From Candidatus Saccharimonadota bacterium (GTDB taxonomy: Bacteria > Patescibacteriota > Saccharimonadia > Saccharimonadales > UBA4665): 55,444 nt of DNA. Position 1 is the stretch's first letter. Every line of letters begins with the position of its first letter. Below the pieces are notes generated by a model that saw nothing but the letters and a program-made list of their open reading frames with translations, was not told where the DNA came from and did no database searches. The stretch is taken from contig DAHXLX010000015.1 of assembly GCA_027365775.1 (NCBI GenBank), positions 1 through 55,444 of the forward strand, given 5' to 3'. Below, piece after piece: positions 1-55,444 of the stretch. The position numbers and the translations under genes are program-made.

Positions 1-1
1 T

Positions 2-127
2 AAGAATAAAAATACTATTGATGACTTGGACGATATGCTGCCGGTATTCCCGACGTTATCTGAAGCCATAAAGCTGGCTGCGATGTCATTTACTAGGGAT
101 GTTTCAAAGCTGAGCTGCTGTACCTAA
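2..127 (+). CDS. C-terminal end of a MerA-like pyridine nucleotide-disulfide oxidoreductase (partial)
   Basis: Frame 2 is open from the left edge and stops at 125-127, giving 41 residues. The tail contains [12 protein letters not shown] and ends DVSKLSCCT, which matches the C-terminal dimerisation region of the mercuric reductase/dihydrolipoamide dehydrogenase family, where MerA-type proteins end in a vicinal Cys-Cys pair that helps deliver Hg(II) to the active site. The FAD and NADPH domains would lie outside the window, so activity cannot be judged. The assignment rests on the tail alone. It could also be a MerA-like oxidoreductase that does not act on mercury. No merR, merT or merP gene is visible on this side. 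Confidence 0.6.
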
Positions 128-389
128 GCGTATTAGCTCAAGCCGGCACTTAAAATGTTTAATGATATCAGATATCCTAATAATCCGATCAACTAATGTC
201 GGCTGTTCTAGATATAGTGGCTAGAAGCCTGATCGGAAGCTGAGTATTAGAATCAGAAGTTCGGCTCTGGCCATCAGCTTGGTGTATTAAAATCCTACCC
301 CTAATATACTCTTCGAGAATAGTATTTGTTAAAGCTTATGCTTTAGCTAAATTTACTATTGAACATAAGATTACGGGCTGAGTATGCCT

Positions 390-409
390 AATAAGTGTCG
401 ACACTTATT
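390..409. repeat. 20-bp perfect palindrome
   Basis: The sequence AATAAGTGTCGACACTTATT is its own reverse complement. It sits just beyond the stop codon of the leftward membrane-protein gene and has no T-tract, so it does not look like an intrinsic terminator. It could be an operator for a dimeric regulator or a recombination site. The rest of 128-415 holds no gene that I can support. Confidence 0.5.
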
Positions 410-415
410 GGTTGC

Positions 416-715
416 TTAGATTTTGTCTTTTTTGATGTTACGTCTCTCCCTATAAGAAATTAACCCTTTTATTGTTAAGATGCCCCAAATTAGGGTAGTG
501 ATAATCCCTAAATATGCTCCTTTATAATAAGAGTAAATGCTAAGACAAATAACACTACCAACTACATCTAGCTCATACCAAAGTGGCTTACCTGATAATT
601 TCTTAATACTCAGTCTATAAACTGCGAGCAAAAACAATGCTAAGCCAATTATACCGACTATATCGATTGAGTTATGTATATCTATAAATTGATGAGAGAC
701 CATATTGCTAAACAC
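416..715 (-). CDS. Small membrane protein, CBU_0592-like
   Basis: The 99-residue protein has three hydrophobic segments (about 18-36, 50-65 and 68-84) and a basic C-terminal tail (RERRNIKKDKI). The layout of a first helix, a Trp-Tyr-Glu turn, a helix containing VVGSVICL and a last helix with a Trp resembles the CBU_0592-like membrane domain, a family of unknown function. The start taken is GTG at 715, because a -10-like TATACA (722-727) lies exactly six bases upstream, as at several other genes in this window. An internal ATG at 703 is the alternative. The gene stands alone between the palindrome and a 363-base gap. Confidence 0.5.
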   Translation of the reverse strand: MFSNMVSHQFIDIHNSIDIVGIIGLALFLLAVYRLSIKKLSGKPLWYELDVVGSVICLSIYSYYKGAYLGIITTLIWGILTIKGLISYRERRNIKKDKI

Positions 716-721
716 AATGTT

Positions 722-727
722 TGTATA
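722..727 (-). promoter_or_regulatory. -10-like hexamer TATACA six bases before GTG start
   Basis: TATACA is followed by six bases and the GTG at 715, with no Shine-Dalgarno sequence. This predicts a leaderless transcript. Confidence 0.4.
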
Positions 728-1066
728 ATTCCATGTTTCCGGATTGAATTATTTTTCTATTAACATATTATCACTGATGAGAATATAAATATTTGATCAC
801 GCCAATTGCCTTTAATCAGTATCGGAGCAGACAAATTAAAAGAGCTTTTACACTATAAGGAAGAAGAAAAATCAATTAAAAATATTTAGTCTTCAAAACC
901 ATTAACGACTAATTCCCTAACATATATCTAGCCCTATATACTTCATCCGCCAAAACAACAATTGACCGGTAACGGTTCTTAGTCGGTACAAATAGTAGGT
1001 TGCCAGCCGCCAATATATTATTCGTTTGATCCTGCCGGTTTTATTTTTGATCGCATTTTAATTTGA

Positions 1067-1072
1067 TATGCT
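1067..1072 (+). promoter_or_regulatory. -10-like hexamer TATGCT six bases before ATG start
   Basis: TATGCT occurs twice in tandem (1067-1072 and 1073-1078). The first copy is six bases from the ATG at 1079, which suggests leaderless transcription of the pilin-like gene. Confidence 0.35.
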
Positions 1073-1078
1073 TATGCT

Positions 1079-1666
1079 ATGAATAAAATATATAAACACG
1101 AAACAGGTTTTAGCGTCTTTGAAGGCATTTTAATTGTACTAGTTGTTGCCTTAATAGCAGTAGTCGGCTGGTTGGTCTATACAAGGAACCAAGAAACTGT
1201 GCCGACCAATATTGCTACTAGTGCCGCTAAAAGCTCATCGGGAACATCTTCAAATAACCACCGCCAGTCAAATCAAACATCAAATTCTAATTTATCGCCG
1301 ACAATCATAAAAATACCCGAATTATCGCTGGAATTCAGGGTGCCAAACTCGATCAGTGACTTAGTATATACTTACTCACCCGGACCCGGAGTACCTTTGG
1401 TCACATTTACTACTAAAGCATTAGAGAAGTTATCTCCTACTTGCGGATCGCAAGGGGTGCTTGGCGAGATGGGGATATCTAGCGGGCAGTATGTAATCAC
1501 TGGTTATGTTGAGCCGGCACTAATTAAACAATTTCCTACTTATTACGTAGACTTTACAATACCAAATGGTACGATGTGCTCAGATAACCCGACATTTGAG
1601 CACGATATAATCACCGACACCGCTGCTCTTAAAGCAGCTCTTTATACGATTCAACCGATAAATTAA
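1079..1666 (+). CDS. Type IV pilin-like protein (paralogue of the gene at 6398)
   Basis: The 195-residue protein starts with a short basic leader ending in Gly, then FSVFE, so mature residue 5 is Glu, as in type IV pilins and pseudopilins processed by prepilin peptidase. A single hydrophobic helix follows (about residues 13-34), then a Ser/Thr/Asn-rich linker and a globular C-terminal domain with two Cys. The C-terminal domain shares a pattern with the protein at 6398 (VP..vSDL.Y, a Cys, a Gly-x-Tyr, KQFP..Y, NG...C), so the two are paralogues. It is probably surface-exposed or part of a pilus-like structure. No prepilin peptidase or assembly ATPase is in the window, so assembly is inferred from the N-terminus only. 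Confidence 0.6.
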   Translation: MNKIYKHETGFSVFEGILIVLVVALIAVVGWLVYTRNQETVPTNIATSAAKSSSGTSSNNHRQSNQTSNSNLSPTIIKIPELSLEFRVPNSISDLVYTYSPGPGVPLVTFTTKALEKLSPTCGSQGVLGEMGISSGQYVITGYVEPALIKQFPTYYVDFTIPNGTMCSDNPTFEHDIITDTAALKAALYTIQPIN

Positions 1667-1824
1667 TAATTAAGTACAAGACTAGCTTAGAAACTCTGTA
1701 GCATTCTACTAACTGATGAATAACAAGCATCTGAAGCGTTCATATATATAAAGGGGAGTAGCGTGTTCCTGGTGGTTATATCAGCTTGGTTGAACGGGTT
1801 ATTGGTGTTTTGCTTGGGCGAGGT

Positions 1825-2554
1825 CTAGTTGCTCAGCGATTCAGCAATCTTCTGCATGTATTGTACGTCTGGCTGACTCTAAAAGGTTTGCGTATCAAAA
1901 GCAGCATTATCAAAACTTATTCCTTGACTATTTACCGTACCAAAACTACCAATCATTTGTAGACTAGCCTTTAAATGTATGGTTTATTGCAATAACCGAG
2001 CCATGATTAGACGTATAGCCGATCTTATAATTACCGTCACCAATTTCTATATATGACGCCGTACCGGCTGCTGTGCCATAAGTAGGTTCGCTGACCCTGC
2101 CGATTACAAGATATAACTTCTTATTGTTTAAATTGTTTGCCACTATTGATTGTACGGTGTAGTACTGGTTTCCTGAATTGCCCCCAGTCAAGCCATAGCC
2201 GGCACTATTTTTTTGAAGCTAAAATTTCAAAGCAAACTGGTATGTCTGACCATTTATGGTACGAGTAGGACCGTCAATTAAAATATCTTCGCTGTCAGTA
2301 GTTAGGTTTACGATACCAGCAGCATTGGGATAGAACGTCCAGCTTGGAGGGTACTTAAAACTTATATTAGATATTTTTAAATGATATGTTTGCCAGCCGT
2401 TATATGAAGCAGGATAAGTTGGCGTAGACGTTGTTGAGTCTGCCCTAGTTTGACTGCTTGAAGTCTGATTTTTTACTATAGGTTACTTCTGCTGGTTTTG
2501 ATAGACATACGAACCGACTAAACCTTAAATTATCATTAAGGCCAATGAAACCAT
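1825..2554 (-). pseudogene. Decayed membrane-anchored secreted protein
   Basis: From an ATG at 2552-2554 one reading frame encodes a hydrophobic N-terminus, a Ser/Thr linker and a domain containing SFKYPPSW. It is broken by stops at 2525-2527 (TAA), 2483-2485 (TAA) and 2219-2221 (TAG). It ends at a TAG at 1964-1966, but a one-base shift near there continues plausible coding (a segment with QYMQKIAESLSN) through one more stop to a TAG at 1825. The layout resembles the anchored Ser/Thr-linker proteins common elsewhere in this window. The longest open remnant is 75 codons (2191-1964). The multiple lesions argue for a pseudogene rather than recoding. It lies directly downstream of the TMEM43-like operon and may once have been its last gene. 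Confidence 0.6.
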
Positions 2555-2576
2555 TATTGCGACGACCGTAGAACCT

Positions 2577-4010
2577 TCACGGTTTTGATTGGGGGATGGG
2601 TGGTTGATCATGTTGTGGATCAGGAGTTACAACTTGCTGTGGATACGTTGGGTTAGGAGGTGTTGGACTATATGAAGTTGGCTGAACGGATTGAGGTACT
2701 GCATTGCTATTTGGGAATAAAGAACCGCTCGTTGGATTTTGTGGTGCTTGATAAGGATTAACTGGCTGTTGTGGGGTTGCAGGTGGTAGATAACCGCCAC
2801 TTCCGCGTTTAGGTATATTGCGAGCTTTTTTAATTAGCTTAAATATTCCAATCCAAATTGCCATTATAAGTATAACGGCTATGAATAAGTCTATGGGATG
2901 ATGTACTGAGTAACTCACAATAATAACAGTACCGCCGAGAATAAGTGCGACAGGTAGTGTAATTATAAAAACAATCGTGCTACTGATTTCGCCTGCTATG
3001 GGTATAAAGTCAAGCAACATGTCGAGTGGGCCGAATAACATCATAAGACCAAGCCAAATCAGGGCAACACCTATACCTCTAAATATCCATATAGTCTTTT
3101 CGTATTGAGAGTGCAATGTAGCTATAGCTGTTTGCCTACCACCATAAAGTAAGTCATATATAGTATGGTTGCTGGGGTCGGTGTAAGAATCTAAAGAACC
3201 ATTATTGAGTGTTCCGAAAACCGTTACAGTAGTACCGGCAGGTAGTGCCTGATAGCTGATTCTTATAGCTCCCAACTGAGGTGCCGTTAGACTACCGCCT
3301 CCTCCGTAAAGATATTGAGAACTGGCAATAGTTAAGTTAGAAATTGGACTAACGGTTGAAGAAGCCGGAATGCTTGAGGGCGTAGCGGTAGTTGTAGTAT
3401 TAGCCGCACTAGGAGAAGTCGGTAGATTTACGTTAGCGGAACTAAGGCTTAAATCTTGCAATGCTGGTAGCTTGATGGTTTGCGGGTCAAAAGAGTAAGC
3501 ACCCACGTATCCTGATGTAGCTTCGGTAGTACTACTTTCAATAGGCAGCGTGGGGTTTTGATGACCTTGCGGGTATTGGAAAGTACTTGAGTCCGCTGGG
3601 TCGCTCGTCCATTCTTGTTTATAAGTATAGGTCGTGGTATTCGTCGATGAACCACCCAAATTGTTATGGGACTGGGTTTGTTCATCTTGCACCCAAGCAT
3701 ATTCTTCTACGGTACGTTGTACGGCAACATACGGACCGGGTTTCAAGTAAGCACCGTCACCTATTTGCTGACCAGTGGAAACGCTACCGGTGACCGACAC
3801 AAACTGACCATTTTTCGATTGGTCAATCCGATTAGCCTGTACAGGTGTGGATTTGCTGGCAATCTTTGAATAATCTACACGCCCTTCATTCCAGTAAAGC
3901 AAAATACAAGAACCTACAATCAGGATTATACCGATAGGAACACCCACGATAGCGCTCATAATCCTGCTACCGAAGCCTGTGCGCGTAACATTAGTGAAGG
4001 TGTTTGGCAT
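2577..4010 (-). CDS. TMEM43-family membrane protein with Pro/Gln-rich tail
   Basis: The protein has 477 residues. An N-terminal membrane helix (about 17-42) is followed by LYWNEGR, then a long extracytoplasmic region with a GPYVAVQRTVEEYAWVQ motif and Ser/Thr-rich spacers. Three more hydrophobic segments lie at about 305-395, then a Pro/Gln-rich cytoplasmic-type tail (about 405-477). The WNEGR segment and the following 'V.G.V..G' and 'VE.Y.W.E' blocks are characteristic of the TMEM43/DUF1625 family, whose bacterial function is unknown. It is the last gene of a three-gene leftward operon (15-base gap to the LURP-like gene), and all three products carry Pro/Gln-rich low-complexity regions. Family call fairly firm; function open. 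Confidence 0.7.
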   Translation of the reverse strand: MPNTFTNVTRTGFGSRIMSAIVGVPIGIILIVGSCILLYWNEGRVDYSKIASKSTPVQANRIDQSKNGQFVSVTGSVSTGQQIGDGAYLKPGPYVAVQRTVEEYAWVQDEQTQSHNNLGGSSTNTTTYTYKQEWTSDPADSSTFQYPQGHQNPTLPIESSTTEATSGYVGAYSFDPQTIKLPALQDLSLSSANVNLPTSPSAANTTTTATPSSIPASSTVSPISNLTIASSQYLYGGGGSLTAPQLGAIRISYQALPAGTTVTVFGTLNNGSLDSYTDPSNHTIYDLLYGGRQTAIATLHSQYEKTIWIFRGIGVALIWLGLMMLFGPLDMLLDFIPIAGEISSTIVFIITLPVALILGGTVIIVSYSVHHPIDLFIAVILIMAIWIGIFKLIKKARNIPKRGSGGYLPPATPQQPVNPYQAPQNPTSGSLFPNSNAVPQSVQPTSYSPTPPNPTYPQQVVTPDPQHDQPPIPQSKP

Positions 4011-4025
4011 GAGGTTTTACGTTTT

Positions 4026-4778
4026 TTAGTTATCTTGACTCATGTGTTTACTGGCAAGTAGGATAGCCCCTGCAATGCCCAGCGTTCGATCATATACACC
4101 AGCTGTGTCACTACTAAAATCTATGTCCATTTTGAATAAAATGCCTATATTCATCTGCTCATGGTATCTACAAACCGGCTGATTATTAATCGACGCTACA
4201 AAAGTTTGCGGAATCATACTACCTATAGCGTTACCAGCAGCCACACCACCCATAGCGCCACCACCACCACCCAATAAACCACCAAGGACACCTCCTACCA
4301 TATCTACAGCTCTACCTGTCATAGCCGTATTAGTATCTTGGTCAATAACTCCTATGGGATTATCGTTAGCATCTAATATGTCCCAGTGCTCTTTCATCAT
4401 AGATTGCATAGCTTCTAGTTTAAAACCGCCCATTTTGTGCCCGTCCGCAGCTACTACGTCGTAGACTTTAGACATAGCCATAACTCTTTCTTGCTGAATA
4501 GTGAAGACTAGTTGTGTAGCAGCCTCGTCCCTATAAATGTCCATATGTTCTTTAACAGCCATTATCTTGCGCTTAGCAACGCATACTGTGTTTTGTCCAT
4601 CCGTAACTGCGAAAGTTTCACGACCAAACTTTAACTCTTGGTTAATATAAAAATGATTCGGTTGGGTAGCCTGTTGTTGGGGAAGAGGCTGTTGAGACGC
4701 AGCAGGCTGACTATAATTTGTTGGTTGTTGGGGTTGAGGATATTGTGGTTGCTGTTGTGTGTCTTCGTCGGGATTCAT
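4026..4778 (-). CDS. LURP-one/scramblase-like protein
   Basis: The protein has 250 residues. A Pro/Gln-rich N-terminus of about 40 residues precedes a domain beginning FYINQELKFG with alternating strands (for example VCVAKRKIMAVKEHMDIY, then FTIQQERVMAMSKVYDV and KEHWDILDANDNPIGVI), the fold pattern of the LURP-one-related/phospholipid scramblase (Tubby-like) family. A Gly-rich segment (about 165-190) may be a membrane-inserting loop, and a hydrophobic helix lies near the C-terminus. In this family the domain is associated with membrane or lipid binding; the bacterial role is not established. It is the middle gene of the operon with the TM2 protein upstream and the TMEM43-like protein downstream, suggesting a shared membrane task. 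Confidence 0.6.
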   Translation of the reverse strand: MNPDEDTQQQPQYPQPQQPTNYSQPAASQQPLPQQQATQPNHFYINQELKFGRETFAVTDGQNTVCVAKRKIMAVKEHMDIYRDEAATQLVFTIQQERVMAMSKVYDVVAADGHKMGGFKLEAMQSMMKEHWDILDANDNPIGVIDQDTNTAMTGRAVDMVGGVLGGLLGGGGGAMGGVAAGNAIGSMIPQTFVASINNQPVCRYHEQMNIGILFKMDIDFSSDTAGVYDRTLGIAGAILLASKHMSQDN

Positions 4779-4792
4779 GACCTTTTTTCTTT

Positions 4793-5872
4793 TTATTTCA
4801 GGTTGAATATTGCTAATTTGGTGTCGGTTTGAAAAATACCGTCATACCATATCAGCTTACCATTATCGCCATTAGGTACTTGAAATATCAGGTAGTGAGA
4901 AGTATCGGTCTGGCCTTTATTGACTGAGTCGGCAACTAGCGGTTGTAGGTTGCTATTGGCTAATTGCACATTTTTAGCGTCTATATTTGGTCCCGTACCT
5001 TCTGTATTGGTGTCGTTATAAAGTTTACCGTTTGCCGTTTGATAATAAAATGTGCCGGGCAAAAAACCCGAGTGACCGCTATTATTGGTAATCTTAAAGA
5101 CCACTTCAATGTAATGCCAACCTGAATTTGGTGCGTCACCTGTAGTTTGGGGGTTCTGATTAACTGCAATACTCACTGACCAACCCTTGGCGTCGCCTGT
5201 ACCTTCGGCTGCTTGACCTAGAGGAGTATCAGTGGTTGCATTGGTTGCCTGTGATGTATTACCGCTATTACTCGTGCCGGCATTAAAGCTGAAGCTACAG
5301 CCATTACTGCATTTGTTTAAATTATGTACGGTTTTATCGATAGCCATGATGCTAAAAACACCAAAAGCAACCAATAATAGTATCCAACATCCAAAGACTA
5401 TAAGTGCTACTTTTAGATTCTTTTTATAATCACGAAGCGGTGTGCCGTCTTTAGCCCTCATATGATTACTGATAATCAGTATCCAATCAACGAAAGCCCA
5501 GATACCTAGTCCACCAAGCGTAAATAGTTTTAGTAGTCCAGTGCCGATTTTTCCCAAGTAAAACCTATCCGCTCCAAGTGAACCTAAGAATGTGGAAAGT
5601 AAGAACGCCACTAGGAACGACTTGCCACCCGCCGTGCTAGTCGCAACAGGGTTAGCGTAAGCGGTCGATTGACCGCCTACAACAACACCACCTACTTGGG
5701 GTTGTTGATACTGTTCGGAGCTATAGGCCGCTGTCTGAGGTTGGACGTTGTTAGGTTGTCCCGTATTCGGTTGATATGTAGGCTGTGCCTGAGGAGCTGA
5801 TTGTTGGTTAGGCGGAAATAAATTACCGTTGTTTTGCGGTTGTTGATTAGTTGGTTGGTTTTGATTATCCAT
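4793..5872 (-). CDS. TM2-domain protein with C-terminal DUF4352-like domain
   Basis: The protein has 359 residues. The first 80 or so are Gln/Pro/Asn-rich. A TM2 domain follows (about 84-142): a first helix, [13 protein letters not shown], a second helix and a WILIISN segment. A further membrane helix (about 151-176) leads to an exported Ser/Thr linker and a beta-rich C-terminal domain (about 220-359) that resembles DUF4352 (a [13 protein letters not shown] strand, and a hydrophobic C-terminal strand ending FNLK). It is the first gene of the leftward three-gene operon (15 bases to the next). The TM2 domain is a widespread pair of helices of unknown function. The C-terminal domain may bind an extracellular partner; this is inference. 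Confidence 0.75.
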
Positions 5873-6397
5873 TTTTAATATTTTTACGATTTCTTTAATA
5901 ATAACATAAGCAATTGAACGCTACAATGCGTGTGCAATAAAGTTAACGCTTGTCATATTACTGATACTATTGCCATAGTCTACTCTTTAAAATTGAAGGC
6001 CTTTAGACAATCGATTGCCTTTAACAGAAAAGGCTTAAACTGCCCTATTGGTACAAGAATTAATGTTTTATCACAATATAACTTTTTTGATTCAAATAAC
6101 TCTGGCGTGGATAATCTGAAGCAGAATTCTCTAACATAATCGGGGAATTTGTCTTAGGTTATACATGTCCATAATTGTCCTCTTTAACTATGGGTCTGTA
6201 CCAATATGGCGGGCAACCCACACACTGGATATAGTCAATACTATTTTTTAGATAAACTAATAATACTTTTGGATCATGCCATTCATAACCTGTCGAAACA
6301 GGAACATTGGTATCTTTTGGTTTATTATTAGCTAGGCGGAATGCGATATAATCCGACTTTATTAATCTAAATTCGTTTTTTTTGCGAAGAAATCATT
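5873..6397. other. Intergenic region between divergent genes
   Basis: An AT-rich stretch. A -10-like TATAAT lies at about 6347-6353, roughly 45 bases before the pilin-like gene at 6398. An open frame at 5930-6139 has no recognisable features, and I do not support it as a gene. Confidence 0.4.
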
Positions 6398-7045
6398 ATG
6401 AAAATAACACAAAAACATGAATCCGGTTTTGGTACGGTAGAGGTCCTATTGGTAATTCTAATATTATTAGTGATTGGCGTAATAGGTTATATGGTTTACC
6501 ACAATAACCATAAGTCGAGCACAGCTTCAGTTGGTGTGACATCGGCTAATCTACCCCCGCCCTCCGGCTCAAGTTCAAATAAAACGAGCACATCACCGGC
6601 AACAGACAATATTTCTATTGCTCCGCTCGGCATAAGTCTTACCGTTCCGGCAAATGTTAGTGACTTAACTTACGCGCAAACTAGTACCTCCAGCTTTAAT
6701 GGCGAAAGCAGCGTAACGGTGGGAATTTCAACCTCCACCTTAACTAGTTACGGTTCAGCTTGTGATGCCTCAAATGCCCCCCTGTTTTTGTTGACCAGAG
6801 TTAATGGTCAATATCCTGCCAACGCTAATGTTTATAATTCGCCAGGTATATTAGTAAAACAGTTTCCCGACTTTTATATATCTTTTACACCTAATAATGG
6901 GCAAACTAAATGTGCTGCTCTAGGTACCGCCCAATCTGACACTCTAAATAACGAGCTTAATGCACTTCTGCGGTTTCATGTTTCATCCACAAATGGACAA
7001 AACAGTTCTCCTACACCTGAATTTACAGTGCACGCATTACAGTAA
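6398..7045 (+). CDS. Type IV pilin-like protein (paralogue of the gene at 1079)
   Basis: The protein has 215 residues. A basic leader ends in Ser-Gly and is followed by FGTVE, placing Glu at mature position 5 as in type IV pilins. A hydrophobic helix follows (about 13-34), then a Ser/Thr linker and a C-terminal domain with the same pattern as the protein at 1079 (VPANVSDLTY, a Gly-Gln-Tyr, VKQFPDFY, NNGQTKC). The two Cys of the C-terminal domain are kept in both paralogues and may form a disulfide outside the cell. It stands alone with long non-coding flanks, so it is probably transcribed by itself. No assembly genes are nearby. Confidence 0.6.
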   Translation: MKITQKHESGFGTVEVLLVILILLVIGVIGYMVYHNNHKSSTASVGVTSANLPPPSGSSSNKTSTSPATDNISIAPLGISLTVPANVSDLTYAQTSTSSFNGESSVTVGISTSTLTSYGSACDASNAPLFLLTRVNGQYPANANVYNSPGILVKQFPDFYISFTPNNGQTKCAALGTAQSDTLNNELNALLRFHVSSTNGQNSSPTPEFTVHALQ

Positions 7046-7549
7046 TTGGTAACGACCAGCATTTATATATTCAAAATGCATTCGAGATTTAGACTATATA
7101 AAATCGTTTTTCACTTAACGATTTCATCAGAATGATGGCTAAACTTTTATAGATAAATATTTTTAATGTGGTTATGTTCCAAGCAAAAGTAGTTTTGTAT
7201 TTAAAAGGCAAGTTCAAATATCGTAGTGGCCTTGAATAAACTTGCTGAGAGCTGAATATTTACTTTGTAATTTAACTAGGTATTTTGATGCTGGCGGCAT
7301 AACTTCTAAGTAAGTCGAACCGTAATGATTGTAACTAATCCAGCGAATTTAATTTATGCACCTATAGCAGCAACCCTATAAGTATTGGTAATGGTGCTTA
7401 TGTGGCGAGCACGATATTAGTAGAGCTATGATTCTTCGCATCAGCAAATACATTACCATACTATTTATCAAGGATTAGTTTCTATGGGTAGTGGTAGATA
7501 ATTACTAAAAACAGTAAACAATTACCAGAAACTCTTAATTACCCGCTGA
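7046..7549. other. Gene-free stretch
   Basis: About 500 AT-rich bases between a rightward and a leftward gene. I see no open frame with coding character, no RNA gene and no clear terminator. Confidence 0.4.
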
Positions 7550-7816
7550 CTATAAATGAATGTATGAATACAAGCCTATAAGGCCGCTGATTGTGATGGT
7601 CTCAATAATGTCAACTGGCTTAAAATCTTTATACCCAGCTTGTGCGGCAGTGACTGTAAAAATGATGATCGACCATAGTTGGATGTACAAAACAAAAAAT
7701 ATTAAAGATGCTAACCCTAGTCGGTTAGTGGGTACTGATGGTTGATTAACGTTCGAGTTTCTTGCAATTGGTGATTGATAACCAGGAGATTTTAACTTAA
7801 GAGGGTATGACGCCAA
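7550..7816 (-). CDS. Small two-helix membrane protein coupled to signal peptidase homologue
   Basis: The 88-residue protein opens with about 32 polar residues, followed by two hydrophobic segments (about 34-60 and 70-88). It begins at TTG 7816, inside the last codons of the signal peptidase gene (20-base overlap), so translation is probably coupled to it. I do not recognise a family. Its position suggests it acts with, or was acquired with, the peptidase homologue. The unusual start codon and the lack of family evidence keep confidence moderate. Confidence 0.4.
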   Translation of the reverse strand: MASYPLKLKSPGYQSPIARNSNVNQPSVPTNRLGLASLIFFVLYIQLWSIIIFTVTAAQAGYKDFKPVDIIETITISGLIGLYSYIHL

Positions 7817-8462
7817 TTTCTATGCCCACGATAGATGATACGGGAACGGGCCCGAACACTCTTGAATCCAACGAGTCAGGTCGATTGTCGCCTAGTAAGT
7901 AAACATAACCAGATGGTACGACAATATTGACATTCCCGGAAGTTGTAGTGCCGGCAGGTTCGTAGCTGGTGCTAGGGTCGAAACCACTCGGGTTAACAGA
8001 ATCATAAACCGTTAGTCTGCCATTAGCGATAACGACACGGTCACCTCCAACGGCGACTACCCGTTTCAACAGTTGCTGCTGCTTGCCCTGAGTGGTTACG
8101 TTAGCTATGACTATATCATTTATCGATACAGAGGTATTCAGTAGTTTTGTGCCAAGTATGTTATACTTGGCCACTAATATCTTTTGGCCATTATTAAGCG
8201 TTGGCGACATACCTGCTCCATTGACTACATAGGCTTTATCTAATGCTCCAATTGTATAGGCGGTGGTAGCCAGATAGGTAATATAGACAGCGAGCACAAC
8301 GACAAAACAGCCTATTATAATATAAAGCAGTTTCTTTGAATTTTTATTACTTGAAGTTATCGTGCGCTGATCATTCGGGGATATTTGATAGCCTACCGGA
8401 GCTGAAGGAGTGTGATGCGGTAATGGCTGTGGTTGGCTTAAATTCGGATTATCATTATTCAT
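7797..8462 (-). CDS. Signal peptidase I homologue (S26) lacking the catalytic Ser
   Basis: The protein has 221 residues. A Pro/Gln-rich N-terminus of about 40 residues and one membrane helix (about 44-68) precede an S26 domain. The box that normally reads Ser-Met-x-Pro-Thr-Leu is here GAGMSPTL (82-89): Gly84 stands where the nucleophilic Ser should be. The codon is GGT, one base from AGT (Ser). The general-base Lys is present (K133 in KRVVAVGGD), as is the GDN..DSLDSR box near residues 190-203. Type I signal peptidases cut exported precursors using the Ser/Lys dyad, so this copy is either inactive, uses another residue (Ser86 is two away), or contains a sequencing error. A TATACT lies ten bases upstream of the ATG. 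Another active signal peptidase must exist elsewhere in the genome. Confidence 0.8.
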   Translation of the reverse strand: MNNDNPNLSQPQPLPHHTPSAPVGYQISPNDQRTITSSNKNSKKLLYIIIGCFVVVLAVYITYLATTAYTIGALDKAYVVNGAGMSPTLNNGQKILVAKYNILGTKLLNTSVSINDIVIANVTTQGKQQQLLKRVVAVGGDRVVIANGRLTVYDSVNPSGFDPSTSYEPAGTTTSGNVNIVVPSGYVYLLGDNRPDSLDSRVFGPVPVSSIVGIEIGVIPS

Positions 8463-8600
8463 TATGCCCAGTAGTATACCACTACTAAGAGATGCTTGAT
8501 TGGGTTACCCTCTTGCCGTAATACGCCATAGTCATTGACCGTCTATTATTTATGCATTATCATCTAGTTGTCAGGTAACAAACAAATACAAATTTAAACA

Positions 8601-9677
8601 ATGAGATCGGTGAGTCGGTACTATGATCGGGACAAGTCTGCCTATGGCTACAGGTATGGGCATGTTAAAGGCTCAGAAAACCGCGTTGAAAATAGTGCCG
8701 AGCAACTGTTGGTGTCCATAGAGCCGCGAGTGGCTTCAAAGATACTGGAGCGACACATTAAAAAATCGTTGCGTAAAAAGAAATCGGCATTACTCATCAC
8801 CGGCTATATCGTTCTGTGCCTGTTTGCATTAGTCGGACTAACTTTTTCCGGTGTCTTTGTGGGTATGCAATATCATATATTCAACGTAGAAGGCAGTAGC
8901 ATATCTCGCGATAGCTTTTTTAAAACTTTGCCCAAAGTTACAGTTCACGCGGCTTCGGTACCATATACTCCGACGGCCATGAGCTGTGTTAAGCAACTGA
9001 GCAATGGAGCGCAAGTGCCGATTTGCGTATGGAATGAAAGCCCTGAATATGCGGTTATAAGGGATGGTCTGTATAAGGACAGGAAGGTGATTAATCTCGT
9101 TGCCCAACAAACAGGCGTTTCGTCCAGAATGATTGCCGCCACGGTCGTTCCGGAGCAATTACGCTGGTTCACTTCGGACCGTGAAGATTTTAAAAAGATT
9201 TTCGAGCCGCTAAAGATACTTGGCGTAGCGGCGAACATGACCTACGGTATCGGCGGGTTTCATTATCAGACAGCACAGCGTGTTGAGCAATATACTAGAG
9301 ACACCAACTCTCCTTTCTATGCCGGACCGGGCATGGCACAGCTCGTAGCCTACCCTAGCGTACAGAATCCTCGTGACACCAACCTGCTGGCTAGATTAAG
9401 CGACAGCACCGACCACTACTATTCATATCTATATGTGGCGCTGTTTATTAAAGAAATAACCAATCAATGGCAACGTGCCGGTTATGATATCTCTAATCGT
9501 CCCGATGTCATTGTCACGCTTTATAACATCGGTTTTGATCGGTCAATACCAAAACCGAATCCGCAAATTGGCGGTGCCACCATAACTGTTGACGGCACCC
9601 GCTATACGTATGGCGAACTTGGTGTAGATTTTTATTACTCGGACGAATTGACCCAAGTATTTCCGATGGCATATTGA
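8601..9677 (+). CDS. Membrane-anchored lytic-transglycosylase-like protein (DUF1402-like)
   Basis: The protein has 358 residues. A polar cytoplasmic N-terminus of about 60 residues, rich in basic residues just before the membrane, leads to one helix (62-88) and an extracytoplasmic domain. The core contains GVSSRMIAATVVPEQLRWF, with Glu185 in the place expected for the catalytic acid of lysozyme-like folds, then FEPLKILG, YGIGGFHYQTAQRVEQYT and a C-terminal VTLYNIGFDRS block. This pattern resembles DUF1402-type proteins, which I relate to the lysozyme/transglycosylase superfamily. The likely role is peptidoglycan cleavage at the cell surface, either for its own envelope growth or on a host wall; that is inference. 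It is monocistronic and divergent from the signal peptidase homologue. Confidence 0.55.
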   Translation: MRSVSRYYDRDKSAYGYRYGHVKGSENRVENSAEQLLVSIEPRVASKILERHIKKSLRKKKSALLITGYIVLCLFALVGLTFSGVFVGMQYHIFNVEGSSISRDSFFKTLPKVTVHAASVPYTPTAMSCVKQLSNGAQVPICVWNESPEYAVIRDGLYKDRKVINLVAQQTGVSSRMIAATVVPEQLRWFTSDREDFKKIFEPLKILGVAANMTYGIGGFHYQTAQRVEQYTRDTNSPFYAGPGMAQLVAYPSVQNPRDTNLLARLSDSTDHYYSYLYVALFIKEITNQWQRAGYDISNRPDVIVTLYNIGFDRSIPKPNPQIGGATITVDGTRYTYGELGVDFYYSDELTQVFPMAY

Positions 9678-9798
9678 ATGTCGCCTATTGCAATCAGTTC
9701 CAGCACATGCATTGGCTTAGTAGCTTGTATGCCGTCATAAAAATCGCCTTGCGCTTATTAAGGCTTTGAGGACGCTCCGGCTTGATGTTGATTATTGG

Positions 9799-9918
9799 CT
9801 AAAACAGTAATCCAATCAAAAGTCCTGCAATAAAACTGATTGCAATAAATGCCAGTAAACGAGTTAAGGGCAGATTTATAATATGCACCACAGACGCAAG
9901 TACTATCGGGTCATTCAT
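9799..9918 (-). CDS. 39-residue single-helix membrane peptide
   Basis: An ATG at 9918 opens 39 codons ending in TAG at 9799. After about 20 residues the product is one hydrophobic helix (LLAFIAISFIAGLLIGLLF) that ends at the C-terminus. The only upstream signal is a weak AAGG. No family is recognised. It lies in the gap between the transglycosylase-like gene and the P-type ATPase and is read in the opposite direction from both. It could be a chance frame. Confidence 0.35.
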   Translation of the reverse strand: MNDPIVLASVVHIINLPLTRLLAFIAISFIAGLLIGLLF

Positions 9919-9968
9919 TTTAGACAGATACCTTGTTTGTTAATCTGATGGTATTATAAACCATAAGC

Positions 9969-12467
9969 ATGGACAAAAATAAACTTAAACACGTCTCAGT
10001 AAATGAGCTCGCGGATTCGTTAAAAACTTCTACCAGCGGCTTATCGTCTTCCGAGGCCGAGAACCGGCTGGGACAGTATGGTTTTAACATACTCAAGAAT
10101 GAAACCAAACGCAGTACGTTCAAACTTTTAGTTAAGCAGTTTAGAAGCTCGCTTGTCTATTTGCTGGTGGTTGCTTCAGTGCTGTCCTTTATCCTAAACG
10201 ACCTTAACGACGCCATAGTTATCGCTGTAATTCTGATAATCAATACCGGGCTTGGCTTTTATCAAGAGTACAAATCCGAAAAGGCAGTTGAAAAATTGCA
10301 GAAGTTAGTCGGTAAGGAAGTGCTTGCCATCCGTGACGGTAAACAGGTACTGGTAGCTGAACGGTTGCTTGTGCCTGGAGATGTGGTTATCTTGCGCGAA
10401 GGAGATGTAGTGTCTGCCGATATCAGGTTGTTTAGCGCTCAAGACTTGAGCGTTAATGAATCCCAGCTGAGCGGCGAGTCCGTAGCTGTAGCCAAAAGTC
10501 TTTCCGGCGAACAAGCATTGGTTTATGCCGGGAGTGTTATCGAACAAGGCGAAGGTCGCGGGTTTGTTTACGCTACGGCCGGCAATACAGAACTTGGCAA
10601 AATTGCTCATTTGTCTAGTTCGACACAACGGACCACCCAGTTTGAAAAATCACTCTCCTCTTTTGGCCGATTTCTGGTTAAGGTCACCTTTTTGACTTTA
10701 CTGGCAGTGCTCATTTTGAAGATTATCATTACTCATGATACGTCGCATATAGCTACGTTTGCGCTGTTTATTATTGCCTTATCGATTGCTGTCGTCCCGG
10801 AAGCTATGCCAGTGATCGTTACCGTCACTCTATCTAGAGGGGCGCTTAATCTTGCTAAGCGCCATGTCATCGCGAAAACCCTTACGGCAGTAGAGGATCT
10901 TGGCAACGTAAATATCTTGTGCAGCGACAAAACCGGTACACTAACAGAGAACAAACAAACCGTCAAGGAAGTGGTGGCAGATGACACTAACTTATTTCAA
11001 TTGCTTGCCATTTGCAGTTTAGAGAGTATGGATGAAAAGCGTAAAAAGTTTCAGAGTTCATTCGATAAAGCTTTTTTGGACTATGTGCCTAAAGACATAC
11101 AAGAGCAGGCGCGGTCTTTCAATCGCTTGGTCGAGCTACCGTTCGACCCGGCGGCAAGGCGAAGGCGGGTCGTAACCAGCAATGGCAACAAAACTTATCT
11201 TATTGAAGTCGGCTCAGTCGAAACCCTGCTGGATATTACTAAAAGTCCCCAAAAGAGTGACTATCTAAGCAAAATAAAAGTCGACGGAAAACGCGGCTTA
11301 AGACACCTGGCTATTGCCTATAAAGAAGTTAACTATACATCGAGTGATCATTTCGACATCTTGAAGCATGAGCAAGACTTACAGTTTGTCGGTTTTGTGG
11401 CGCTTGAAGATCCGCTTAGACCTTCAGCCAAGCATACGATTGCATTAGCCGAAAAACTTGGCGTTGACATAAAAATCCTCTCCGGCGACAGTCGAGAAGT
11501 AACCCAATATGTAGCCAATCAAGTTGGCTTAGTTGATGATGAGCGCGGTATATATACGGGCGATGAGCTTGATAAGCTATCAGATGTCCAACTAGCGAAA
11601 GTAATTCAAGTCAACAGTGCGTTCGCCAGGCTTAATCCGGAACAAAAGTATCGAATTATAAGGTTGCTTAAACTGCAGGGTAATGTGGTGGGCTACCAGG
11701 GTGATGGCATCAACGATGCCCCGGCTTTAAAGCTTGCCGATGTAGCAATCGCAGTTAATAATGCGACAGACGTGGCTCAGGAAAATGCGGATATATTACT
11801 GCTTAGAGATGACATTGAGGTCATTGTCAACGGGATTAAGTATGGCCGGGCGATCTTCAGCAATATTAATAAGTATATTAGGTTTACTTTTGTCAGCAAT
11901 TGGGGCAATTTCTTTGCGCTATCGGCTTTATATCTAATGTCAGTAGCTAACCTACCGATTCTACCCGTGCAGATTCTGCTGACCAGTCTGCTAACTGATC
12001 TGCCGTGCATCACTATAGCTACTGATAATGTCGACGTAACTGAACTGGAACGCCCCGGCAAGTTTAATGTTCATTCGTTGATGTTTATCTCAATGCTTCT
12101 CGGCACGATCACGGCAGTATTTGAGATCATGTACTATAACCTTATCAAAAGCCATTCTGCCGGGGTTGCGGCTACAGGATTATACTTATTCTTAACGTTT
12201 ACCGCGCTTATAGTTATATTTTCTATCCGGAACAAAGATCACTTTTGGAAAGCGCCAAGATTATCCGGGCCGATGAAATTCGGTTTTGCGATTATTTCAG
12301 TGTTGGCAATCGCTTTGGTCTACATACCGGCGTCTAAAAAGCTGCTGTCTTTTTCCAATTTCGGATTAGTGCTGCTGGGCATTACTGCATTAATGACAGT
12401 CATTTACTTCTTGGTGATGGATACCGTAAAAGCGTGGTTCTATAAGGAGAATATACTTAAAGGCTGA
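9969..12467 (+). CDS. P-type cation-transporting ATPase
   Basis: The protein has 832 residues. An N-terminal cation-ATPase domain is followed by paired membrane helices, an actuator domain with SGES (about residue 168), PEAMP in the fourth membrane helix (277-281), the phosphorylation motif DKTGT with Asp320, a nucleotide-binding domain, GDGINDAP in the hinge and a C-terminal bundle of helices. The P2/P3 core is complete and should be active. PEAMP followed by TVTLSRGA, and the downstream NWGNFF...LLTSLLTDLP...TDNVD region, are closer to Mg2+ transporters (MgtA/P3B type) than to SERCA, which has PEGLP. The transported ion is most likely Mg2+, or Ca2+. A TATTAT/TATAAA overlap lies 8-11 bases before the ATG, so the message may be leaderless. 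The gene is monocistronic. Confidence 0.85.
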   Translation: MDKNKLKHVSVNELADSLKTSTSGLSSSEAENRLGQYGFNILKNETKRSTFKLLVKQFRSSLVYLLVVASVLSFILNDLNDAIVIAVILIINTGLGFYQEYKSEKAVEKLQKLVGKEVLAIRDGKQVLVAERLLVPGDVVILREGDVVSADIRLFSAQDLSVNESQLSGESVAVAKSLSGEQALVYAGSVIEQGEGRGFVYATAGNTELGKIAHLSSSTQRTTQFEKSLSSFGRFLVKVTFLTLLAVLILKIIITHDTSHIATFALFIIALSIAVVPEAMPVIVTVTLSRGALNLAKRHVIAKTLTAVEDLGNVNILCSDKTGTLTENKQTVKEVVADDTNLFQLLAICSLESMDEKRKKFQSSFDKAFLDYVPKDIQEQARSFNRLVELPFDPAARRRRVVTSNGNKTYLIEVGSVETLLDITKSPQKSDYLSKIKVDGKRGLRHLAIAYKEVNYTSSDHFDILKHEQDLQFVGFVALEDPLRPSAKHTIALAEKLGVDIKILSGDSREVTQYVANQVGLVDDERGIYTGDELDKLSDVQLAKVIQVNSAFARLNPEQKYRIIRLLKLQGNVVGYQGDGINDAPALKLADVAIAVNNATDVAQENADILLLRDDIEVIVNGIKYGRAIFSNINKYIRFTFVSNWGNFFALSALYLMSVANLPILPVQILLTSLLTDLPCITIATDNVDVTELERPGKFNVHSLMFISMLLGTITAVFEIMYYNLIKSHSAGVAATGLYLFLTFTALIVIFSIRNKDHFWKAPRLSGPMKFGFAIISVLAIALVYIPASKKLLSFSNFGLVLLGITALMTVIYFLVMDTVKAWFYKENILKG

Positions 12468-12550
12468 CAAAAGCTGCCCGAGTCCGATGCCAAGGCCGTG
12501 ACATACAAAAAACATTGCGACACTTGATATGAAAGAATCGGTTAAACGGT

Positions 12551-12823
12551 TTAGCGGTTCAGCCTAGATGAGACCAGTTTTTCTTCCAGCTCCATGTTAG
12601 ACGGTTCAGTCAGTATTGAACCGTCGGGGAAAACTATCGTTGGAATTATCTTCATGCTGTTATTAAGTTTGCTGACCAGTTCGGCCGCCTTAACGCTTTC
12701 TTCAATATTGATCCAGTCATAAGCAATGTGATGATCGTCGAGATATTTACGGCTACGATGGCAATCCGGACACCACGTAGCACCATACATCACTAGCTTG
12801 TTTTTAGGTTTAGGGTTGTTCAT
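12551..12823 (-). CDS. Mycoredoxin-like glutaredoxin
   Basis: The product has 90 residues from the chosen ATG at 12823, which has AAAGGTAGG about seven bases upstream. An earlier in-frame ATG at 12868 would overlap the PIG-L gene. The thioredoxin fold carries a CPDC active site (Cys18, Cys21) after MYGATW, then IIPTIVFPDGSILTEPS. The cis-Pro and the 'FPDGS.LT.PS' block are typical of actinobacterial mycoredoxins (Mrx1), which reduce mycothiol mixed disulfides. Those usually have CGYC or CPYC, so CPDC is a variant. It is directly downstream of the PIG-L deacetylase and close to the divergent MshC-like gene, which supports a role in low-molecular-weight thiol metabolism. A generic glutaredoxin is the alternative. 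Confidence 0.7.
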   Translation of the reverse strand: MNNPKPKNKLVMYGATWCPDCHRSRKYLDDHHIAYDWINIEESVKAAELVSKLNNSMKIIPTIVFPDGSILTEPSNMELEEKLVSSRLNR

Positions 12824-12857
12824 GTCAATACCTACCTTTTTAATCACCTGTTTAGCG

Positions 12858-13589
12858 TTAACGGACATCGATTCTCATGAACGCTTCAGCATATTTGCAA
12901 CCGACTTCTTCTCCCAGTGCTTTAGCCCATGTTTTAATCATTTTGCCGACATCTTCTATATTGCTGATTTGACTTTTATGTTCGGCTAGAGCGGCAATCT
13001 TCTTGTCGATATACTCACTTACGTCCACGTAATAATTATGCCGCTCAAAATTAGTCAATAAAACAGTTTTAACTTTATGAGGCTTATAACCTTGACTGAA
13101 TAGCTGCGGAAAGGCCAAATGATCTCTGGCTAGAGGAAAGACTGCATCAAGCGCTATCTGTCCGGCTGCACGATGATCCGGGTGATTAATAAAACCTCTT
13201 TCAGCTGAGTATAGGAGCGAAGGGTCCATGGTCACTACAACATCAGGTCGTACTGTTCTGATGACCTTCACTACCTCTTTTTTGATCTCCATAGTTATTT
13301 CTAAACCACCATCGGGGTAGCCTAAAAATGTGACATTTTTTTCTGATGATCCAAATGCTTTAAGCGCAGCCCTCTGTTCGGCTTCCCGGGTTTTAGCAAG
13401 TTCATTTGGCGAGGCCTTATAGTCAGACGAACCTTGACTTCCATCTGTTATAATTAAGTAATGGATCTTAGCTCCTTGAGCTGCAAACTTTGCCATCGTG
13501 CCTGCAGCACCATAATCTAAGTCATCCGGATGTGCCGCGATGCCTAAAACTATAGCTGGTTTTAATTCGCTGAATTCAGTTGGCCGCAT
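12858..13589 (-). CDS. PIG-L family N-acetylglucosaminide deacetylase (MshB/Mca/BshB-like)
   Basis: The protein has 243 residues. Near the N-terminus it has AAHPDD (19-23), supplying the Zn ligands His20 and Asp23 and the catalytic Asp22, then TDGSQGS, a GYPDGG block and HPDH (136-139), supplying the third Zn ligand. These are the core motifs of the PIG-L deacetylase family, which includes MshB and Mca of mycothiol metabolism and BshB of bacillithiol synthesis. The cysteine-ligase-like gene next door, divergent from it, favours an MshB/Mca-like role: deacetylation of a GlcN-containing thiol precursor, or hydrolysis of thiol conjugates. A TAAAAT lies six bases before the ATG and there is no Shine-Dalgarno sequence. 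It overlaps or nearly abuts the mycoredoxin gene downstream. Confidence 0.85.
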   Translation of the reverse strand: MRPTEFSELKPAIVLGIAAHPDDLDYGAAGTMAKFAAQGAKIHYLIITDGSQGSSDYKASPNELAKTREAEQRAALKAFGSSEKNVTFLGYPDGGLEITMEIKKEVVKVIRTVRPDVVVTMDPSLLYSAERGFINHPDHRAAGQIALDAVFPLARDHLAFPQLFSQGYKPHKVKTVLLTNFERHNYYVDVSEYIDKKIAALAEHKSQISNIEDVGKMIKTWAKALGEEVGCKYAEAFMRIDVR

Positions 13590-13595
13590 TACGCC

Positions 13596-13601
13596 ATTTT
13601 A
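13596..13601 (-). promoter_or_regulatory. -10-like hexamer TAAAAT six bases before ATG start
   Basis: TAAAAT, six bases, then the ATG at 13589. No Shine-Dalgarno sequence is present. It would drive a leaderless message for the PIG-L/mycoredoxin pair. Confidence 0.45.
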
Positions 13602-13646
13602 TCATTAAACATTACAATATATTTTATCTAAAAAAACTACATCATT

Positions 13647-14819
13647 ATGATGAAACTATATGATACGGCGTCTAAAGCCCACAAAATATTTAATCCGGCT
13701 AAATCAGTCGGTATCTATGTCTGCGGGATTACGCCTTATGACTCGGCCCATTTAGGACACATCTTTACTTTTATGACTTATGACCTTATTCAAAGGAGAC
13801 TGGAAGACACCGGTCATGAGGTAAAAATGGTGAGAAATATCACTGATGTAGACGAGCCTATATATAAAAAGGCGGCACAACTGCATATTGATTATCGTGA
13901 GCTGGCTAGCCAAGAAATAAAACGGTTCGAAACAGTCATGACAGCCCTCGACTTCCGGCCGTTATTCGTTCAACCAAAGGCCAGTGAATATATCTACCAG
14001 ATCGTTGACGCCGTTAAGATTCTTTTTAGTCATGGTTTCGCATACAGAGTTGAGGAGGATATATATTTTGATGTAAGCAAAGACCCGAAATTCGGTGAAT
14101 TCAGCAACTTACCGGAAGGTTTAGCGGTTAAGTTTATGCAAAAAAGAGGCGGCGATCCTTATCGGGAAGGTAAGCGATCACCGATGGATTTTCTGCTTTG
14201 GAAAGGTATAACCGATCCAAACGATCCGGCCGCCTGGGATACGGATATTGGACACGGGCGACCCGGTTGGCATATCGAATGCTCGGTAATGTCTTACACG
14301 TTGCTTGATACGCCTTTTGACTTGCATGGTGGCGGTAACGACTTAATATTCCCGCATCATGAATGTGAAATTGCCCAAACACGAGCCATAAGGCATACTG
14401 ATCTGGCGCAACACTGGCTCCACGTTGCTCCTATCATATACCTCGGAGAAAAAATGAGTAAATCTCTTGGTAACATGATCTTTGTCGAAGATTTGCTTAA
14501 GTCATATTCGCCAGCCGCCATAAGGTTGTCTTTAATGCACTATGATTATCGGGAAGGTGGCGAATGGGTACCCGACCTTCTTGATGAATCGACCAACCTT
14601 CTGGATAAGTTAAATCATAGTTTTTCGCACTCGACTCCGGAAGCTGCCAGCGATTTGTTGGAATGTATAAGGTCGGCTATTGACGACGACCTTGATACCC
14701 ATACGGTGATTCATTTACTGGAAGACTTTTGTGAGGATAATAACACCAGTCGATCATCAAAAGATGTCGCTCAAGCCAAGGCCTACGTTGATAAATGCCG
14801 TGGTTTATTGGGGATTTAA
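13647..14819 (+). CDS. MshC-like cysteine ligase (cysteinyl-tRNA synthetase paralogue)
   Basis: The protein has 390 residues, near MshC length (about 410) and shorter than CysRS (about 460). Class I synthetase motifs are intact: HLGH (35-38) and KMSKS (269-273). Zn-ligand candidates are Cys26, Cys212 (WHIEC) and the HHEC block at 237-240. The first motif reads CGITPYDSAHLGH, the MshC form; CysRS normally has CGPTVYD. RGGDPYREGK followed by a PMDFLLW segment also matches MshC. The tRNA anticodon-binding domain of CysRS appears reduced. MshC ligates Cys to GlcN-Ins in mycothiol synthesis using ATP. Its divergent neighbours encode a PIG-L deacetylase and a mycoredoxin-like protein. If no other cysS exists in the genome, a CysRS role would have to be reconsidered. 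Confidence 0.75.
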   Translation: MMKLYDTASKAHKIFNPAKSVGIYVCGITPYDSAHLGHIFTFMTYDLIQRRLEDTGHEVKMVRNITDVDEPIYKKAAQLHIDYRELASQEIKRFETVMTALDFRPLFVQPKASEYIYQIVDAVKILFSHGFAYRVEEDIYFDVSKDPKFGEFSNLPEGLAVKFMQKRGGDPYREGKRSPMDFLLWKGITDPNDPAAWDTDIGHGRPGWHIECSVMSYTLLDTPFDLHGGGNDLIFPHHECEIAQTRAIRHTDLAQHWLHVAPIIYLGEKMSKSLGNMIFVEDLLKSYSPAAIRLSLMHYDYREGGEWVPDLLDESTNLLDKLNHSFSHSTPEAASDLLECIRSAIDDDLDTHTVIHLLEDFCEDNNTSRSSKDVAQAKAYVDKCRGLLGI

Positions 14820-15176
14820 GCGCTACAAAAAACGACACGCTCGGCATACGTTTAATAAGCACTAAGCTTAATAATTTGTTAAGTCGGATACTCGAGTCCC
14901 GATGGCTTATGCTCAAGTAAACGATGACAGCTTTTTGTCATGAACATATATATTTCAGTCAAACGAATCTGGTGTTGTCTTTCGCGAAACAACTGCCGAT
15001 GCTTTTTAAAAAACCTAGGCTTTTTATGCTTTTTTTAAACTCAAATGGATACCGTTGGCCGGCTGTTTTAAGCCTCGTTCTGAGTAGCAGCGATTTAGCT
15101 ATTTGCTTTTCTTCAATTGACCCTATAACGCTTATGCCTTACTATAAATACAGTTAACCAACATCAAGGAGCAAGC
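14820..15176. other. Intergenic region
   Basis: Holds a small stem ATGACA/TGTCAT with a T-rich loop near 14925-14942. A 77-codon open frame at 14924-15157 has no coding character that I can support. An AAGGAG lies just before the gene at 15177. Confidence 0.4.
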
Positions 15177-15440
15177 ATGGTCGAGACAAAACCTCCATTT
15201 GTAGATAACGGCAACGGTTTTCCGGAACCCGATTCCGTGAAGAAAGCTCTAAACATGTACAGTCTGGATAAACTAGCTAACGTAACTGTGAGCTATCGTG
15301 GTCAAGAGGGTTCGATGGTGGATCTCATTACACGCTGTCGCATTGAACATTTGACCCAAGACTGGCCAAGAGGGTTTATCGCCCAGGTAATCGGTGCTGC
15401 CGCAGAGGCCGCACATCAAGCTAATGCCAGTTCATACTGA
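15177..15440 (+). CDS. Uncharacterised 87-residue protein
   Basis: The ATG has AAGGAG six bases upstream, one of the clearer Shine-Dalgarno sites among the chromosomal genes here. The product has no membrane helix or signal peptide. It contains a central segment (YSLDKLANVTVSYRGQEGSM) and an Ala-rich C-terminus. I do not recognise a family. It overlaps the start of the next gene, so the two probably form a translationally coupled pair. Confidence 0.5.
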   Translation: MVETKPPFVDNGNGFPEPDSVKKALNMYSLDKLANVTVSYRGQEGSMVDLITRCRIEHLTQDWPRGFIAQVIGAAAEAAHQANASSY

Positions 15441-16902
15441 AGCACTAAGAGGCGGCGTAGCAGAGTTCGATGCAGCGATTGCCAATCGTGTATGTCCGTA
15501 TCTCCTAAAACTCAGCTTAGAGGCACAAAAAGAAATGCGGTCGGTCTATGAGGAGATTGACGCAGGTAATTATGGAGCGTTGGGCAAGATTGCGGAACGA
15601 CTTGCCATCGCTGCCGAACAAACAGATAGTTTTACCATTCAAGAGCAAGTACCGGAGGTTAATGCACAGCCTAGTAGTGATCAAGTAACAACTGATAAAC
15701 CAGCCGAGCTAGAACGGCCTGAGCCTGACAAATCAAAGGAAGACCGGGTATTAACAACCCAGGTTACCACTTCTGATTCTGAAAACGTCGGAGTGGATAC
15801 GCCGGTTCAGCAGTCGGAGATAAGATTGGTTGATGCTCCAGTGCTTGGGTTTACTAGTCGAGAGGATACTGGCATGAAACCGCCGAACACCGATACAGAC
15901 AAGGCGGCGTCACATCAAGCGGCAATGGTCTTGGCCGCTGAAGCTGTCGGACCGGACCGGCCAGACCTGTTTCGACAAGACGACAGTCCGGGACAAGCGT
16001 ATCAGCAGCAAGTAGTTGCCATAGAAGCTGTTCGCTCTGAATACCTGCAGCCAGCCGATCAGCCTGCACTTCCAACCGAACCAATCGTCAGCCATACAGC
16101 TGAAGCAGCTATCGCCCAGGCTGACATGCCACCGGTTGTGATGGACATTGCACAAACGGCTAAAGTTGCCATGGTGTCACCATCCCCGGACGCAATTGTC
16201 AGCTTTTCACCGGTTGAACCGGACAGTGAAGCTATTGACGAAGCCATAGACCAGGACAGCTGGGATGATGTATTGGAGCTAGACGCACCTGAGATATATG
16301 AGTCTTTTACTGAAGCACTGCAGTCGCTGCTTAACGAAGTGGTCGTTATTAGTGAAGATACCGACGAATCGCCGGCCGCCACAGTATTAACTGCCGGAGA
16401 TGATAATCAGGTGGAACTCCGGCCGGAGCAGGAATCAGAGCCAATGGCTGACGTTGTCTTGACGATTGCTGAGCGTTTAGATAATGCAAGTTCGGATATA
16501 AAGGATGCGGCCACACCGGTACTAAAGGAGATTATTGCAACAAGACAGGAAATCGAAGTTCTTGAGCCAGAGTCGGTAGAGCCGGAACGCATCGAAGAGC
16601 TTTTGGACCAGCTTAAACAACAAGTTACGCTGTTGCTAGAGCAGCTGGGAATAGATTATGAGGCAGAGGATATTGAGCAGTTTATCGCTGTCTTAACGCG
16701 TCCGGATTTCCAGCCGCCAGCCGCGTCAGTCGAGGTTGATACTGTTGACCTTGAGCATGAAGGTACACGCGAGGCAAAAATCCACATTACGCAGGTTTTA
16801 AACGACGGTCTGTCTACGCTTGAAAATGAAGTGCAACGCATACTTGGTAGATTGGTTCTGATCCATTCGGCTGCAAGGGAATTTTATCAACTGGCTGCTT
16901 GA
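15424..16902 (+). CDS. Uncharacterised large acidic protein
   Basis: The product has 492 residues from the ATG at 15424, which overlaps the end of the upstream gene by 17 bases; an earlier ATG at 15394 is possible. It is strongly acidic, with no signal peptide or membrane helix. An N-terminal helical region (about 1-75) is followed by a long low-complexity region rich in Glu, Asp, Pro, Thr and Val (about 80-330), then a helical C-terminal half with predicted coiled-coil character (for example ERIEELLDQLKQQVTLLLEQ) ending in REFYQLAA. I do not recognise a family. Architecture and coupling suggest a cytoplasmic scaffold or partner of the 87-residue protein; that is a guess. Confidence 0.55.
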   Translation: MPVHTEALRGGVAEFDAAIANRVCPYLLKLSLEAQKEMRSVYEEIDAGNYGALGKIAERLAIAAEQTDSFTIQEQVPEVNAQPSSDQVTTDKPAELERPEPDKSKEDRVLTTQVTTSDSENVGVDTPVQQSEIRLVDAPVLGFTSREDTGMKPPNTDTDKAASHQAAMVLAAEAVGPDRPDLFRQDDSPGQAYQQQVVAIEAVRSEYLQPADQPALPTEPIVSHTAEAAIAQADMPPVVMDIAQTAKVAMVSPSPDAIVSFSPVEPDSEAIDEAIDQDSWDDVLELDAPEIYESFTEALQSLLNEVVVISEDTDESPAATVLTAGDDNQVELRPEQESEPMADVVLTIAERLDNASSDIKDAATPVLKEIIATRQEIEVLEPESVEPERIEELLDQLKQQVTLLLEQLGIDYEAEDIEQFIAVLTRPDFQPPAASVEVDTVDLEHEGTREAKIHITQVLNDGLSTLENEVQRILGRLVLIHSAAREFYQLAA

Positions 16903-17536
16903 GCCGGTTCGAATTATGACCAGATATTAGTGAGTCAAGAACCAACAGCCTGTCAATTTATTGCTGGATTTATGTGAATCTGATCAGCTATGGCGTTGGG
17001 CTTAAGTTATAGTTTATATTCTGACAACCTGGGAGACTCATGTATTGTGTAGAACGGCACTGTTTAAGCGTAATCATAGCCCAGAAGTTATTTCAGTTAG
17101 GTTCAGTATCAGCAAATACCGTCTGGGCATCAAGGGCTATGAGCTGGCGGTGTTAACTCGATAGATTAATCGGCTGTACTGCCGATATTATCGTCAACAA
17201 TGCCAGATAAACCAAAACAATAAGTTGCCGGATTGTCTGAATTGCTGAAGCCGATTTTGATGCCTGGGCTTAATTTGGCTTCGGGCAAATAATCAATACG
17301 TTAGTGACCTAAACCCGATTTTAAGTCCGGGTAGGGCATAGCTAAAACCTATGCCTTGCCTGATCGCTTGTGGGCAGTTTATGCGGCTGACGGATTCAAC
17401 TGTATCGATTTTTGTCCACAATATGCAAAACCTATATTATAGTCTAATTGAGCTAAATTGGATTTTAGATTATTATCCGTTAAGCCTTATACGAGACTAA
17501 AAAATATGGTGGAAATTCCAAGATTGCAAATTACCG
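16903..17536. other. 634-base gene-free region with possible coding remnants
   Basis: No intact gene. On the minus strand at about 17180-17420, short open stretches in two frames carry similar phrases (LPGLKIGF and SPGIKIGF) interrupted by stops, which may be the remains of a gene or a short degenerate repeat. I see no RNA gene. The promoter of the GH59 gene is probably near 17450-17510, but no hexamer stands out. Confidence 0.3.
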
Positions 17537-20053
17537 ATGAAACTTAAAAAAGTGACCAACTTGCAATTAGTAAAACCGGAACTATTCGGATATTTTAAAC
17601 AGCTGACGACAATTAAAATCAGAACCCGGCTTATTTTAATCGGCATATTGTTTTTGGGATTGGCTCTAACCTCATCAGTCATTTCCGGCGCAACGGGAGT
17701 AACCAATATCACTATAAATGGAAAAATGGCCGGTGCCGTGTTTGACGGTATCGGTGCGATTTCGGGTGGCAGCGGCACTTCCAGGTTACTGATCGACTAT
17801 CCTGAGCCGGAACGTGATCAAATCCTGAATTATTTGTTTAAACCGGATTATGGCGCAAGTTTACAACTGCTTAAACTGGAGATTGGCGGCGGTGCCGGTT
17901 TGACCGACGGGTCGGAAGCATCGATTGAACCTGTCCAGGGGAAAATAAATTGTAATTCGGGTTATGAATGGTGGGTTGCCGATCAGGCAGTTGCCCGCAA
18001 TCCGAACATCAGACTATACGGCTTGCAATGGAGTGCGCCGGGGTGGACCGGCAACGGTCCTCACTCACTCTGGACCAACAAGAATGTCAATTATGTCATT
18101 GATTGGCTGAATTGTGCTAAAGCCCACGGATTGAAAATAAGTTACATTGGCGGATGGGATGAAGAAGGCTACAACGCCAGTTGGTACGAACAACTTCGGA
18201 GCGCACTTAATCGCCATGGTTACGGCGGCACCAAGATAGTTGCAGCAGATAGCGTAGTCCGCCCATGGGCAATAGCTACGGCTTTGTCGCATAATCCTAA
18301 GTTCAGACAGGCAGTTAATATAATCGGAGTACATGATACCTGCGCCAGCAATCCGACTAGCGGTTATAGCTGTAATTCATCGGTCGCTGCAAAAAAGCTT
18401 GGTATTCCATTATGGGAAAGTGAACTGGGCGGAATGCCGGCCGACAGCGGTGCCGCAGCAATGGTCAGGTCAATCATTAACGGCTACGATCAAGCAGGGA
18501 TTACCGGTTATCTGGAATGGCCAATGGCTGATTCGATGCTATCGGTGTTGCCTTTTCAGGAACGCGGCCTGTTGACCGCTGAACAACCTTGGACGGGTCA
18601 CTATTCGATCAATTTAATGACCTGGGCAATCGCGCAAACCACGCAGTTTACTCAGCCGGGATGGCGATATGTAAATGGTGCGAATGGCCCGATCGCTAAT
18701 ACTGGCGCTTATAGTAGTTTTGAATCGCCATCGAAGACAAACTGGTCATTGGTCGCCGAGAATACCGGTACGTATTACGGTCAGAAGGTTAAGCCCAAGA
18801 CGCTACACATCAACATAGTCAATTTGCCTCATACCGTGGTTCATGTGTGGCAAACTGATGTCTGGGCCAATAACCAGCCATCAAAATGGTTCATCCACGA
18901 ATCGGACATCCATCCTGTCAATAATGAATTTGTTTACACGATTCAACCGGGTATGGTAGTAACTTTTACGTCTACCAGCGGTCAAGCTAAAGTTGCAGCA
19001 ACCAGCCCACCCGCTCAAAACATACCACTGCCGTATTCAAATCAGCTATCGGTTAACGACGGCAGTAACGAACCAGCCTTGCTTTCATCGCAGGACGGTT
19101 CGTTCGCACTAACCGGTTGCCTGGGTGGTCAAACTGGATTATGTACACAACAAATGACAGCCCAATTACCCGTTTTATGGGGCAATGGATATGCCGGCGT
19201 TAGCTATCCGTATGCGATTATCGGCAGCAGCTGGACAAATTATACGGTGAGCGTAGACCTGTTATTCCAGCAGCCATCAGGTTCCGGTGGCGTAATCGGC
19301 CGCTATGGCAACCGGTCGGGTAATATTGGTAATTTTGACGGCTATTTGTTCAACGTGAGCGAATCCGGCAGCTGGCAGATATTAAAGAATCAAGATACCA
19401 ACTTACCATCCAAACCGGTTGTTCTTGCGTCTGGCAGTGTCAGCCCGTTGGGTTTGGATACCTGGCACACAATCAGTTTGGGGTTTGATGGTTACAAAAT
19501 CGACGCCATGATTGACGGCGTTACGGTTGGATCGGCGATTGATTCTTCGTACTCATCGGGGCTAGCAGGTATCGAGGCCGACGCATTTACCAACAATTGG
19601 TCAAACAACCAATACCAGAAACTTGTAGTTACTCCGGTCAGCGCAACAGATAATAGACTCGATACAGTTGGCTTTAAGTCGGCTATATCTCCAAATAGCT
19701 GTCTGGACGATTACCGAGACGGGGTAGGCTATCCGGATCGTCCTAATAAAGTAGATATCTGGAACTGTAATGGAACGGTATCGCAACGATGGTTGTTGGC
19801 GAGTGGCAGCAGCTTGCAGATAAATGGACAATGTTTAGGTACGTATCAGATAGGAAAGACTACCAGCAACAAGGTTGTCGTCTCTAAATGCATCGGTGGA
19901 CCTAACCAGATATGGCAATTTAATAATGGCCGGCTAATAAATTCTTCAATCGGTAAATGTATCTATGACCCAAATGCCAATCCCGCCAACGGCACCCAGC
20001 TTCTAGTCGGCAAATGCAGCAACAATAAAGACCAGGTATGGATTAAAACATAA
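17537..20053 (+). CDS. Secreted GH59 galactocerebrosidase-like enzyme with ricin-type lectin domain
   Basis: The protein has 838 residues. A basic N-terminus and hydrophobic signal segment (about 31-52) precede a GH59 catalytic domain: FDGIGAISGG, LIDYPEPERDQIL, YLFKPDYGASLQLLKLEIGG. Glu209 in GGWDEEGYN fits the acid/base and Glu296 in PLWESELGG the nucleophile of galactocerebrosidases. A beta-sandwich region follows, then a laminin-G-like segment (about 510-705), and finally a ricin-type beta-trefoil (about 710-838) with repeated Q-x-W motifs (SQRW, NQIW, DQVW). GH59 enzymes remove galactose from galactosylceramide or related glycosides. The protein is probably released or anchored by its N-terminus. 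It is monocistronic. The presence of both catalytic Glu suggests activity; the substrate is unknown and could be a host glycan. Confidence 0.85.
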   Translation: MKLKKVTNLQLVKPELFGYFKQLTTIKIRTRLILIGILFLGLALTSSVISGATGVTNITINGKMAGAVFDGIGAISGGSGTSRLLIDYPEPERDQILNYLFKPDYGASLQLLKLEIGGGAGLTDGSEASIEPVQGKINCNSGYEWWVADQAVARNPNIRLYGLQWSAPGWTGNGPHSLWTNKNVNYVIDWLNCAKAHGLKISYIGGWDEEGYNASWYEQLRSALNRHGYGGTKIVAADSVVRPWAIATALSHNPKFRQAVNIIGVHDTCASNPTSGYSCNSSVAAKKLGIPLWESELGGMPADSGAAAMVRSIINGYDQAGITGYLEWPMADSMLSVLPFQERGLLTAEQPWTGHYSINLMTWAIAQTTQFTQPGWRYVNGANGPIANTGAYSSFESPSKTNWSLVAENTGTYYGQKVKPKTLHINIVNLPHTVVHVWQTDVWANNQPSKWFIHESDIHPVNNEFVYTIQPGMVVTFTSTSGQAKVAATSPPAQNIPLPYSNQLSVNDGSNEPALLSSQDGSFALTGCLGGQTGLCTQQMTAQLPVLWGNGYAGVSYPYAIIGSSWTNYTVSVDLLFQQPSGSGGVIGRYGNRSGNIGNFDGYLFNVSESGSWQILKNQDTNLPSKPVVLASGSVSPLGLDTWHTISLGFDGYKIDAMIDGVTVGSAIDSSYSSGLAGIEADAFTNNWSNNQYQKLVVTPVSATDNRLDTVGFKSAISPNSCLDDYRDGVGYPDRPNKVDIWNCNGTVSQRWLLASGSSLQINGQCLGTYQIGKTTSNKVVVSKCIGGPNQIWQFNNGRLINSSIGKCIYDPNANPANGTQLLVGKCSNNKDQVWIKT

Positions 20054-20163
20054 CTGTTCCCAGAGCCGAACTGTCCACGATGAAGTGGGTAACCGCAGTG
20101 GTATTGATTTGTAGATGATTTAGACATAAGCTTAATCTAATAAATAAATTTGAAAGGATAGGC

Positions 20164-20775
20164 ATGAATAAGTGGGTTACTAAATTCGGGCTAATCAGTT
20201 CGGCACTGGCTTTTGTCGTCTTAAGCGGCTCGGCGGTGTTTGCACTGTCGCCACAAGCGAATGCGCACGCACAAACGGTCGGCAGTCCGGGTTACGGCAG
20301 CTCCAATAATCCCGGCCAGAGCGGCAATACCAACCCCGGCCAAAGTCATCTACAAGCAGCACAACTTAGGGCTTGTAAAAATCGTGAGGTAGCAATTAAG
20401 AATATAATCAGCCGGATTGACACCCGAGCTCAAAACCAACTCAAACTGTTTAATACAATTGCGACCAGAGTCGAGAACTTTTACACCAAGCGGGGCAAAA
20501 CAATCAGTAATTACAGCCAGTTAGTAGCTTCGGTTAACGCAGCCTACACGCAAGCCGAAAATGATTTCGGAACGCTAAAGGATAACAGTACATTCAGCTG
20601 CTCGTCCACCAATCCGAAAGGCATGGTGACTGCATTCCAGGGTTATCTAAAGACTGAAATCGCTGACTTGCGCGATTACCGCACCGCCGTTAAGAACTTG
20701 ATTGTTGGTGTGGCAACGGCTAATGGCGTGAATGTTTCTACTTCGAATCAATCCCGAACAAATGGAGGACAATAA
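20164..20775 (+). CDS. Secreted helical protein of unknown function
   Basis: The protein has 203 residues. A signal peptide (about 1-28, cleavage near VFA-LSP or ANA-HAQ) is followed by a Gly/Asn/Pro-rich linker and an all-helical domain (about 65-185) with two Cys (69 and near 146) that could form a disulfide. GAAAGGATA upstream of the ATG is a Shine-Dalgarno site. I do not recognise a family. It is followed at one base by a pilin-like gene, so the two probably form an operon and may work together at the surface. Confidence 0.6.
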   Translation: MNKWVTKFGLISSALAFVVLSGSAVFALSPQANAHAQTVGSPGYGSSNNPGQSGNTNPGQSHLQAAQLRACKNREVAIKNIISRIDTRAQNQLKLFNTIATRVENFYTKRGKTISNYSQLVASVNAAYTQAENDFGTLKDNSTFSCSSTNPKGMVTAFQGYLKTEIADLRDYRTAVKNLIVGVATANGVNVSTSNQSRTNGGQ

Positions 20776-20776
20776 G

Positions 20777-21073
20777 GTGAAAAAGAATTCTCAATCAGGC
20801 TTCGCAATCGTCGAACTTGTAGTCGGGGTAATATTGGTAGCGGCAATAATCGCTGTCGGCTATTACGTTTGGCACAATAACAATAGCAGCCCGTCGACGA
20901 CGGCTACAACGATATCGAGCGGTTATCAATCACCGTCGACTTCAACGCCGCCGGCGCCACAAATCAATAACGCTTCAGATCTTAATAGTGCGATGACTGC
21001 TCTGAACCAGACAAGCATCGGGTCTAGTGGCACCGACAGCAGCCAGCTAAGCAACTATTCGACCGGCTTTTAA
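20777..21073 (+). CDS. Small type IV pilin-like protein
   Basis: The start is GTG at 20777, with GGAGG eight bases upstream inside the end of the previous gene. The 98-residue product has the leader KKNSQSG followed by FAIVE (Glu at mature position 5), a helix (about 9-32) and then only a short Ser/Thr-rich tail of about 60 residues with no Cys. There is no globular domain, so it could be a minor pseudopilin or an anchor. It is coupled to the secreted helical protein upstream. Confidence 0.6.
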   Translation: MKKNSQSGFAIVELVVGVILVAAIIAVGYYVWHNNNSSPSTTATTISSGYQSPSTSTPPAPQINNASDLNSAMTALNQTSIGSSGTDSSQLSNYSTGF

Positions 21074-21078
21074 ATAAA

Positions 21079-21624
21079 TTACCAGGGGCCGTCACATCCG
21101 TTCTGGTCAGGCGGGTTAGGTTGTATTCTTCTGGCAATGACAATCTGTTCATCAGGGGTTGCTAACGCTTCATTACGACTGTATTTATAACCGCCGTAAT
21201 AAACCCAGTTGACCGGCAAAATACCCAGGCCTCCATCCGGCGTATGCCAGTTACCACTTTCTTCACAGATATTCACTTTAGACCATTGGGCATATTCGGA
21301 TGCACTAACTTGCTGCGCTGCTTTTTGAGCCGGCGATAAAGTAGTGGTGGTTATTGAACTTATATTGGTCGTTGAAGTTGTGCTGGTAGTGGCAGGAGCT
21401 GATTGAAAGTCCGTTTCATGATAGGTTGTTTGCCTAGGGCCAATCATTTTGGCCGTTGCCGTAGCGCCAATTCGCGGAATTAACTTAAGGGACGGGTAAA
21501 CGATGCATTTGAGCTGCTCATGGTTCTTATAATAGACCGGATGTACGAGTAAAGAGGTTATAAAAGAGGCCGCAACTATAGCACGTCGCTTATCGCGGCC
21601 CGCAATTTCGGGTCTTATAAGCAT
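21079..21624 (-). CDS. Rpf-like secreted muralytic protein
   Basis: The protein has 181 residues. CAGGAG lies about seven bases before the ATG. An N-terminal hydrophobic segment (about 14-30) and a Ser/Thr-rich linker (about 75-100) precede a C-terminal domain: WSKVNICEESGNWH, a Gly-Gly-Leu turn, W..YGGYKYSRNEALATPDEQIVIARRI, then a late Cys. This is the pattern of resuscitation-promoting-factor/transglycosylase-like domains, where the Glu after the first Cys (here Glu121) is catalytic and the two Cys form a disulfide. Rpf enzymes cleave peptidoglycan in actinobacteria. In an epibiont this could act on its own or a host wall. It is convergent with the pilin-like gene, five bases apart. Confidence 0.7.
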   Translation of the reverse strand: MLIRPEIAGRDKRRAIVAASFITSLLVHPVYYKNHEQLKCIVYPSLKLIPRIGATATAKMIGPRQTTYHETDFQSAPATTSTTSTTNISSITTTTLSPAQKAAQQVSASEYAQWSKVNICEESGNWHTPDGGLGILPVNWVYYGGYKYSRNEALATPDEQIVIARRIQPNPPDQNGCDGPW

Positions 21625-21829
21625 AATTGACTCCTGTTTAAGTCGAAAAAAGGCGTCATTCAGGCTAGCCTGTTAAATCGCGAACTAAACATCAATTGCC
21701 GAATAAATTACTAAATGGCGATCGCCTAGAAGAACTTAATTATAAAACTGCATGATACGAAGTTAATTTAGGGTATTTAAATAGTGTTCACAGTGGGATA
21801 ATTAACATGATAAATTAGACTTTAAGATC

Positions 21830-22666
21830 TTATTTGGCTTTGAATAGATAATTTCGTTTGTCTAATGTGACTTTTTCGGTCTGCCGCCAGCCATGCTGCC
21901 AGGTATACATCTTATATCCAAATCGACTCAGCCAATCAATAATGTCATCAGCGTGGTAGCCGAAACGCTTGAGGTGTCGTGCCTCAATTTCCACCAGTAT
22001 GGCCGGCTTATACCGCTCAATGTACTTACGGCCGCCTTTAAGCGCATTTAATTCGGCTCCTTCAATATCGATCTTAATAAAGTCGAGCCGGGTAAGGTTT
22101 GCTTTTGAACATAACTTGTCAATAGTATCAACTTTTATTTTAACGTTCATATGCTGTCTAAATTCGTCGTTCGATCCGAGGGTCGATGTTTCACTAGCCA
22201 GAAATGATCTGCCGGTAACTGGACCGTACCTTCCAATCGGTACGCTCATTATCGACTTGCCGGATACGGCGCCAAGCGCAATGTTCCTGGGAGCGACGTT
22301 GTGCTGTCGTCTTGAGCCTAATAAGCGGGAAAGTTTAGGATGCGCGATAGATAACGGTTCGACACTTATGACTCTGCCTTTTGACCCGACCAGCCGCGAC
22401 AACTCGACCGTATAGAGTCCGGCCGCAGCGCCGACATCAATGCACACGTCTCCGGCTTTGACGATTTTGGGCAGGCCCAACAGCTCTGATTCCACATACG
22501 GCGTGAAAACCGCCAGCAACCGTACAATAATTGTCGTAATTCGGTGGCGCAGATAAGAGATAATCGGAATGATTAAAGGCTTTTGATTATTGGCGTTGGT
22601 TGCGGTCTTAGTCGGTCTAGGCGAGAATGACCGCTTTGGATTCATAACCAGTTCGTTCGATTTCAT
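21830..22666 (-). CDS. FkbM-family methyltransferase
   Basis: The protein has 278 residues. After a basic N-terminus and a weakly hydrophobic stretch it has an S-adenosylmethionine-binding motif (VCIDVGAAAGLYTVELS), an acidic residue at the end of strand 2 (SVEP), then LDFIKIDIEGAELNALKGG and PAILVEIE, the hallmark blocks of the FkbM methyltransferase family. These enzymes O-methylate sugars and small molecules, and many sit near surface-glycan genes. No glycan cluster is visible here. The annotated ATG has TAGAAT only one base upstream, so the true start may be an internal ATG a few codons on. It stands alone. Confidence 0.8.
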   Translation of the reverse strand: MKSNELVMNPKRSFSPRPTKTATNANNQKPLIIPIISYLRHRITTIIVRLLAVFTPYVESELLGLPKIVKAGDVCIDVGAAAGLYTVELSRLVGSKGRVISVEPLSIAHPKLSRLLGSRRQHNVAPRNIALGAVSGKSIMSVPIGRYGPVTGRSFLASETSTLGSNDEFRQHMNVKIKVDTIDKLCSKANLTRLDFIKIDIEGAELNALKGGRKYIERYKPAILVEIEARHLKRFGYHADDIIDWLSRFGYKMYTWQHGWRQTEKVTLDKRNYLFKAK

Positions 22667-22789
22667 TATTCTAATGCCCTAATTTATATTAATAATGCAG
22701 CTGATTAATTACCTGATTAATAAAATACTTTGACATCATACTAGTTTAAGCCCGATTGGTTAAGCGTAAAAGTTAAATTACTGTCTTGA

Positions 22790-22795
22790 TATAAT
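22790..22795 (+). promoter_or_regulatory. -10 hexamer TATAAT six bases before ATG
   Basis: A perfect TATAAT, six bases, then the ATG at 22802 of the 15-codon frame before the CYTH gene. Confidence 0.5.
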
Positions 22796-22801
22796 GTGGC
22801 C

Positions 22802-22849
22802 ATGCACGGCTTAATAATGAACATCGATAGGAACCAATCGAATCAATAG
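22802..22849 (+). CDS. 15-codon upstream frame before the CYTH gene
   Basis: This ATG is placed exactly six bases after a perfect TATAAT, the leaderless arrangement. The frame runs 15 codons to TAG and is in phase with the CYTH gene (start 33 bases later). It is either a leader peptide or the original N-terminus of the CYTH protein cut off by a stop. Confidence 0.35.
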   Translation: MHGLIMNIDRNQSNQ

Positions 22850-22882
22850 GCTCAATTGTTAACGAAAGGCAATCAAACACTT

Positions 22883-23386
22883 ATGCATAATATAGTCAAG
22901 CCGCCAGTGGAAATAGAACGCAAGTACATTGTCTTTTCGTTACCGAACAACCTCGATTTAAGTAACTATCCCGTAGCTCTTATTAAGCAGGGATATTTGG
23001 TTAGCTGCAGTCAAGGTGCGGTGAGGGTTAGACAAAACAATAAAAAATATTTTTTAACCTCAAAAAGAGCCTTGGCCAATCACCTGATAAAGCGTGAAGA
23101 ATATGAGGTTGAATTATCTAAACAGCAATTTGATAAATTATGGCCGGGTACGCTCGGCCGGCGATTACAAAAAAATCGTTATCTGATTCCTTTCGATGAG
23201 TACATGATCGAATTAGACGTTTTTAGCGGTGATAGTAGTGGACGCATGCTGGCTGAAGTGGAGTTTTCAACAGTAGCTGAAGCTGATAAATTCCGGCCGC
23301 CGTCGTGGTTCGGACGGGACGTAACCGACGATGCGAGATACAGTAATGCGTATATCGCGGAATTTGGCTATCCTGAAACCAGGTAA
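22883..23386 (+). CDS. CYTH-domain protein (triphosphatase/adenylate cyclase family)
   Basis: The product has 167 residues from the ATG at 22883; an in-frame TTG at 22856 would add nine. The domain starts with VEIERKYIV, the E-x-E-x-K signature that binds metal and triphosphate, and continues with VRVRQ, KREEYEVEL, RYLIPF and an ELDVF strand followed by AEVEFST. These alternating charged strands form the CYTH tunnel. Members hydrolyse inorganic triphosphate or thiamine triphosphate, or act as class IV cyclases. Short single-domain forms like this are mostly triphosphatases. It stands alone; expression may depend on the upstream 15-codon frame. Confidence 0.8.
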   Translation: MHNIVKPPVEIERKYIVFSLPNNLDLSNYPVALIKQGYLVSCSQGAVRVRQNNKKYFLTSKRALANHLIKREEYEVELSKQQFDKLWPGTLGRRLQKNRYLIPFDEYMIELDVFSGDSSGRMLAEVEFSTVAEADKFRPPSWFGRDVTDDARYSNAYIAEFGYPETR

Positions 23387-23595
23387 TTCAATTGTTTAAT
23401 GATCTTCTGCAAGGTATTCCGCTGGTTGGTGTCCGGTTTTAGTCCGGTCTGTACGTTTAATCGGGTGAAGCAAGATTTTAGCTTGGCAGCATCAGTTATG
23501 GCAGGCTGGCCGGTTTTGATTCTAAGTTAGCGGTAGCTAGCGGCTTATAAATTGTTTCAACTGATGGGATAATTCGGTTGTTAGTTTGTCTCTGA

Positions 23596-23601
23596 TATTA
23601 T
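23596..23601 (+). promoter_or_regulatory. -10-like hexamer TATTAT six bases before ATG start
   Basis: TATTAT then TGACTC then the ATG at 23608. The same ATTGACTCATG context recurs at the YraN-like gene (26751-26761). Confidence 0.5.
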
Positions 23602-23607
23602 TGACTC

Positions 23608-24291
23608 ATGCAGGGCCATGAGCCACACAAAAAAGGCAATAGGATTTCCGTTATAATACTCGGCGGCCAAGATGGTCTGGTAAGTGTACTGGGCTTGCTG
23701 TTAGGTTTATCCGCCGCAACCCGTTCAACCAGGATTGTGATAGTCGGCGGCTTATCAACGATCATTGCCGAGACTTTGTCGATGGCCGCCGTTGCCTATA
23801 CTTCCAAGATGGCCGATCATGATCATTACGCCGCCGAACGGGCTCGGGAAGTTCAAGAGGTCAAAGACCTGCCAGACGTTGAACGGCAAGAAATAGTCGA
23901 CATTTACAAGGCTAAAGGCTTCAGCGGCAGACTGCTACGAGATATTGTTGATCATATTACCTCCGACCATGAACTTTGGGTCAACACCATGATGAGGGAG
24001 GAACTTGATTTAATGCCGGTAGTAAAAAAGGATGTGTATAGCTACAGTTTTAATGTCGGTATATCTACGTTGTGCGGTGCATTGCTGCCACTGGTCCCGT
24101 ACTTTTTCCTTGAGGTCCATACGGCTCTGATCGCATCTTTAATTTTATCGGTCCTGGTTTTGGCGGCAGTCGGTGTCTATAAAGCGAAACTGGCACTGGG
24201 CAATACCGTCAAGAGCGCAATCCAAATGGTGATTATCGGCATGGGGGCGGCGATAGCCGGTTATCTGATCGGCTTATTGTTTAAAGTGTAA
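23608..24291 (+). CDS. VIT1/CCC1-family Fe/Mn transporter
   Basis: The protein has 227 residues. The first helix holds GGQDGLVSVLGLLLGLSAA, the signature of the VIT1/CCC1 family, and the second ISTIIAETLSMAA-like segment continues with a Met/Glu pair used in metal transfer. A Glu/Asp-rich cytoplasmic loop follows (about 75-140, including ERQEIVDIYKAKGF and DHELWV), then three C-terminal helices. These proteins move Fe2+ or Mn2+ out of the cytoplasm, usually for detoxification. The message is predicted to be leaderless. It lies about 370 bases from a Fur-family regulator, and regulation by it is possible, but I see no operator copy in front of this gene. Confidence 0.85.
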   Translation: MQGHEPHKKGNRISVIILGGQDGLVSVLGLLLGLSAATRSTRIVIVGGLSTIIAETLSMAAVAYTSKMADHDHYAAERAREVQEVKDLPDVERQEIVDIYKAKGFSGRLLRDIVDHITSDHELWVNTMMREELDLMPVVKKDVYSYSFNVGISTLCGALLPLVPYFFLEVHTALIASLILSVLVLAAVGVYKAKLALGNTVKSAIQMVIIGMGAAIAGYLIGLLFKV

Positions 24292-24542
24292 TAAAGCCGC
24301 TCGCCAATCAATAGCCACAACCGATGTGCTGACGACAGGTTTATAAACTCAATACCGCATTTATCGTTGTGTATCGTCGTGGTGTTGGATCGAGATGGCG
24401 GATAAATTATCAAACAATTAGCCAGGTCAAAGACGATTTGACGGCCAGGATCAAAGTCGGCCACAGTTTAGTTATTGCGACCGTCGAACGGCCAAGTTGA
24501 TTTTATGCATAAATAAAACGTGTTATGACATAAAATAGTTAT

Positions 24543-24653
24543 ATGGCAGAAGCGAGCAAGCCCAATCCGGAAAAGAAAAAAACCAGCCGTTTTCTTAAGC
24601 TGGCGCTAGCGATTGGTGCGTTGGCACTCGGGATTGATTTATTGGGGCACTAA
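24543..24653 (+). CDS. 36-residue single-helix membrane peptide
   Basis: An ATG at 24543 opens 36 codons: a Lys-rich polar N-terminus (about 1-16, with a KKK run) followed by one hydrophobic helix (LALAIGALALGIDLLG) ending in His. The positive-inside layout supports a real small membrane peptide. It lies between the transporter and the Fur-family gene, three bases from the latter's stop. No family is recognised. Confidence 0.45.
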   Translation: MAEASKPNPEKKKTSRFLKLALAIGALALGIDLLGH

Positions 24654-24656
24654 AAA

Positions 24657-25112
24657 CTAATTAATGTCACTTGTTCTCTGAACCGGCTCGGCGCAAGAAC
24701 GGCAATATCCTTCGATCTCGAAACTATGATACCGGGGGACGAAAGCATGGTCTTGACTAATGGCCTTAATAAAATCGTTAATGTGTTGGTCTTCGGCTAT
24801 ATCGAATATGCGTCCGCACTTAATACATATCAGATGGTGGTGATGCACACCATAACTGTCTGACAGTTCCAGTTTATATTTCCAGCCGACTTTTATGCGA
24901 TTGACAATTCCCAGCTGCTCGAACAGGGCAATGTTCCGATAAACGCTGACGCGGTCAGTCATGCGCTCCGTCTTGGCAAGCAGCTCGCTAAACGTTAACG
25001 GTCTTGACTCGACCAATACTTTGAATATCGCCTTACGCGAATTGGTAAGGCGGAGTCCATTGGCAGCTAAATTCTGTCTGAAAGAAAAAGAAACTGCGTT
25101 GCTTATGGCCAT
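24657..25112 (-). CDS. Fur-family metalloregulator (Nur-like candidate)
   Basis: The protein has 151 residues, a normal Fur length. A winged helix (about 10-85; RLTNSRKAIFKVL, then DRVSVYRNIALFEQLGIV) is followed by the dimerisation domain with HHHHLICIKCGRIFDI (His-rich metal site and first CxxC) and a C-terminal CRSC. These residues form the structural Zn site and the sensory site of the family. The intergenic 9-5-9 inverted repeat with TTGCAA half-sites, and the divergent NicO-like permease, fit nickel control (Nur type) better than iron or zinc control. Its own -10 lies beside the repeat, so autoregulation is likely. The metal is inferred from the operator and neighbour, not from the protein. 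Confidence 0.85.
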   Translation of the reverse strand: MAISNAVSFSFRQNLAANGLRLTNSRKAIFKVLVESRPLTFSELLAKTERMTDRVSVYRNIALFEQLGIVNRIKVGWKYKLELSDSYGVHHHHLICIKCGRIFDIAEDQHINDFIKAISQDHAFVPRYHSFEIEGYCRSCAEPVQRTSDIN

Positions 25113-25118
25113 GTTTCA

Positions 25119-25124
25119 ATATTA
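25119..25124 (-). promoter_or_regulatory. -10-like hexamer TAATAT six bases before ATG start
   Basis: TAATAT, six bases, then the ATG at 25112. It is four bases from the inverted repeat, so a bound repressor would block it. Confidence 0.45.
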
Positions 25125-25128
25125 AATG

Positions 25129-25151
25129 TAATTGCAACAAAATTGCAATTA
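25129..25151. promoter_or_regulatory. Nur/Fur-type operator, 9-5-9 inverted repeat
   Basis: TAATTGCAA and TTGCAATTA are perfect inverted arms with a five-base spacer (CAAAA). The core TTGCAA-N5-TTGCAA form is the one known for the actinobacterial nickel regulator Nur. It lies between the divergent Fur-family and NicO-like genes and touches both promoters (leftward -10 at 25119-25124; rightward TATTAT at 25167-25172). Confidence 0.7.
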
Positions 25152-25179
25152 AATATTAACCCAATATATTATGTAAGCA

Positions 25180-26088
25180 ATGTTATGGCATATCGCGTTC
25201 ATTAATCTGTGGGACCCCACCCATATATCAGGATGGGTAATGATCGTTGTGGTTGCCTTGCTTTTGGGTATGATCCATGGCATTACGCCTGACGAACATA
25301 CCTGGCCAATAACCTTTAGTTATGCTATCGGCAGTTATTCGACAAAGAGGGGACTGCGTTCCGGGATCATATTCTCGCTGGCGTTTAGCTTACAGCGGGC
25401 CATTGCCAGCGAGCTGGCATATTTAGGAGTGTCTCATTTCTATAGCTTAAGCTCGTTGAATAACACCGTCTATGTAGTGGTCGGGTCGCTGATGCTGATC
25501 GCCGGCTTTATGATTATGCGCCGGAAAACAATCTTTCATTTTGAGTTGCCTTTTTTCAAGGCACACCATCTGGAGAATAAACAAGCTAACGAGCAATGGT
25601 TAGCCGATCCGAAACCCTGGATGCCGGCTGTACACGGATTTGTTGCCGGCTGGGGGTTTGGCGCTTTTGCCTTAATTATCTATACGGTACTTGCTCCGGC
25701 GACACATTCGGATTTATGGGGATGGGTGCCGGGCGCCTTGTTCGGGATCGGTACAATGATTATGCAGGCATTAGCGGGTGCGTTATTAGGCTTTATCGCT
25801 TCTCGGAAGGGACTTTCGACTGATGCCGTCCGCCGGGTGGCTTTGAAAACTGCCGCCAACACGCTGACTTGGGGCGGCGGGGCATTTATTCTGGCAGGCA
25901 TTTTCGGGCTTGTCTTTCCGACGGCCGCATTATTTGCGTTTAATACCGGATTAAAGGTGCATAATCTTGACAGTTTAGGCTTAGGATTTATATTGGCGGT
26001 TATTTGTGTTCTAGGTGTAGGATTAACCACTCTCATAACCCAAACACGAGCCGAACTGATGCGGCATGATCATCGGGTCTATGCTTAA
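25180..26088 (+). CDS. NicO-like nickel/cobalt permease candidate
   Basis: The protein has 302 residues and about seven membrane helices. The first helix pair carries LLLGMIHGITPDEHTWP, a His...Asp-x-His arrangement like the metal-binding helix (H-x4-DH) of NiCoT/NicO transporters. A His-rich cytoplasmic loop lies near residue 130, and later helices contain HGFVAGWGFGAF and GTMIMQALAGALLGF. The family is distant, so I call it NicO-like rather than naming a gene. TATTAT seven bases before the ATG suggests a leaderless message. The Nur-box-like repeat just upstream would overlap its -35 region. Together these predict a nickel- or cobalt-controlled transporter; direction of transport is not clear. 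Confidence 0.6.
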   Translation: MLWHIAFINLWDPTHISGWVMIVVVALLLGMIHGITPDEHTWPITFSYAIGSYSTKRGLRSGIIFSLAFSLQRAIASELAYLGVSHFYSLSSLNNTVYVVVGSLMLIAGFMIMRRKTIFHFELPFFKAHHLENKQANEQWLADPKPWMPAVHGFVAGWGFGAFALIIYTVLAPATHSDLWGWVPGALFGIGTMIMQALAGALLGFIASRKGLSTDAVRRVALKTAANTLTWGGGAFILAGIFGLVFPTAALFAFNTGLKVHNLDSLGLGFILAVICVLGVGLTTLITQTRAELMRHDHRVYA

Positions 26089-26114
26089 TTAACAGTTTTT
26101 GACGCTTAGCATGC

Positions 26115-26120
26115 TATATT
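26115..26120 (+). promoter_or_regulatory. -10-like hexamer TATATT six bases before GTG
   Basis: TATATT runs directly into an ATG (26121). Six bases after it is an in-frame GTG (26127), which fits a leaderless start two codons later. Confidence 0.35.
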
Positions 26121-26705
26121 ATGGTTGTGATTAAAGCGGTCGTATTCGATTGTTTCGGCGTTCTGGTATCTGATAGCCTGGCGCATATCGTAAGTGATTT
26201 CGGGGTCAGTCTGGAGGACATCGAAGAGATTGTCGGGCTGGTGGTTGCGGCAAATAATGGTTCGATTAAACCGGATGATTACCGCAAGGCAATCGCCGAT
26301 AAGCTTGGCGTAAGTACTGAGGAATACATTGAAAGGGTAAAACAAGAAGAGCAGATTAACACCCAGTTACTAGACTATATAAAGATTCTAAGGACGCGTT
26401 ATAAGACTGCTATCCTAAGTAACGTCAGTAGTCTCGAAAGTTTAGCGAGCCGTTTCGGCGATGGGCAACTTGAACAGTGTTTTGATTTGGTGATCGCATC
26501 CGGACAGATCGGTCATGCCAAGCCCGAAGCTCAGGCTTATGCCATAACCGCGTCCAAACTGGGATTAATGCTTAGCGAGTGCGTGCTGATCGATGACCGG
26601 ATTGATTACTGCGATGCGGCAATAGGTGTCGGCATGCAAGCGATTGAATACCATAACTTCGAACAAATGAAACGCGATTTAAATAAAATATTATCGGGAA
26701 GCTGA
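26121..26705 (+). CDS. HAD-family hydrolase
   Basis: The protein has 194 residues. Motif I is VVFDCFGVLV (the nucleophile is the Asp of DCFG; the usual second Asp position is Phe-Gly, as in haloacid-dehalogenase and epoxide-hydrolase-N-like members). A helical cap follows, then ILSNVS (motif II), GHAKPEAQAY (motif III Lys) and VLIDDRIDYCDAA (motif IV). All catalytic motifs are kept. It resembles small phosphatases acting on nucleotides or sugar phosphates; the substrate is unknown. The true start may be the GTG at 26127, given the promoter spacing. It stands in a run of short rightward genes, each with its own promoter-like hexamer. Confidence 0.8.
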   Translation: MVVIKAVVFDCFGVLVSDSLAHIVSDFGVSLEDIEEIVGLVVAANNGSIKPDDYRKAIADKLGVSTEEYIERVKQEEQINTQLLDYIKILRTRYKTAILSNVSSLESLASRFGDGQLEQCFDLVIASGQIGHAKPEAQAYAITASKLGLMLSECVLIDDRIDYCDAAIGVGMQAIEYHNFEQMKRDLNKILSGS

Positions 26706-26758
26706 GCTGCTGGCATTTTCACATATTACAGCCGGTTGGTTTGCTAGAATATTGACTC

Positions 26759-27097
26759 ATGGCCGGTAATCCAAAAAGACTTAGCGCCGAACAGTCGGCT
26801 AGCCAATATCTCGAGATGCGTGGCTTTGAAGTTATCGAACTAAATTTCCGCCGGTCGCGATATGCCATAGATTTGATCGCCAAGAAAAATGATGAAATAT
26901 ATTTTGTAAAATTATCTGTCTTTGGCCATGACTCATATTCATATGAGTTAGTGGCACCCAGTCACGCATCTGAGATGCGTTTAGCTGCCGCCAGTTGGAT
27001 CGAGGAGTCGGAATGGGCCGGTATAATCCATTACTCAGTCATAGAAATCGAACAACATTCACAATCGGTCATGAGCTTTATCCAGGATTTTATGTAG
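26759..27097 (+). CDS. YraN/UPF0102-like protein with degenerate nuclease motif
   Basis: The protein has 112 residues. The opening (AEQSASQYLEMRGFEVIELNFR) and following DLIA strand match the YraN/UPF0102 family, a small Holliday-junction-resolvase-like fold. In the family the next strand carries the catalytic E-x-K (V-E-V-K). Here it reads YFVKLSVF, so the Glu and Lys are lost, although the Asp of IDLIA remains. It may keep a DNA-binding role or be drifting. TAGAAT lies eight bases before the ATG and the context ATTGACTCATG matches that of the VIT1 gene. Confidence 0.65.
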   Translation: MAGNPKRLSAEQSASQYLEMRGFEVIELNFRRSRYAIDLIAKKNDEIYFVKLSVFGHDSYSYELVAPSHASEMRLAAASWIEESEWAGIIHYSVIEIEQHSQSVMSFIQDFM

Positions 27098-27132
27098 ATA
27101 AGTTTCACTAACATTGTATAATATCCAAAATT

Positions 27133-27777
27133 ATGGAAGTTGACAGACGGCACTATTCAAATAGCGAGATTACCGAGATCATAGGTAACATATATCGGCC
27201 TCCGGGTGGCGAAGGCGGATTTAGAGATTTAAGTCCTGAAGCCTGGCTCGAGGGGGGCGAAATTATCTTTAAGCAGGCGCGGGAGCGCGGCTTGCCGATT
27301 AGTTGTGCTTTTGCCGACGCCGATTCGCTCAAAGCTTTGAATGACCGTATCGGGCATGCTGCAGGTGATGAGCTACTGCGAACAATTGACAGTTCGATCC
27401 GTCAATCAGATTTCGTCGTTTATTCGGCTCGAGTTGGCGGCGACGAGTGGAAAATTCTCGGCCTGACCGACGAGGCCGGGGCCAAAAAAATTAAACAGCG
27501 AATTAAACTAAATACCCAAGAATATGTTATTGCCAAGGGAGGTTATCCCGGCTTGGGTGTTGGCGTGTCGGTCGGTATTGCTACGGCGCTGCCGGAATCA
27601 GAAGAATCGCTTAGCGCATTGCTAGAACGCGCCGACACGGATCTACGAGCTGATAAAAGAAACAACTTACCGGTTTTTAATCGTAAACAGCGCTTAGCGG
27701 TAAGCCTATCAAGTGTTGCGCTTAGGCTGGCAAACGTGCATCCGAGACAGTTCGCCAAATATGAAGATCTTAAATAG
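27133..27777 (+). CDS. Single-domain diguanylate cyclase-like protein (GGDEW)
   Basis: The protein has 214 residues. The GGDEF domain spans about 40-190. It contains DADSLKALNDRIGHAAGDELL (metal-binding Asp and substrate-binding Asn/Asp) and the signature RVGGDEW (100-106), with Trp in place of the usual Phe, which is tolerated in active enzymes. No RxxD inhibitory site is seen before it, and no sensor or membrane domain is present. It would make cyclic di-GMP from GTP if active. A TATAAT lies ten bases before the ATG. No EAL or PilZ protein is visible in the window. Confidence 0.8.
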   Translation: MEVDRRHYSNSEITEIIGNIYRPPGGEGGFRDLSPEAWLEGGEIIFKQARERGLPISCAFADADSLKALNDRIGHAAGDELLRTIDSSIRQSDFVVYSARVGGDEWKILGLTDEAGAKKIKQRIKLNTQEYVIAKGGYPGLGVGVSVGIATALPESEESLSALLERADTDLRADKRNNLPVFNRKQRLAVSLSSVALRLANVHPRQFAKYEDLK

Positions 27778-27846
27778 ATAACCTATTAGACGATCTACAA
27801 AACCAGAGTTATAATATTGACAACTGCGGAGATAAAGGAGATAAAA

Positions 27847-28644
27847 ATGAACAGACCGGTTTATCCGGAGGATGGTCCGGAATGGATACCTGAGGCTGCA
27901 ATTGACGAAGAGCATGAGTTAAATCTCGAGTTGCTCGAACAGTCGCAGGCGTCGGATTTTATTGATTACCGAACTGCTTTTATCGGTAAACTGATCGTCC
28001 ACTCAGCCATCGAAAATGGTAGCGGCTGGGCGTTATTTGATCTCGATGTTGATGCCGAAGGTAAGGCAATTGACTTGGATTATGAAGCAACTGAGTCGAC
28101 TTGTGGGCTGGGCGATAATGAACAATCTAAAACACTTAGCTATGAGGTTTTGCTATACAGTTATTTCACCGAACCGCAACCGGCAAAGCAGCTACCGATA
28201 CTTAGAACAGTGACCAATGAGGTTATTAAAGCCGATGGTCGGTTGTTTTGTCTTAGTCATGACTTGATGCTTGATCCTTTCGACGACATATACATGATGA
28301 TTGATGCGATACAGATAAAGCTAATAGGCCAACGTCCGCCTAAGCCGTTCAATGTACCGGCTGGCTTATCCCCGGAGGACAGATTGACGGCCCCGCCGAG
28401 ATCTCTGGGCTCGTTATTCCGTGTTCGCAACGTTATTCTTTATTTGTCAAACTGTGAGCCATTGCCCTCGTTCTACGTGTTGTCAGCTTTAAACGACGAT
28501 GAAGATATTGCACCATTCGGCCATCCGGTAAAAACCAGAGATAAAGCTTTTACGCTGGGGCACGCCGCTGAGCTGTTAGACAAAGTAATTGATTTGCAGC
28601 CAACAGAAACCGGAGCCGGTAACCGAATATGTTTCATAAATTAG
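27847..28644 (+). CDS. Uncharacterised 265-residue soluble protein
   Basis: The start at ATG 27847 has GGAGAT eight bases upstream; an upstream in-frame start is less well supported. There is no signal peptide or membrane helix. The protein is acidic, with Glu/Asp-rich N-terminus and a middle region of alternating strands (for example GWALFDLDVDAEGKAIDLDY). A Pro-rich turn (near 170-190) is followed by RVRNVILYLSNCEPLPSFYVL. I do not recognise a family. It is read in the same direction as the GGDEF gene 69 bases upstream, but has its own TATAAT-like element (about 27811-27816). Confidence 0.5.
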   Translation: MNRPVYPEDGPEWIPEAAIDEEHELNLELLEQSQASDFIDYRTAFIGKLIVHSAIENGSGWALFDLDVDAEGKAIDLDYEATESTCGLGDNEQSKTLSYEVLLYSYFTEPQPAKQLPILRTVTNEVIKADGRLFCLSHDLMLDPFDDIYMMIDAIQIKLIGQRPPKPFNVPAGLSPEDRLTAPPRSLGSLFRVRNVILYLSNCEPLPSFYVLSALNDDEDIAPFGHPVKTRDKAFTLGHAAELLDKVIDLQPTETGAGNRICFIN

Positions 28645-28695
28645 CTTAGCTTAGCCATGCTTGTATTCTTATAGTAATTCTTAAGCATTCGGCAA

Positions 28696-28701
28696 TATTA
28701 T
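28696..28701 (+). promoter_or_regulatory. -10-like hexamer TATTAT six bases before ATG start
   Basis: TATTAT, six bases (GTTTTT), then the ATG at 28708, without a Shine-Dalgarno sequence. Confidence 0.5.
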
Positions 28702-28707
28702 GTTTTT

Positions 28708-29616
28708 ATGGCTAAATATTCGAAGCAACGAATTGCTGTGATAATCGCTGTATCTATATTGGTTTTGATTACGGCGACCGTTCTGAGCTTGGCTAGCGGT
28801 TTTGGAAAAGTAATTCGGCAATTGTCGCATGCCGACATTGTTTGGCTGGCATTCGTGATTGTCGCCCAGTCATTTGCCTACTGGGCGTATGTAATTCCTT
28901 ACAAACTGGTCTTTAAGCTAAGTTTTAAAGATGCTAAAACTTACTCTTTCGAGGGCTTCCAGCCATTCACGCGTGGCGGGGGCTTTGTCTATGACATGCG
29001 CTTACATAAACCGCAGGGGGCTAAAGCTCGGGTGTTCTATCTAGGAATTTGGGAATATATGGCCTTAGCGCCGGCCGTCTTAATTGCGGCTATCTATGCC
29101 GTCGCCGATCATTCCGTAGCCACATCGCTGTCACTGCCCTGGTTGATTATCGTTCCGTTGGGCACGCTGTTATTGATTGGCGTGCTATTCTATCGGCACA
29201 GTATCAGCAGATTTCCCAGGGCCAGTCATCTCGTCGATATGATGCTCGGTATGTTCAAAGATCAGAGCTGGAAACAGATGAGCGGATTAATTCTCGGGAT
29301 GATCTGTTACTGGACAGGTGAAATCTTCGCACTGTGGGGGGCACTTCAGCTTTTCGATATCAGTTTGTCCTGGCAGGCGCTATTGATTGCCTACGCTTCC
29401 GGTTATTCACTCACCCGTCGAAGTTTGCCGCTAGCAGGGGCAGGCATAGTGCTGGTATCTTTGACGTTAAGTTTGCATTGGGTCGGCACGGCGCTGTCAG
29501 TTGCAATACTGGCCGCGTTAGCGTATCAGGTCTCCAATCTCTTGGTGCCGTTAATTTATCATCATCAAGCAAAACTTAAACTTGACCAAGTTAAATTACT
29601 AACGGCGGGCAGATAG
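28708..29616 (+). CDS. UPF0104/LPG-synthase-TM-like integral membrane protein
   Basis: The protein has 302 residues and about eight membrane helices, a basic N-terminus and a basic C-terminus. The last third has SLPLAGAGIVLVSLTLSL and a following LAALAYQVSNLLVPL helix, which match the end of the lysylphosphatidylglycerol synthetase transmembrane family (UPF0104, also related to AglD). Members without the catalytic domain are thought to be lipid flippases or lipid-linked glycosylation helpers. The catalytic GNAT-like domain of MprF is absent. The message is predicted to be leaderless. Confidence 0.65.
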   Translation: MAKYSKQRIAVIIAVSILVLITATVLSLASGFGKVIRQLSHADIVWLAFVIVAQSFAYWAYVIPYKLVFKLSFKDAKTYSFEGFQPFTRGGGFVYDMRLHKPQGAKARVFYLGIWEYMALAPAVLIAAIYAVADHSVATSLSLPWLIIVPLGTLLLIGVLFYRHSISRFPRASHLVDMMLGMFKDQSWKQMSGLILGMICYWTGEIFALWGALQLFDISLSWQALLIAYASGYSLTRRSLPLAGAGIVLVSLTLSLHWVGTALSVAILAALAYQVSNLLVPLIYHHQAKLKLDQVKLLTAGR

Positions 29617-29664
29617 GATTAAGCATAATATTAGTCTGAATTTAAACGGAGGTTTTGGGAAATT

Positions 29665-30843
29665 TTGCAGGAACCAAGAAAACTTACTCCATTGGCGCTC
29701 AAACAACTCCTAGAAGAGGATGTACGTATACCTGCGGTAAGTATATATACGCCGATGCACTGGGTTGTATCAACCATTCATTTAAGCGAAGAAGAAATCA
29801 GACTCAAAAATCTAAAATCCAAGGTAGTTACGGCGATCAAAACCAGATTCGGCGACGATTATATTATTGAATTTTCCAAGAAAATCGATTCAATTTTAAG
29901 TGACACTACTTTCTTAGAGCATCAAACCGAGGGTTTGCTAATATGTGCTTGCCCAGGTCGTTTCGAAATGTTTTATCTGCCGTTTGATACCAATGAATAC
30001 ATTGCCGTTGCCGATCATTTCCACTTGGCACCGGTGCTGGGGTTAGTCAATGATTACCGTGAATATTATGTTCTAATGTTAACTCAGCGGCACCCGGCGC
30101 TGTTAAAAGGTGACTTATATGGACTGTATCCGACCAATCTCCAATTGCCTGAATCACTTAAAGCCGGTCTTGGCATCGACGAAAACGGTCGGGAAAACGA
30201 ACAGCAATGGTCGGTTTCGGGAGCAAACCAGACAGCCGGCGGCATTAGTGGATTTAACGGCCGGGGATCAGATAAAAATCCGGCCAGAGATGATCGTCTT
30301 CGGTTTTGGCGATTGATCGATCAGCTGGTAGTTAAACACACGAACCGCGATTTACCTCTAATCCTTGCCGGTGTAACCAGGGAGGTAGCCGAATACAGGG
30401 CGCTCTCACGTTATCCGAATTTGCTTCCGCAGCATATCGATGGCGGATCAGGCAAGAACAACCTCCAGGAACTTTATCGGTCGGCAATGGACGTAGTGCG
30501 CCATAACCTAATAGATCGGGATCACAACCAAGCAATCAAACAATACCTACAATTAAGCGGAAAAACACCGAGACTCACGGAAGCCGATCATACGGCTATC
30601 CTGACGCAAGCCGATGCCGGCCGTATCGATAAATTGTTGCTGGCGGCGTTTCATTATACTTCAGATACGATCCGTGACAACAATCGGCCGGTGCCGGTTA
30701 TCAGCTACCCATCGCCGGAGTATGCTGACGATGTGAATAAGGTGGCACAAACTGTCTTGAATGAGGGCGGCAAAGTTATTAACCTGGATCATGCATCGAT
30801 GCCGGTTAAGGACGTCGACATGTTAGCCATACTGCGTTATTAG
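29665..30843 (+). CDS. baeRF-family protein (bacterial archaeo-eukaryotic release factor-like)
   Basis: The protein has 392 residues from the TTG at 29665, with GGAGG about 12 bases upstream. The N-terminal domain (PAVSIYTPMH, then a helical pair and LLICACPGRFEMFYLPF) and a second domain with YYVLMLTQRHPALLKGDLYGLYP resemble the baeRF families, which share domains with eukaryotic/archaeal eRF1 and are proposed to act on stalled ribosomes. A later block ending with GGKVINLDHASMPVKDVDMLAILRY is the typical C-terminal L7Ae-like domain. No GGQ peptide-release motif is seen; GGG-free loops near 195-215 (a Gly/Asn-rich insert) may replace it. It ends four bases into the neighbouring convergent gene. 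Confidence 0.65.
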   Translation: MQEPRKLTPLALKQLLEEDVRIPAVSIYTPMHWVVSTIHLSEEEIRLKNLKSKVVTAIKTRFGDDYIIEFSKKIDSILSDTTFLEHQTEGLLICACPGRFEMFYLPFDTNEYIAVADHFHLAPVLGLVNDYREYYVLMLTQRHPALLKGDLYGLYPTNLQLPESLKAGLGIDENGRENEQQWSVSGANQTAGGISGFNGRGSDKNPARDDRLRFWRLIDQLVVKHTNRDLPLILAGVTREVAEYRALSRYPNLLPQHIDGGSGKNNLQELYRSAMDVVRHNLIDRDHNQAIKQYLQLSGKTPRLTEADHTAILTQADAGRIDKLLLAAFHYTSDTIRDNNRPVPVISYPSPEYADDVNKVAQTVLNEGGKVINLDHASMPVKDVDMLAILRY

Positions 30844-31373
30844 CAGCCGCTGAGCAGTAAAGCCGATGGATTAATATTGAACTTCCAGCCGTAGTAGAGT
30901 GAGGCAATCTCGTAGGCGTTGGTTTCAATCGGGGCGCTGATGGCGGCGCTGGAATCGGCGTCGGCGACATTACCGTCTACGCATATGGCGTGTTGGATTT
31001 GGGCTTGAGTCGCGCTATATCCGAGTTTCATGACCGTTGGCTCTAATGCCGCGACCGCTTGCCAGTCAAGGATGTTCAGGTCGCCGTTGGCACAGCTGAT
31101 TGGCGACGGATCTCCGTTACTGGCATAGGAAAGGGTTTGTGAACACTCGCCAATTTTAGGCGGTACATCGGCTGGCTTGAGTATGGCATAAGAGCTAGCT
31201 CCGGCATTAGATTGAATTCTGGTTGGTTGTGGCGAATAACCGTTGCCCGGTTTCTTTGCTGCCAGATTGGAGTAAACCAAAAAGCCGGCACCGACTACTA
31301 TCACGAACGATATTATTGCTATCAGTAGCGGTGTGTAAGTGACTCCTTGTTGTCGAGAATGCTTTATCTTCAT
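30840..31373 (-). CDS. Pilin-like membrane-anchored protein without Glu5
   Basis: The start at 31373 is chosen because TAAAAT lies seven bases upstream; an earlier ATG at 31418 would add 15 residues. The product has 177 residues: a basic leader (MKIKHSRQQG), then VTYTP and a hydrophobic helix (about 15-38), so the leader looks pilin-like but the fifth mature residue is Pro, not Glu. A Pro/Ser linker leads to a C-terminal domain with four Cys (including the last residue). I do not recognise the domain. Lack of Glu5 suggests a simple membrane anchor or a minor pilin at a tip. Confidence 0.5.
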   Translation of the reverse strand: MKIKHSRQQGVTYTPLLIAIISFVIVVGAGFLVYSNLAAKKPGNGYSPQPTRIQSNAGASSYAILKPADVPPKIGECSQTLSYASNGDPSPISCANGDLNILDWQAVAALEPTVMKLGYSATQAQIQHAICVDGNVADADSSAAISAPIETNAYEIASLYYGWKFNINPSALLLSGC

Positions 31374-31455
31374 CAGAAGAATTTTATCACGACTTAAGAA
31401 CCGGCCAAGTCCGGGCACGGCTTTAGTTTTGCCAGTGATATACTAAGCACTACTT

Positions 31456-32931
31456 ATGGCGGTGAATAAAGTATCAAGCGCGACAAAACAGACGTCATAC
31501 CACGCTAAGTTAGCCAAGCACCGCGGTTTGGCAATGCTGGTGGTTATGACCGGAGTGCTGATTACGGCAATCGATACGACGATAGTTGTGCTGGCTTTGC
31601 CGGAGATTGAAAAGGGATTGAAGGTCGGCTTATCTTCAATTATATGGATAGTGATCGGTTATTTACTGGTAATTACCCTGTTAGCTACCCAGGTAGGCAG
31701 ACTTGGAGATATGTTTGGTCGGGTAAAGATGTACGAAGTCGGCTTTCTGCTGTTTGTACTCGGATCGTTGGCTTGTGCATTAGCCTGGAATGAGCAGTCA
31801 ATTATTCTGTTCCGCATTATTCAAGCTATCGGTGGCGCATTTGTGTCGGCTAACAGCGGGGCGATTATTGCCGGGCTGTATCCTAAACACGAACGGGGTA
31901 AGGCTTATGGATACAACGCCGTCGGCTGGAGCTTAGGCGCGGTGCTGGGTATTGTAATCGGCGGAATTATCGTGACTTACGTTTCTTGGCGCTGGATATT
32001 CGGTATAAACGTGCCAATCGGTTTAGCGGCATTGGCGATTGCCCTAAAAGTATTGCACCAAAAGGCCGATAAGGTCAGCCATCGTCTCGATCCTTTGGGC
32101 ATGATATTGCTCGGTGTCGGGATATTCGGTGTGCTGTGGTCGGTTACCAGGCTAGCTACCAGTTCGTTAGATAAAGTTATTCTCGGTTACTTGGTTGGCG
32201 GCATAATTTTGCTAATCGCTTTTTATTTCATTGAGCGACGGCAAAAAGAACCGATGCTCCATTTGTCCTTGTTCAAAATTCCGACGATGACACCCACTCT
32301 ATTGGCGGCACTGTTCCAGGGGCTGGCAAACTTCGCGGTTCTGTTTTTGGTCATCATGTACTTGCAAGGACCGAGGGGACTTTCACCGATCCATGCCTCG
32401 CTATTGTTAGTGCCCGGTTACGTAATCGGATCAGTCATCGGTCCGTTCGCCGGTCGGCTAGCCGACAGGAAAGGGCCAATCATACCGGCGACGGCCGGGC
32501 TAGCGGTACAGGTGGTGGCGTTGTTAATCTATGCTCAGCTATCTCTAACCACCGGATTATGGGTGGTGGTAATTGCCAGCATTATAAACGGTATCGGCTC
32601 AAGCAGTTTCTTTCCGGCCAACAATTCGGCGGTCATGAAAGCCTCTCCGCCGGAAATGTTCGGTATCTCGTCCGGTATGCTCCGGACATTCTCTAACATC
32701 GGTATGGTATTCTCTTTTTCGACCGCGATCCTGGTTGCTTCCCGCTCGATCAGCAAACATCTGGCATTTGCCATATTTGTCGGTACCACTAATCTTCGTG
32801 GTCATTTAGCCTCGGTCTTTACCAATGGCCTGCATATGGCTTTTTATGTTTCAATGGCCTTTATGCTGCTTGCCGCCGTGTTGTCGGCCGTCAGGGAAAA
32901 ACGTTTACCATTGATACGTTCTACGGGGTAG
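31456..32931 (+). CDS. MFS multidrug exporter, DHA2 (EmrB/QacA) type
   Basis: The protein has 491 residues and 14 predicted membrane helices. The first has AIDTTIVVLALPEI, where the Asp and DTTIVN-like segment are characteristic of DHA2 proton antiporters. Helices 2-3 carry QVGRLGDMFGRVKMYEVGF (motif A), and helix 5 GWSLGAVLGIVIGGIIV fits motif C of antiporters. It would export amphiphilic drugs or metabolites in exchange for protons. A TATACT lies 11 bases before the ATG. It is monocistronic; no TetR-type regulator is next to it. Confidence 0.85.
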   Translation: MAVNKVSSATKQTSYHAKLAKHRGLAMLVVMTGVLITAIDTTIVVLALPEIEKGLKVGLSSIIWIVIGYLLVITLLATQVGRLGDMFGRVKMYEVGFLLFVLGSLACALAWNEQSIILFRIIQAIGGAFVSANSGAIIAGLYPKHERGKAYGYNAVGWSLGAVLGIVIGGIIVTYVSWRWIFGINVPIGLAALAIALKVLHQKADKVSHRLDPLGMILLGVGIFGVLWSVTRLATSSLDKVILGYLVGGIILLIAFYFIERRQKEPMLHLSLFKIPTMTPTLLAALFQGLANFAVLFLVIMYLQGPRGLSPIHASLLLVPGYVIGSVIGPFAGRLADRKGPIIPATAGLAVQVVALLIYAQLSLTTGLWVVVIASIINGIGSSSFFPANNSAVMKASPPEMFGISSGMLRTFSNIGMVFSFSTAILVASRSISKHLAFAIFVGTTNLRGHLASVFTNGLHMAFYVSMAFMLLAAVLSAVREKRLPLIRSTG

Positions 32932-32979
32932 AGGACACATCGATGCATATAGGATATACTAGGCTAGATTGAAATGATT

Positions 32980-33053
32980 GGCGCTGTGGCGGAGTGGTTA
33001 CGCAGAGGTCTGCAAAACCTTTTACACCGGTTCAATTCCGGTCAGCGCCTCCA
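32980..33053 (+). tRNA. tRNA-Cys (GCA)
   Basis: The acceptor stem GGCGCTG pairs with CAGCGCC, the D arm, anticodon loop CTGCAAA (anticodon GCA) and T arm GGTTCAATTCC are all present, and CCA is encoded. Thirteen bases separate it from tRNA-Leu, so the two are probably co-transcribed. Confidence 0.95.
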
Positions 33054-33066
33054 GGAAAAACTAAAT

Positions 33067-33152
33067 GCGCGGGTGGTGGAACGGTATACACAAGAGACTT
33101 AAAATCTCTCGCCTACCAAGGCTTGCGGGTTCAAATCCCGCCCCGCGCACCA
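33067..33152 (+). tRNA. tRNA-Leu (TAA)
   Basis: The acceptor stem GCGCGGG pairs with CCCGCGC. The anticodon loop is CTTAAAA (anticodon TAA), the long variable arm is typical of class II tRNAs, the T loop TTCAAAT is present and CCA is encoded. Confidence 0.95.
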
Positions 33153-33216
33153 TGATTGATTAACCAAAGCCGCTTATGCCACAGACTCGACTATTAAAAC
33201 GAAAGATGGCTAGAAA

Positions 33217-33330
33217 TTATGGTTTTACCGTTCGCCAGATTATTATTAAACCGACCAGTACGACGATCAGCAATATAACTACTAACAGTTCAAGTAACGT
33301 GTAACCCGACTGGCTAGACTTAAGTCTCAT
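33217..33330 (-). CDS. 37-residue micro-pilin (leader plus pilin helix only)
   Basis: An ATG at 33330 opens 37 codons ending in TAA. The product is a basic leader MRLKSSQSG, then YTLLELLVVILLIVVLVGL, so Glu is at mature position 5 of a perfect type IV pilin N-helix, and a four-residue basic tail. There is no globular domain. It is preceded by TATGCT nine bases before the ATG. It could be a minimal pseudopilin, a helix that caps or primes a fibre, or the intact remains of a truncated pilin. It is divergent from the F1-like operon. Confidence 0.6.
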   Translation of the reverse strand: MRLKSSQSGYTLLELLVVILLIVVLVGLIIIWRTVKP

Positions 33331-33440
33331 TTATCCATAAGCATAAGGGTCTCACTGTCAACAAGTCAACTTAACGGCCATAACTTAAACTGTTTAGATT
33401 TTGATATAATAACGTTAGCAGAAAGTTGACCTGTTAAAAG

Positions 33441-34292
33441 ATGGGTGAAACAAAAATATTACTGACGATTAAAAATCACAGCCGACAGTGGCTGGCTGTA
33501 TCCGGTTGCTTTATCGGGTTAGGCTTATTATTCGTCTGGCCTCGAGTCAGCGCTGACCCGGTGATCACTCAGGGTTTCAATACCACTCAAAATTTGAACA
33601 TCGGTGCACTAGTCAGTATCAAACAGGGTACGGTTAATGACGTGGTTGCGGCGAATATGTCTAACGCCAAGTCACTTGTCGGTGTGGTAATAGCCAATAA
33701 TAATGCCCAGGTATCGCTGATCAGCGGCACTAATCAGGTCCAGGTGGCTACCAGCGGTGTTAACCCGGTTCTGGTAACCGACTATAACGGTGATATTGCC
33801 GCCGGTGACGAGATTACGCCATCACCAATCAACGGCGTCGGCATGTTGGCGGCCGATAATGGCGAAGTTATCGGCGCCGCTCAGACGTCATTCCCTAATG
33901 CGTCCGCCAAAAAGGAAACTATCAATACGCCAAGCGGCAAGCAAACCATCGACATCGGGGACATTCCGGTACTGGTAAGCGTCAGTTACTATACCAAACA
34001 GCCGAATAAGACGCTCATCCCGGCGGCGTTACAGAACCTGGCAAATTCACTGGCCGGCAAGCAAGTCAAAACCCTGCCGATCATATTGAGCACCGTAATT
34101 TTTGTAATTACCTTGATTGTCGTTGTCAGCATCGTGTATTCGCTGGTTCACGGCAGTATCATATCGGTAGGCAGAAACCCGATGGCCCAATCGGCAGTTT
34201 ATCGAAACGTACTCCAGCTATCGGCACTGGTTATCGGCATTATTATGGTTGCCATGTTCGCTATTTTCATGATATTAACTAGGGTAAGTTAG
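33441..34292 (+). CDS. Exported protein with c-subunit-like hairpin, first gene of the F1-like operon
   Basis: The protein has 283 residues. A signal peptide (about 17-38, cleavage near VSA-DP) leads to an exported beta-rich domain (about 40-200) with a segment GDEITPSPINGVGMLAADNG followed by VIGAAQ, similar to the peptidase-G2-like/tail-fibre domains of many CPR surface proteins. The C-terminus is a helical hairpin: helix 1 at 212-237, a cytoplasmic loop with Arg245-Asn246-Pro247, helix 2 at 257-279. The RNP loop and the out-in-out topology match ATP synthase subunit c, and the gene sits where atpE would be. However, neither helix has an Asp or Glu, so it cannot carry protons or sodium as subunit c does. 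Homology to c is suggestive only. A TATAAT lies about 30 bases upstream. Confidence 0.6.
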   Translation: MGETKILLTIKNHSRQWLAVSGCFIGLGLLFVWPRVSADPVITQGFNTTQNLNIGALVSIKQGTVNDVVAANMSNAKSLVGVVIANNNAQVSLISGTNQVQVATSGVNPVLVTDYNGDIAAGDEITPSPINGVGMLAADNGEVIGAAQTSFPNASAKKETINTPSGKQTIDIGDIPVLVSVSYYTKQPNKTLIPAALQNLANSLAGKQVKTLPIILSTVIFVITLIVVVSIVYSLVHGSIISVGRNPMAQSAVYRNVLQLSALVIGIIMVAMFAIFMILTRVS

Positions 34293-34300
34293 AGGGTGGC

Positions 34301-34909
34301 ATGAATCCGTATCTACAGACATTCTTATACATCGACGTCTTCATAATCGGTGTTTTGGTTAGCTTGGCCTATTCCCATGGCCGGGCGCATATCACCGCCA
34401 AAAAACAACCCCCGAAAGAACATCCCGGCTCGGACCAGTACCAGCTACCCAATGACATGCGGGTAAAATTATTGGAGCAGTCCTCGGAAAAATTTCAACA
34501 TATACTGAACCATTCGGCCGAACAATTGCAGTCGGAACTTAAACAAACGTCTGATCGTATTAACGAAACTATTAAAAAACTGGCCGCCGATATCATTACT
34601 AAAGAACTTGAGGGTTTCCAGGCGATGTTCAAGCAATACCAGGACCGGGCGGCCGGAGAACTAACCGAGGGCAGAAAGGCAATCGATCAATACAGCGCCG
34701 ATATGCGAGCTAAAATTAACGAAGATATCGAACAAGAAAAGCGGCAATTGCTGGAGCGGTTGGATAACAAAATCTCCGATGCCGCCGTTTCGTTCTTAAG
34801 CGAGACACTGGGGCACGAGATTGATCTTGGCAGTCAGGAGAAATACCTGATCGACCAGCTTGAGGCGCATAAAGACGAACTGAAGCAGGCGGTAAAAAAT
34901 GAAGTTTAG
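34301..34909 (+). CDS. F-type ATPase subunit b-like stator protein
   Basis: The protein has 202 residues. One N-terminal membrane helix (about 6-26) is followed by a long charged helical/coiled-coil region (about 45-200) rich in Glu, Lys and Gln, the layout of subunit b (usually about 160 residues). The C-terminal SDAAVSFLSETLGHEIDLG...LIDQL block resembles the delta-binding end of subunit b. GAGGGTGG lies before the ATG. It starts eight bases after the c-like gene and overlaps the delta gene by 11 bases. In the complex it would link delta and alpha to the membrane as a peripheral stalk; what it holds in the membrane without subunit a is unknown. Confidence 0.75.
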   Translation: MNPYLQTFLYIDVFIIGVLVSLAYSHGRAHITAKKQPPKEHPGSDQYQLPNDMRVKLLEQSSEKFQHILNHSAEQLQSELKQTSDRINETIKKLAADIITKELEGFQAMFKQYQDRAAGELTEGRKAIDQYSADMRAKINEDIEQEKRQLLERLDNKISDAAVSFLSETLGHEIDLGSQEKYLIDQLEAHKDELKQAVKNEV

Positions 34910-35384
34910 CTTGCCGGCTGAATTAATTTCCACCGAGGACGTCAAATCAGTAATCTATGAGTTGAAACTGTATCGGTCACAGCTGCGCAGCAGGATTATC
35001 AAAAAAAGGGTGACCAATCGACTAGGCAAAACCGACCTCGAACTGTCCCTGGCCGCTAAAGCCGTGCTGAGCCGATATTTCGGCCGCAGCGAACCGACAC
35101 CGGCCGGGTTAGAGCAGCTATTATTAACCCTCGACAATGAGTTATCAAATATGCCGCAGATCAGGCTGGTTTTAGCTGACGTACCGACGCCTAAACTCAA
35201 ACGGGACATTACCGATTGGTTCAGGCAGAACGTAAGCCCAGATCTGTTGATTGATTTCCGGTTCAGTTCGTCAATTCTTGGAGGGATGGTAATTTCGGCC
35301 GGTAGCCATATCTACGATTGGTCTTACCGTCGTCAGATACTCGATAACAAATCAGCATTTGCCGGGGTACTTAAACGTGTTTGA
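34899..35384 (+). CDS. F1 delta-subunit-like protein
   Basis: The protein has 161 residues (usual delta about 175). It has the expected order: a helical N-terminal part (VIYELKLYRSQLRSR..., then LELSLAAKAVLSRYF) and a C-terminal domain with SILGGMVISAGSHIYDWSYRRQI, the counterpart of the conserved 'GG..(R/I)VGD..iD.S' block of AtpH. It would bind the top of the alpha/beta ring and subunit b. It overlaps the b gene by 11 bases and the alpha gene by 8, so translation is coupled. The sequence is clearly diverged from respiratory AtpH. Confidence 0.75.
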   Translation: MKFSLPAELISTEDVKSVIYELKLYRSQLRSRIIKKRVTNRLGKTDLELSLAAKAVLSRYFGRSEPTPAGLEQLLLTLDNELSNMPQIRLVLADVPTPKLKRDITDWFRQNVSPDLLIDFRFSSSILGGMVISAGSHIYDWSYRRQILDNKSAFAGVLKRV

Positions 35385-36861
35385 TAATCGTAAGTTTCAG
35401 AAGCTGGTAGAAGCTGATCATCTGACCGGAGAAGTAAGGTCAACCAATGGCTTTATCGTTGAAGTTAAAGGTCTTGAGGGCGTTCGGTTAGGTGCCCAGG
35501 TACTATTTGAAGACGGCCAGCACGGACTGGTGAGAGAAGCCTATGGCGACCGGGTTATCTTGTTCAACATCGATTCCGAAAAGATCATGCCGGGTACGTT
35601 GGCGGTAGTCGAGAACGATTTATTACAGATACCGGTCGGCAGGGAACTTATCGGCAGGGTGGTTAACCCGATGGGCCAACCGGTCGATGGCAAAGGATCG
35701 CTTAAAGCCAGGCAAACCTCCGGCATATTCAACAAGGCTCCCGGTATTATGGACAGGGTTCAACTTAACCAACAGCTGGCGTCTGGTGTCCCGGCGGTGG
35801 ATATGTTTTTTCCGGTAGTACTCGGGCAACGTATCGCCATTCTCGGCGACAGTAAATCAGGTAAAAGCACTTTTCTCCGGCAGCTAAGTGCCAACCAATC
35901 CGGTACCGATCGGATAGTCATCTACGCGATGATCGGTAAACGTAAAGTTGACGTCGAAGCGTTATTATCCGGCCTGGAGGAATCCGGTGCGATGGACCAT
36001 ACGGTCGTGGTGATAGCCGACGTATTCGATTCATTGACCTTGTCGTATATGGCGCCCTATTCGGCTTGTGCTATTGCCGAGAACCTTTGGCGGGCCGGGC
36101 ATGATGTCATTATCATTTATGACGATCTTACCAGTCATGCCGAAGCATATCGCCAGTTGTCATTAATCCAAGAAGTCGATCCCGGTCGCGACTCATATCC
36201 TGGTGATATGTTCTATGCCCACTCGTCACTGCTTGAACGGGCGGGACGGCTTAAAGGCAGTCAAAAAACCCTGACCGCCCTACCGGTTGTGGTTACGCCG
36301 AATAATGACATTACCGCATACCTGTCGACATCGATCATGTCAATTACCGACGGCCAGATTATCTTTGACTTAAACGTATTCCGTCAGGGTCAACGTCCGG
36401 CGGTCAATGCCGGCTTATCGGTATCGCGTGTAGGTGGCCAGGCGCAAACCGTGCGCCAAAAACGGTTGTCCGGAACGCTGTTTCAAAAGCTTGCCGCGTA
36501 CCACCGGGCGGAAGAATTCGCTCATTTCGGATCAAGTTTATCCAAAGAATCGGCCAGCGATTTGAAGCTGGGCCGTCAGTTGCTGGAGGCGTTGCAGCAG
36601 ACACCGGAAGAACTATACAGCCTGGTTGAGCAACAATTGATCCTGGAGACGATCCTCCAGGGAAACACTCAAGTAGATATCGATATTCGTGCCTTAAAAC
36701 AGGCGGCCAAACAGGAATCAAATAAAGTCAAAGAAGACACAGACCTGGACAGGATTGAAGCCGAGCTGCTTAAGAAGTATTCGACCACTACAGAAGATAT
36801 AGGGGCCGATTCAGCTAAAACAGGCGGCCAGCAGGCGGGGGCTCAACATGCGACGGCCTAA
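35377..36861 (+). CDS. F1 alpha-subunit-like ATPase protein
   Basis: I choose the GTG at 35377 (494 residues); a TTG at 35359 would add six. A beta-barrel N-terminal domain is followed by a P-loop GDSKSGKS (157-164; AtpA usually has GDRQTGKT), then AMIGKRK where catalytic beta subunits have GVGER: no catalytic Glu, as expected for a non-catalytic alpha. IIIYDDLTSHAEAYRQLSL, GRDSYPGDMFY and GLSVSRVGG (with the arginine finger) are all kept. The extra C-terminal tail (about 455-494) is low-complexity, rich in Ala, Gly and Gln. It forms the alternating ring with beta. Overlaps: eight bases with delta, 14 with gamma. Confidence 0.9.
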   Translation: MFDNRKFQKLVEADHLTGEVRSTNGFIVEVKGLEGVRLGAQVLFEDGQHGLVREAYGDRVILFNIDSEKIMPGTLAVVENDLLQIPVGRELIGRVVNPMGQPVDGKGSLKARQTSGIFNKAPGIMDRVQLNQQLASGVPAVDMFFPVVLGQRIAILGDSKSGKSTFLRQLSANQSGTDRIVIYAMIGKRKVDVEALLSGLEESGAMDHTVVVIADVFDSLTLSYMAPYSACAIAENLWRAGHDVIIIYDDLTSHAEAYRQLSLIQEVDPGRDSYPGDMFYAHSSLLERAGRLKGSQKTLTALPVVVTPNNDITAYLSTSIMSITDGQIIFDLNVFRQGQRPAVNAGLSVSRVGGQAQTVRQKRLSGTLFQKLAAYHRAEEFAHFGSSLSKESASDLKLGRQLLEALQQTPEELYSLVEQQLILETILQGNTQVDIDIRALKQAAKQESNKVKEDTDLDRIEAELLKKYSTTTEDIGADSAKTGGQQAGAQHATA

Positions 36862-37708
36862 CGATATTAAGAAAGATACCGAAGAAATCGAAACCGTCGA
36901 GGATCTGACCAGTGTCTTCGAAAGCTTAGCCAGCACCCAGGTTGCCAAGATTAAGAATAAAGTTTTGATGTCGCAGGAGTTCTTTAATTTACTTTGGAGC
37001 AAATATACCGCACTTAGGGTTGATGATGATAAAAGAATAACCGGAGGCGGCCATCAGGATAACGGACGCAACGTCTATGTGATTATATCGGCCGAAGCCG
37101 GATTGTCGGGGGATATCGATCAACGGTTAATTGAAACCGTGTTGCGGGACTACGACCCGAAGACAACCGATATTGTCGTGCTCGGGTCGCATGGCGCCCA
37201 GCAGCTGATGCAACGCGGTGTCGGCTACATTCGTTACTTTCGCGTGCCGATGACTGACAGTTACGTGAACGTCGGTCCGGTCATTGAAACTATCCGGCCT
37301 TACCGGCATGTTAAGGTTTACTACGAGGAATACATTTCCTTGGGTGCTCAGGATATTAAGACGATTGACCTGATCCAACAGATCCAAACGATGACTAAAG
37401 ACGCACCGGATAGCGCTGAAGTAATTTCCACTCAAGAAACCATATTTGAGCCGTCGCTCGATGAGATAGCTGACATAATGGAAGAGGCGATGCTGACATT
37501 GGCATTCGCGCAGGCAATCTTAGAGTCGGGTTTGGCTCAGGACGCCAGCCGGTTTAATGCCATGGCGGTTGCTAAAAAACGGGCGATGGAGCTGGTCAGT
37601 CAATATACGCTTGAGTATCATCGCTCGAAGCGGGCGGAGAATGACCGGCGGATGCGTGAGGTGATGATCAGCCTCAAACGTAAGGAAAGGGTAAGAACCG
37701 ATGCCTAA
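36848..37708 (+). CDS. F1 gamma-subunit-like rotor protein
   Basis: The protein has 286 residues, normal for gamma. The N-terminal and C-terminal long helices that form the coiled-coil rotor are present: DIKKDTEEIETVEDLTSVFE at the start, and SRFNAMAVAKKRAMELV...LEYHRSKRAENDRRMREV at the end (matching the family's 'R..AM..A..NA.....L.L.YN..RQA.IT.E'). The central domain has VYVIISAEAGLSGDI, like the usual 'l.i.itSDrGLcGg.N'. Divergence is greater than in alpha and beta, especially at the N-terminus and in the GLCG-type loop. It starts 14 bases before the alpha stop and overlaps beta by eight bases. Confidence 0.8.
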   Translation: MRRPNDIKKDTEEIETVEDLTSVFESLASTQVAKIKNKVLMSQEFFNLLWSKYTALRVDDDKRITGGGHQDNGRNVYVIISAEAGLSGDIDQRLIETVLRDYDPKTTDIVVLGSHGAQQLMQRGVGYIRYFRVPMTDSYVNVGPVIETIRPYRHVKVYYEEYISLGAQDIKTIDLIQQIQTMTKDAPDSAEVISTQETIFEPSLDEIADIMEEAMLTLAFAQAILESGLAQDASRFNAMAVAKKRAMELVSQYTLEYHRSKRAENDRRMREVMISLKRKERVRTDA

Positions 37709-39119
37709 ATCCAAGCCGAAATTCAATAACTTGAAATATGTCGGCACCATCACATCACTCAAAGGCCTGATGGTTGAAGTGGAAATCATCGACCGGCAAC
37801 CGGAAGAGAAAGAACTGCTGGAAGTAGAAGGTTGTCCTGACGTTTATTTGGAGGTTGATCACTTTAAAGAATCAGTCGCGGTGTGCGTGAATATCAATAA
37901 TAGTATCGAATTAAGGTGTGGCCTCAGAGTCAGTCTGACCGGTAAAAAAGTATCGGTACCGGTTGGTCCGGCAACACTCGGCAGGGTGTTTAACGCTTTG
38001 GGTGAGCCATTGGACGACGGACCGAAGATCACGACCAACCGCCGGGTAATAACCGAAGCCGGCGGCATTAAAAGCTACCGCAAAGCGCATTCGTTGGAAC
38101 TATTGGAAACCGGTCTTAAAGTTATCGATTTCATGACACCGTTCGTCAAGGGCCGCAAGATAGGCATTGTCGGCGGTGCCGGTGTCGGCAAGACGGTGTT
38201 GACCATGGAAATGATTCATAACGTGACCAGGAATAAAAAGAGTCTGTCGATCTATTGCGGTGTCGGTGAGCGAATCCGGGAAGGCAACGAGCTTTATGAG
38301 ACGCTTAAGGAAACCGATGTGTTGAAAAACACCGTCATGTTCTTCGGTCAAATGGATGCCACGCCGGCTATAAGATCAATGGTCGGCCCGGCGGCGGCTA
38401 CCGCTGCGGAATATTTCCGCGACGAAGAAGGCAAGGATATATTGTTCTTCGTCGACAATATCTACCGTCATATCCAAGCCTTAACCGAGATATCTACCAA
38501 CTTCGGCTTGATTCCATCAGAAGGCGGTTATGCACCAACCGTTTATTCGGAGTTACGCCGTCTCCAGGACCGCCTCAGCTCAAGCGAAAAAGGCTCGATA
38601 ACCTCTGTCCAGGCAGTCTATATCCCGGCAGATGATCTTTCCGATCCGGCTGTCCAGTCGATCTCCCAGCAGTTGGACTCGGTACTGGTATTATCTCGTT
38701 CGGTTGCCGAGCAAGGCATCAGACCGGCAGTCGATCTGCTGCAGACAACCTCGTCGCTGCTGACACCGCAAATCGTCGGGCAGCGTCATTATGATCTGGT
38801 TGCCAAGGTACAGACGATTATGCAAAAATATGACTCGCTCAAAAACATTATCGCGATTATTGGCGAGAACGAGCTGTCACCGGTTGACCGCCAGGATTAC
38901 CAGAACGCCAAGAAACTGATCAGCTTTTTTTCTCAGGACTTTGCCGTAGCTGAACATTTGACCGGCAAACCGGGTGAATATTATACCCGCGAACAAACAC
39001 TCCAGGGGATCGAGGAAATACTTGGTATAAACTCGCCACAAACAGACAAACCCCAACCGGCTAAGGCTGAACCAGCGCATCCTGATAAGCCGGAGAAACA
39101 TAAGCGTAGGGACCACTAA
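37701..39119 (+). CDS. F1 beta-subunit-like catalytic ATPase
   Basis: The protein has 472 residues. Walker A is GGAGVGKT (158-165), the catalytic Glu is Glu190 in GVGERIREGNE, Walker B ends in Asp252 (ILFFVDNIYRH), and GSITSVQAVYIPADDLSDP and AVDLLQTTSSLL are kept. All residues needed to hydrolyse ATP are therefore present. The DELSEED lever, which touches gamma and epsilon, reads NELSPVD (390-396) and has lost most of its acidic charge. Position 261-275 (LTEISTNFGLIPSEGGYAP) keeps the family pattern. The C-terminal 25 residues are Pro/Lys-rich. It overlaps gamma and is followed by epsilon at two bases. Confidence 0.92.
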   Translation: MPKSKPKFNNLKYVGTITSLKGLMVEVEIIDRQPEEKELLEVEGCPDVYLEVDHFKESVAVCVNINNSIELRCGLRVSLTGKKVSVPVGPATLGRVFNALGEPLDDGPKITTNRRVITEAGGIKSYRKAHSLELLETGLKVIDFMTPFVKGRKIGIVGGAGVGKTVLTMEMIHNVTRNKKSLSIYCGVGERIREGNELYETLKETDVLKNTVMFFGQMDATPAIRSMVGPAAATAAEYFRDEEGKDILFFVDNIYRHIQALTEISTNFGLIPSEGGYAPTVYSELRRLQDRLSSSEKGSITSVQAVYIPADDLSDPAVQSISQQLDSVLVLSRSVAEQGIRPAVDLLQTTSSLLTPQIVGQRHYDLVAKVQTIMQKYDSLKNIIAIIGENELSPVDRQDYQNAKKLISFFSQDFAVAEHLTGKPGEYYTREQTLQGIEEILGINSPQTDKPQPAKAEPAHPDKPEKHKRRDH

Positions 39120-39121
39120 AC

Positions 39122-39379
39122 ATGAACCAGAACCAGCTGCTCAAAGTCCAGGCCCGGGCGCCGTTTGAAATATATTATCAGGGAGACGCCTATTCGGTTA
39201 CGGCGACAAACAAGGTGGGTACATTCGATATTCTGCCCGGTCATGCCGATTACTTCTCGATTATCGACCCCAATAGCGAAGTTATTATCGGTACCGAGAA
39301 AGAAGATATCAACATCAGCGCCAGCAACGGCATCGTATGCGTTCGCGACGACGAAGTGCTGTTGTTTCTGAATATCTGA
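39122..39379 (+). CDS. F1 epsilon-like subunit, N-terminal domain only
   Basis: The protein has 85 residues, against about 130-140 for AtpC. It contains the beta-sandwich domain, with GTFDILPGHADYFSII matching the conserved 'G.fgILPGHAP....l' block, and ends at the last strand (EVLLFLNI). The C-terminal helical pair, which inhibits ATP hydrolysis in many bacterial enzymes, is absent. That fits an enzyme meant to hydrolyse ATP. It is the last gene of the operon and is convergent with the fibre-type gene four bases on. Confidence 0.8.
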   Translation: MNQNQLLKVQARAPFEIYYQGDAYSVTATNKVGTFDILPGHADYFSIIDPNSEVIIGTEKEDINISASNGIVCVRDDEVLLFLNI

Positions 39380-39382
39380 CGT

Positions 39383-40444
39383 TTACTGTTCAACTAGGTA
39401 GTTGATCGAATATGAGGCGCCGGGCGTTAACGGACTGGCGGTGTCTATATCGAAACCGCTGGTACTGACCCCGGCTACATAAAATTCGCCGTAACTGTTG
39501 ACTGGCGTTATTACAATCACCGGTTTGGTTGAATAACCGGCATGAAACAGCACATACACGACCGGTCCGGTGCCGGCGGCATTGCCGGCGGCATTAACGT
39601 CTATTGTGCCGGCTATATCATCGCCGCTGATACTGACTGAACCGCTTGTTCCCAGCGTCGCGCCTGCTGGCGTTACTGAGGGATTAAGCCCGGCGGTTAT
39701 AATGTGGCTGCCGATTTGGATTGAGCCGGACAACACTAGTCCGCCGGTGGCAATCGTGTTAGCGCTCAAATCGCCACCGACAGATAAATTGTTGGCTACG
39801 GCTGCACTGTTGTCGACGCTTAGAAGCTGAGCGACGGTAACCGCGTTCTGGAATTGAGCGGCACCGTTAACCGCAAAATTGTTCCTGACGCTTAACGTAG
39901 ACGCGGTAGCGCTGCCGTTGATGTTAATCGAGTTAACATTAGCCGTACCGGCCTGGAGCTGGCTGATATCCGCCGTAGTGGCGTTAAATGTCGAATTAAG
40001 ATGTAACTGTCCACCGATCTGGACGTTACCGGCAACCTTCAGCTGGGAGTTGAATTGAGCCGATGGGTTAACGACCAGTTGTTCGTTTGAACTACCGATT
40101 TGCGTATCATTCACCCCGAGTTTTTTAAGTGTGGACGGACTAATTGATACTCCTTTGTCACTGATGGCTTTCTGGTTGGCGCTCTCTTTCTTTAACAGGA
40201 ACGCCAATACCCCGGCGTTGATTGCCAGGATAACGATAACTACCGCAAGTCCGATAAACATCGCCTTATGTGACGGTCTAAACGCTAACGCATGCCGGCG
40301 TTTTTCACTATCGACCGGATTATGAGCTATCCGGTTAGTAGCTTTGGGTTTAGTCTCGACCGCATCGTTATTTACCGGTTCGAGTGTTTCAGCGTCGCCG
40401 GTAGTTGCTGCCTGGGTCTTCTGTTGATCGGGAGCGTTTGCCAC
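39383..40444 (-). CDS. Membrane-anchored fibre-like surface protein
   Basis: The protein has 353 residues from the GTG at 40444, with AAGGGA about ten bases upstream. A polar cytoplasmic N-terminus (1-60), one membrane helix (61-84) and an exported region follow. Residues about 135-250 are degenerate repeats of about 12 residues (patterns like 'NLSVGGDLSANTI' and 'SSTLSVRNNFAVNG'), typical of beta-solenoid phage-tail-like fibres in CPR proteins. The C-terminal domain (about 265-353) is Gly/Ser-rich and ends in strands (YVLFHAGYSTKPVIVITPVN...). It is read opposite to the F1-like operon and its end is four bases from the epsilon gene's. It shares the fibre style with the large protein at 45834. 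Confidence 0.6.
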   Translation of the reverse strand: MANAPDQQKTQAATTGDAETLEPVNNDAVETKPKATNRIAHNPVDSEKRRHALAFRPSHKAMFIGLAVVIVILAINAGVLAFLLKKESANQKAISDKGVSISPSTLKKLGVNDTQIGSSNEQLVVNPSAQFNSQLKVAGNVQIGGQLHLNSTFNATTADISQLQAGTANVNSININGSATASTLSVRNNFAVNGAAQFQNAVTVAQLLSVDNSAAVANNLSVGGDLSANTIATGGLVLSGSIQIGSHIITAGLNPSVTPAGATLGTSGSVSISGDDIAGTIDVNAAGNAAGTGPVVYVLFHAGYSTKPVIVITPVNSYGEFYVAGVSTSGFDIDTASPLTPGASYSINYLVEQ

Positions 40445-40497
40445 CTACATTTTCCCTTGTTTATATTAGGCCTGGATAAACTATATAATAGTAAAAC

Positions 40498-41238
40498 ATG
40501 AGCACCATGGGAAGGAGGAAAGCACATTTCATCTATTTGAGTTATGTGCTGCTATGGGCAATTTTGTCTGGTGGCTACATCGGTGCTGCGGCTCTGAGCA
40601 AGTCGGCTAATTATCAGCTGGAGGAAACATCTGTCGGCGGAACCGGTCTGGTCAGTGCCCAATCGACTAATTATCAGGCCCGAGAATCCGGTGCGATTAT
40701 TGGCGTCGGAACGTCAACTGGCACAAATTATCAGGTCCAGGCCGGTCATTTGACGACCGATTCGCCGGCCCTAAGCATCGGGATTATCGGTTCCAGTCCC
40801 AGTTTCGGCAGTTTTTCGCCGACTACCACAGCGACGGCGACCTCGCAGTTCGACGTTATTGATTACACCAGCTACGGCTATATCGTGCAGATCGAAGGCA
40901 CGCCGCCAACCTATGGTGGCCATCAGATCACGCCGCTGGCTACCAACAGCTCGCCGCAGCCCGGGGTTGAACAGTTCGGGATTAATTTGGTGGCCAACAC
41001 CAATCCGATAAGTTTTGGCGCTAATCCTAATTTCGGCCAATTCGGTTACGGTAACGTGGCAACCAATTACGATACGCCCAACAGTTATCGCTATGTTAAC
41101 GGTGATGAAATCGCCTATTCCGGCAAGAGCTCGGGCGAAACCATATACACTATCAGCTATATAGTTGACGTATCCGATCTGACGCCGGGTGGCCAGTACG
41201 TTTCCGATCAGAATATCGTCTGTACCGCGACCTATTAG
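40498..41238 (+). CDS. Secreted surface protein, short paralogue of the two downstream genes
   Basis: The protein has 246 residues. A signal segment (about 10-35) is followed by a domain with three copies of a Thr/Ser-Asn-Tyr-Gln motif (ANYQLEETS, TNYQARESG, TNYQVQAG). The second half matches the C-terminal half of the proteins at 41355 and 42585: a GYIVQI strand, FGINLVANTNP, then YTISYIVDV...GGQY and a final VCTATY. TATAAT lies eight bases before the ATG. All three end in Cys-Thr-x-Thr-Tyr/Phe, which might be a sorting or docking signal. It is divergent from the anchored fibre gene. Confidence 0.6.
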   Translation: MSTMGRRKAHFIYLSYVLLWAILSGGYIGAAALSKSANYQLEETSVGGTGLVSAQSTNYQARESGAIIGVGTSTGTNYQVQAGHLTTDSPALSIGIIGSSPSFGSFSPTTTATATSQFDVIDYTSYGYIVQIEGTPPTYGGHQITPLATNSSPQPGVEQFGINLVANTNPISFGANPNFGQFGYGNVATNYDTPNSYRYVNGDEIAYSGKSSGETIYTISYIVDVSDLTPGGQYVSDQNIVCTATY

Positions 41239-41354
41239 AAGGCTTTAAGCCAAGCAAGATCATTCATTGTGTTGACAGGGCAGTTAAGAGTTGCTAAGAT
41301 CAACTTGGATAGCAAAAAATAAAACTACCAAAAATAAAAAACAAAAACAGGGAC

Positions 41355-42524
41355 ATGTTAGCTAGGATTAAGAGATATTTCTATCTTGCCGCGGTAATAC
41401 TGATGGGTTTCAGCATCGTCTCGGTAATCTACTCGCCGAAAAGTTCAGCGGCCGCCGGTGAATTGGAGCCTAGGAGTCTGACCCTGCAAGCCGATTCGAC
41501 GGTTACTCCGTACGAAGGCGGTTCCGATCCGGGCGGTACGGTTGACAATCTGTTCCAGTTTACTCTGCCGGCAATTCCCGCCAGTCCGATCTATTCGATC
41601 AGCTTCCAGTATTGTGAGGAAGCGGATCTAAGTTGTGGTAATCTGAATACCGATTATGCGATGTCCACCACCGGTTATTCGGTCGGTACGGTTTCGTCAT
41701 TTCTGACTGGCTTTACACCGGACGCAGCCAATACTCAGCTTGATCCGGTACTTGATGACTCAGCTGGCTTCACGCCAACCTCGGCGCAGTTATCTTTTTC
41801 GATTCAACTGGTAGGTATTGTCAACCCGAACGTGCCTAACTATTCGTTCTACGTCAGAATCACTCTTTGGACGGCGGTGGGCGGACCGGCCGGTACCGGT
41901 ACAATTATCGATCAGGGTAATGTAGCCGCCGCCACGACCAATCAATTGCTCATCAGCGGACAAATGCCCGAATCGCTGGTCTTTTGCACCGGTGCGACGG
42001 TTAGTGAAACCAGCGGCGTCCCAAACTGTACCACGGCAACCAATCCGGACGTAAACTTCCCGATGCTGTTTTCGCCGACGGCGACTGCCTACACTACTTC
42101 GCAAATGGCCGCTTCAACCAACGCTCAAACCGGTTATCAGATTACTTTGTTCGGCGGTCCGCTAACCAGCGGTAGTAATACCATCGCCGATATGACTGGT
42201 AGTGCGCCGGCTACGCCGACACTTGGCGTGTCGCAATTCGGGCTTAATCTGGTCAGTAATACCACGCCGGCCGTCGGAACGGCGATTACACCGGTTTCGG
42301 ACGGTGTTAATTACTTTGCCGAACCAACGGCCAATTACGGTGTTGCCAATAAATTCTTATATAACGAAGGCGATGCGGTAGGTGACAGTGGTTACGGCGG
42401 TAGCGGTGACAAAGGCACAGACGCGCAAATTTTCACTGTATCCTACATCGTTGACGTGCCAGGTAATCAGCCGGCCGGTACTTATACCGCAACCCTTACT
42501 TACATCTGTACGCCAACGTTTTAA
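41355..42524 (+). CDS. Secreted surface protein, WxL-like in layout
   Basis: The protein has 389 residues. A signal peptide (about 8-34, cleavage near SAAA) leads to RSLTLQ, a GGSDPGGTVDNLFQFT strand and a beta-rich domain, then a conserved block (MPESLVFCTGATVSETSGVP, TAYTTSQMAASTN) and a C-terminal domain ending GTYTATLTYICTPTF. The final strand resembles the end of WxL domains (..Y.atLTW.L...P), with Tyr-Ile-Cys in place of Trp-x-Leu. A DUF916-like protein two genes downstream supports a WxL-type wall-associated pair. The protein is about 60 percent similar by eye in blocks to 42585. GGGA precedes the ATG. Confidence 0.6.
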   Translation: MLARIKRYFYLAAVILMGFSIVSVIYSPKSSAAAGELEPRSLTLQADSTVTPYEGGSDPGGTVDNLFQFTLPAIPASPIYSISFQYCEEADLSCGNLNTDYAMSTTGYSVGTVSSFLTGFTPDAANTQLDPVLDDSAGFTPTSAQLSFSIQLVGIVNPNVPNYSFYVRITLWTAVGGPAGTGTIIDQGNVAAATTNQLLISGQMPESLVFCTGATVSETSGVPNCTTATNPDVNFPMLFSPTATAYTTSQMAASTNAQTGYQITLFGGPLTSGSNTIADMTGSAPATPTLGVSQFGLNLVSNTTPAVGTAITPVSDGVNYFAEPTANYGVANKFLYNEGDAVGDSGYGGSGDKGTDAQIFTVSYIVDVPGNQPAGTYTATLTYICTPTF

Positions 42525-42572
42525 TTACGATTGCAAGAGTTATAGGGCTTTACATTATAAATCCGCTCATGC

Positions 42573-42578
42573 TAATAT
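42573..42578 (+). promoter_or_regulatory. -10-like hexamer TAATAT six bases before ATG start
   Basis: TAATAT, six bases (CGGGTT), then the ATG at 42585. Confidence 0.45.
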
Positions 42579-42584
42579 CGGGTT

Positions 42585-43730
42585 ATGTTTCCGAGGCGGA
42601 TCCTTGGGAAGCTGTACTTAGCGGTGGCATTGGGACTAACTGGGGTAATCTTCAGTCCGTTGTTCATGCAACCGAGCGTTCAAGCAGCCCAAATAACAAA
42701 CAGAAGTTTAACCCTTCAATCAGACTCCGGCGCCAGTACGGTGGTAGGAGGCTCTGATCCTGGTGGTACGGTCGACCATTTGTTTACATTCACCGTACCA
42801 ACTGCGGCAACTATAGAGTCAATCGGCTTTCAGTATTGTACGACTGCCGAGGGTAGCTGTACGGGAGTACCGACCGGATTAACCACTACCAGTGCAACCT
42901 TGGGCACGACATCGTCTAACCTAACCGGATTCACCGAACCGACCGGCGAGTCGAACGGTACGCTCTACATTCAGGACTCGACTGGCTACGCGGCAGCGGC
43001 TAACACCCAGTTGTCAGTTCAATTTGTTGGTGTCATTAACCCTACTTCCGCCAATTACACGTTCTACGTGCGCATCAGCACTTGGTCGAGTACGGCCATG
43101 AGCGGTACAGAGATCGACACTGGTACGGTGGCGGCTTCCACCGCCAATCCGATCGTGCTGACCGGAACCATGCCGGAAACGCTGATCTTCTGTACCGGGG
43201 CAACAGTTAGCGAAACCAGCGGCGTCCCGGACTGCTCGACGGCGACCTCCGGTAATATTAACTTTCCAATGACTTTCTCACCTTCAGCAACCGCTTACAC
43301 CACCTCTCAAATGGCCGCGTCGACCAATGCCTTGTCCGGCTATGTCATTACAGTTAACGGCAGCACGCTGACTAACGGTTCTTACCAGGTAAATCCAATG
43401 ACCACACTGGCCACTTCGACGATCGGTACGTCGCAGTTCGGGATGAATCTAGTAGTCAACACCACACCGGCTGTCGGTACGGCAATCACCCCCACGTCTG
43501 ACGGCGTCAATTATATGGGCTATCCGCAAACCGGTTATAACACCGCCAACAGCTTTGAGTTCGTAAGCGGTTCAACGGTGGCGGATAGTTCGGACGGCAA
43601 CACCACGAAAGGCCCGCAGCCTACCGATGCGCAGATTTATACTGTATCCTATATTGTAAACGTGCCGGGTAATTTGCCTCCAGGAACGTATACAACAACT
43701 CTAACGTACATTTGTACGCCGACTTATTGA
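42585..43730 (+). CDS. Secreted surface protein, tandem paralogue of 41355
   Basis: The protein has 381 residues and the same layout as the 41355 protein: signal peptide (about 8-34), RSLTLQSDSG, GGSDPGGTVDHLFTFT, MPETLIFCTGATVSETSGVP, TAYTTSQMAASTNA and a final TYTTTLTYICTPTY. The blocks are nearly identical while the segments between them differ, as expected for a tandem duplication with diversification. It could be a variable adhesin. It has its own leaderless-type promoter and is followed seven bases on by the DUF916-like gene. Confidence 0.6.
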   Translation: MFPRRILGKLYLAVALGLTGVIFSPLFMQPSVQAAQITNRSLTLQSDSGASTVVGGSDPGGTVDHLFTFTVPTAATIESIGFQYCTTAEGSCTGVPTGLTTTSATLGTTSSNLTGFTEPTGESNGTLYIQDSTGYAAAANTQLSVQFVGVINPTSANYTFYVRISTWSSTAMSGTEIDTGTVAASTANPIVLTGTMPETLIFCTGATVSETSGVPDCSTATSGNINFPMTFSPSATAYTTSQMAASTNALSGYVITVNGSTLTNGSYQVNPMTTLATSTIGTSQFGMNLVVNTTPAVGTAITPTSDGVNYMGYPQTGYNTANSFEFVSGSTVADSSDGNTTKGPQPTDAQIYTVSYIVNVPGNLPPGTYTTTLTYICTPTY

Positions 43731-43737
43731 TACAATA

Positions 43738-44739
43738 ATGATCATATTGAGAAAACTTATCCTGATTTTAGCAGTCCTGATAGTAGTGGCCGCCCAACTG
43801 CTGCCGGGGGCAGCTATGGGGGCGGCGACTAATAGCGGTCAGGCTCTGGAGATTGCCCCGCCATTAATAAACTTAAGGGGTAGTCCCGGCCAAACTATTT
43901 CGGCACAAGTCTATATTCGCGACGTTTCCAATTCGCCGTTGATTGTTACCAACCAGATCGACAATTTCGTGGCCAACGGTGAATCCGGCGTACCGAAAAT
44001 TCTGCTCAACAACAATCAGCCGGACCCTTACTCGCTACAGGGATTTATCCAACCGATTAAGCCCCTGCTGCTTAAGCCGCAACAAGTTGAAAAGCTGAAC
44101 ATTAATGTTGCCATTCCGTTAGACGCCTCGCCGGGCGGTCATTACGGCGTTATTCGTTTTTCCGGCCAAGCACCATCGCTTAACGGCAAAAACGGCGTTG
44201 CTGTGTCCGCCAGCCTGGGTGCGCTGGTGTTACTAACCGTTAACGGCAATATTATCGAACACTTATCTTTAAGCAGCTTTAATGTTAGTCCGGGTAACGG
44301 CAAGAGCAAGCCCAGCAGTTTTCTGCAGGGTGCTCCGTTTACGCTCAGCGAGGTGCTCCTCAACAGCGGTAATGAGCATGTCATACCGACCGGTATTGTT
44401 ACCATTAAGGATATGTTCGGCCGTGAAGTCATGGCCATGAATATCAACGGCGAACAAGGCAACATTCTACCTTCCAGTAAGCGGCGGTTTCAAGAAGTAG
44501 TTACGGCAATTAATTCAAATCATAAACTGTTTTTCGGGCGATATAGCGCGTCGATCAACATCGATTATGGAACGCCTAAAAAGACGCTGACCGGGACAAT
44601 GACTTTCTGGGTGATCCCGATAAACTTAATTGTTCTCTGGATAGTGGTTTTGATCGGTGGCTTCTTCTTGATTCGCTGGCTAATTAAGCGATATAATCAA
44701 CATATACTAGACAAAGCACAAAATAAGCCTAAAAAATAA
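43738..44739 (+). CDS. DUF916-like surface protein with C-terminal membrane anchor
   Basis: The protein has 333 residues. A signal peptide (1-29, cleavage near GAA-TNS) is followed by ALEIAPPLINLRGSPGQTISAQVYIRD, the start of DUF916/WxL-interacting domains, with PGGHYGVIRFSGQ and a second beta-sandwich (about 160-280) containing NSGNEHVIPTGIVTIKDMFG. A C-terminal helix (about 287-312) and a basic tail anchor it in the membrane. In Gram-positive bacteria DUF916 proteins act with WxL surface proteins. The two upstream genes encode candidate partners. It is the last gene before a three-base gap to the next, so these are probably one operon. Confidence 0.65.
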   Translation: MIILRKLILILAVLIVVAAQLLPGAAMGAATNSGQALEIAPPLINLRGSPGQTISAQVYIRDVSNSPLIVTNQIDNFVANGESGVPKILLNNNQPDPYSLQGFIQPIKPLLLKPQQVEKLNINVAIPLDASPGGHYGVIRFSGQAPSLNGKNGVAVSASLGALVLLTVNGNIIEHLSLSSFNVSPGNGKSKPSSFLQGAPFTLSEVLLNSGNEHVIPTGIVTIKDMFGREVMAMNINGEQGNILPSSKRRFQEVVTAINSNHKLFFGRYSASINIDYGTPKKTLTGTMTFWVIPINLIVLWIVVLIGGFFLIRWLIKRYNQHILDKAQNKPKK

Positions 44740-44741
44740 AA

Positions 44742-45728
44742 ATGTCCGCCAAGGTCAGACTAAATAGCCGGGGTCACAGCGGTAGACTAAGACCTCACGA
44801 GCATACATCATATGCCGCATTGGCGGCAATTGTTCTGCTGGTGGGTGTGTTTTTGGCCGGTTTAACCGTATCGAGTTTCGCTTCGGCCAGTCCACCACCT
44901 CAGGCTTCGTCGGTCAGCCTGAGCGGAGTGATGCCTGGTAAACCGCCGGCGACGGCAGCGACAATCAATTTTCCGACTAATCAGCAGGTATTTCAGAATA
45001 CGCCGGTCACGGTCAGCGGCAGCTGCCCGTCATCGACCTTGGTGGAGATCTATAAGAACGACATTTTTGCCGGTTCAACCCCTTGCAATGCCAATGGCAG
45101 CTATTCGGTCCAAATTGATCTGTTATATGGCCAGAACTCGCTGACGGCTGTCGACTATAATGTACTAAACCAAGCCGGACCGAGTTCGGCCGCGGTCAAT
45201 GTTACCTATAACGTCCAGATACCACCGGCTTCTTCGTTATTCAATATCAACTTCACCGGCACCCAACTGATACTGCAAACCAGTGCCGTTTACCGGGGAA
45301 CCTTTCCCGGCCAGACACTCTACGTACCGATCAAAATTCTTGGCGGAGTCGCGCCGTTTGCACTAAACGTTAACTGGGGAGACAACTCTAACCAGGTGTT
45401 GCCAGCCAGTATCAACACCACAGTTAACGCCAGCCATGTCTACAACAAACCCGGCACCTACAAGATATCGATTCAGGCCAGTGACAGCCAGCAGCGGGTA
45501 GCTTTTTTAAACGTTGCCGCGATTGTGAACGGCCAACCGGCAACCGGTATTTCGTCAACCTCTAAGCCGTCACCGACCAATACTTTACTGGTACTCTGGC
45601 CACTGTATGCCATTGCCGCTACCTTAGTTGTCAGCTTCTGGTTAGGTGAAAAACGGGAGAAGCACGTGCTAGCCGACGCTTTGAAGCCAACTCCGACTCT
45701 GGGTCCTTCAGCGCACGCCACTCATTAG
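44742..45728 (+). CDS. Membrane-anchored Ig/PKD-like surface protein
   Basis: The protein has 328 residues. A basic N-terminus and a signal/anchor helix (about 26-49) are followed by an Ig-like domain (about 70-145; NFPTNQQVFQNTPVTVSGSC...) and a PKD-like domain (about 180-265; LNVNWGDNSNQVLP, then YNKPGTYKISIQASDSQ). The WGD and YNKPGTY motifs are typical of PKD domains. A C-terminal helix (about 282-305) and basic tail follow. It would be displayed on the cell surface. It starts two bases after the DUF916-like stop, so the two are probably co-transcribed and may form a complex. Confidence 0.65.
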   Translation: MSAKVRLNSRGHSGRLRPHEHTSYAALAAIVLLVGVFLAGLTVSSFASASPPPQASSVSLSGVMPGKPPATAATINFPTNQQVFQNTPVTVSGSCPSSTLVEIYKNDIFAGSTPCNANGSYSVQIDLLYGQNSLTAVDYNVLNQAGPSSAAVNVTYNVQIPPASSLFNINFTGTQLILQTSAVYRGTFPGQTLYVPIKILGGVAPFALNVNWGDNSNQVLPASINTTVNASHVYNKPGTYKISIQASDSQQRVAFLNVAAIVNGQPATGISSTSKPSPTNTLLVLWPLYAIAATLVVSFWLGEKREKHVLADALKPTPTLGPSAHATH

Positions 45729-45833
45729 ACCGATTGAAATTTTACAGCTAAACGCTTATAGTTATAAGCGTAACTATGTTGAGGGGAACTTAAGCGTTCT
45801 CTGCAGAAAAACCAGATAAAAAACCAGAGAAAA

Positions 45834-48800
45834 ATGGGTTCGGGAACAAATATAAAGATCCGCTTATTACTATTAAAACTAGCCGCAGCGTCAGCTTTTA
45901 TATTGTTGATCTGTGGATTTTCCAAGGCCTATGCCGCCACCGGCATCAACCAGACGATCGAATTTCAGGGCAGATTATTAAACGCCCAAGGCGCCACGGT
46001 TCCCGACGGCTACTATAATATCGAATTTAAAATCTACGAAAACGGCGACGGTCAGAGCGCCGGTGACACTACCGGATCGCCAGCCGGTACATTGCTTTGG
46101 ACAGAGGATTACTTAGACTACAACAATCAGGGCGTAAAGGTTGTCAATGGTTTCTTCTCGGTCGAACTCGGCTCGCTAAATCCCTTCGGTAGCAGTATTA
46201 ACTGGAACCAGGACACGCTCTGGTTGTCGGTTAACATCGGCGGCACATCGACCACCTGCTCAACGTTCTCTGCCTGTAACCCGGACGGCGAAATGCTGCC
46301 AATGCAACGATTGACCGCCAGTCCCTACGCTCTGAACTCCGGCCAACTCGGTGGCTTAAGCAGTAGCCAGTTTGTCCAGCTAGGCCAGGGTGTGCAAACC
46401 GATGCTTCAACCAATGCCAGTATTTTTATCAACAAGACCGGCAGCGGTGATCTGCTGGATCTGCAGTCGGCAGGTGCAGATGCGTTTATTTTAGGCAACA
46501 GCGGTGACGTAAATTTCGGTAATAACGTCGCTACCCATAATATATCCGTGGAAACGGCGGCCGCGGCAACTGCCGGAGTGGCGATTAATATAGCTGCCGG
46601 TACGGCGGGCAGCGGCACGACGGCACTTACGGGTGGTACTTTGACGCTCAGCGGTGGTACAGGCGGCGGTACTGACGGTAACGGCGGCAACGTGGTGATC
46701 GATGCAGGCGTAGCCAACGGTACCGGTACTAACGGCACTATAACTATCGGTACGCAATATGCCAGCAGTGTAAGTATTGGCAATACCACCGGTTCAAGCG
46801 GCGTATCGGTCAACGTCGGTACCGGCAATTACACTGTTAACGGAGTTGGTGCCTCTAATTACAGTCTGGGTGGGGCCACGACTACCGGCGGTATTAGCAT
46901 CGGCGGCAGTAGTCAGACCGGCAATCTAGTTCTCCAGGGCGAAGGGATAACCGATACTATCAACGGCAATGCGACCAATCCAACTGACGTTATCAGCACC
47001 ACGTCAACCGGTGCGTTGTCAGTCATTAACAGCACGACCACCGACCGGGTATTGGGCGTTGATACCACTAATGGCCAGACAGTTCTCGGCCAGGCCGGCA
47101 AGCTAAACGGTGCGTTAACGTTTAAGAACAGCACCAACACCAACACGGTTACCTTAAACAGTACGGTTGCGAATGCGAATTATACCTTATCGCTGCCAAA
47201 CTCGGCGCCTAACCCGGGGCTGTGTATTGAAACCAGCAGCTCTTCGGCTTCACAACTGGTCTTTGCCAGCTGTTCAAATACTAACGCCAGTATTACGGAG
47301 GTGACCGAGTGGGATGCCAACGCCACAAACACCTTGAACATTTCGCCGATGGCGGTTGGTGATGAGATTATCCTGACTACCCAGATACCGACCAGTGGTG
47401 TAACGGTGACCGGTGTGAGCGGCGGCGGAGTAAGCTCCTGGACTAAAGCTGTGGTTAATAACGGTAACGGTACAGTTAACCGGGTGGAAATGTGGGTCGG
47501 TACAGTGACGGTTACCGGTAGTTCAACGATAACGGTCACTTATTCCGCTTCGCCCGGGTCGGAAGAAATTACCGCTACCGAGTTTACCGCTGCCGGTGTC
47601 AACGCTTCAACTACCTGGGGTGTCGACAGTACCGGTGCCCAGATTAATTCCTCCTCAACGGTAGTTACTTTCCCGCAGCTTACATCGATCAGCAGCGATG
47701 AGCTTTACTACGGTTACAGCCAGGTTCAGAATCCGCCGGCATCGGCTGGTGCCACGACCGGCTTCAACTATATTGTGACCAGTACGCAGCATAACATCAT
47801 TACCTATGACAGTTCTACCAATGCCAATACGTCGTATCAGCCGACGGCAAATCAAAGTTCCGCTGGCGAGTCTAATGCTGTCGGGGCGATACTTACCGCT
47901 TTCGTCACCAGTACGGCGATTAATAACTCGACTTCGGTCCAACAGGCTAATTTTTATGTCCAGGCGGCAAACTCCGGTTCGATCGCCGGCGTACTGCAGG
48001 CTGCCGGCAGCGGCACCGGAGATATTTTCGATTTGCGGAACAGCAGCGGCAGCAACGTCGCTACTTTTGGATATAATGGTGCGGCTACTTTCCAGAGTTC
48101 GGCTAGTTCGCCAACTGCATTCCAGGTAAACAACAGCAGCAGCAAAACAATCTTAAGCGTCAATACGTCGACCAACCAGGTCGCTTTAGGCTCATCGAAC
48201 AATATTGCCGGCGATATTAATTTTTACGACACCAGTGATACCAATTCTATCGGCCTGTCAGCACCGACATCCATCGCCGCCAGTTATACTTTGACGCTGC
48301 CGAATAATACGCCGACTGCCGGTTTGTGTCTTGGTACCAGCCCGAGCAATGCCAACCAACTGATTTTTACTTCTTGCGCTACCCAAGTATCGGCCGGATC
48401 GATTACCTATGTTAACAACTGGAACACCTCCGGCAGCGATGTGACCACTTTGTCCATCTCGCCGGTTAATGTCGGTGATTTGTTAATCTTTTATTCGCAC
48501 GCCACTAATAACGTGAATGTTAGCGCTGTATCCGGCGGCGGTGTAAATACCTGGACTAAAGTTACCAGTGGCGCCAACGGTTCTAACGGCGGAACGGTTG
48601 AGATGTGGCGCGGTGTAGCCACTGCCACTGGCGTCTCTACCGTAACCGTAACATACTCGTCGAATCCGGGAACCAACGAACTGACAGTGGAAGAATTCAC
48701 CATGCACAGCGCCAACAGCACCTGGGCAATCGATAACAGTGGGGTAAACTATAACACGACCACATCGACGACTGTTAACTATCCGAACCTGACACCGACC

Positions 48801-50981
48801 AACTCAAGTGAACTGTATACCGGATATGCCTGGGCGCAATATACCATGAGTGCCGGTACGACGACTGGCTATACCTATGTCTCGACTACGGCCGGGCATA
48901 TGCTGGCCTATGACACATCGGTAACCGGCGGCACGCCGACATTCCCGGTGGCATCTCAGTCGACGGCCGGTTATTACAATACTATCGCCGCGGATATAGC
49001 CGGTTATACCGGTACGTCGGTGATCGTCAATTCCACTTCAACCCAAGAGGCAAATTTTAATGTTCAGGCGGCAACAGCGGGAACGGTTGCCGGGGTGCTT
49101 CAGGCTGCCAGCAGCGGTTCCGCAGATATCCTTGATCTTCGGGATGCCAGCGGCAATAACATCGTTGCCGTCAATCCGACAACCGGCATGACGCTGGGTA
49201 CTGCCAACGCCGTGGGCGGACAACTGGTGTTTAACGACAGCGGCAATGCAAACTCAATTACTATCGCTGCGCCTACAGCGGTAGGTTCAAGTTACACGCT
49301 TAATCTGCCGACAACGACACCGGCCCCCGGGGAATGTCTGGCTACCAGTCCCGCTAATGCCTCGCAGCTGGTGTTTTCTTCCTGTGCCAACCAGGTAACA
49401 AGCGTAGCGATCAATTATGTTAATATGTGGTCAACTAACGGCAAAGGCGTAACGACCTTGGCCGATGATCCGGCATCCGATAATGATTTACTAGTCCTGT
49501 TTTCTAATCCGGCTAACGGCACTGGTACCATTAGTAGTGTATCCGGCGGCGGAGTATCGTCCTGGACGAAAGTTACCGGTACATCGAGCGGTTCGGGTTC
49601 AGGCACGACAACGATTGAAATGTGGAAAGGTATCGTAACCTCAACCGGTGCCAATACGATAACTGTTACCTTCAACGGTTCAACCGGTAATCCTAATGAC
49701 CTTACGGCGATGGAATTTACCACCGGCAGCACCAGCGGTTCCTGGGTAGTAGACTCGAGCGCCACGTTGTATAACTCTTCTTCTACTACTGTCACCTACC
49801 CCAGCTTGACACCGCAAAGCAGTAAAGACCTATACGTCGGTTATGCTTCGGCGGGTTCGACCATGAGCGCCGGTACGACAGCCGGTTTTACCTACGCCAA
49901 TACCAGCCTGACTTCTCATATGGTTGCCTATAACAATTCCGTCAGCGCTACGGTGCAACCGACGGCTGTTCAATCGACTGCGAGTGCTTCGCTTACTATT
50001 GCCGCCTTGATAGCGGCTTATTCCAGCTCATCGGTGATTGCCAACTCCACCGTAACCCAATCGGCCAACTTTAATATCCAGGCCGCCTATAGCGGTTCCG
50101 TCGCCGGTGTCCTGCAGGCAAATCCCAGTGGCAGTGGCAATATTTTCGATGCCTTGGACGGCACCGGTAATCTGGTTGACAGTATCGGCAATACCGGCAA
50201 TTTCCTGGTTCAGCCTTCTACGGCATCAACGGCTGCCTTACAGGTGCAAACGCCAGGCGGTGTTAACGTGTTATCGGTCGATACGTCTGCGTTGAGGGTA
50301 AACATTGGTGCCGGGGCGAGCGGTGAAACGACACCATCGTTGTTGGTTTTGGACAATGAAACCGGTACTTCCAATGATCCTACGGAGGTAGATGGCGGCA
50401 TGTACTACAATGCAACCACCAGAACGTTCCGTTGCGGGGTGGCCGCTGTCTGGGAGACCTGTACCGGATTGCTCTACTCCAACGCCTCTCCATCGTCGGC
50501 GGTTAACAATTGCACCAACAACTGTGCCGCTTTTTCAACCAGCGCTGCCGTGCCGGCTAATTATTGCCAGACCGGTAGAGTGATTAAAGTGCTGGGGGAC
50601 GGCTATTACAGCACCGATTCGACCGGCAGTAGTTTACAATTCGGTATCTATTACGGCAGCAGCAGTAGCAGTGCCGGCAGCGACACTCTTATCGGTACGC
50701 TTACACCGGCAACGTCGACAGTATCGGCCAGTAATTACTACTTCCAGATCAATTACAATATCATCTGTTTTTCTACTTCCAGTATGCAAGGCGAGGGTAC
50801 GCTTAGCATTCAGACCAGTCCTGCCAGTACCACCAGTCTTGAGGTGTTGCCGATTGCTTCGACGACGTCATCGACGGTGATTACCAATACCGCTAACAAT
50901 CTCTATATCTTTCCGATCTGGGGAACGGCCAGTACCGGAGATGATGTAACCTTAACTCAAATGGCAGTCAACGGTTACTGA
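45834..50981 (+). CDS. 1715-residue secreted fibre-like protein
   Basis: A signal peptide (about 10-35) is followed by TIEFQGRLLNAQG, the opening of many CPR and phage-tail-like surface proteins, then a beta-solenoid-like Gly/Thr-rich region (about 180-480). Next are three modules with GGGV(S/N)(S/T)WTK at about 485-770, 855-1110 and 1190-1430. Between and after them are 'VAGVLQA...D(I/L).DLR' fibre segments. The C-terminal domain (about 1510-1715) begins near GGMYYNATTRTFRC and has six or more Cys. There is no C-terminal anchor, so it is released or held by partners. It is the largest gene here and very Ser/Thr/Gly-rich. It could be an adhesin used to contact a host. Confidence 0.75.
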   Translation: MGSGTNIKIRLLLLKLAAASAFILLICGFSKAYAATGINQTIEFQGRLLNAQGATVPDGYYNIEFKIYENGDGQSAGDTTGSPAGTLLWTEDYLDYNNQGVKVVNGFFSVELGSLNPFGSSINWNQDTLWLSVNIGGTSTTCSTFSACNPDGEMLPMQRLTASPYALNSGQLGGLSSSQFVQLGQGVQTDASTNASIFINKTGSGDLLDLQSAGADAFILGNSGDVNFGNNVATHNISVETAAAATAGVAINIAAGTAGSGTTALTGGTLTLSGGTGGGTDGNGGNVVIDAGVANGTGTNGTITIGTQYASSVSIGNTTGSSGVSVNVGTGNYTVNGVGASNYSLGGATTTGGISIGGSSQTGNLVLQGEGITDTINGNATNPTDVISTTSTGALSVINSTTTDRVLGVDTTNGQTVLGQAGKLNGALTFKNSTNTNTVTLNSTVANANYTLSLPNSAPNPGLCIETSSSSASQLVFASCSNTNASITEVTEWDANATNTLNISPMAVGDEIILTTQIPTSGVTVTGVSGGGVSSWTKAVVNNGNGTVNRVEMWVGTVTVTGSSTITVTYSASPGSEEITATEFTAAGVNASTTWGVDSTGAQINSSSTVVTFPQLTSISSDELYYGYSQVQNPPASAGATTGFNYIVTSTQHNIITYDSSTNANTSYQPTANQSSAGESNAVGAILTAFVTSTAINNSTSVQQANFYVQAANSGSIAGVLQAAGSGTGDIFDLRNSSGSNVATFGYNGAATFQSSASSPTAFQVNNSSSKTILSVNTSTNQVALGSSNNIAGDINFYDTSDTNSIGLSAPTSIAASYTLTLPNNTPTAGLCLGTSPSNANQLIFTSCATQVSAGSITYVNNWNTSGSDVTTLSISPVNVGDLLIFYSHATNNVNVSAVSGGGVNTWTKVTSGANGSNGGTVEMWRGVATATGVSTVTVTYSSNPGTNELTVEEFTMHSANSTWAIDNSGVNYNTTTSTTVNYPNLTPTNSSELYTGYAWAQYTMSAGTTTGYTYVSTTAGHMLAYDTSVTGGTPTFPVASQSTAGYYNTIAADIAGYTGTSVIVNSTSTQEANFNVQAATAGTVAGVLQAASSGSADILDLRDASGNNIVAVNPTTGMTLGTANAVGGQLVFNDSGNANSITIAAPTAVGSSYTLNLPTTTPAPGECLATSPANASQLVFSSCANQVTSVAINYVNMWSTNGKGVTTLADDPASDNDLLVLFSNPANGTGTISSVSGGGVSSWTKVTGTSSGSGSGTTTIEMWKGIVTSTGANTITVTFNGSTGNPNDLTAMEFTTGSTSGSWVVDSSATLYNSSSTTVTYPSLTPQSSKDLYVGYASAGSTMSAGTTAGFTYANTSLTSHMVAYNNSVSATVQPTAVQSTASASLTIAALIAAYSSSSVIANSTVTQSANFNIQAAYSGSVAGVLQANPSGSGNIFDALDGTGNLVDSIGNTGNFLVQPSTASTAALQVQTPGGVNVLSVDTSALRVNIGAGASGETTPSLLVLDNETGTSNDPTEVDGGMYYNATTRTFRCGVAAVWETCTGLLYSNASPSSAVNNCTNNCAAFSTSAAVPANYCQTGRVIKVLGDGYYSTDSTGSSLQFGIYYGSSSSSAGSDTLIGTLTPATSTVSASNYYFQINYNIICFSTSSMQGEGTLSIQTSPASTTSLEVLPIASTTSSTVITNTANNLYIFPIWGTASTGDDVTLTQMAVNGY
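47290..50040 (+). repeat. Three tandem protein modules within the 1715-residue protein
   Basis: The module starts near 47290, 48400 and 49405. Each has an opening strand with Asn-x-Trp or similar, VSGGGV followed by Ser/Asn-(S/T)-WTK, a (V/I)EMW(V/R/K)G strand, a (T/V)VTYS or TVTF strand, an (E/M)EFT turn and a GYTY or GFTY strand. The units are about 335-370 codons apart including the linking fibre segments. DNA identity is low enough that recent expansion is unlikely. Confidence 0.65.
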
Positions 50982-50982
50982 G

Positions 50983-51546
50983 CTACCCTTTAATGAGAGA
51001 ATTCAAGACCTGATCTAATGCCGGTTGATTAATATTCGCCGGGGCGGTTACTATCAGCCACGGACCGTTAGTTACCGGGAGGCTTAGAACTGTCCGGACA
51101 GTGTGGTTATCGTTATACGCGCCGATGACGGCTGTACCGATTGCCGTCATCACGGATGTGTGCAGCGGTATGTAATCACTTGTAAAATGATTAATTACCG
51201 AGTTGCCAGGCATGACTTGCTCTGAAACGATGATCTGCTGTTTAGCGTAATCGATCGCATAAAAAACTACGTTTGGCTTGACTAACTGAACTGAACTTAG
51301 CTTAAAATTGTAGCCCGCCGGCAGACGATTTTGATCAGGATAATAGACCGGATAGGGAACTGCCGAAAGTATTGATTTGGGGATTGGATCTGCCGGTTGC
51401 CTGAAGATGATAGCAACGATCAGGATGACGATGACCGCCACCAGCACCATGACCAACGCAAAACGGCTACGGTAACTATCTAATTTATGATTAACCGTAA
51501 GCCGGAGCGGAATAGTATTCTTGGTAGTCTGGTTCATATTGATCAA
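50983..51546 (-). CDS. Small membrane-anchored protein of unknown function
   Basis: The protein has 187 residues. A basic cytoplasmic N-terminus of about 28 residues, one membrane helix (about 29-48) and an exported alpha/beta domain (about 60-187) with YPVYYPDQNRLPAGY near its start and GPWLIVTAP near its end. There are no Cys. I do not recognise a family. It converges with the large fibre gene (two bases apart) and is read in the same direction as the next anchored protein. Confidence 0.5.
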   Translation of the reverse strand: MINMNQTTKNTIPLRLTVNHKLDSYRSRFALVMVLVAVIVILIVAIIFRQPADPIPKSILSAVPYPVYYPDQNRLPAGYNFKLSSVQLVKPNVVFYAIDYAKQQIIVSEQVMPGNSVINHFTSDYIPLHTSVMTAIGTAVIGAYNDNHTVRTVLSLPVTNGPWLIVTAPANINQPALDQVLNSLIKG

Positions 51547-51618
51547 TTAACGTCGAGACGGTAACTATTATGTATATATCGGTCGCTATATTCAAACTTA
51601 ATCCTGCGGAACTGATGC

Positions 51619-52104
51619 TTATTGCGCACTATTGCTTACATCCAGAGTTTCGTCCAGCTGCGCCCATTTGGTATGGAAATAGCAGGCAACATAGATCGGC
51701 CAATTGCCCGATGGGGTATTCTGGGGGACGGTCCAGGACCAGGTGATGCTACCGTAGGCGTCGGCGGTTTTCGGAACCAAGCCGGAGTCGGTACTCTTCC
51801 GGCCGTCATAGCTTACAGTAATATCGCACTTGGCGGTAGGTGTTGTCGTAATGATCATTGAGGTGTTAGATCCGGGAGCGACCGGCGAATCCAAGGCCTC
51901 GAGTGCGACACCAACCGGAGTATTTGGCGACGGCTTGGGCGGCGGTTTAACCGTAGCGTAATGAACGTTAATTGCTTTAACCTGGGTAAGCTTGCTACTA
52001 CTGCCGTCACCAATGAAAACATAAACGAAACCAAGTATAAAGAACAGCACCACCAGCAATAGCGCACTTATAACAATTTTTTTCCAGGTTTTGGCTCTAC
52101 TCAT
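51619..52104 (-). CDS. Small membrane-anchored protein with a C-terminal beta domain
   Basis: The protein has 161 residues. A basic N-terminus, a membrane helix (about 11-31), a Pro-rich linker (about 52-65) and an exported domain (about 66-155) with CDITVSYDG, ITWSWTVPQNTPSGNWPIYVACYF: two Cys that could pair, and an Ig-like strand pattern. I do not recognise a family. It resembles small exported domains seen in other CPR proteins. It lies 72 bases upstream of the other anchored gene, so the two may form an operon. Confidence 0.5.
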   Translation of the reverse strand: MSRAKTWKKIVISALLLVVLFFILGFVYVFIGDGSSSKLTQVKAINVHYATVKPPPKPSPNTPVGVALEALDSPVAPGSNTSMIITTTPTAKCDITVSYDGRKSTDSGLVPKTADAYGSITWSWTVPQNTPSGNWPIYVACYFHTKWAQLDETLDVSNSAQ

Positions 52105-52163
52105 TCCGCCTCGCAGCGTTGTGCTTTATTATATATGCTATCGGTTACAATAGGTAGAGGTAA

Positions 52164-52240
52164 GGGGTATTAGCTCAGTTGGCTAGAGCGCGGCATTCGC
52201 ATTGCCGAGGCCGGCGGTTCGACTCCGCCATACTCCACCA
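52164..52240 (+). tRNA. tRNA-Ala (CGC), attachment site of an integrated element
   Basis: The acceptor stem GGGGTAT pairs with ATACTCC (one G-T pair). The anticodon loop TTCGCAT gives CGC (Ala). The T loop TTCGACT and encoded CCA are present. The last 70 bases are also read on the opposite strand as the C-terminus of the serine recombinase, the usual sign of integration into a tRNA 3' end with the gene restored. Confidence 0.95.
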
Positions 52241-53909
52241 GACTTGTCAAGCGCGAACCAGGGACACCGTCAAGGTGTTCCTGGTTCCCCTTTTCCGCCC
52301 CCAAGGCTCTGAGCAGGTCTTCTGCCACTAGAGCCGCCATCGGGTCGGTCAGCCTGGCTCCGACAACTCCCTGATCGTCAACATCGAAGCCCTCCCAGAC
52401 GGCCTGGTTGATCCGCTTCCTGGTAGCGTCACTAGCCCCCAGGTAGACGTCATGCAGCTGACTGACCAGCTTGATCGCGGCACTGACCCGTTTGCTCACC
52501 GTCTCCCAGTCAACCTCGCTGTTGGCCAGTTCACCACCGGCCTGGGCTAGTTCCCGGGTGATCCGGTTCTGTTCCTCTTTGAGCAGGTCAATCGGTACAG
52601 CCTCAGCCATGTAGGCTTGGAGCAGGTTACGCCGTTCAGCTTCCAGCTTGATGATTCGTTTGCGTGCCCTCTCAGCAGCCTTCTCGGCACCATCCAACTG
52701 CCTTTTCATGGCGTTCAATATGCTGTCACGGAACCTAAGCAGCATCCCGCCGCTGAGCTGCAGCGAGTCGTAGCTTGACTCTACCTGGGCTTCAATGATG
52801 TGCGCCGGTACGTAGGGCAGGTCACAGCCTAGGTGCTTGTGCCGGCTCCAACAGAAGAAGTAGTCATAGATGCCACTGCGACCGTGGGCACGTACGAAGC
52901 CCATCTTGGAGCCGCAGCGCTTGCAATAGAGCGAGCCGCGGAGGTAGTGAACATGCTTGCTGGGCTTCTCTCGGGTCTGGGACCGGCTCTGCAGTATCGC
53001 TTGCACTGTGGCGAAGGTCTCGACACTCACCAGCGGTTCGTGCTGGCCGCGGTATTCGGTCCCTCTCCACTGGACCAGCCCGACATAGACCCGGTTCTGC
53101 AGCATGGCGTGGACGTTCTGGATGTAGAGCGGCGCTGCTGGCTTGTGGCGCGTCGGTCGGGTCTTGAGGCCCTTTTCAGTAAGCGCCTCTGTCAGTTGCC
53201 GCAAGGTGTAGTCACCGGTGGCATAGGCTTCAAAGGCCCAAGTGATAAGTGAGGCACGGTCTGGGTCGACTTGGATAGTACGGACAGGTTTGCTGCTCTG
53301 ACCGTCAAACGTCTGTACATTGATGTAGCCGATTGGAGCGCGCCCGTGCATACCGCCTTTTTTGACCTTCTGCTCCATTCCCTTGATTATCTCTGTCGCA
53401 AGGTTACGGCTGTAGAACTCGGCAATAGTGGACATGATGCCGTGCAGCAGCATGCCGGACGGAGTTTCGTCGATACTCTCAGTCACTGAAACGAGCCGGG
53501 CACCAGCCCTCTTGATAGCCAGATTGATCTCGACGTCATCAACGCGGTTCCGGGCGAGCCGGTCAACCTTATGAACTACGACAAAGTCGATATCCCGTTC
53601 GCTAGCCAAACGTTCGAGCAATGCCTGGAGCTGTGGACGGTCGGCTGACCGGGCGGACTCGCCGGCGTCAATGTACTCGTCTACAAAGACAGCCTCCAAG
53701 TCCTCGATCTTCCGCAGGCAAGCCTCACGCTGGGCAGGGATCGAGAAGCCCTCGGCATCCCGGTTGGTGTTGACCTGGCCGAGCGTCGATACCCGCAGGT
53801 AGATGACTGCCCGTGGCTTATAGCTGTCCAACTTCAACCTCGACGCTGCTGACCCGTTGTAAGCACGGGCGCCGGCGGTCGGCTGTCGGGAAGTGGTTGC
53901 TTTGCCCAT
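52170..53909 (-). CDS. Large serine recombinase/integrase
   Basis: The product has 579 residues from the ATG at 53909 (AAGGAGA upstream); a GTG at 53912 is the alternative. The resolvase domain carries AVIYLRVST with the catalytic Ser near 41, then SIPAQREAC and the conserved 'VVHKVDRLARN' block. A recombinase domain (about 205-290) and a Zn-ribbon with CKRCG...CW...CD (about 330-375) follow, then a coiled-coil. The last 22 residues (from VEYGGVEPP to the end) are encoded antisense to tRNA-Ala(CGC). Large serine integrases integrate phages and mobile elements at single sites. GC content is clearly higher than that of the host genes to the left, which marks transfer. Confidence 0.92.
   Translation of the reverse strand: MGKATTSRQPTAGARAYNGSAASRLKLDSYKPRAVIYLRVSTLGQVNTNRDAEGFSIPAQREACLRKIEDLEAVFVDEYIDAGESARSADRPQLQALLERLASERDIDFVVVHKVDRLARNRVDDVEINLAIKRAGARLVSVTESIDETPSGMLLHGIMSTIAEFYSRNLATEIIKGMEQKVKKGGMHGRAPIGYINVQTFDGQSSKPVRTIQVDPDRASLITWAFEAYATGDYTLRQLTEALTEKGLKTRPTRHKPAAPLYIQNVHAMLQNRVYVGLVQWRGTEYRGQHEPLVSVETFATVQAILQSRSQTREKPSKHVHYLRGSLYCKRCGSKMGFVRAHGRSGIYDYFFCWSRHKHLGCDLPYVPAHIIEAQVESSYDSLQLSGGMLLRFRDSILNAMKRQLDGAEKAAERARKRIIKLEAERRNLLQAYMAEAVPIDLLKEEQNRITRELAQAGGELANSEVDWETVSKRVSAAIKLVSQLHDVYLGASDATRKRINQAVWEGFDVDDQGVVGARLTDPMAALVAEDLLRALGAEKGNQEHLDGVPGSRLTSLVEYGGVEPPASAMRMPRSSQLS
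52256..52294 (+). terminator. Strong hairpin with T-tract after tRNA-Ala
   Basis: AACCAGGGACACC (52256-52268) pairs with GGTGTTCCTGGTT (52274-52286) with one mismatch and a five-base loop, followed by CCCCTTTT. On the + strand this is a good intrinsic terminator for the tRNA-Ala transcript. It lies inside the coding end of the recombinase gene. Confidence 0.65.
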
Positions 53910-53920
53910 CACTGTTCTCC

Positions 53921-54562
53921 TTACATTGCTCCTGCGAGCGAGGGGGCTCGCCTATACGTCCAAGTGTCCAGCGCCGGGACCAGGCTCGGCAAGGCCCAGC
54001 CAGTGGTGTCGTTTACGCAGCGCGGGGCCTGTTTAGCCAGCCCGACCTGTTGTAGGCGGACCGACATGGCGGCCTGCGAGGTCTCGAAACGAGCTGCCAG
54101 CGCATCAAGGGTCTGGACCCGCTCGCCCCACGCCTTCTTGAGCCACGGCCGCGGCATGAGCAAGCACCCCGCGAAGTAGTCGCATACCTGTTCGACGGCA
54201 TCGTGACGGGCTGATTCGGGTATGTTGCGGTAGAGCACGTCCATGAACCGGTGGTCCAGGATGTGCTTGAACTCGTGGGCCAGACTAAAACGTTGGCGGG
54301 TCGCCGGCTCGGCGCCGTTCAGCACGATCAGCCACCGCTGTGAGGCCCAGTGGGTCGCACCGGACACCGGTAGCGGGCTCATCCGTCCAACCTGCACACG
54401 CGGTAAGTCGGCGATGATGTCTTCAGGTACTGGGCCACAAGTTATGCCCGAGAGTTCCAGGAAACGCAGGGCTTGCAGCTCGGCTATGCGCAGGGCCTCT
54501 TCTCTAGTGAGGGGCCGGAGCGGCACGATGTCCCGAAGTGTTGCGATTATACCCCGGTTCAT
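53921..54562 (-). CDS. ImmA/IrrE-type metallopeptidase
   Basis: The protein has 213 residues. It contains LAHEFKHILDH with the Zn-binding H96-E97-x-x-H100 motif and a later Glu/Asp (EQVCDYFAGCLLMP), the hallmark of ImmA/IrrE-family proteins. These cleave or inactivate partner repressors of mobile elements, or act as stress regulators. The C-terminal part (about 135-180) contains a winged-helix-like segment. It overlaps the XRE regulator gene by four bases, so the two are coupled, and probably form a switch that controls excision. Confidence 0.85.
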   Translation of the reverse strand: MNRGIIATLRDIVPLRPLTREEALRIAELQALRFLELSGITCGPVPEDIIADLPRVQVGRMSPLPVSGATHWASQRWLIVLNGAEPATRQRFSLAHEFKHILDHRFMDVLYRNIPESARHDAVEQVCDYFAGCLLMPRPWLKKAWGERVQTLDALAARFETSQAAMSVRLQQVGLAKQAPRCVNDTTGWALPSLVPALDTWTYRRAPSLAGAM

Positions 54563-54966
54563 GACGCCACCTGCCTCGGTGCAGCCTTGGGCTTGGGCGG
54601 GAACACCGGCTCGTCCTTAGGGATCCCGTAGTAGCTACGGAGGTACTCGAAATAGCGTTCTAAGTCGGAGATGGCCTCCGGCGGTAGGTTGTACTTAGCG
54701 CGCAGGTAGGGCTGGAAGCTTGGCAGCCGCTTGGGCACGTCATAGCCTGCCAGACCATAGAGATCCTCGACCGGCACCTGCAGTACTTCGGCTATGGTCC
54801 TTAAGTGAGGCGGAGCGGGGTTCTGATAATGCCCATTCTCTAGCTTGTTCCAGTAAGAAGGGTCGAGGTCTGAAGCTTCAGCGGCGTTGGCCAATGACAA
54901 CCCCATGGACAATCGTCGCGACCGGATGTACTCACCTAGCTGGCGGTTACCAACACCTTGGGCCAT
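54559..54966 (-). CDS. XRE-family transcriptional regulator of the element
   Basis: The protein has 135 residues. The helix-turn-helix (about 10-65) has LGEYIRSRRLSMGLSLANAAEASDLDPSYWNKLENG, then a helix and a DLYGLAGY end, typical of XRE/Cro-CI proteins. A C-terminal region (about 75-120) with DLERYFEYLRSYYGIP is probably the dimerisation or ImmA-contact part. GGAGGTGAG precedes the ATG by a few bases: a strong Shine-Dalgarno site, unlike the host genes. It is the likely target of the ImmA/IrrE protein. Confidence 0.85.
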   Translation of the reverse strand: MAQGVGNRQLGEYIRSRRLSMGLSLANAAEASDLDPSYWNKLENGHYQNPAPPHLRTIAEVLQVPVEDLYGLAGYDVPKRLPSFQPYLRAKYNLPPEAISDLERYFEYLRSYYGIPKDEPVFPPKPKAAPRQVAS

Positions 54967-55067
54967 ATCTCACCTCCTTTTCTCTTACCTCCATTGTCGC
55001 AGGAAAATTGCCGAACGTCAATCGTAATTTTGACAATAAAGCCAGTTCCCTGCAGAGAGTAGGGAAG

Positions 55068-55444
55068 CTAGTCAGCAGTGATGTGTTTGGCTGCTGCTTC
55101 AAAGGCTAAAGTGATACTTTGTAGCTCGGATGTCGAAGCACAGGTTAATCCTGAAGTCCTATCCTCATAATAATAGTATGTACTGCCTATGGTAGTACCA
55201 TACGGATATTCTTGCGATATAAGTTCGCCTGATATTGGGTCTGTTTGAGTTGCGGGACTGTGACCCAGTAAACCAATGGCACCGGTCCGTCCGGAATTAC
55301 TATTGTTAGCGTTGCAGCCACTATCATTCAAATGCGTTAGACCAACATAGAAGTTCGGTTTTCCATCAGAACCCACGCCACTATTGCTTGCTACGGCGTA
55401 CGCGTCACTAATAGTAGGCGAGAGAGGTAGCTTGACTCCCCACT
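55068..55444 (-). CDS. C-terminal part of a secreted-type protein, cut by the window edge
   Basis: A leftward frame is open from the right edge of the window to a stop at 55068-55070, giving at least 124 residues. The visible part is Gly/Ser/Asn-rich with two Cys (CNANN and LTCASTSE) and Tyr-rich strands (TYYYYED), consistent with the exported domain of a pilin-like or fibre-type protein. The N-terminus lies outside the window. A GTG at 55376 could serve as an internal start, but the frame continues past it without a stop. Composition is closer to the chromosomal surface genes than to the three element genes. Confidence 0.5.
   Translation of the reverse strand, partial: WGVKLPLSPTISDAYAVASNSGVGSDGKPNFYVGLTHLNDSGCNANNSNSGRTGAIGLLGHSPATQTDPISGELISQEYPYGTTIGSTYYYYEDRTSGLTCASTSELQSITLAFEAAAKHITAD

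Follow-up and report, generated by a model that had tools for sequence, protein, structure and literature searches.

A pair of neighboring genes encoding a PIG-L deacetylase and a predicted MshC-type cysteine ligase is kept together in Saccharibacteria and recurs in Micrarchaeota and in other Patescibacteria. The best reading of this pair, held here at a probability of about two in three, is that its enzymes would deacetylate GlcNAc-X and then ligate cysteine to the product, resulting in a mycothiol- or bacillithiol-like thiol (Cys-GlcN-X). As a conserved cassette the pair probably makes a small protective thiol. The chances are about even for the wider proposal of an undescribed cysteinyl-glucosaminide thiol made by a minimal cassette of two genes that is common to ultra-small prokaryotes from two domains (Saccharibacteria, other Patescibacteria, and Micrarchaeota); it would have been overlooked because the ligase is taken in annotation for a second cysteinyl-tRNA synthetase (CysRS). 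Such a cassette would provide a candidate low-molecular-weight thiol for CPR bacteria and DPANN archaea, two groups with a poorly characterized redox chemistry. Both enzymes are small and apparently soluble, which makes them easy to express and assay.

The Locus and Its Three Genes

The window (the whole stretch of 55,444 nucleotides that was analysed) comes from a 715-kb genome in 20 contigs that is 70% complete, and the source bacterium is tiny and probably host-dependent. Most of the genomes used for comparison are drafts, and the window's own genome alone carries little weight for any absence. All three genes between positions 12551 and 14819 are intact, with the ligase reading frame divergent from two minus-strand frames that overlap by 11 nt at the end of the PIG-L gene (table 1). 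The original prediction, made from the letters alone, located these genes correctly, and its motifs were recovered as described: CGITPYD and RGGDPYREGK lie in the ligase frame, and the PIG-L gene stands head-to-head with it. The Pfam and NCBIfam matches bear out the domain names given in that prediction, but none of the three proteins reaches a curated NCBIfam equivalog cut-off.

Table 1. Features of the PIG-L–ligase locus (window coordinates)
Feature	Position	Strand	Description
Mycoredoxin-like glutaredoxin	12551-12868	-	105 aa, CPDC motif; PF00462
PIG-L (LmbE-type) deacetylase, BshB/diacetylchitobiose-deacetylase-like	12858-13589	-	243 aa; PF02585
Intergenic region, divergent PIG-L/ligase	13590-13646	.	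57 bp; presumably holds both promoters
MshC-type cysteine ligase	13647-14819	+	390 aa; catalytic domain CysRS-like, anticodon-binding part incomplete; PF01406

A P-type ATPase gene (9969-12467, + strand) adjoins the three genes; its product scores between the H+ (IIIA) and Mg2+ (IIIB) families, and its position is not kept in the relatives. On the other side, a large secreted-looking protein (17537-20053, + strand), by eye glycosidase-like with a C-terminal lectin-like part, has a homologue with 29% identity (L048:2760-4403, - strand) near the PIG-L–ligase pair of genome G091.

An MshC-Type Ligase in Addition to a Separate CysRS

Judged by its sequence, the ligase is an MshC-type cysteine ligase that lacks the anticodon domain and is not the CysRS of its genome. 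It scores 373.3 bits against the MshC model (TIGR03447, cut-off 485.1) versus 323 bits against cysS (cut-off 340) and stays below both cut-offs; that of TIGR03447 is also missed by a protein with an actinobacterial MshC title (L111, 431 bits). The prospect that the protein might be the only cysS of the genome, raised with the original prediction, is contradicted by a separate CysRS of 457 aa on contig C2 (G000:C2:29600-30796) that is 35% identical to it. A CysRS-type gene is present in nearly all of the 149 relatives (about 31-39% identity to the window ligase among the rows listed), and 18 of these relatives encode an additional protein that is 51-64% identical to the window ligase and separated from the CysRS-type class by a clean gap.

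In a phylogenetic tree of 88 rows, the CysRS formed a single clade (100), as did the saccharibacterial ligases (100), and the latter grouped with 17 actinobacterial MshC proteins as their sister group (99), all support values being SH-aLRT from short searches. After one mistranslated row with a very long branch (L253) was left out and one Micrarchaeal row was relabelled, the split between MshC-type proteins and CysRS was clean (100). A placement of the saccharibacterial ligases with the CysRS was rejected (AU test, p = 0.004, 33-row set), bearing out the predicted MshC-type identity.

The ligase carries CGITPY where CysRS carry CGPTVY, together with an RGGxP block midway along its sequence; the HxGH and KMSKS motifs are present and the C-terminal part of CysRS is missing. 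The structure nearest to its AlphaFold model (pLDDT 87) is the Mycobacterium smegmatis MshC. Five residues reported to hold the zinc and the cysteine in MshC (C43, C231, H256, T46, and T83; PMC9736012) correspond to C26, C212, H237, T29, and T66 of the window ligase in an alignment read by eye, and all five are invariant among 26 ligases of three lineages. The window ligase thus shares these residues, its length, its fold (TM about 0.9), and the CGITPY loop with the actinobacterial MshC (PDB 3c8z, 8hfm), but it is about 35-47% identical to them, is paired with a PIG-L protein of the BshB/Dac type, and occurs in genomes without MshA and MshD.

The PIG-L Deacetylase

By family, the PIG-L protein is an amino-sugar deacetylase; by descent, as far as its sequence tells, it is neither MshB nor Mca. 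Its NCBIfam scores are 113 bits for BshB1 (cut-off 182.5), 61 for Mca, and 52 for MshB (cut-off 224). The 17 PIG-L relatives match the same four families, again with BshB1 best, and the AHPDD and HPDH motifs are invariant among them. By sequence and fold, the closest proteins are archaeal N,N-diacetylchitobiose deacetylases (PDB 8bgn, 3wl4, and 3we7 being the closest solved relatives), followed by LnmX and BshB, with MshB far behind. The archaeal enzymes work in chitin breakdown; unlike theirs, the window PIG-L gene adjoins that of a cysteine ligase. BshB1, the GlcNAc-malate deacetylase of bacillithiol synthesis (TIGR04001; PDB 6p2t, 2ixd), is likewise a PIG-L protein and the best match among the thiol families. 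The window system differs from that of BshB1 in that its PIG-L falls below the cut-off, the partner ligase is of the MshC and not the BshC type, and no BshA over the cut-off was found.

Conservation of the Pair within the Order

Overall, 19 of the 150 genomes of the order, the window's own included, carry the ligase. PIG-L is encoded in all 19 of these carriers compared with 56 of the 150 genomes overall (hypergeometric 8e-10, uncorrected for kinship), and chance does not account for the association. It is the head-to-head neighbor of the ligase in 18 carriers and lies elsewhere in G043; in G057 the PIG-L gene is split across two frames. About 36 relatives have the gene but no ligase, which indicates that PIG-L has another or a wider role. 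No replacement ligase was seen beside PIG-L in the ligase-free genomes, where its neighbors encode an aldo-keto reductase, a HAD-type regulator, an MFS protein, a flavoprotein, and others. Within one genus the ligase is located between PIG-L and an ABC transporter gene in G025 and G072 and is missing from the same place in G061 and G079, showing that it was gained or lost at this exact spot.

Genes of the oxidative pentose-phosphate pathway adjoin PIG-L in six ligase carriers; since they do so in ligase-free genomes too, they support a redox context weakly. At the loci L080-L094, L106, L034-L036, L040, and L051, with or without the ligase, PIG-L is found beside genes for 6-phosphogluconolactonase, 6PGD, and G6PD and an RRM-domain gene. 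Genome G001 contains two PIG-L copies (C4:1498-2208 and C12:25363-25965), the first or second of which is the partner of the ligase while its counterpart lies in a ligase-free pentose-phosphate context.

The Pair in Micrarchaeota, Other Patescibacteria, and Chloroflexota

Outside the Saccharibacteria, a scan of named genomes first revealed the pair in a Micrarchaeota metagenome-assembled genome (L152). High-scoring short ligases were identified in 15 of 245 Micrarchaeota genomes, and in 14 of these the threshold used also gave a separate match of the CysRS type. PIG-L lies directly upstream of the ligase in all 15, abutting or overlapping it as an operon, and the remaining neighborhood varies; on one contig the pair has a replication factor C gene as a neighbor, an argument against bacterial contamination. 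For one weaker short ligase, L254/L279, no PIG-L is visible.

Among the other Patescibacteria, the pair forms an operon behind a GluRS-like gene (named by motif only) in L220 and L221, the PIG-L proteins in this operon slot belonging to two different subfamilies, and is arranged head-to-head in L223. Six further short ligases have no PIG-L in view (L119, L222, L224, L225, L226, and L227; L222 lies at a contig end). In the 88-row tree, most ligases of the Micrarchaeota and the other Patescibacteria fall into a second group of the MshC type, placed between the actinobacterial MshC and the CysRS, with L220 and L221 clustering with a Chloroflexota ligase. Short MshC-type ligases with the signature CG[IV]TPYD were also seen in four records titled Thermobaculum and Chloroflexi (L124, L125, L138, and L144).

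All three of the Micrarchaeal and other Patescibacterial ligases that were tested (L152, L119, and L221) exceed the cysS cut-off; they would thus be named CysRS, which would explain why they were overlooked. Thiol ligases may accordingly stand behind some of the "duplicate CysRS" annotations found next to a PIG-L gene. The distribution also suggests that ligation of the MshC type predates the actinobacteria or is more mobile than they are. No such pathway was known in the other ultra-small bacteria and the Micrarchaeota. A 2020 review reported no MshA-MshC homologues in archaea by InterPro and no mycothiol there (PMC7278568). Judging by titles and abstracts, no paper was found that links mycothiol or such thiols substantively with Saccharibacteria, Patescibacteria, or Micrarchaeota.

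Proposed Pathway

The divergent PIG-L and MshC-type genes are proposed to form a cassette whose two enzymes make a low-molecular-weight thiol resembling mycothiol or bacillithiol. PIG-L would remove the acetyl group from GlcNAc-X and leave a free amine. The ligase would activate cysteine with ATP to cysteinyl-adenylate while zinc holds the cysteine thiol, and would then join the cysteine to the freed amine to form Cys-GlcN-X, where X may be inositol, malate, or another aglycone. An MshD-type acetylation would be unnecessary, as it is for bacillithiol; bacillithiol is a non-acetylated Cys-GlcN thiol, and the absence of MshD is for this reason not fatal to the proposal. In the genus of the window, the mycoredoxin-like protein encoded next door would take the thiol off proteins.

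The independent pairing of the two genes in Micrarchaeota and in L220, L221, and L223 counts for a cassette. Against it count that neither the MshA nor the BshA model retrieves an acceptor-making glycosyltransferase beyond generic GT4 proteins, that no thiol-disulfide reductase of the Mtr type was found, that PIG-L occurs in ligase-free relatives and so do mycoredoxin homologues, and that the PIG-L gene of G057 is split.

Alternative Roles of the Pair

The original prediction favored a mycothiol-like thiol, made, remodelled, or salvaged with precursors from an actinobacterial host. In its canonical form this would mean that the enzymes use GlcNAc-Ins or GlcN-Ins to produce desacetyl-mycothiol or mycothiol, the acceptor coming from a diverged glycosyltransferase or from the host. 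The sister relationship to the actinobacterial MshC, the mycoredoxin gene next door, and homologues of the mycothiol-type INO1 (TIGR03450) in 7 of the 19 saccharibacterial carriers (335-486 bits, cut-off 638) agree with it. The remaining genes of the pathway do not. In 25 genomes no match to MshA passed the cut-off (the best, a generic GT4 protein, reached 127 of 462.5 bits), whereas the Corynebacterium glutamicum control was found; MshD had none in 25 genomes, with a positive control; and mycothione reductase (Mtr) had none, with distant flavoproteins in 4 of 25 genomes. Many of the carriers searched for these three are at least 94% complete, so that the lack of MshA and MshD, at first noted for the window, extends to near-complete relatives. 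The best BshA score (TIGR03999) was 141 of 273.7 bits and again represents generic GT4 proteins, which are present in ligase-free genomes too.

INO1 was found neither in the other 12 saccharibacterial carriers nor in the 15 other CPR or Micrarchaeal carriers searched with TIGR03450; a search with PF07994 gave a false negative, its control having missed C. glutamicum. Where present, the role of INO1 may lie with inositol lipids. From this gene content, and from a PIG-L that is no orthologue of MshB or Mca, it does not follow that the product is mycothiol, and canonical synthesis or salvage is unlikely. For the Saccharibacteria, a salvage route from an actinobacterial host is possible, but as a general explanation it fails: the pair also occurs in Micrarchaeota and in further lineages of the CPR, which as far as is known do not have actinobacterial hosts. 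At the seven INO1 loci (L292-L298), a divergent LysR-type regulator was observed in six, and in one case a CDP-alcohol phosphatidyltransferase gene follows.

It is improbable that the pair attaches cysteine to the amino sugar of an envelope glycan or of a secondary metabolite rather than making a free cellular thiol. The fold of PIG-L is nearest to chitobiose deacetylases, with their chitooligosaccharide substrates, and to LnmX from an antibiotic pathway, but no conserved envelope or antibiotic genes surround the pair, by eye a signal peptide is seen in neither sequence, and redox genes adjoin the pair in several genomes. There is similarly little to recommend a recycling of conjugates, in which a Mca-like PIG-L would cut S-conjugates of a thiol of the host or of the cell itself and the ligase would re-cysteinylate the released GlcN-X. 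The weak similarity of PIG-L to Mca, its persistence without the ligase, and the failure of the MshA and BshA searches to reveal a de novo acceptor pathway would fit, but PIG-L is nearer to deacetylases than to Mca, and a supply of the thiol would be needed. Very improbable, finally, is a translational role like that of CysRS*, the anticodon-less CysRS of Desulfobacterales that charges the special tRNA SelC* (PMC9437257), or of a decayed cysS duplicate: CysRS* resembles the window ligase in being a short CysRS-like paralogue alongside a normal CysRS, and the catalytic domain, its HxGH and KMSKS motifs, and the cysS scores of the Micrarchaeal and other CPR ligases are in keeping with such a role, but a CysRS or a decayed duplicate is rejected on the tree, the MshC signature, and the separate, intact cysS, the PIG-L partner is constant, and neither in the window nor at 36 loci does an unusual tRNA adjoin the gene.

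The Mycoredoxin-Like Protein

The third protein was predicted to be mycoredoxin-like, and mycoredoxin-1 (Rv3198A) is indeed both its best family (TIGR02200, 80.5 bits, slightly under the cut-off of 89.5) and its best solved relative (PDB 2lqo, Rv3198.1). The two share the CxxC motif, and the CxDC form is invariant among the mycoredoxin-like proteins. Unlike mycoredoxin-1, it has homologues in ligase-free relatives and others fused to a thioredoxin-reductase-like domain; homologues are encoded elsewhere in both carriers and non-carriers. The gene adjoins the pair in five carriers of the same genus only. Of the trio originally proposed, the PIG-L–ligase pair is therefore what is conserved; the trio is really a duo with a genus-specific mycoredoxin neighbor.

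One fusion (L283:1495-2700, genome G011) comprises 401 aa and joins a mycoredoxin-like domain, 59% identical to the window protein, to a thioredoxin-reductase-like flavoprotein; it may by itself serve as a complete disulfide reductase for the thiol. Long frames with mycoredoxin homology were also observed in G017, G025, G052, and G058. In two genomes the mycoredoxin gene is followed by two related genes (L037:8295-10158 in G005 and L038:748-2611 in G009), and the one that was tested encodes a luciferase-like monooxygenase (PF00296).
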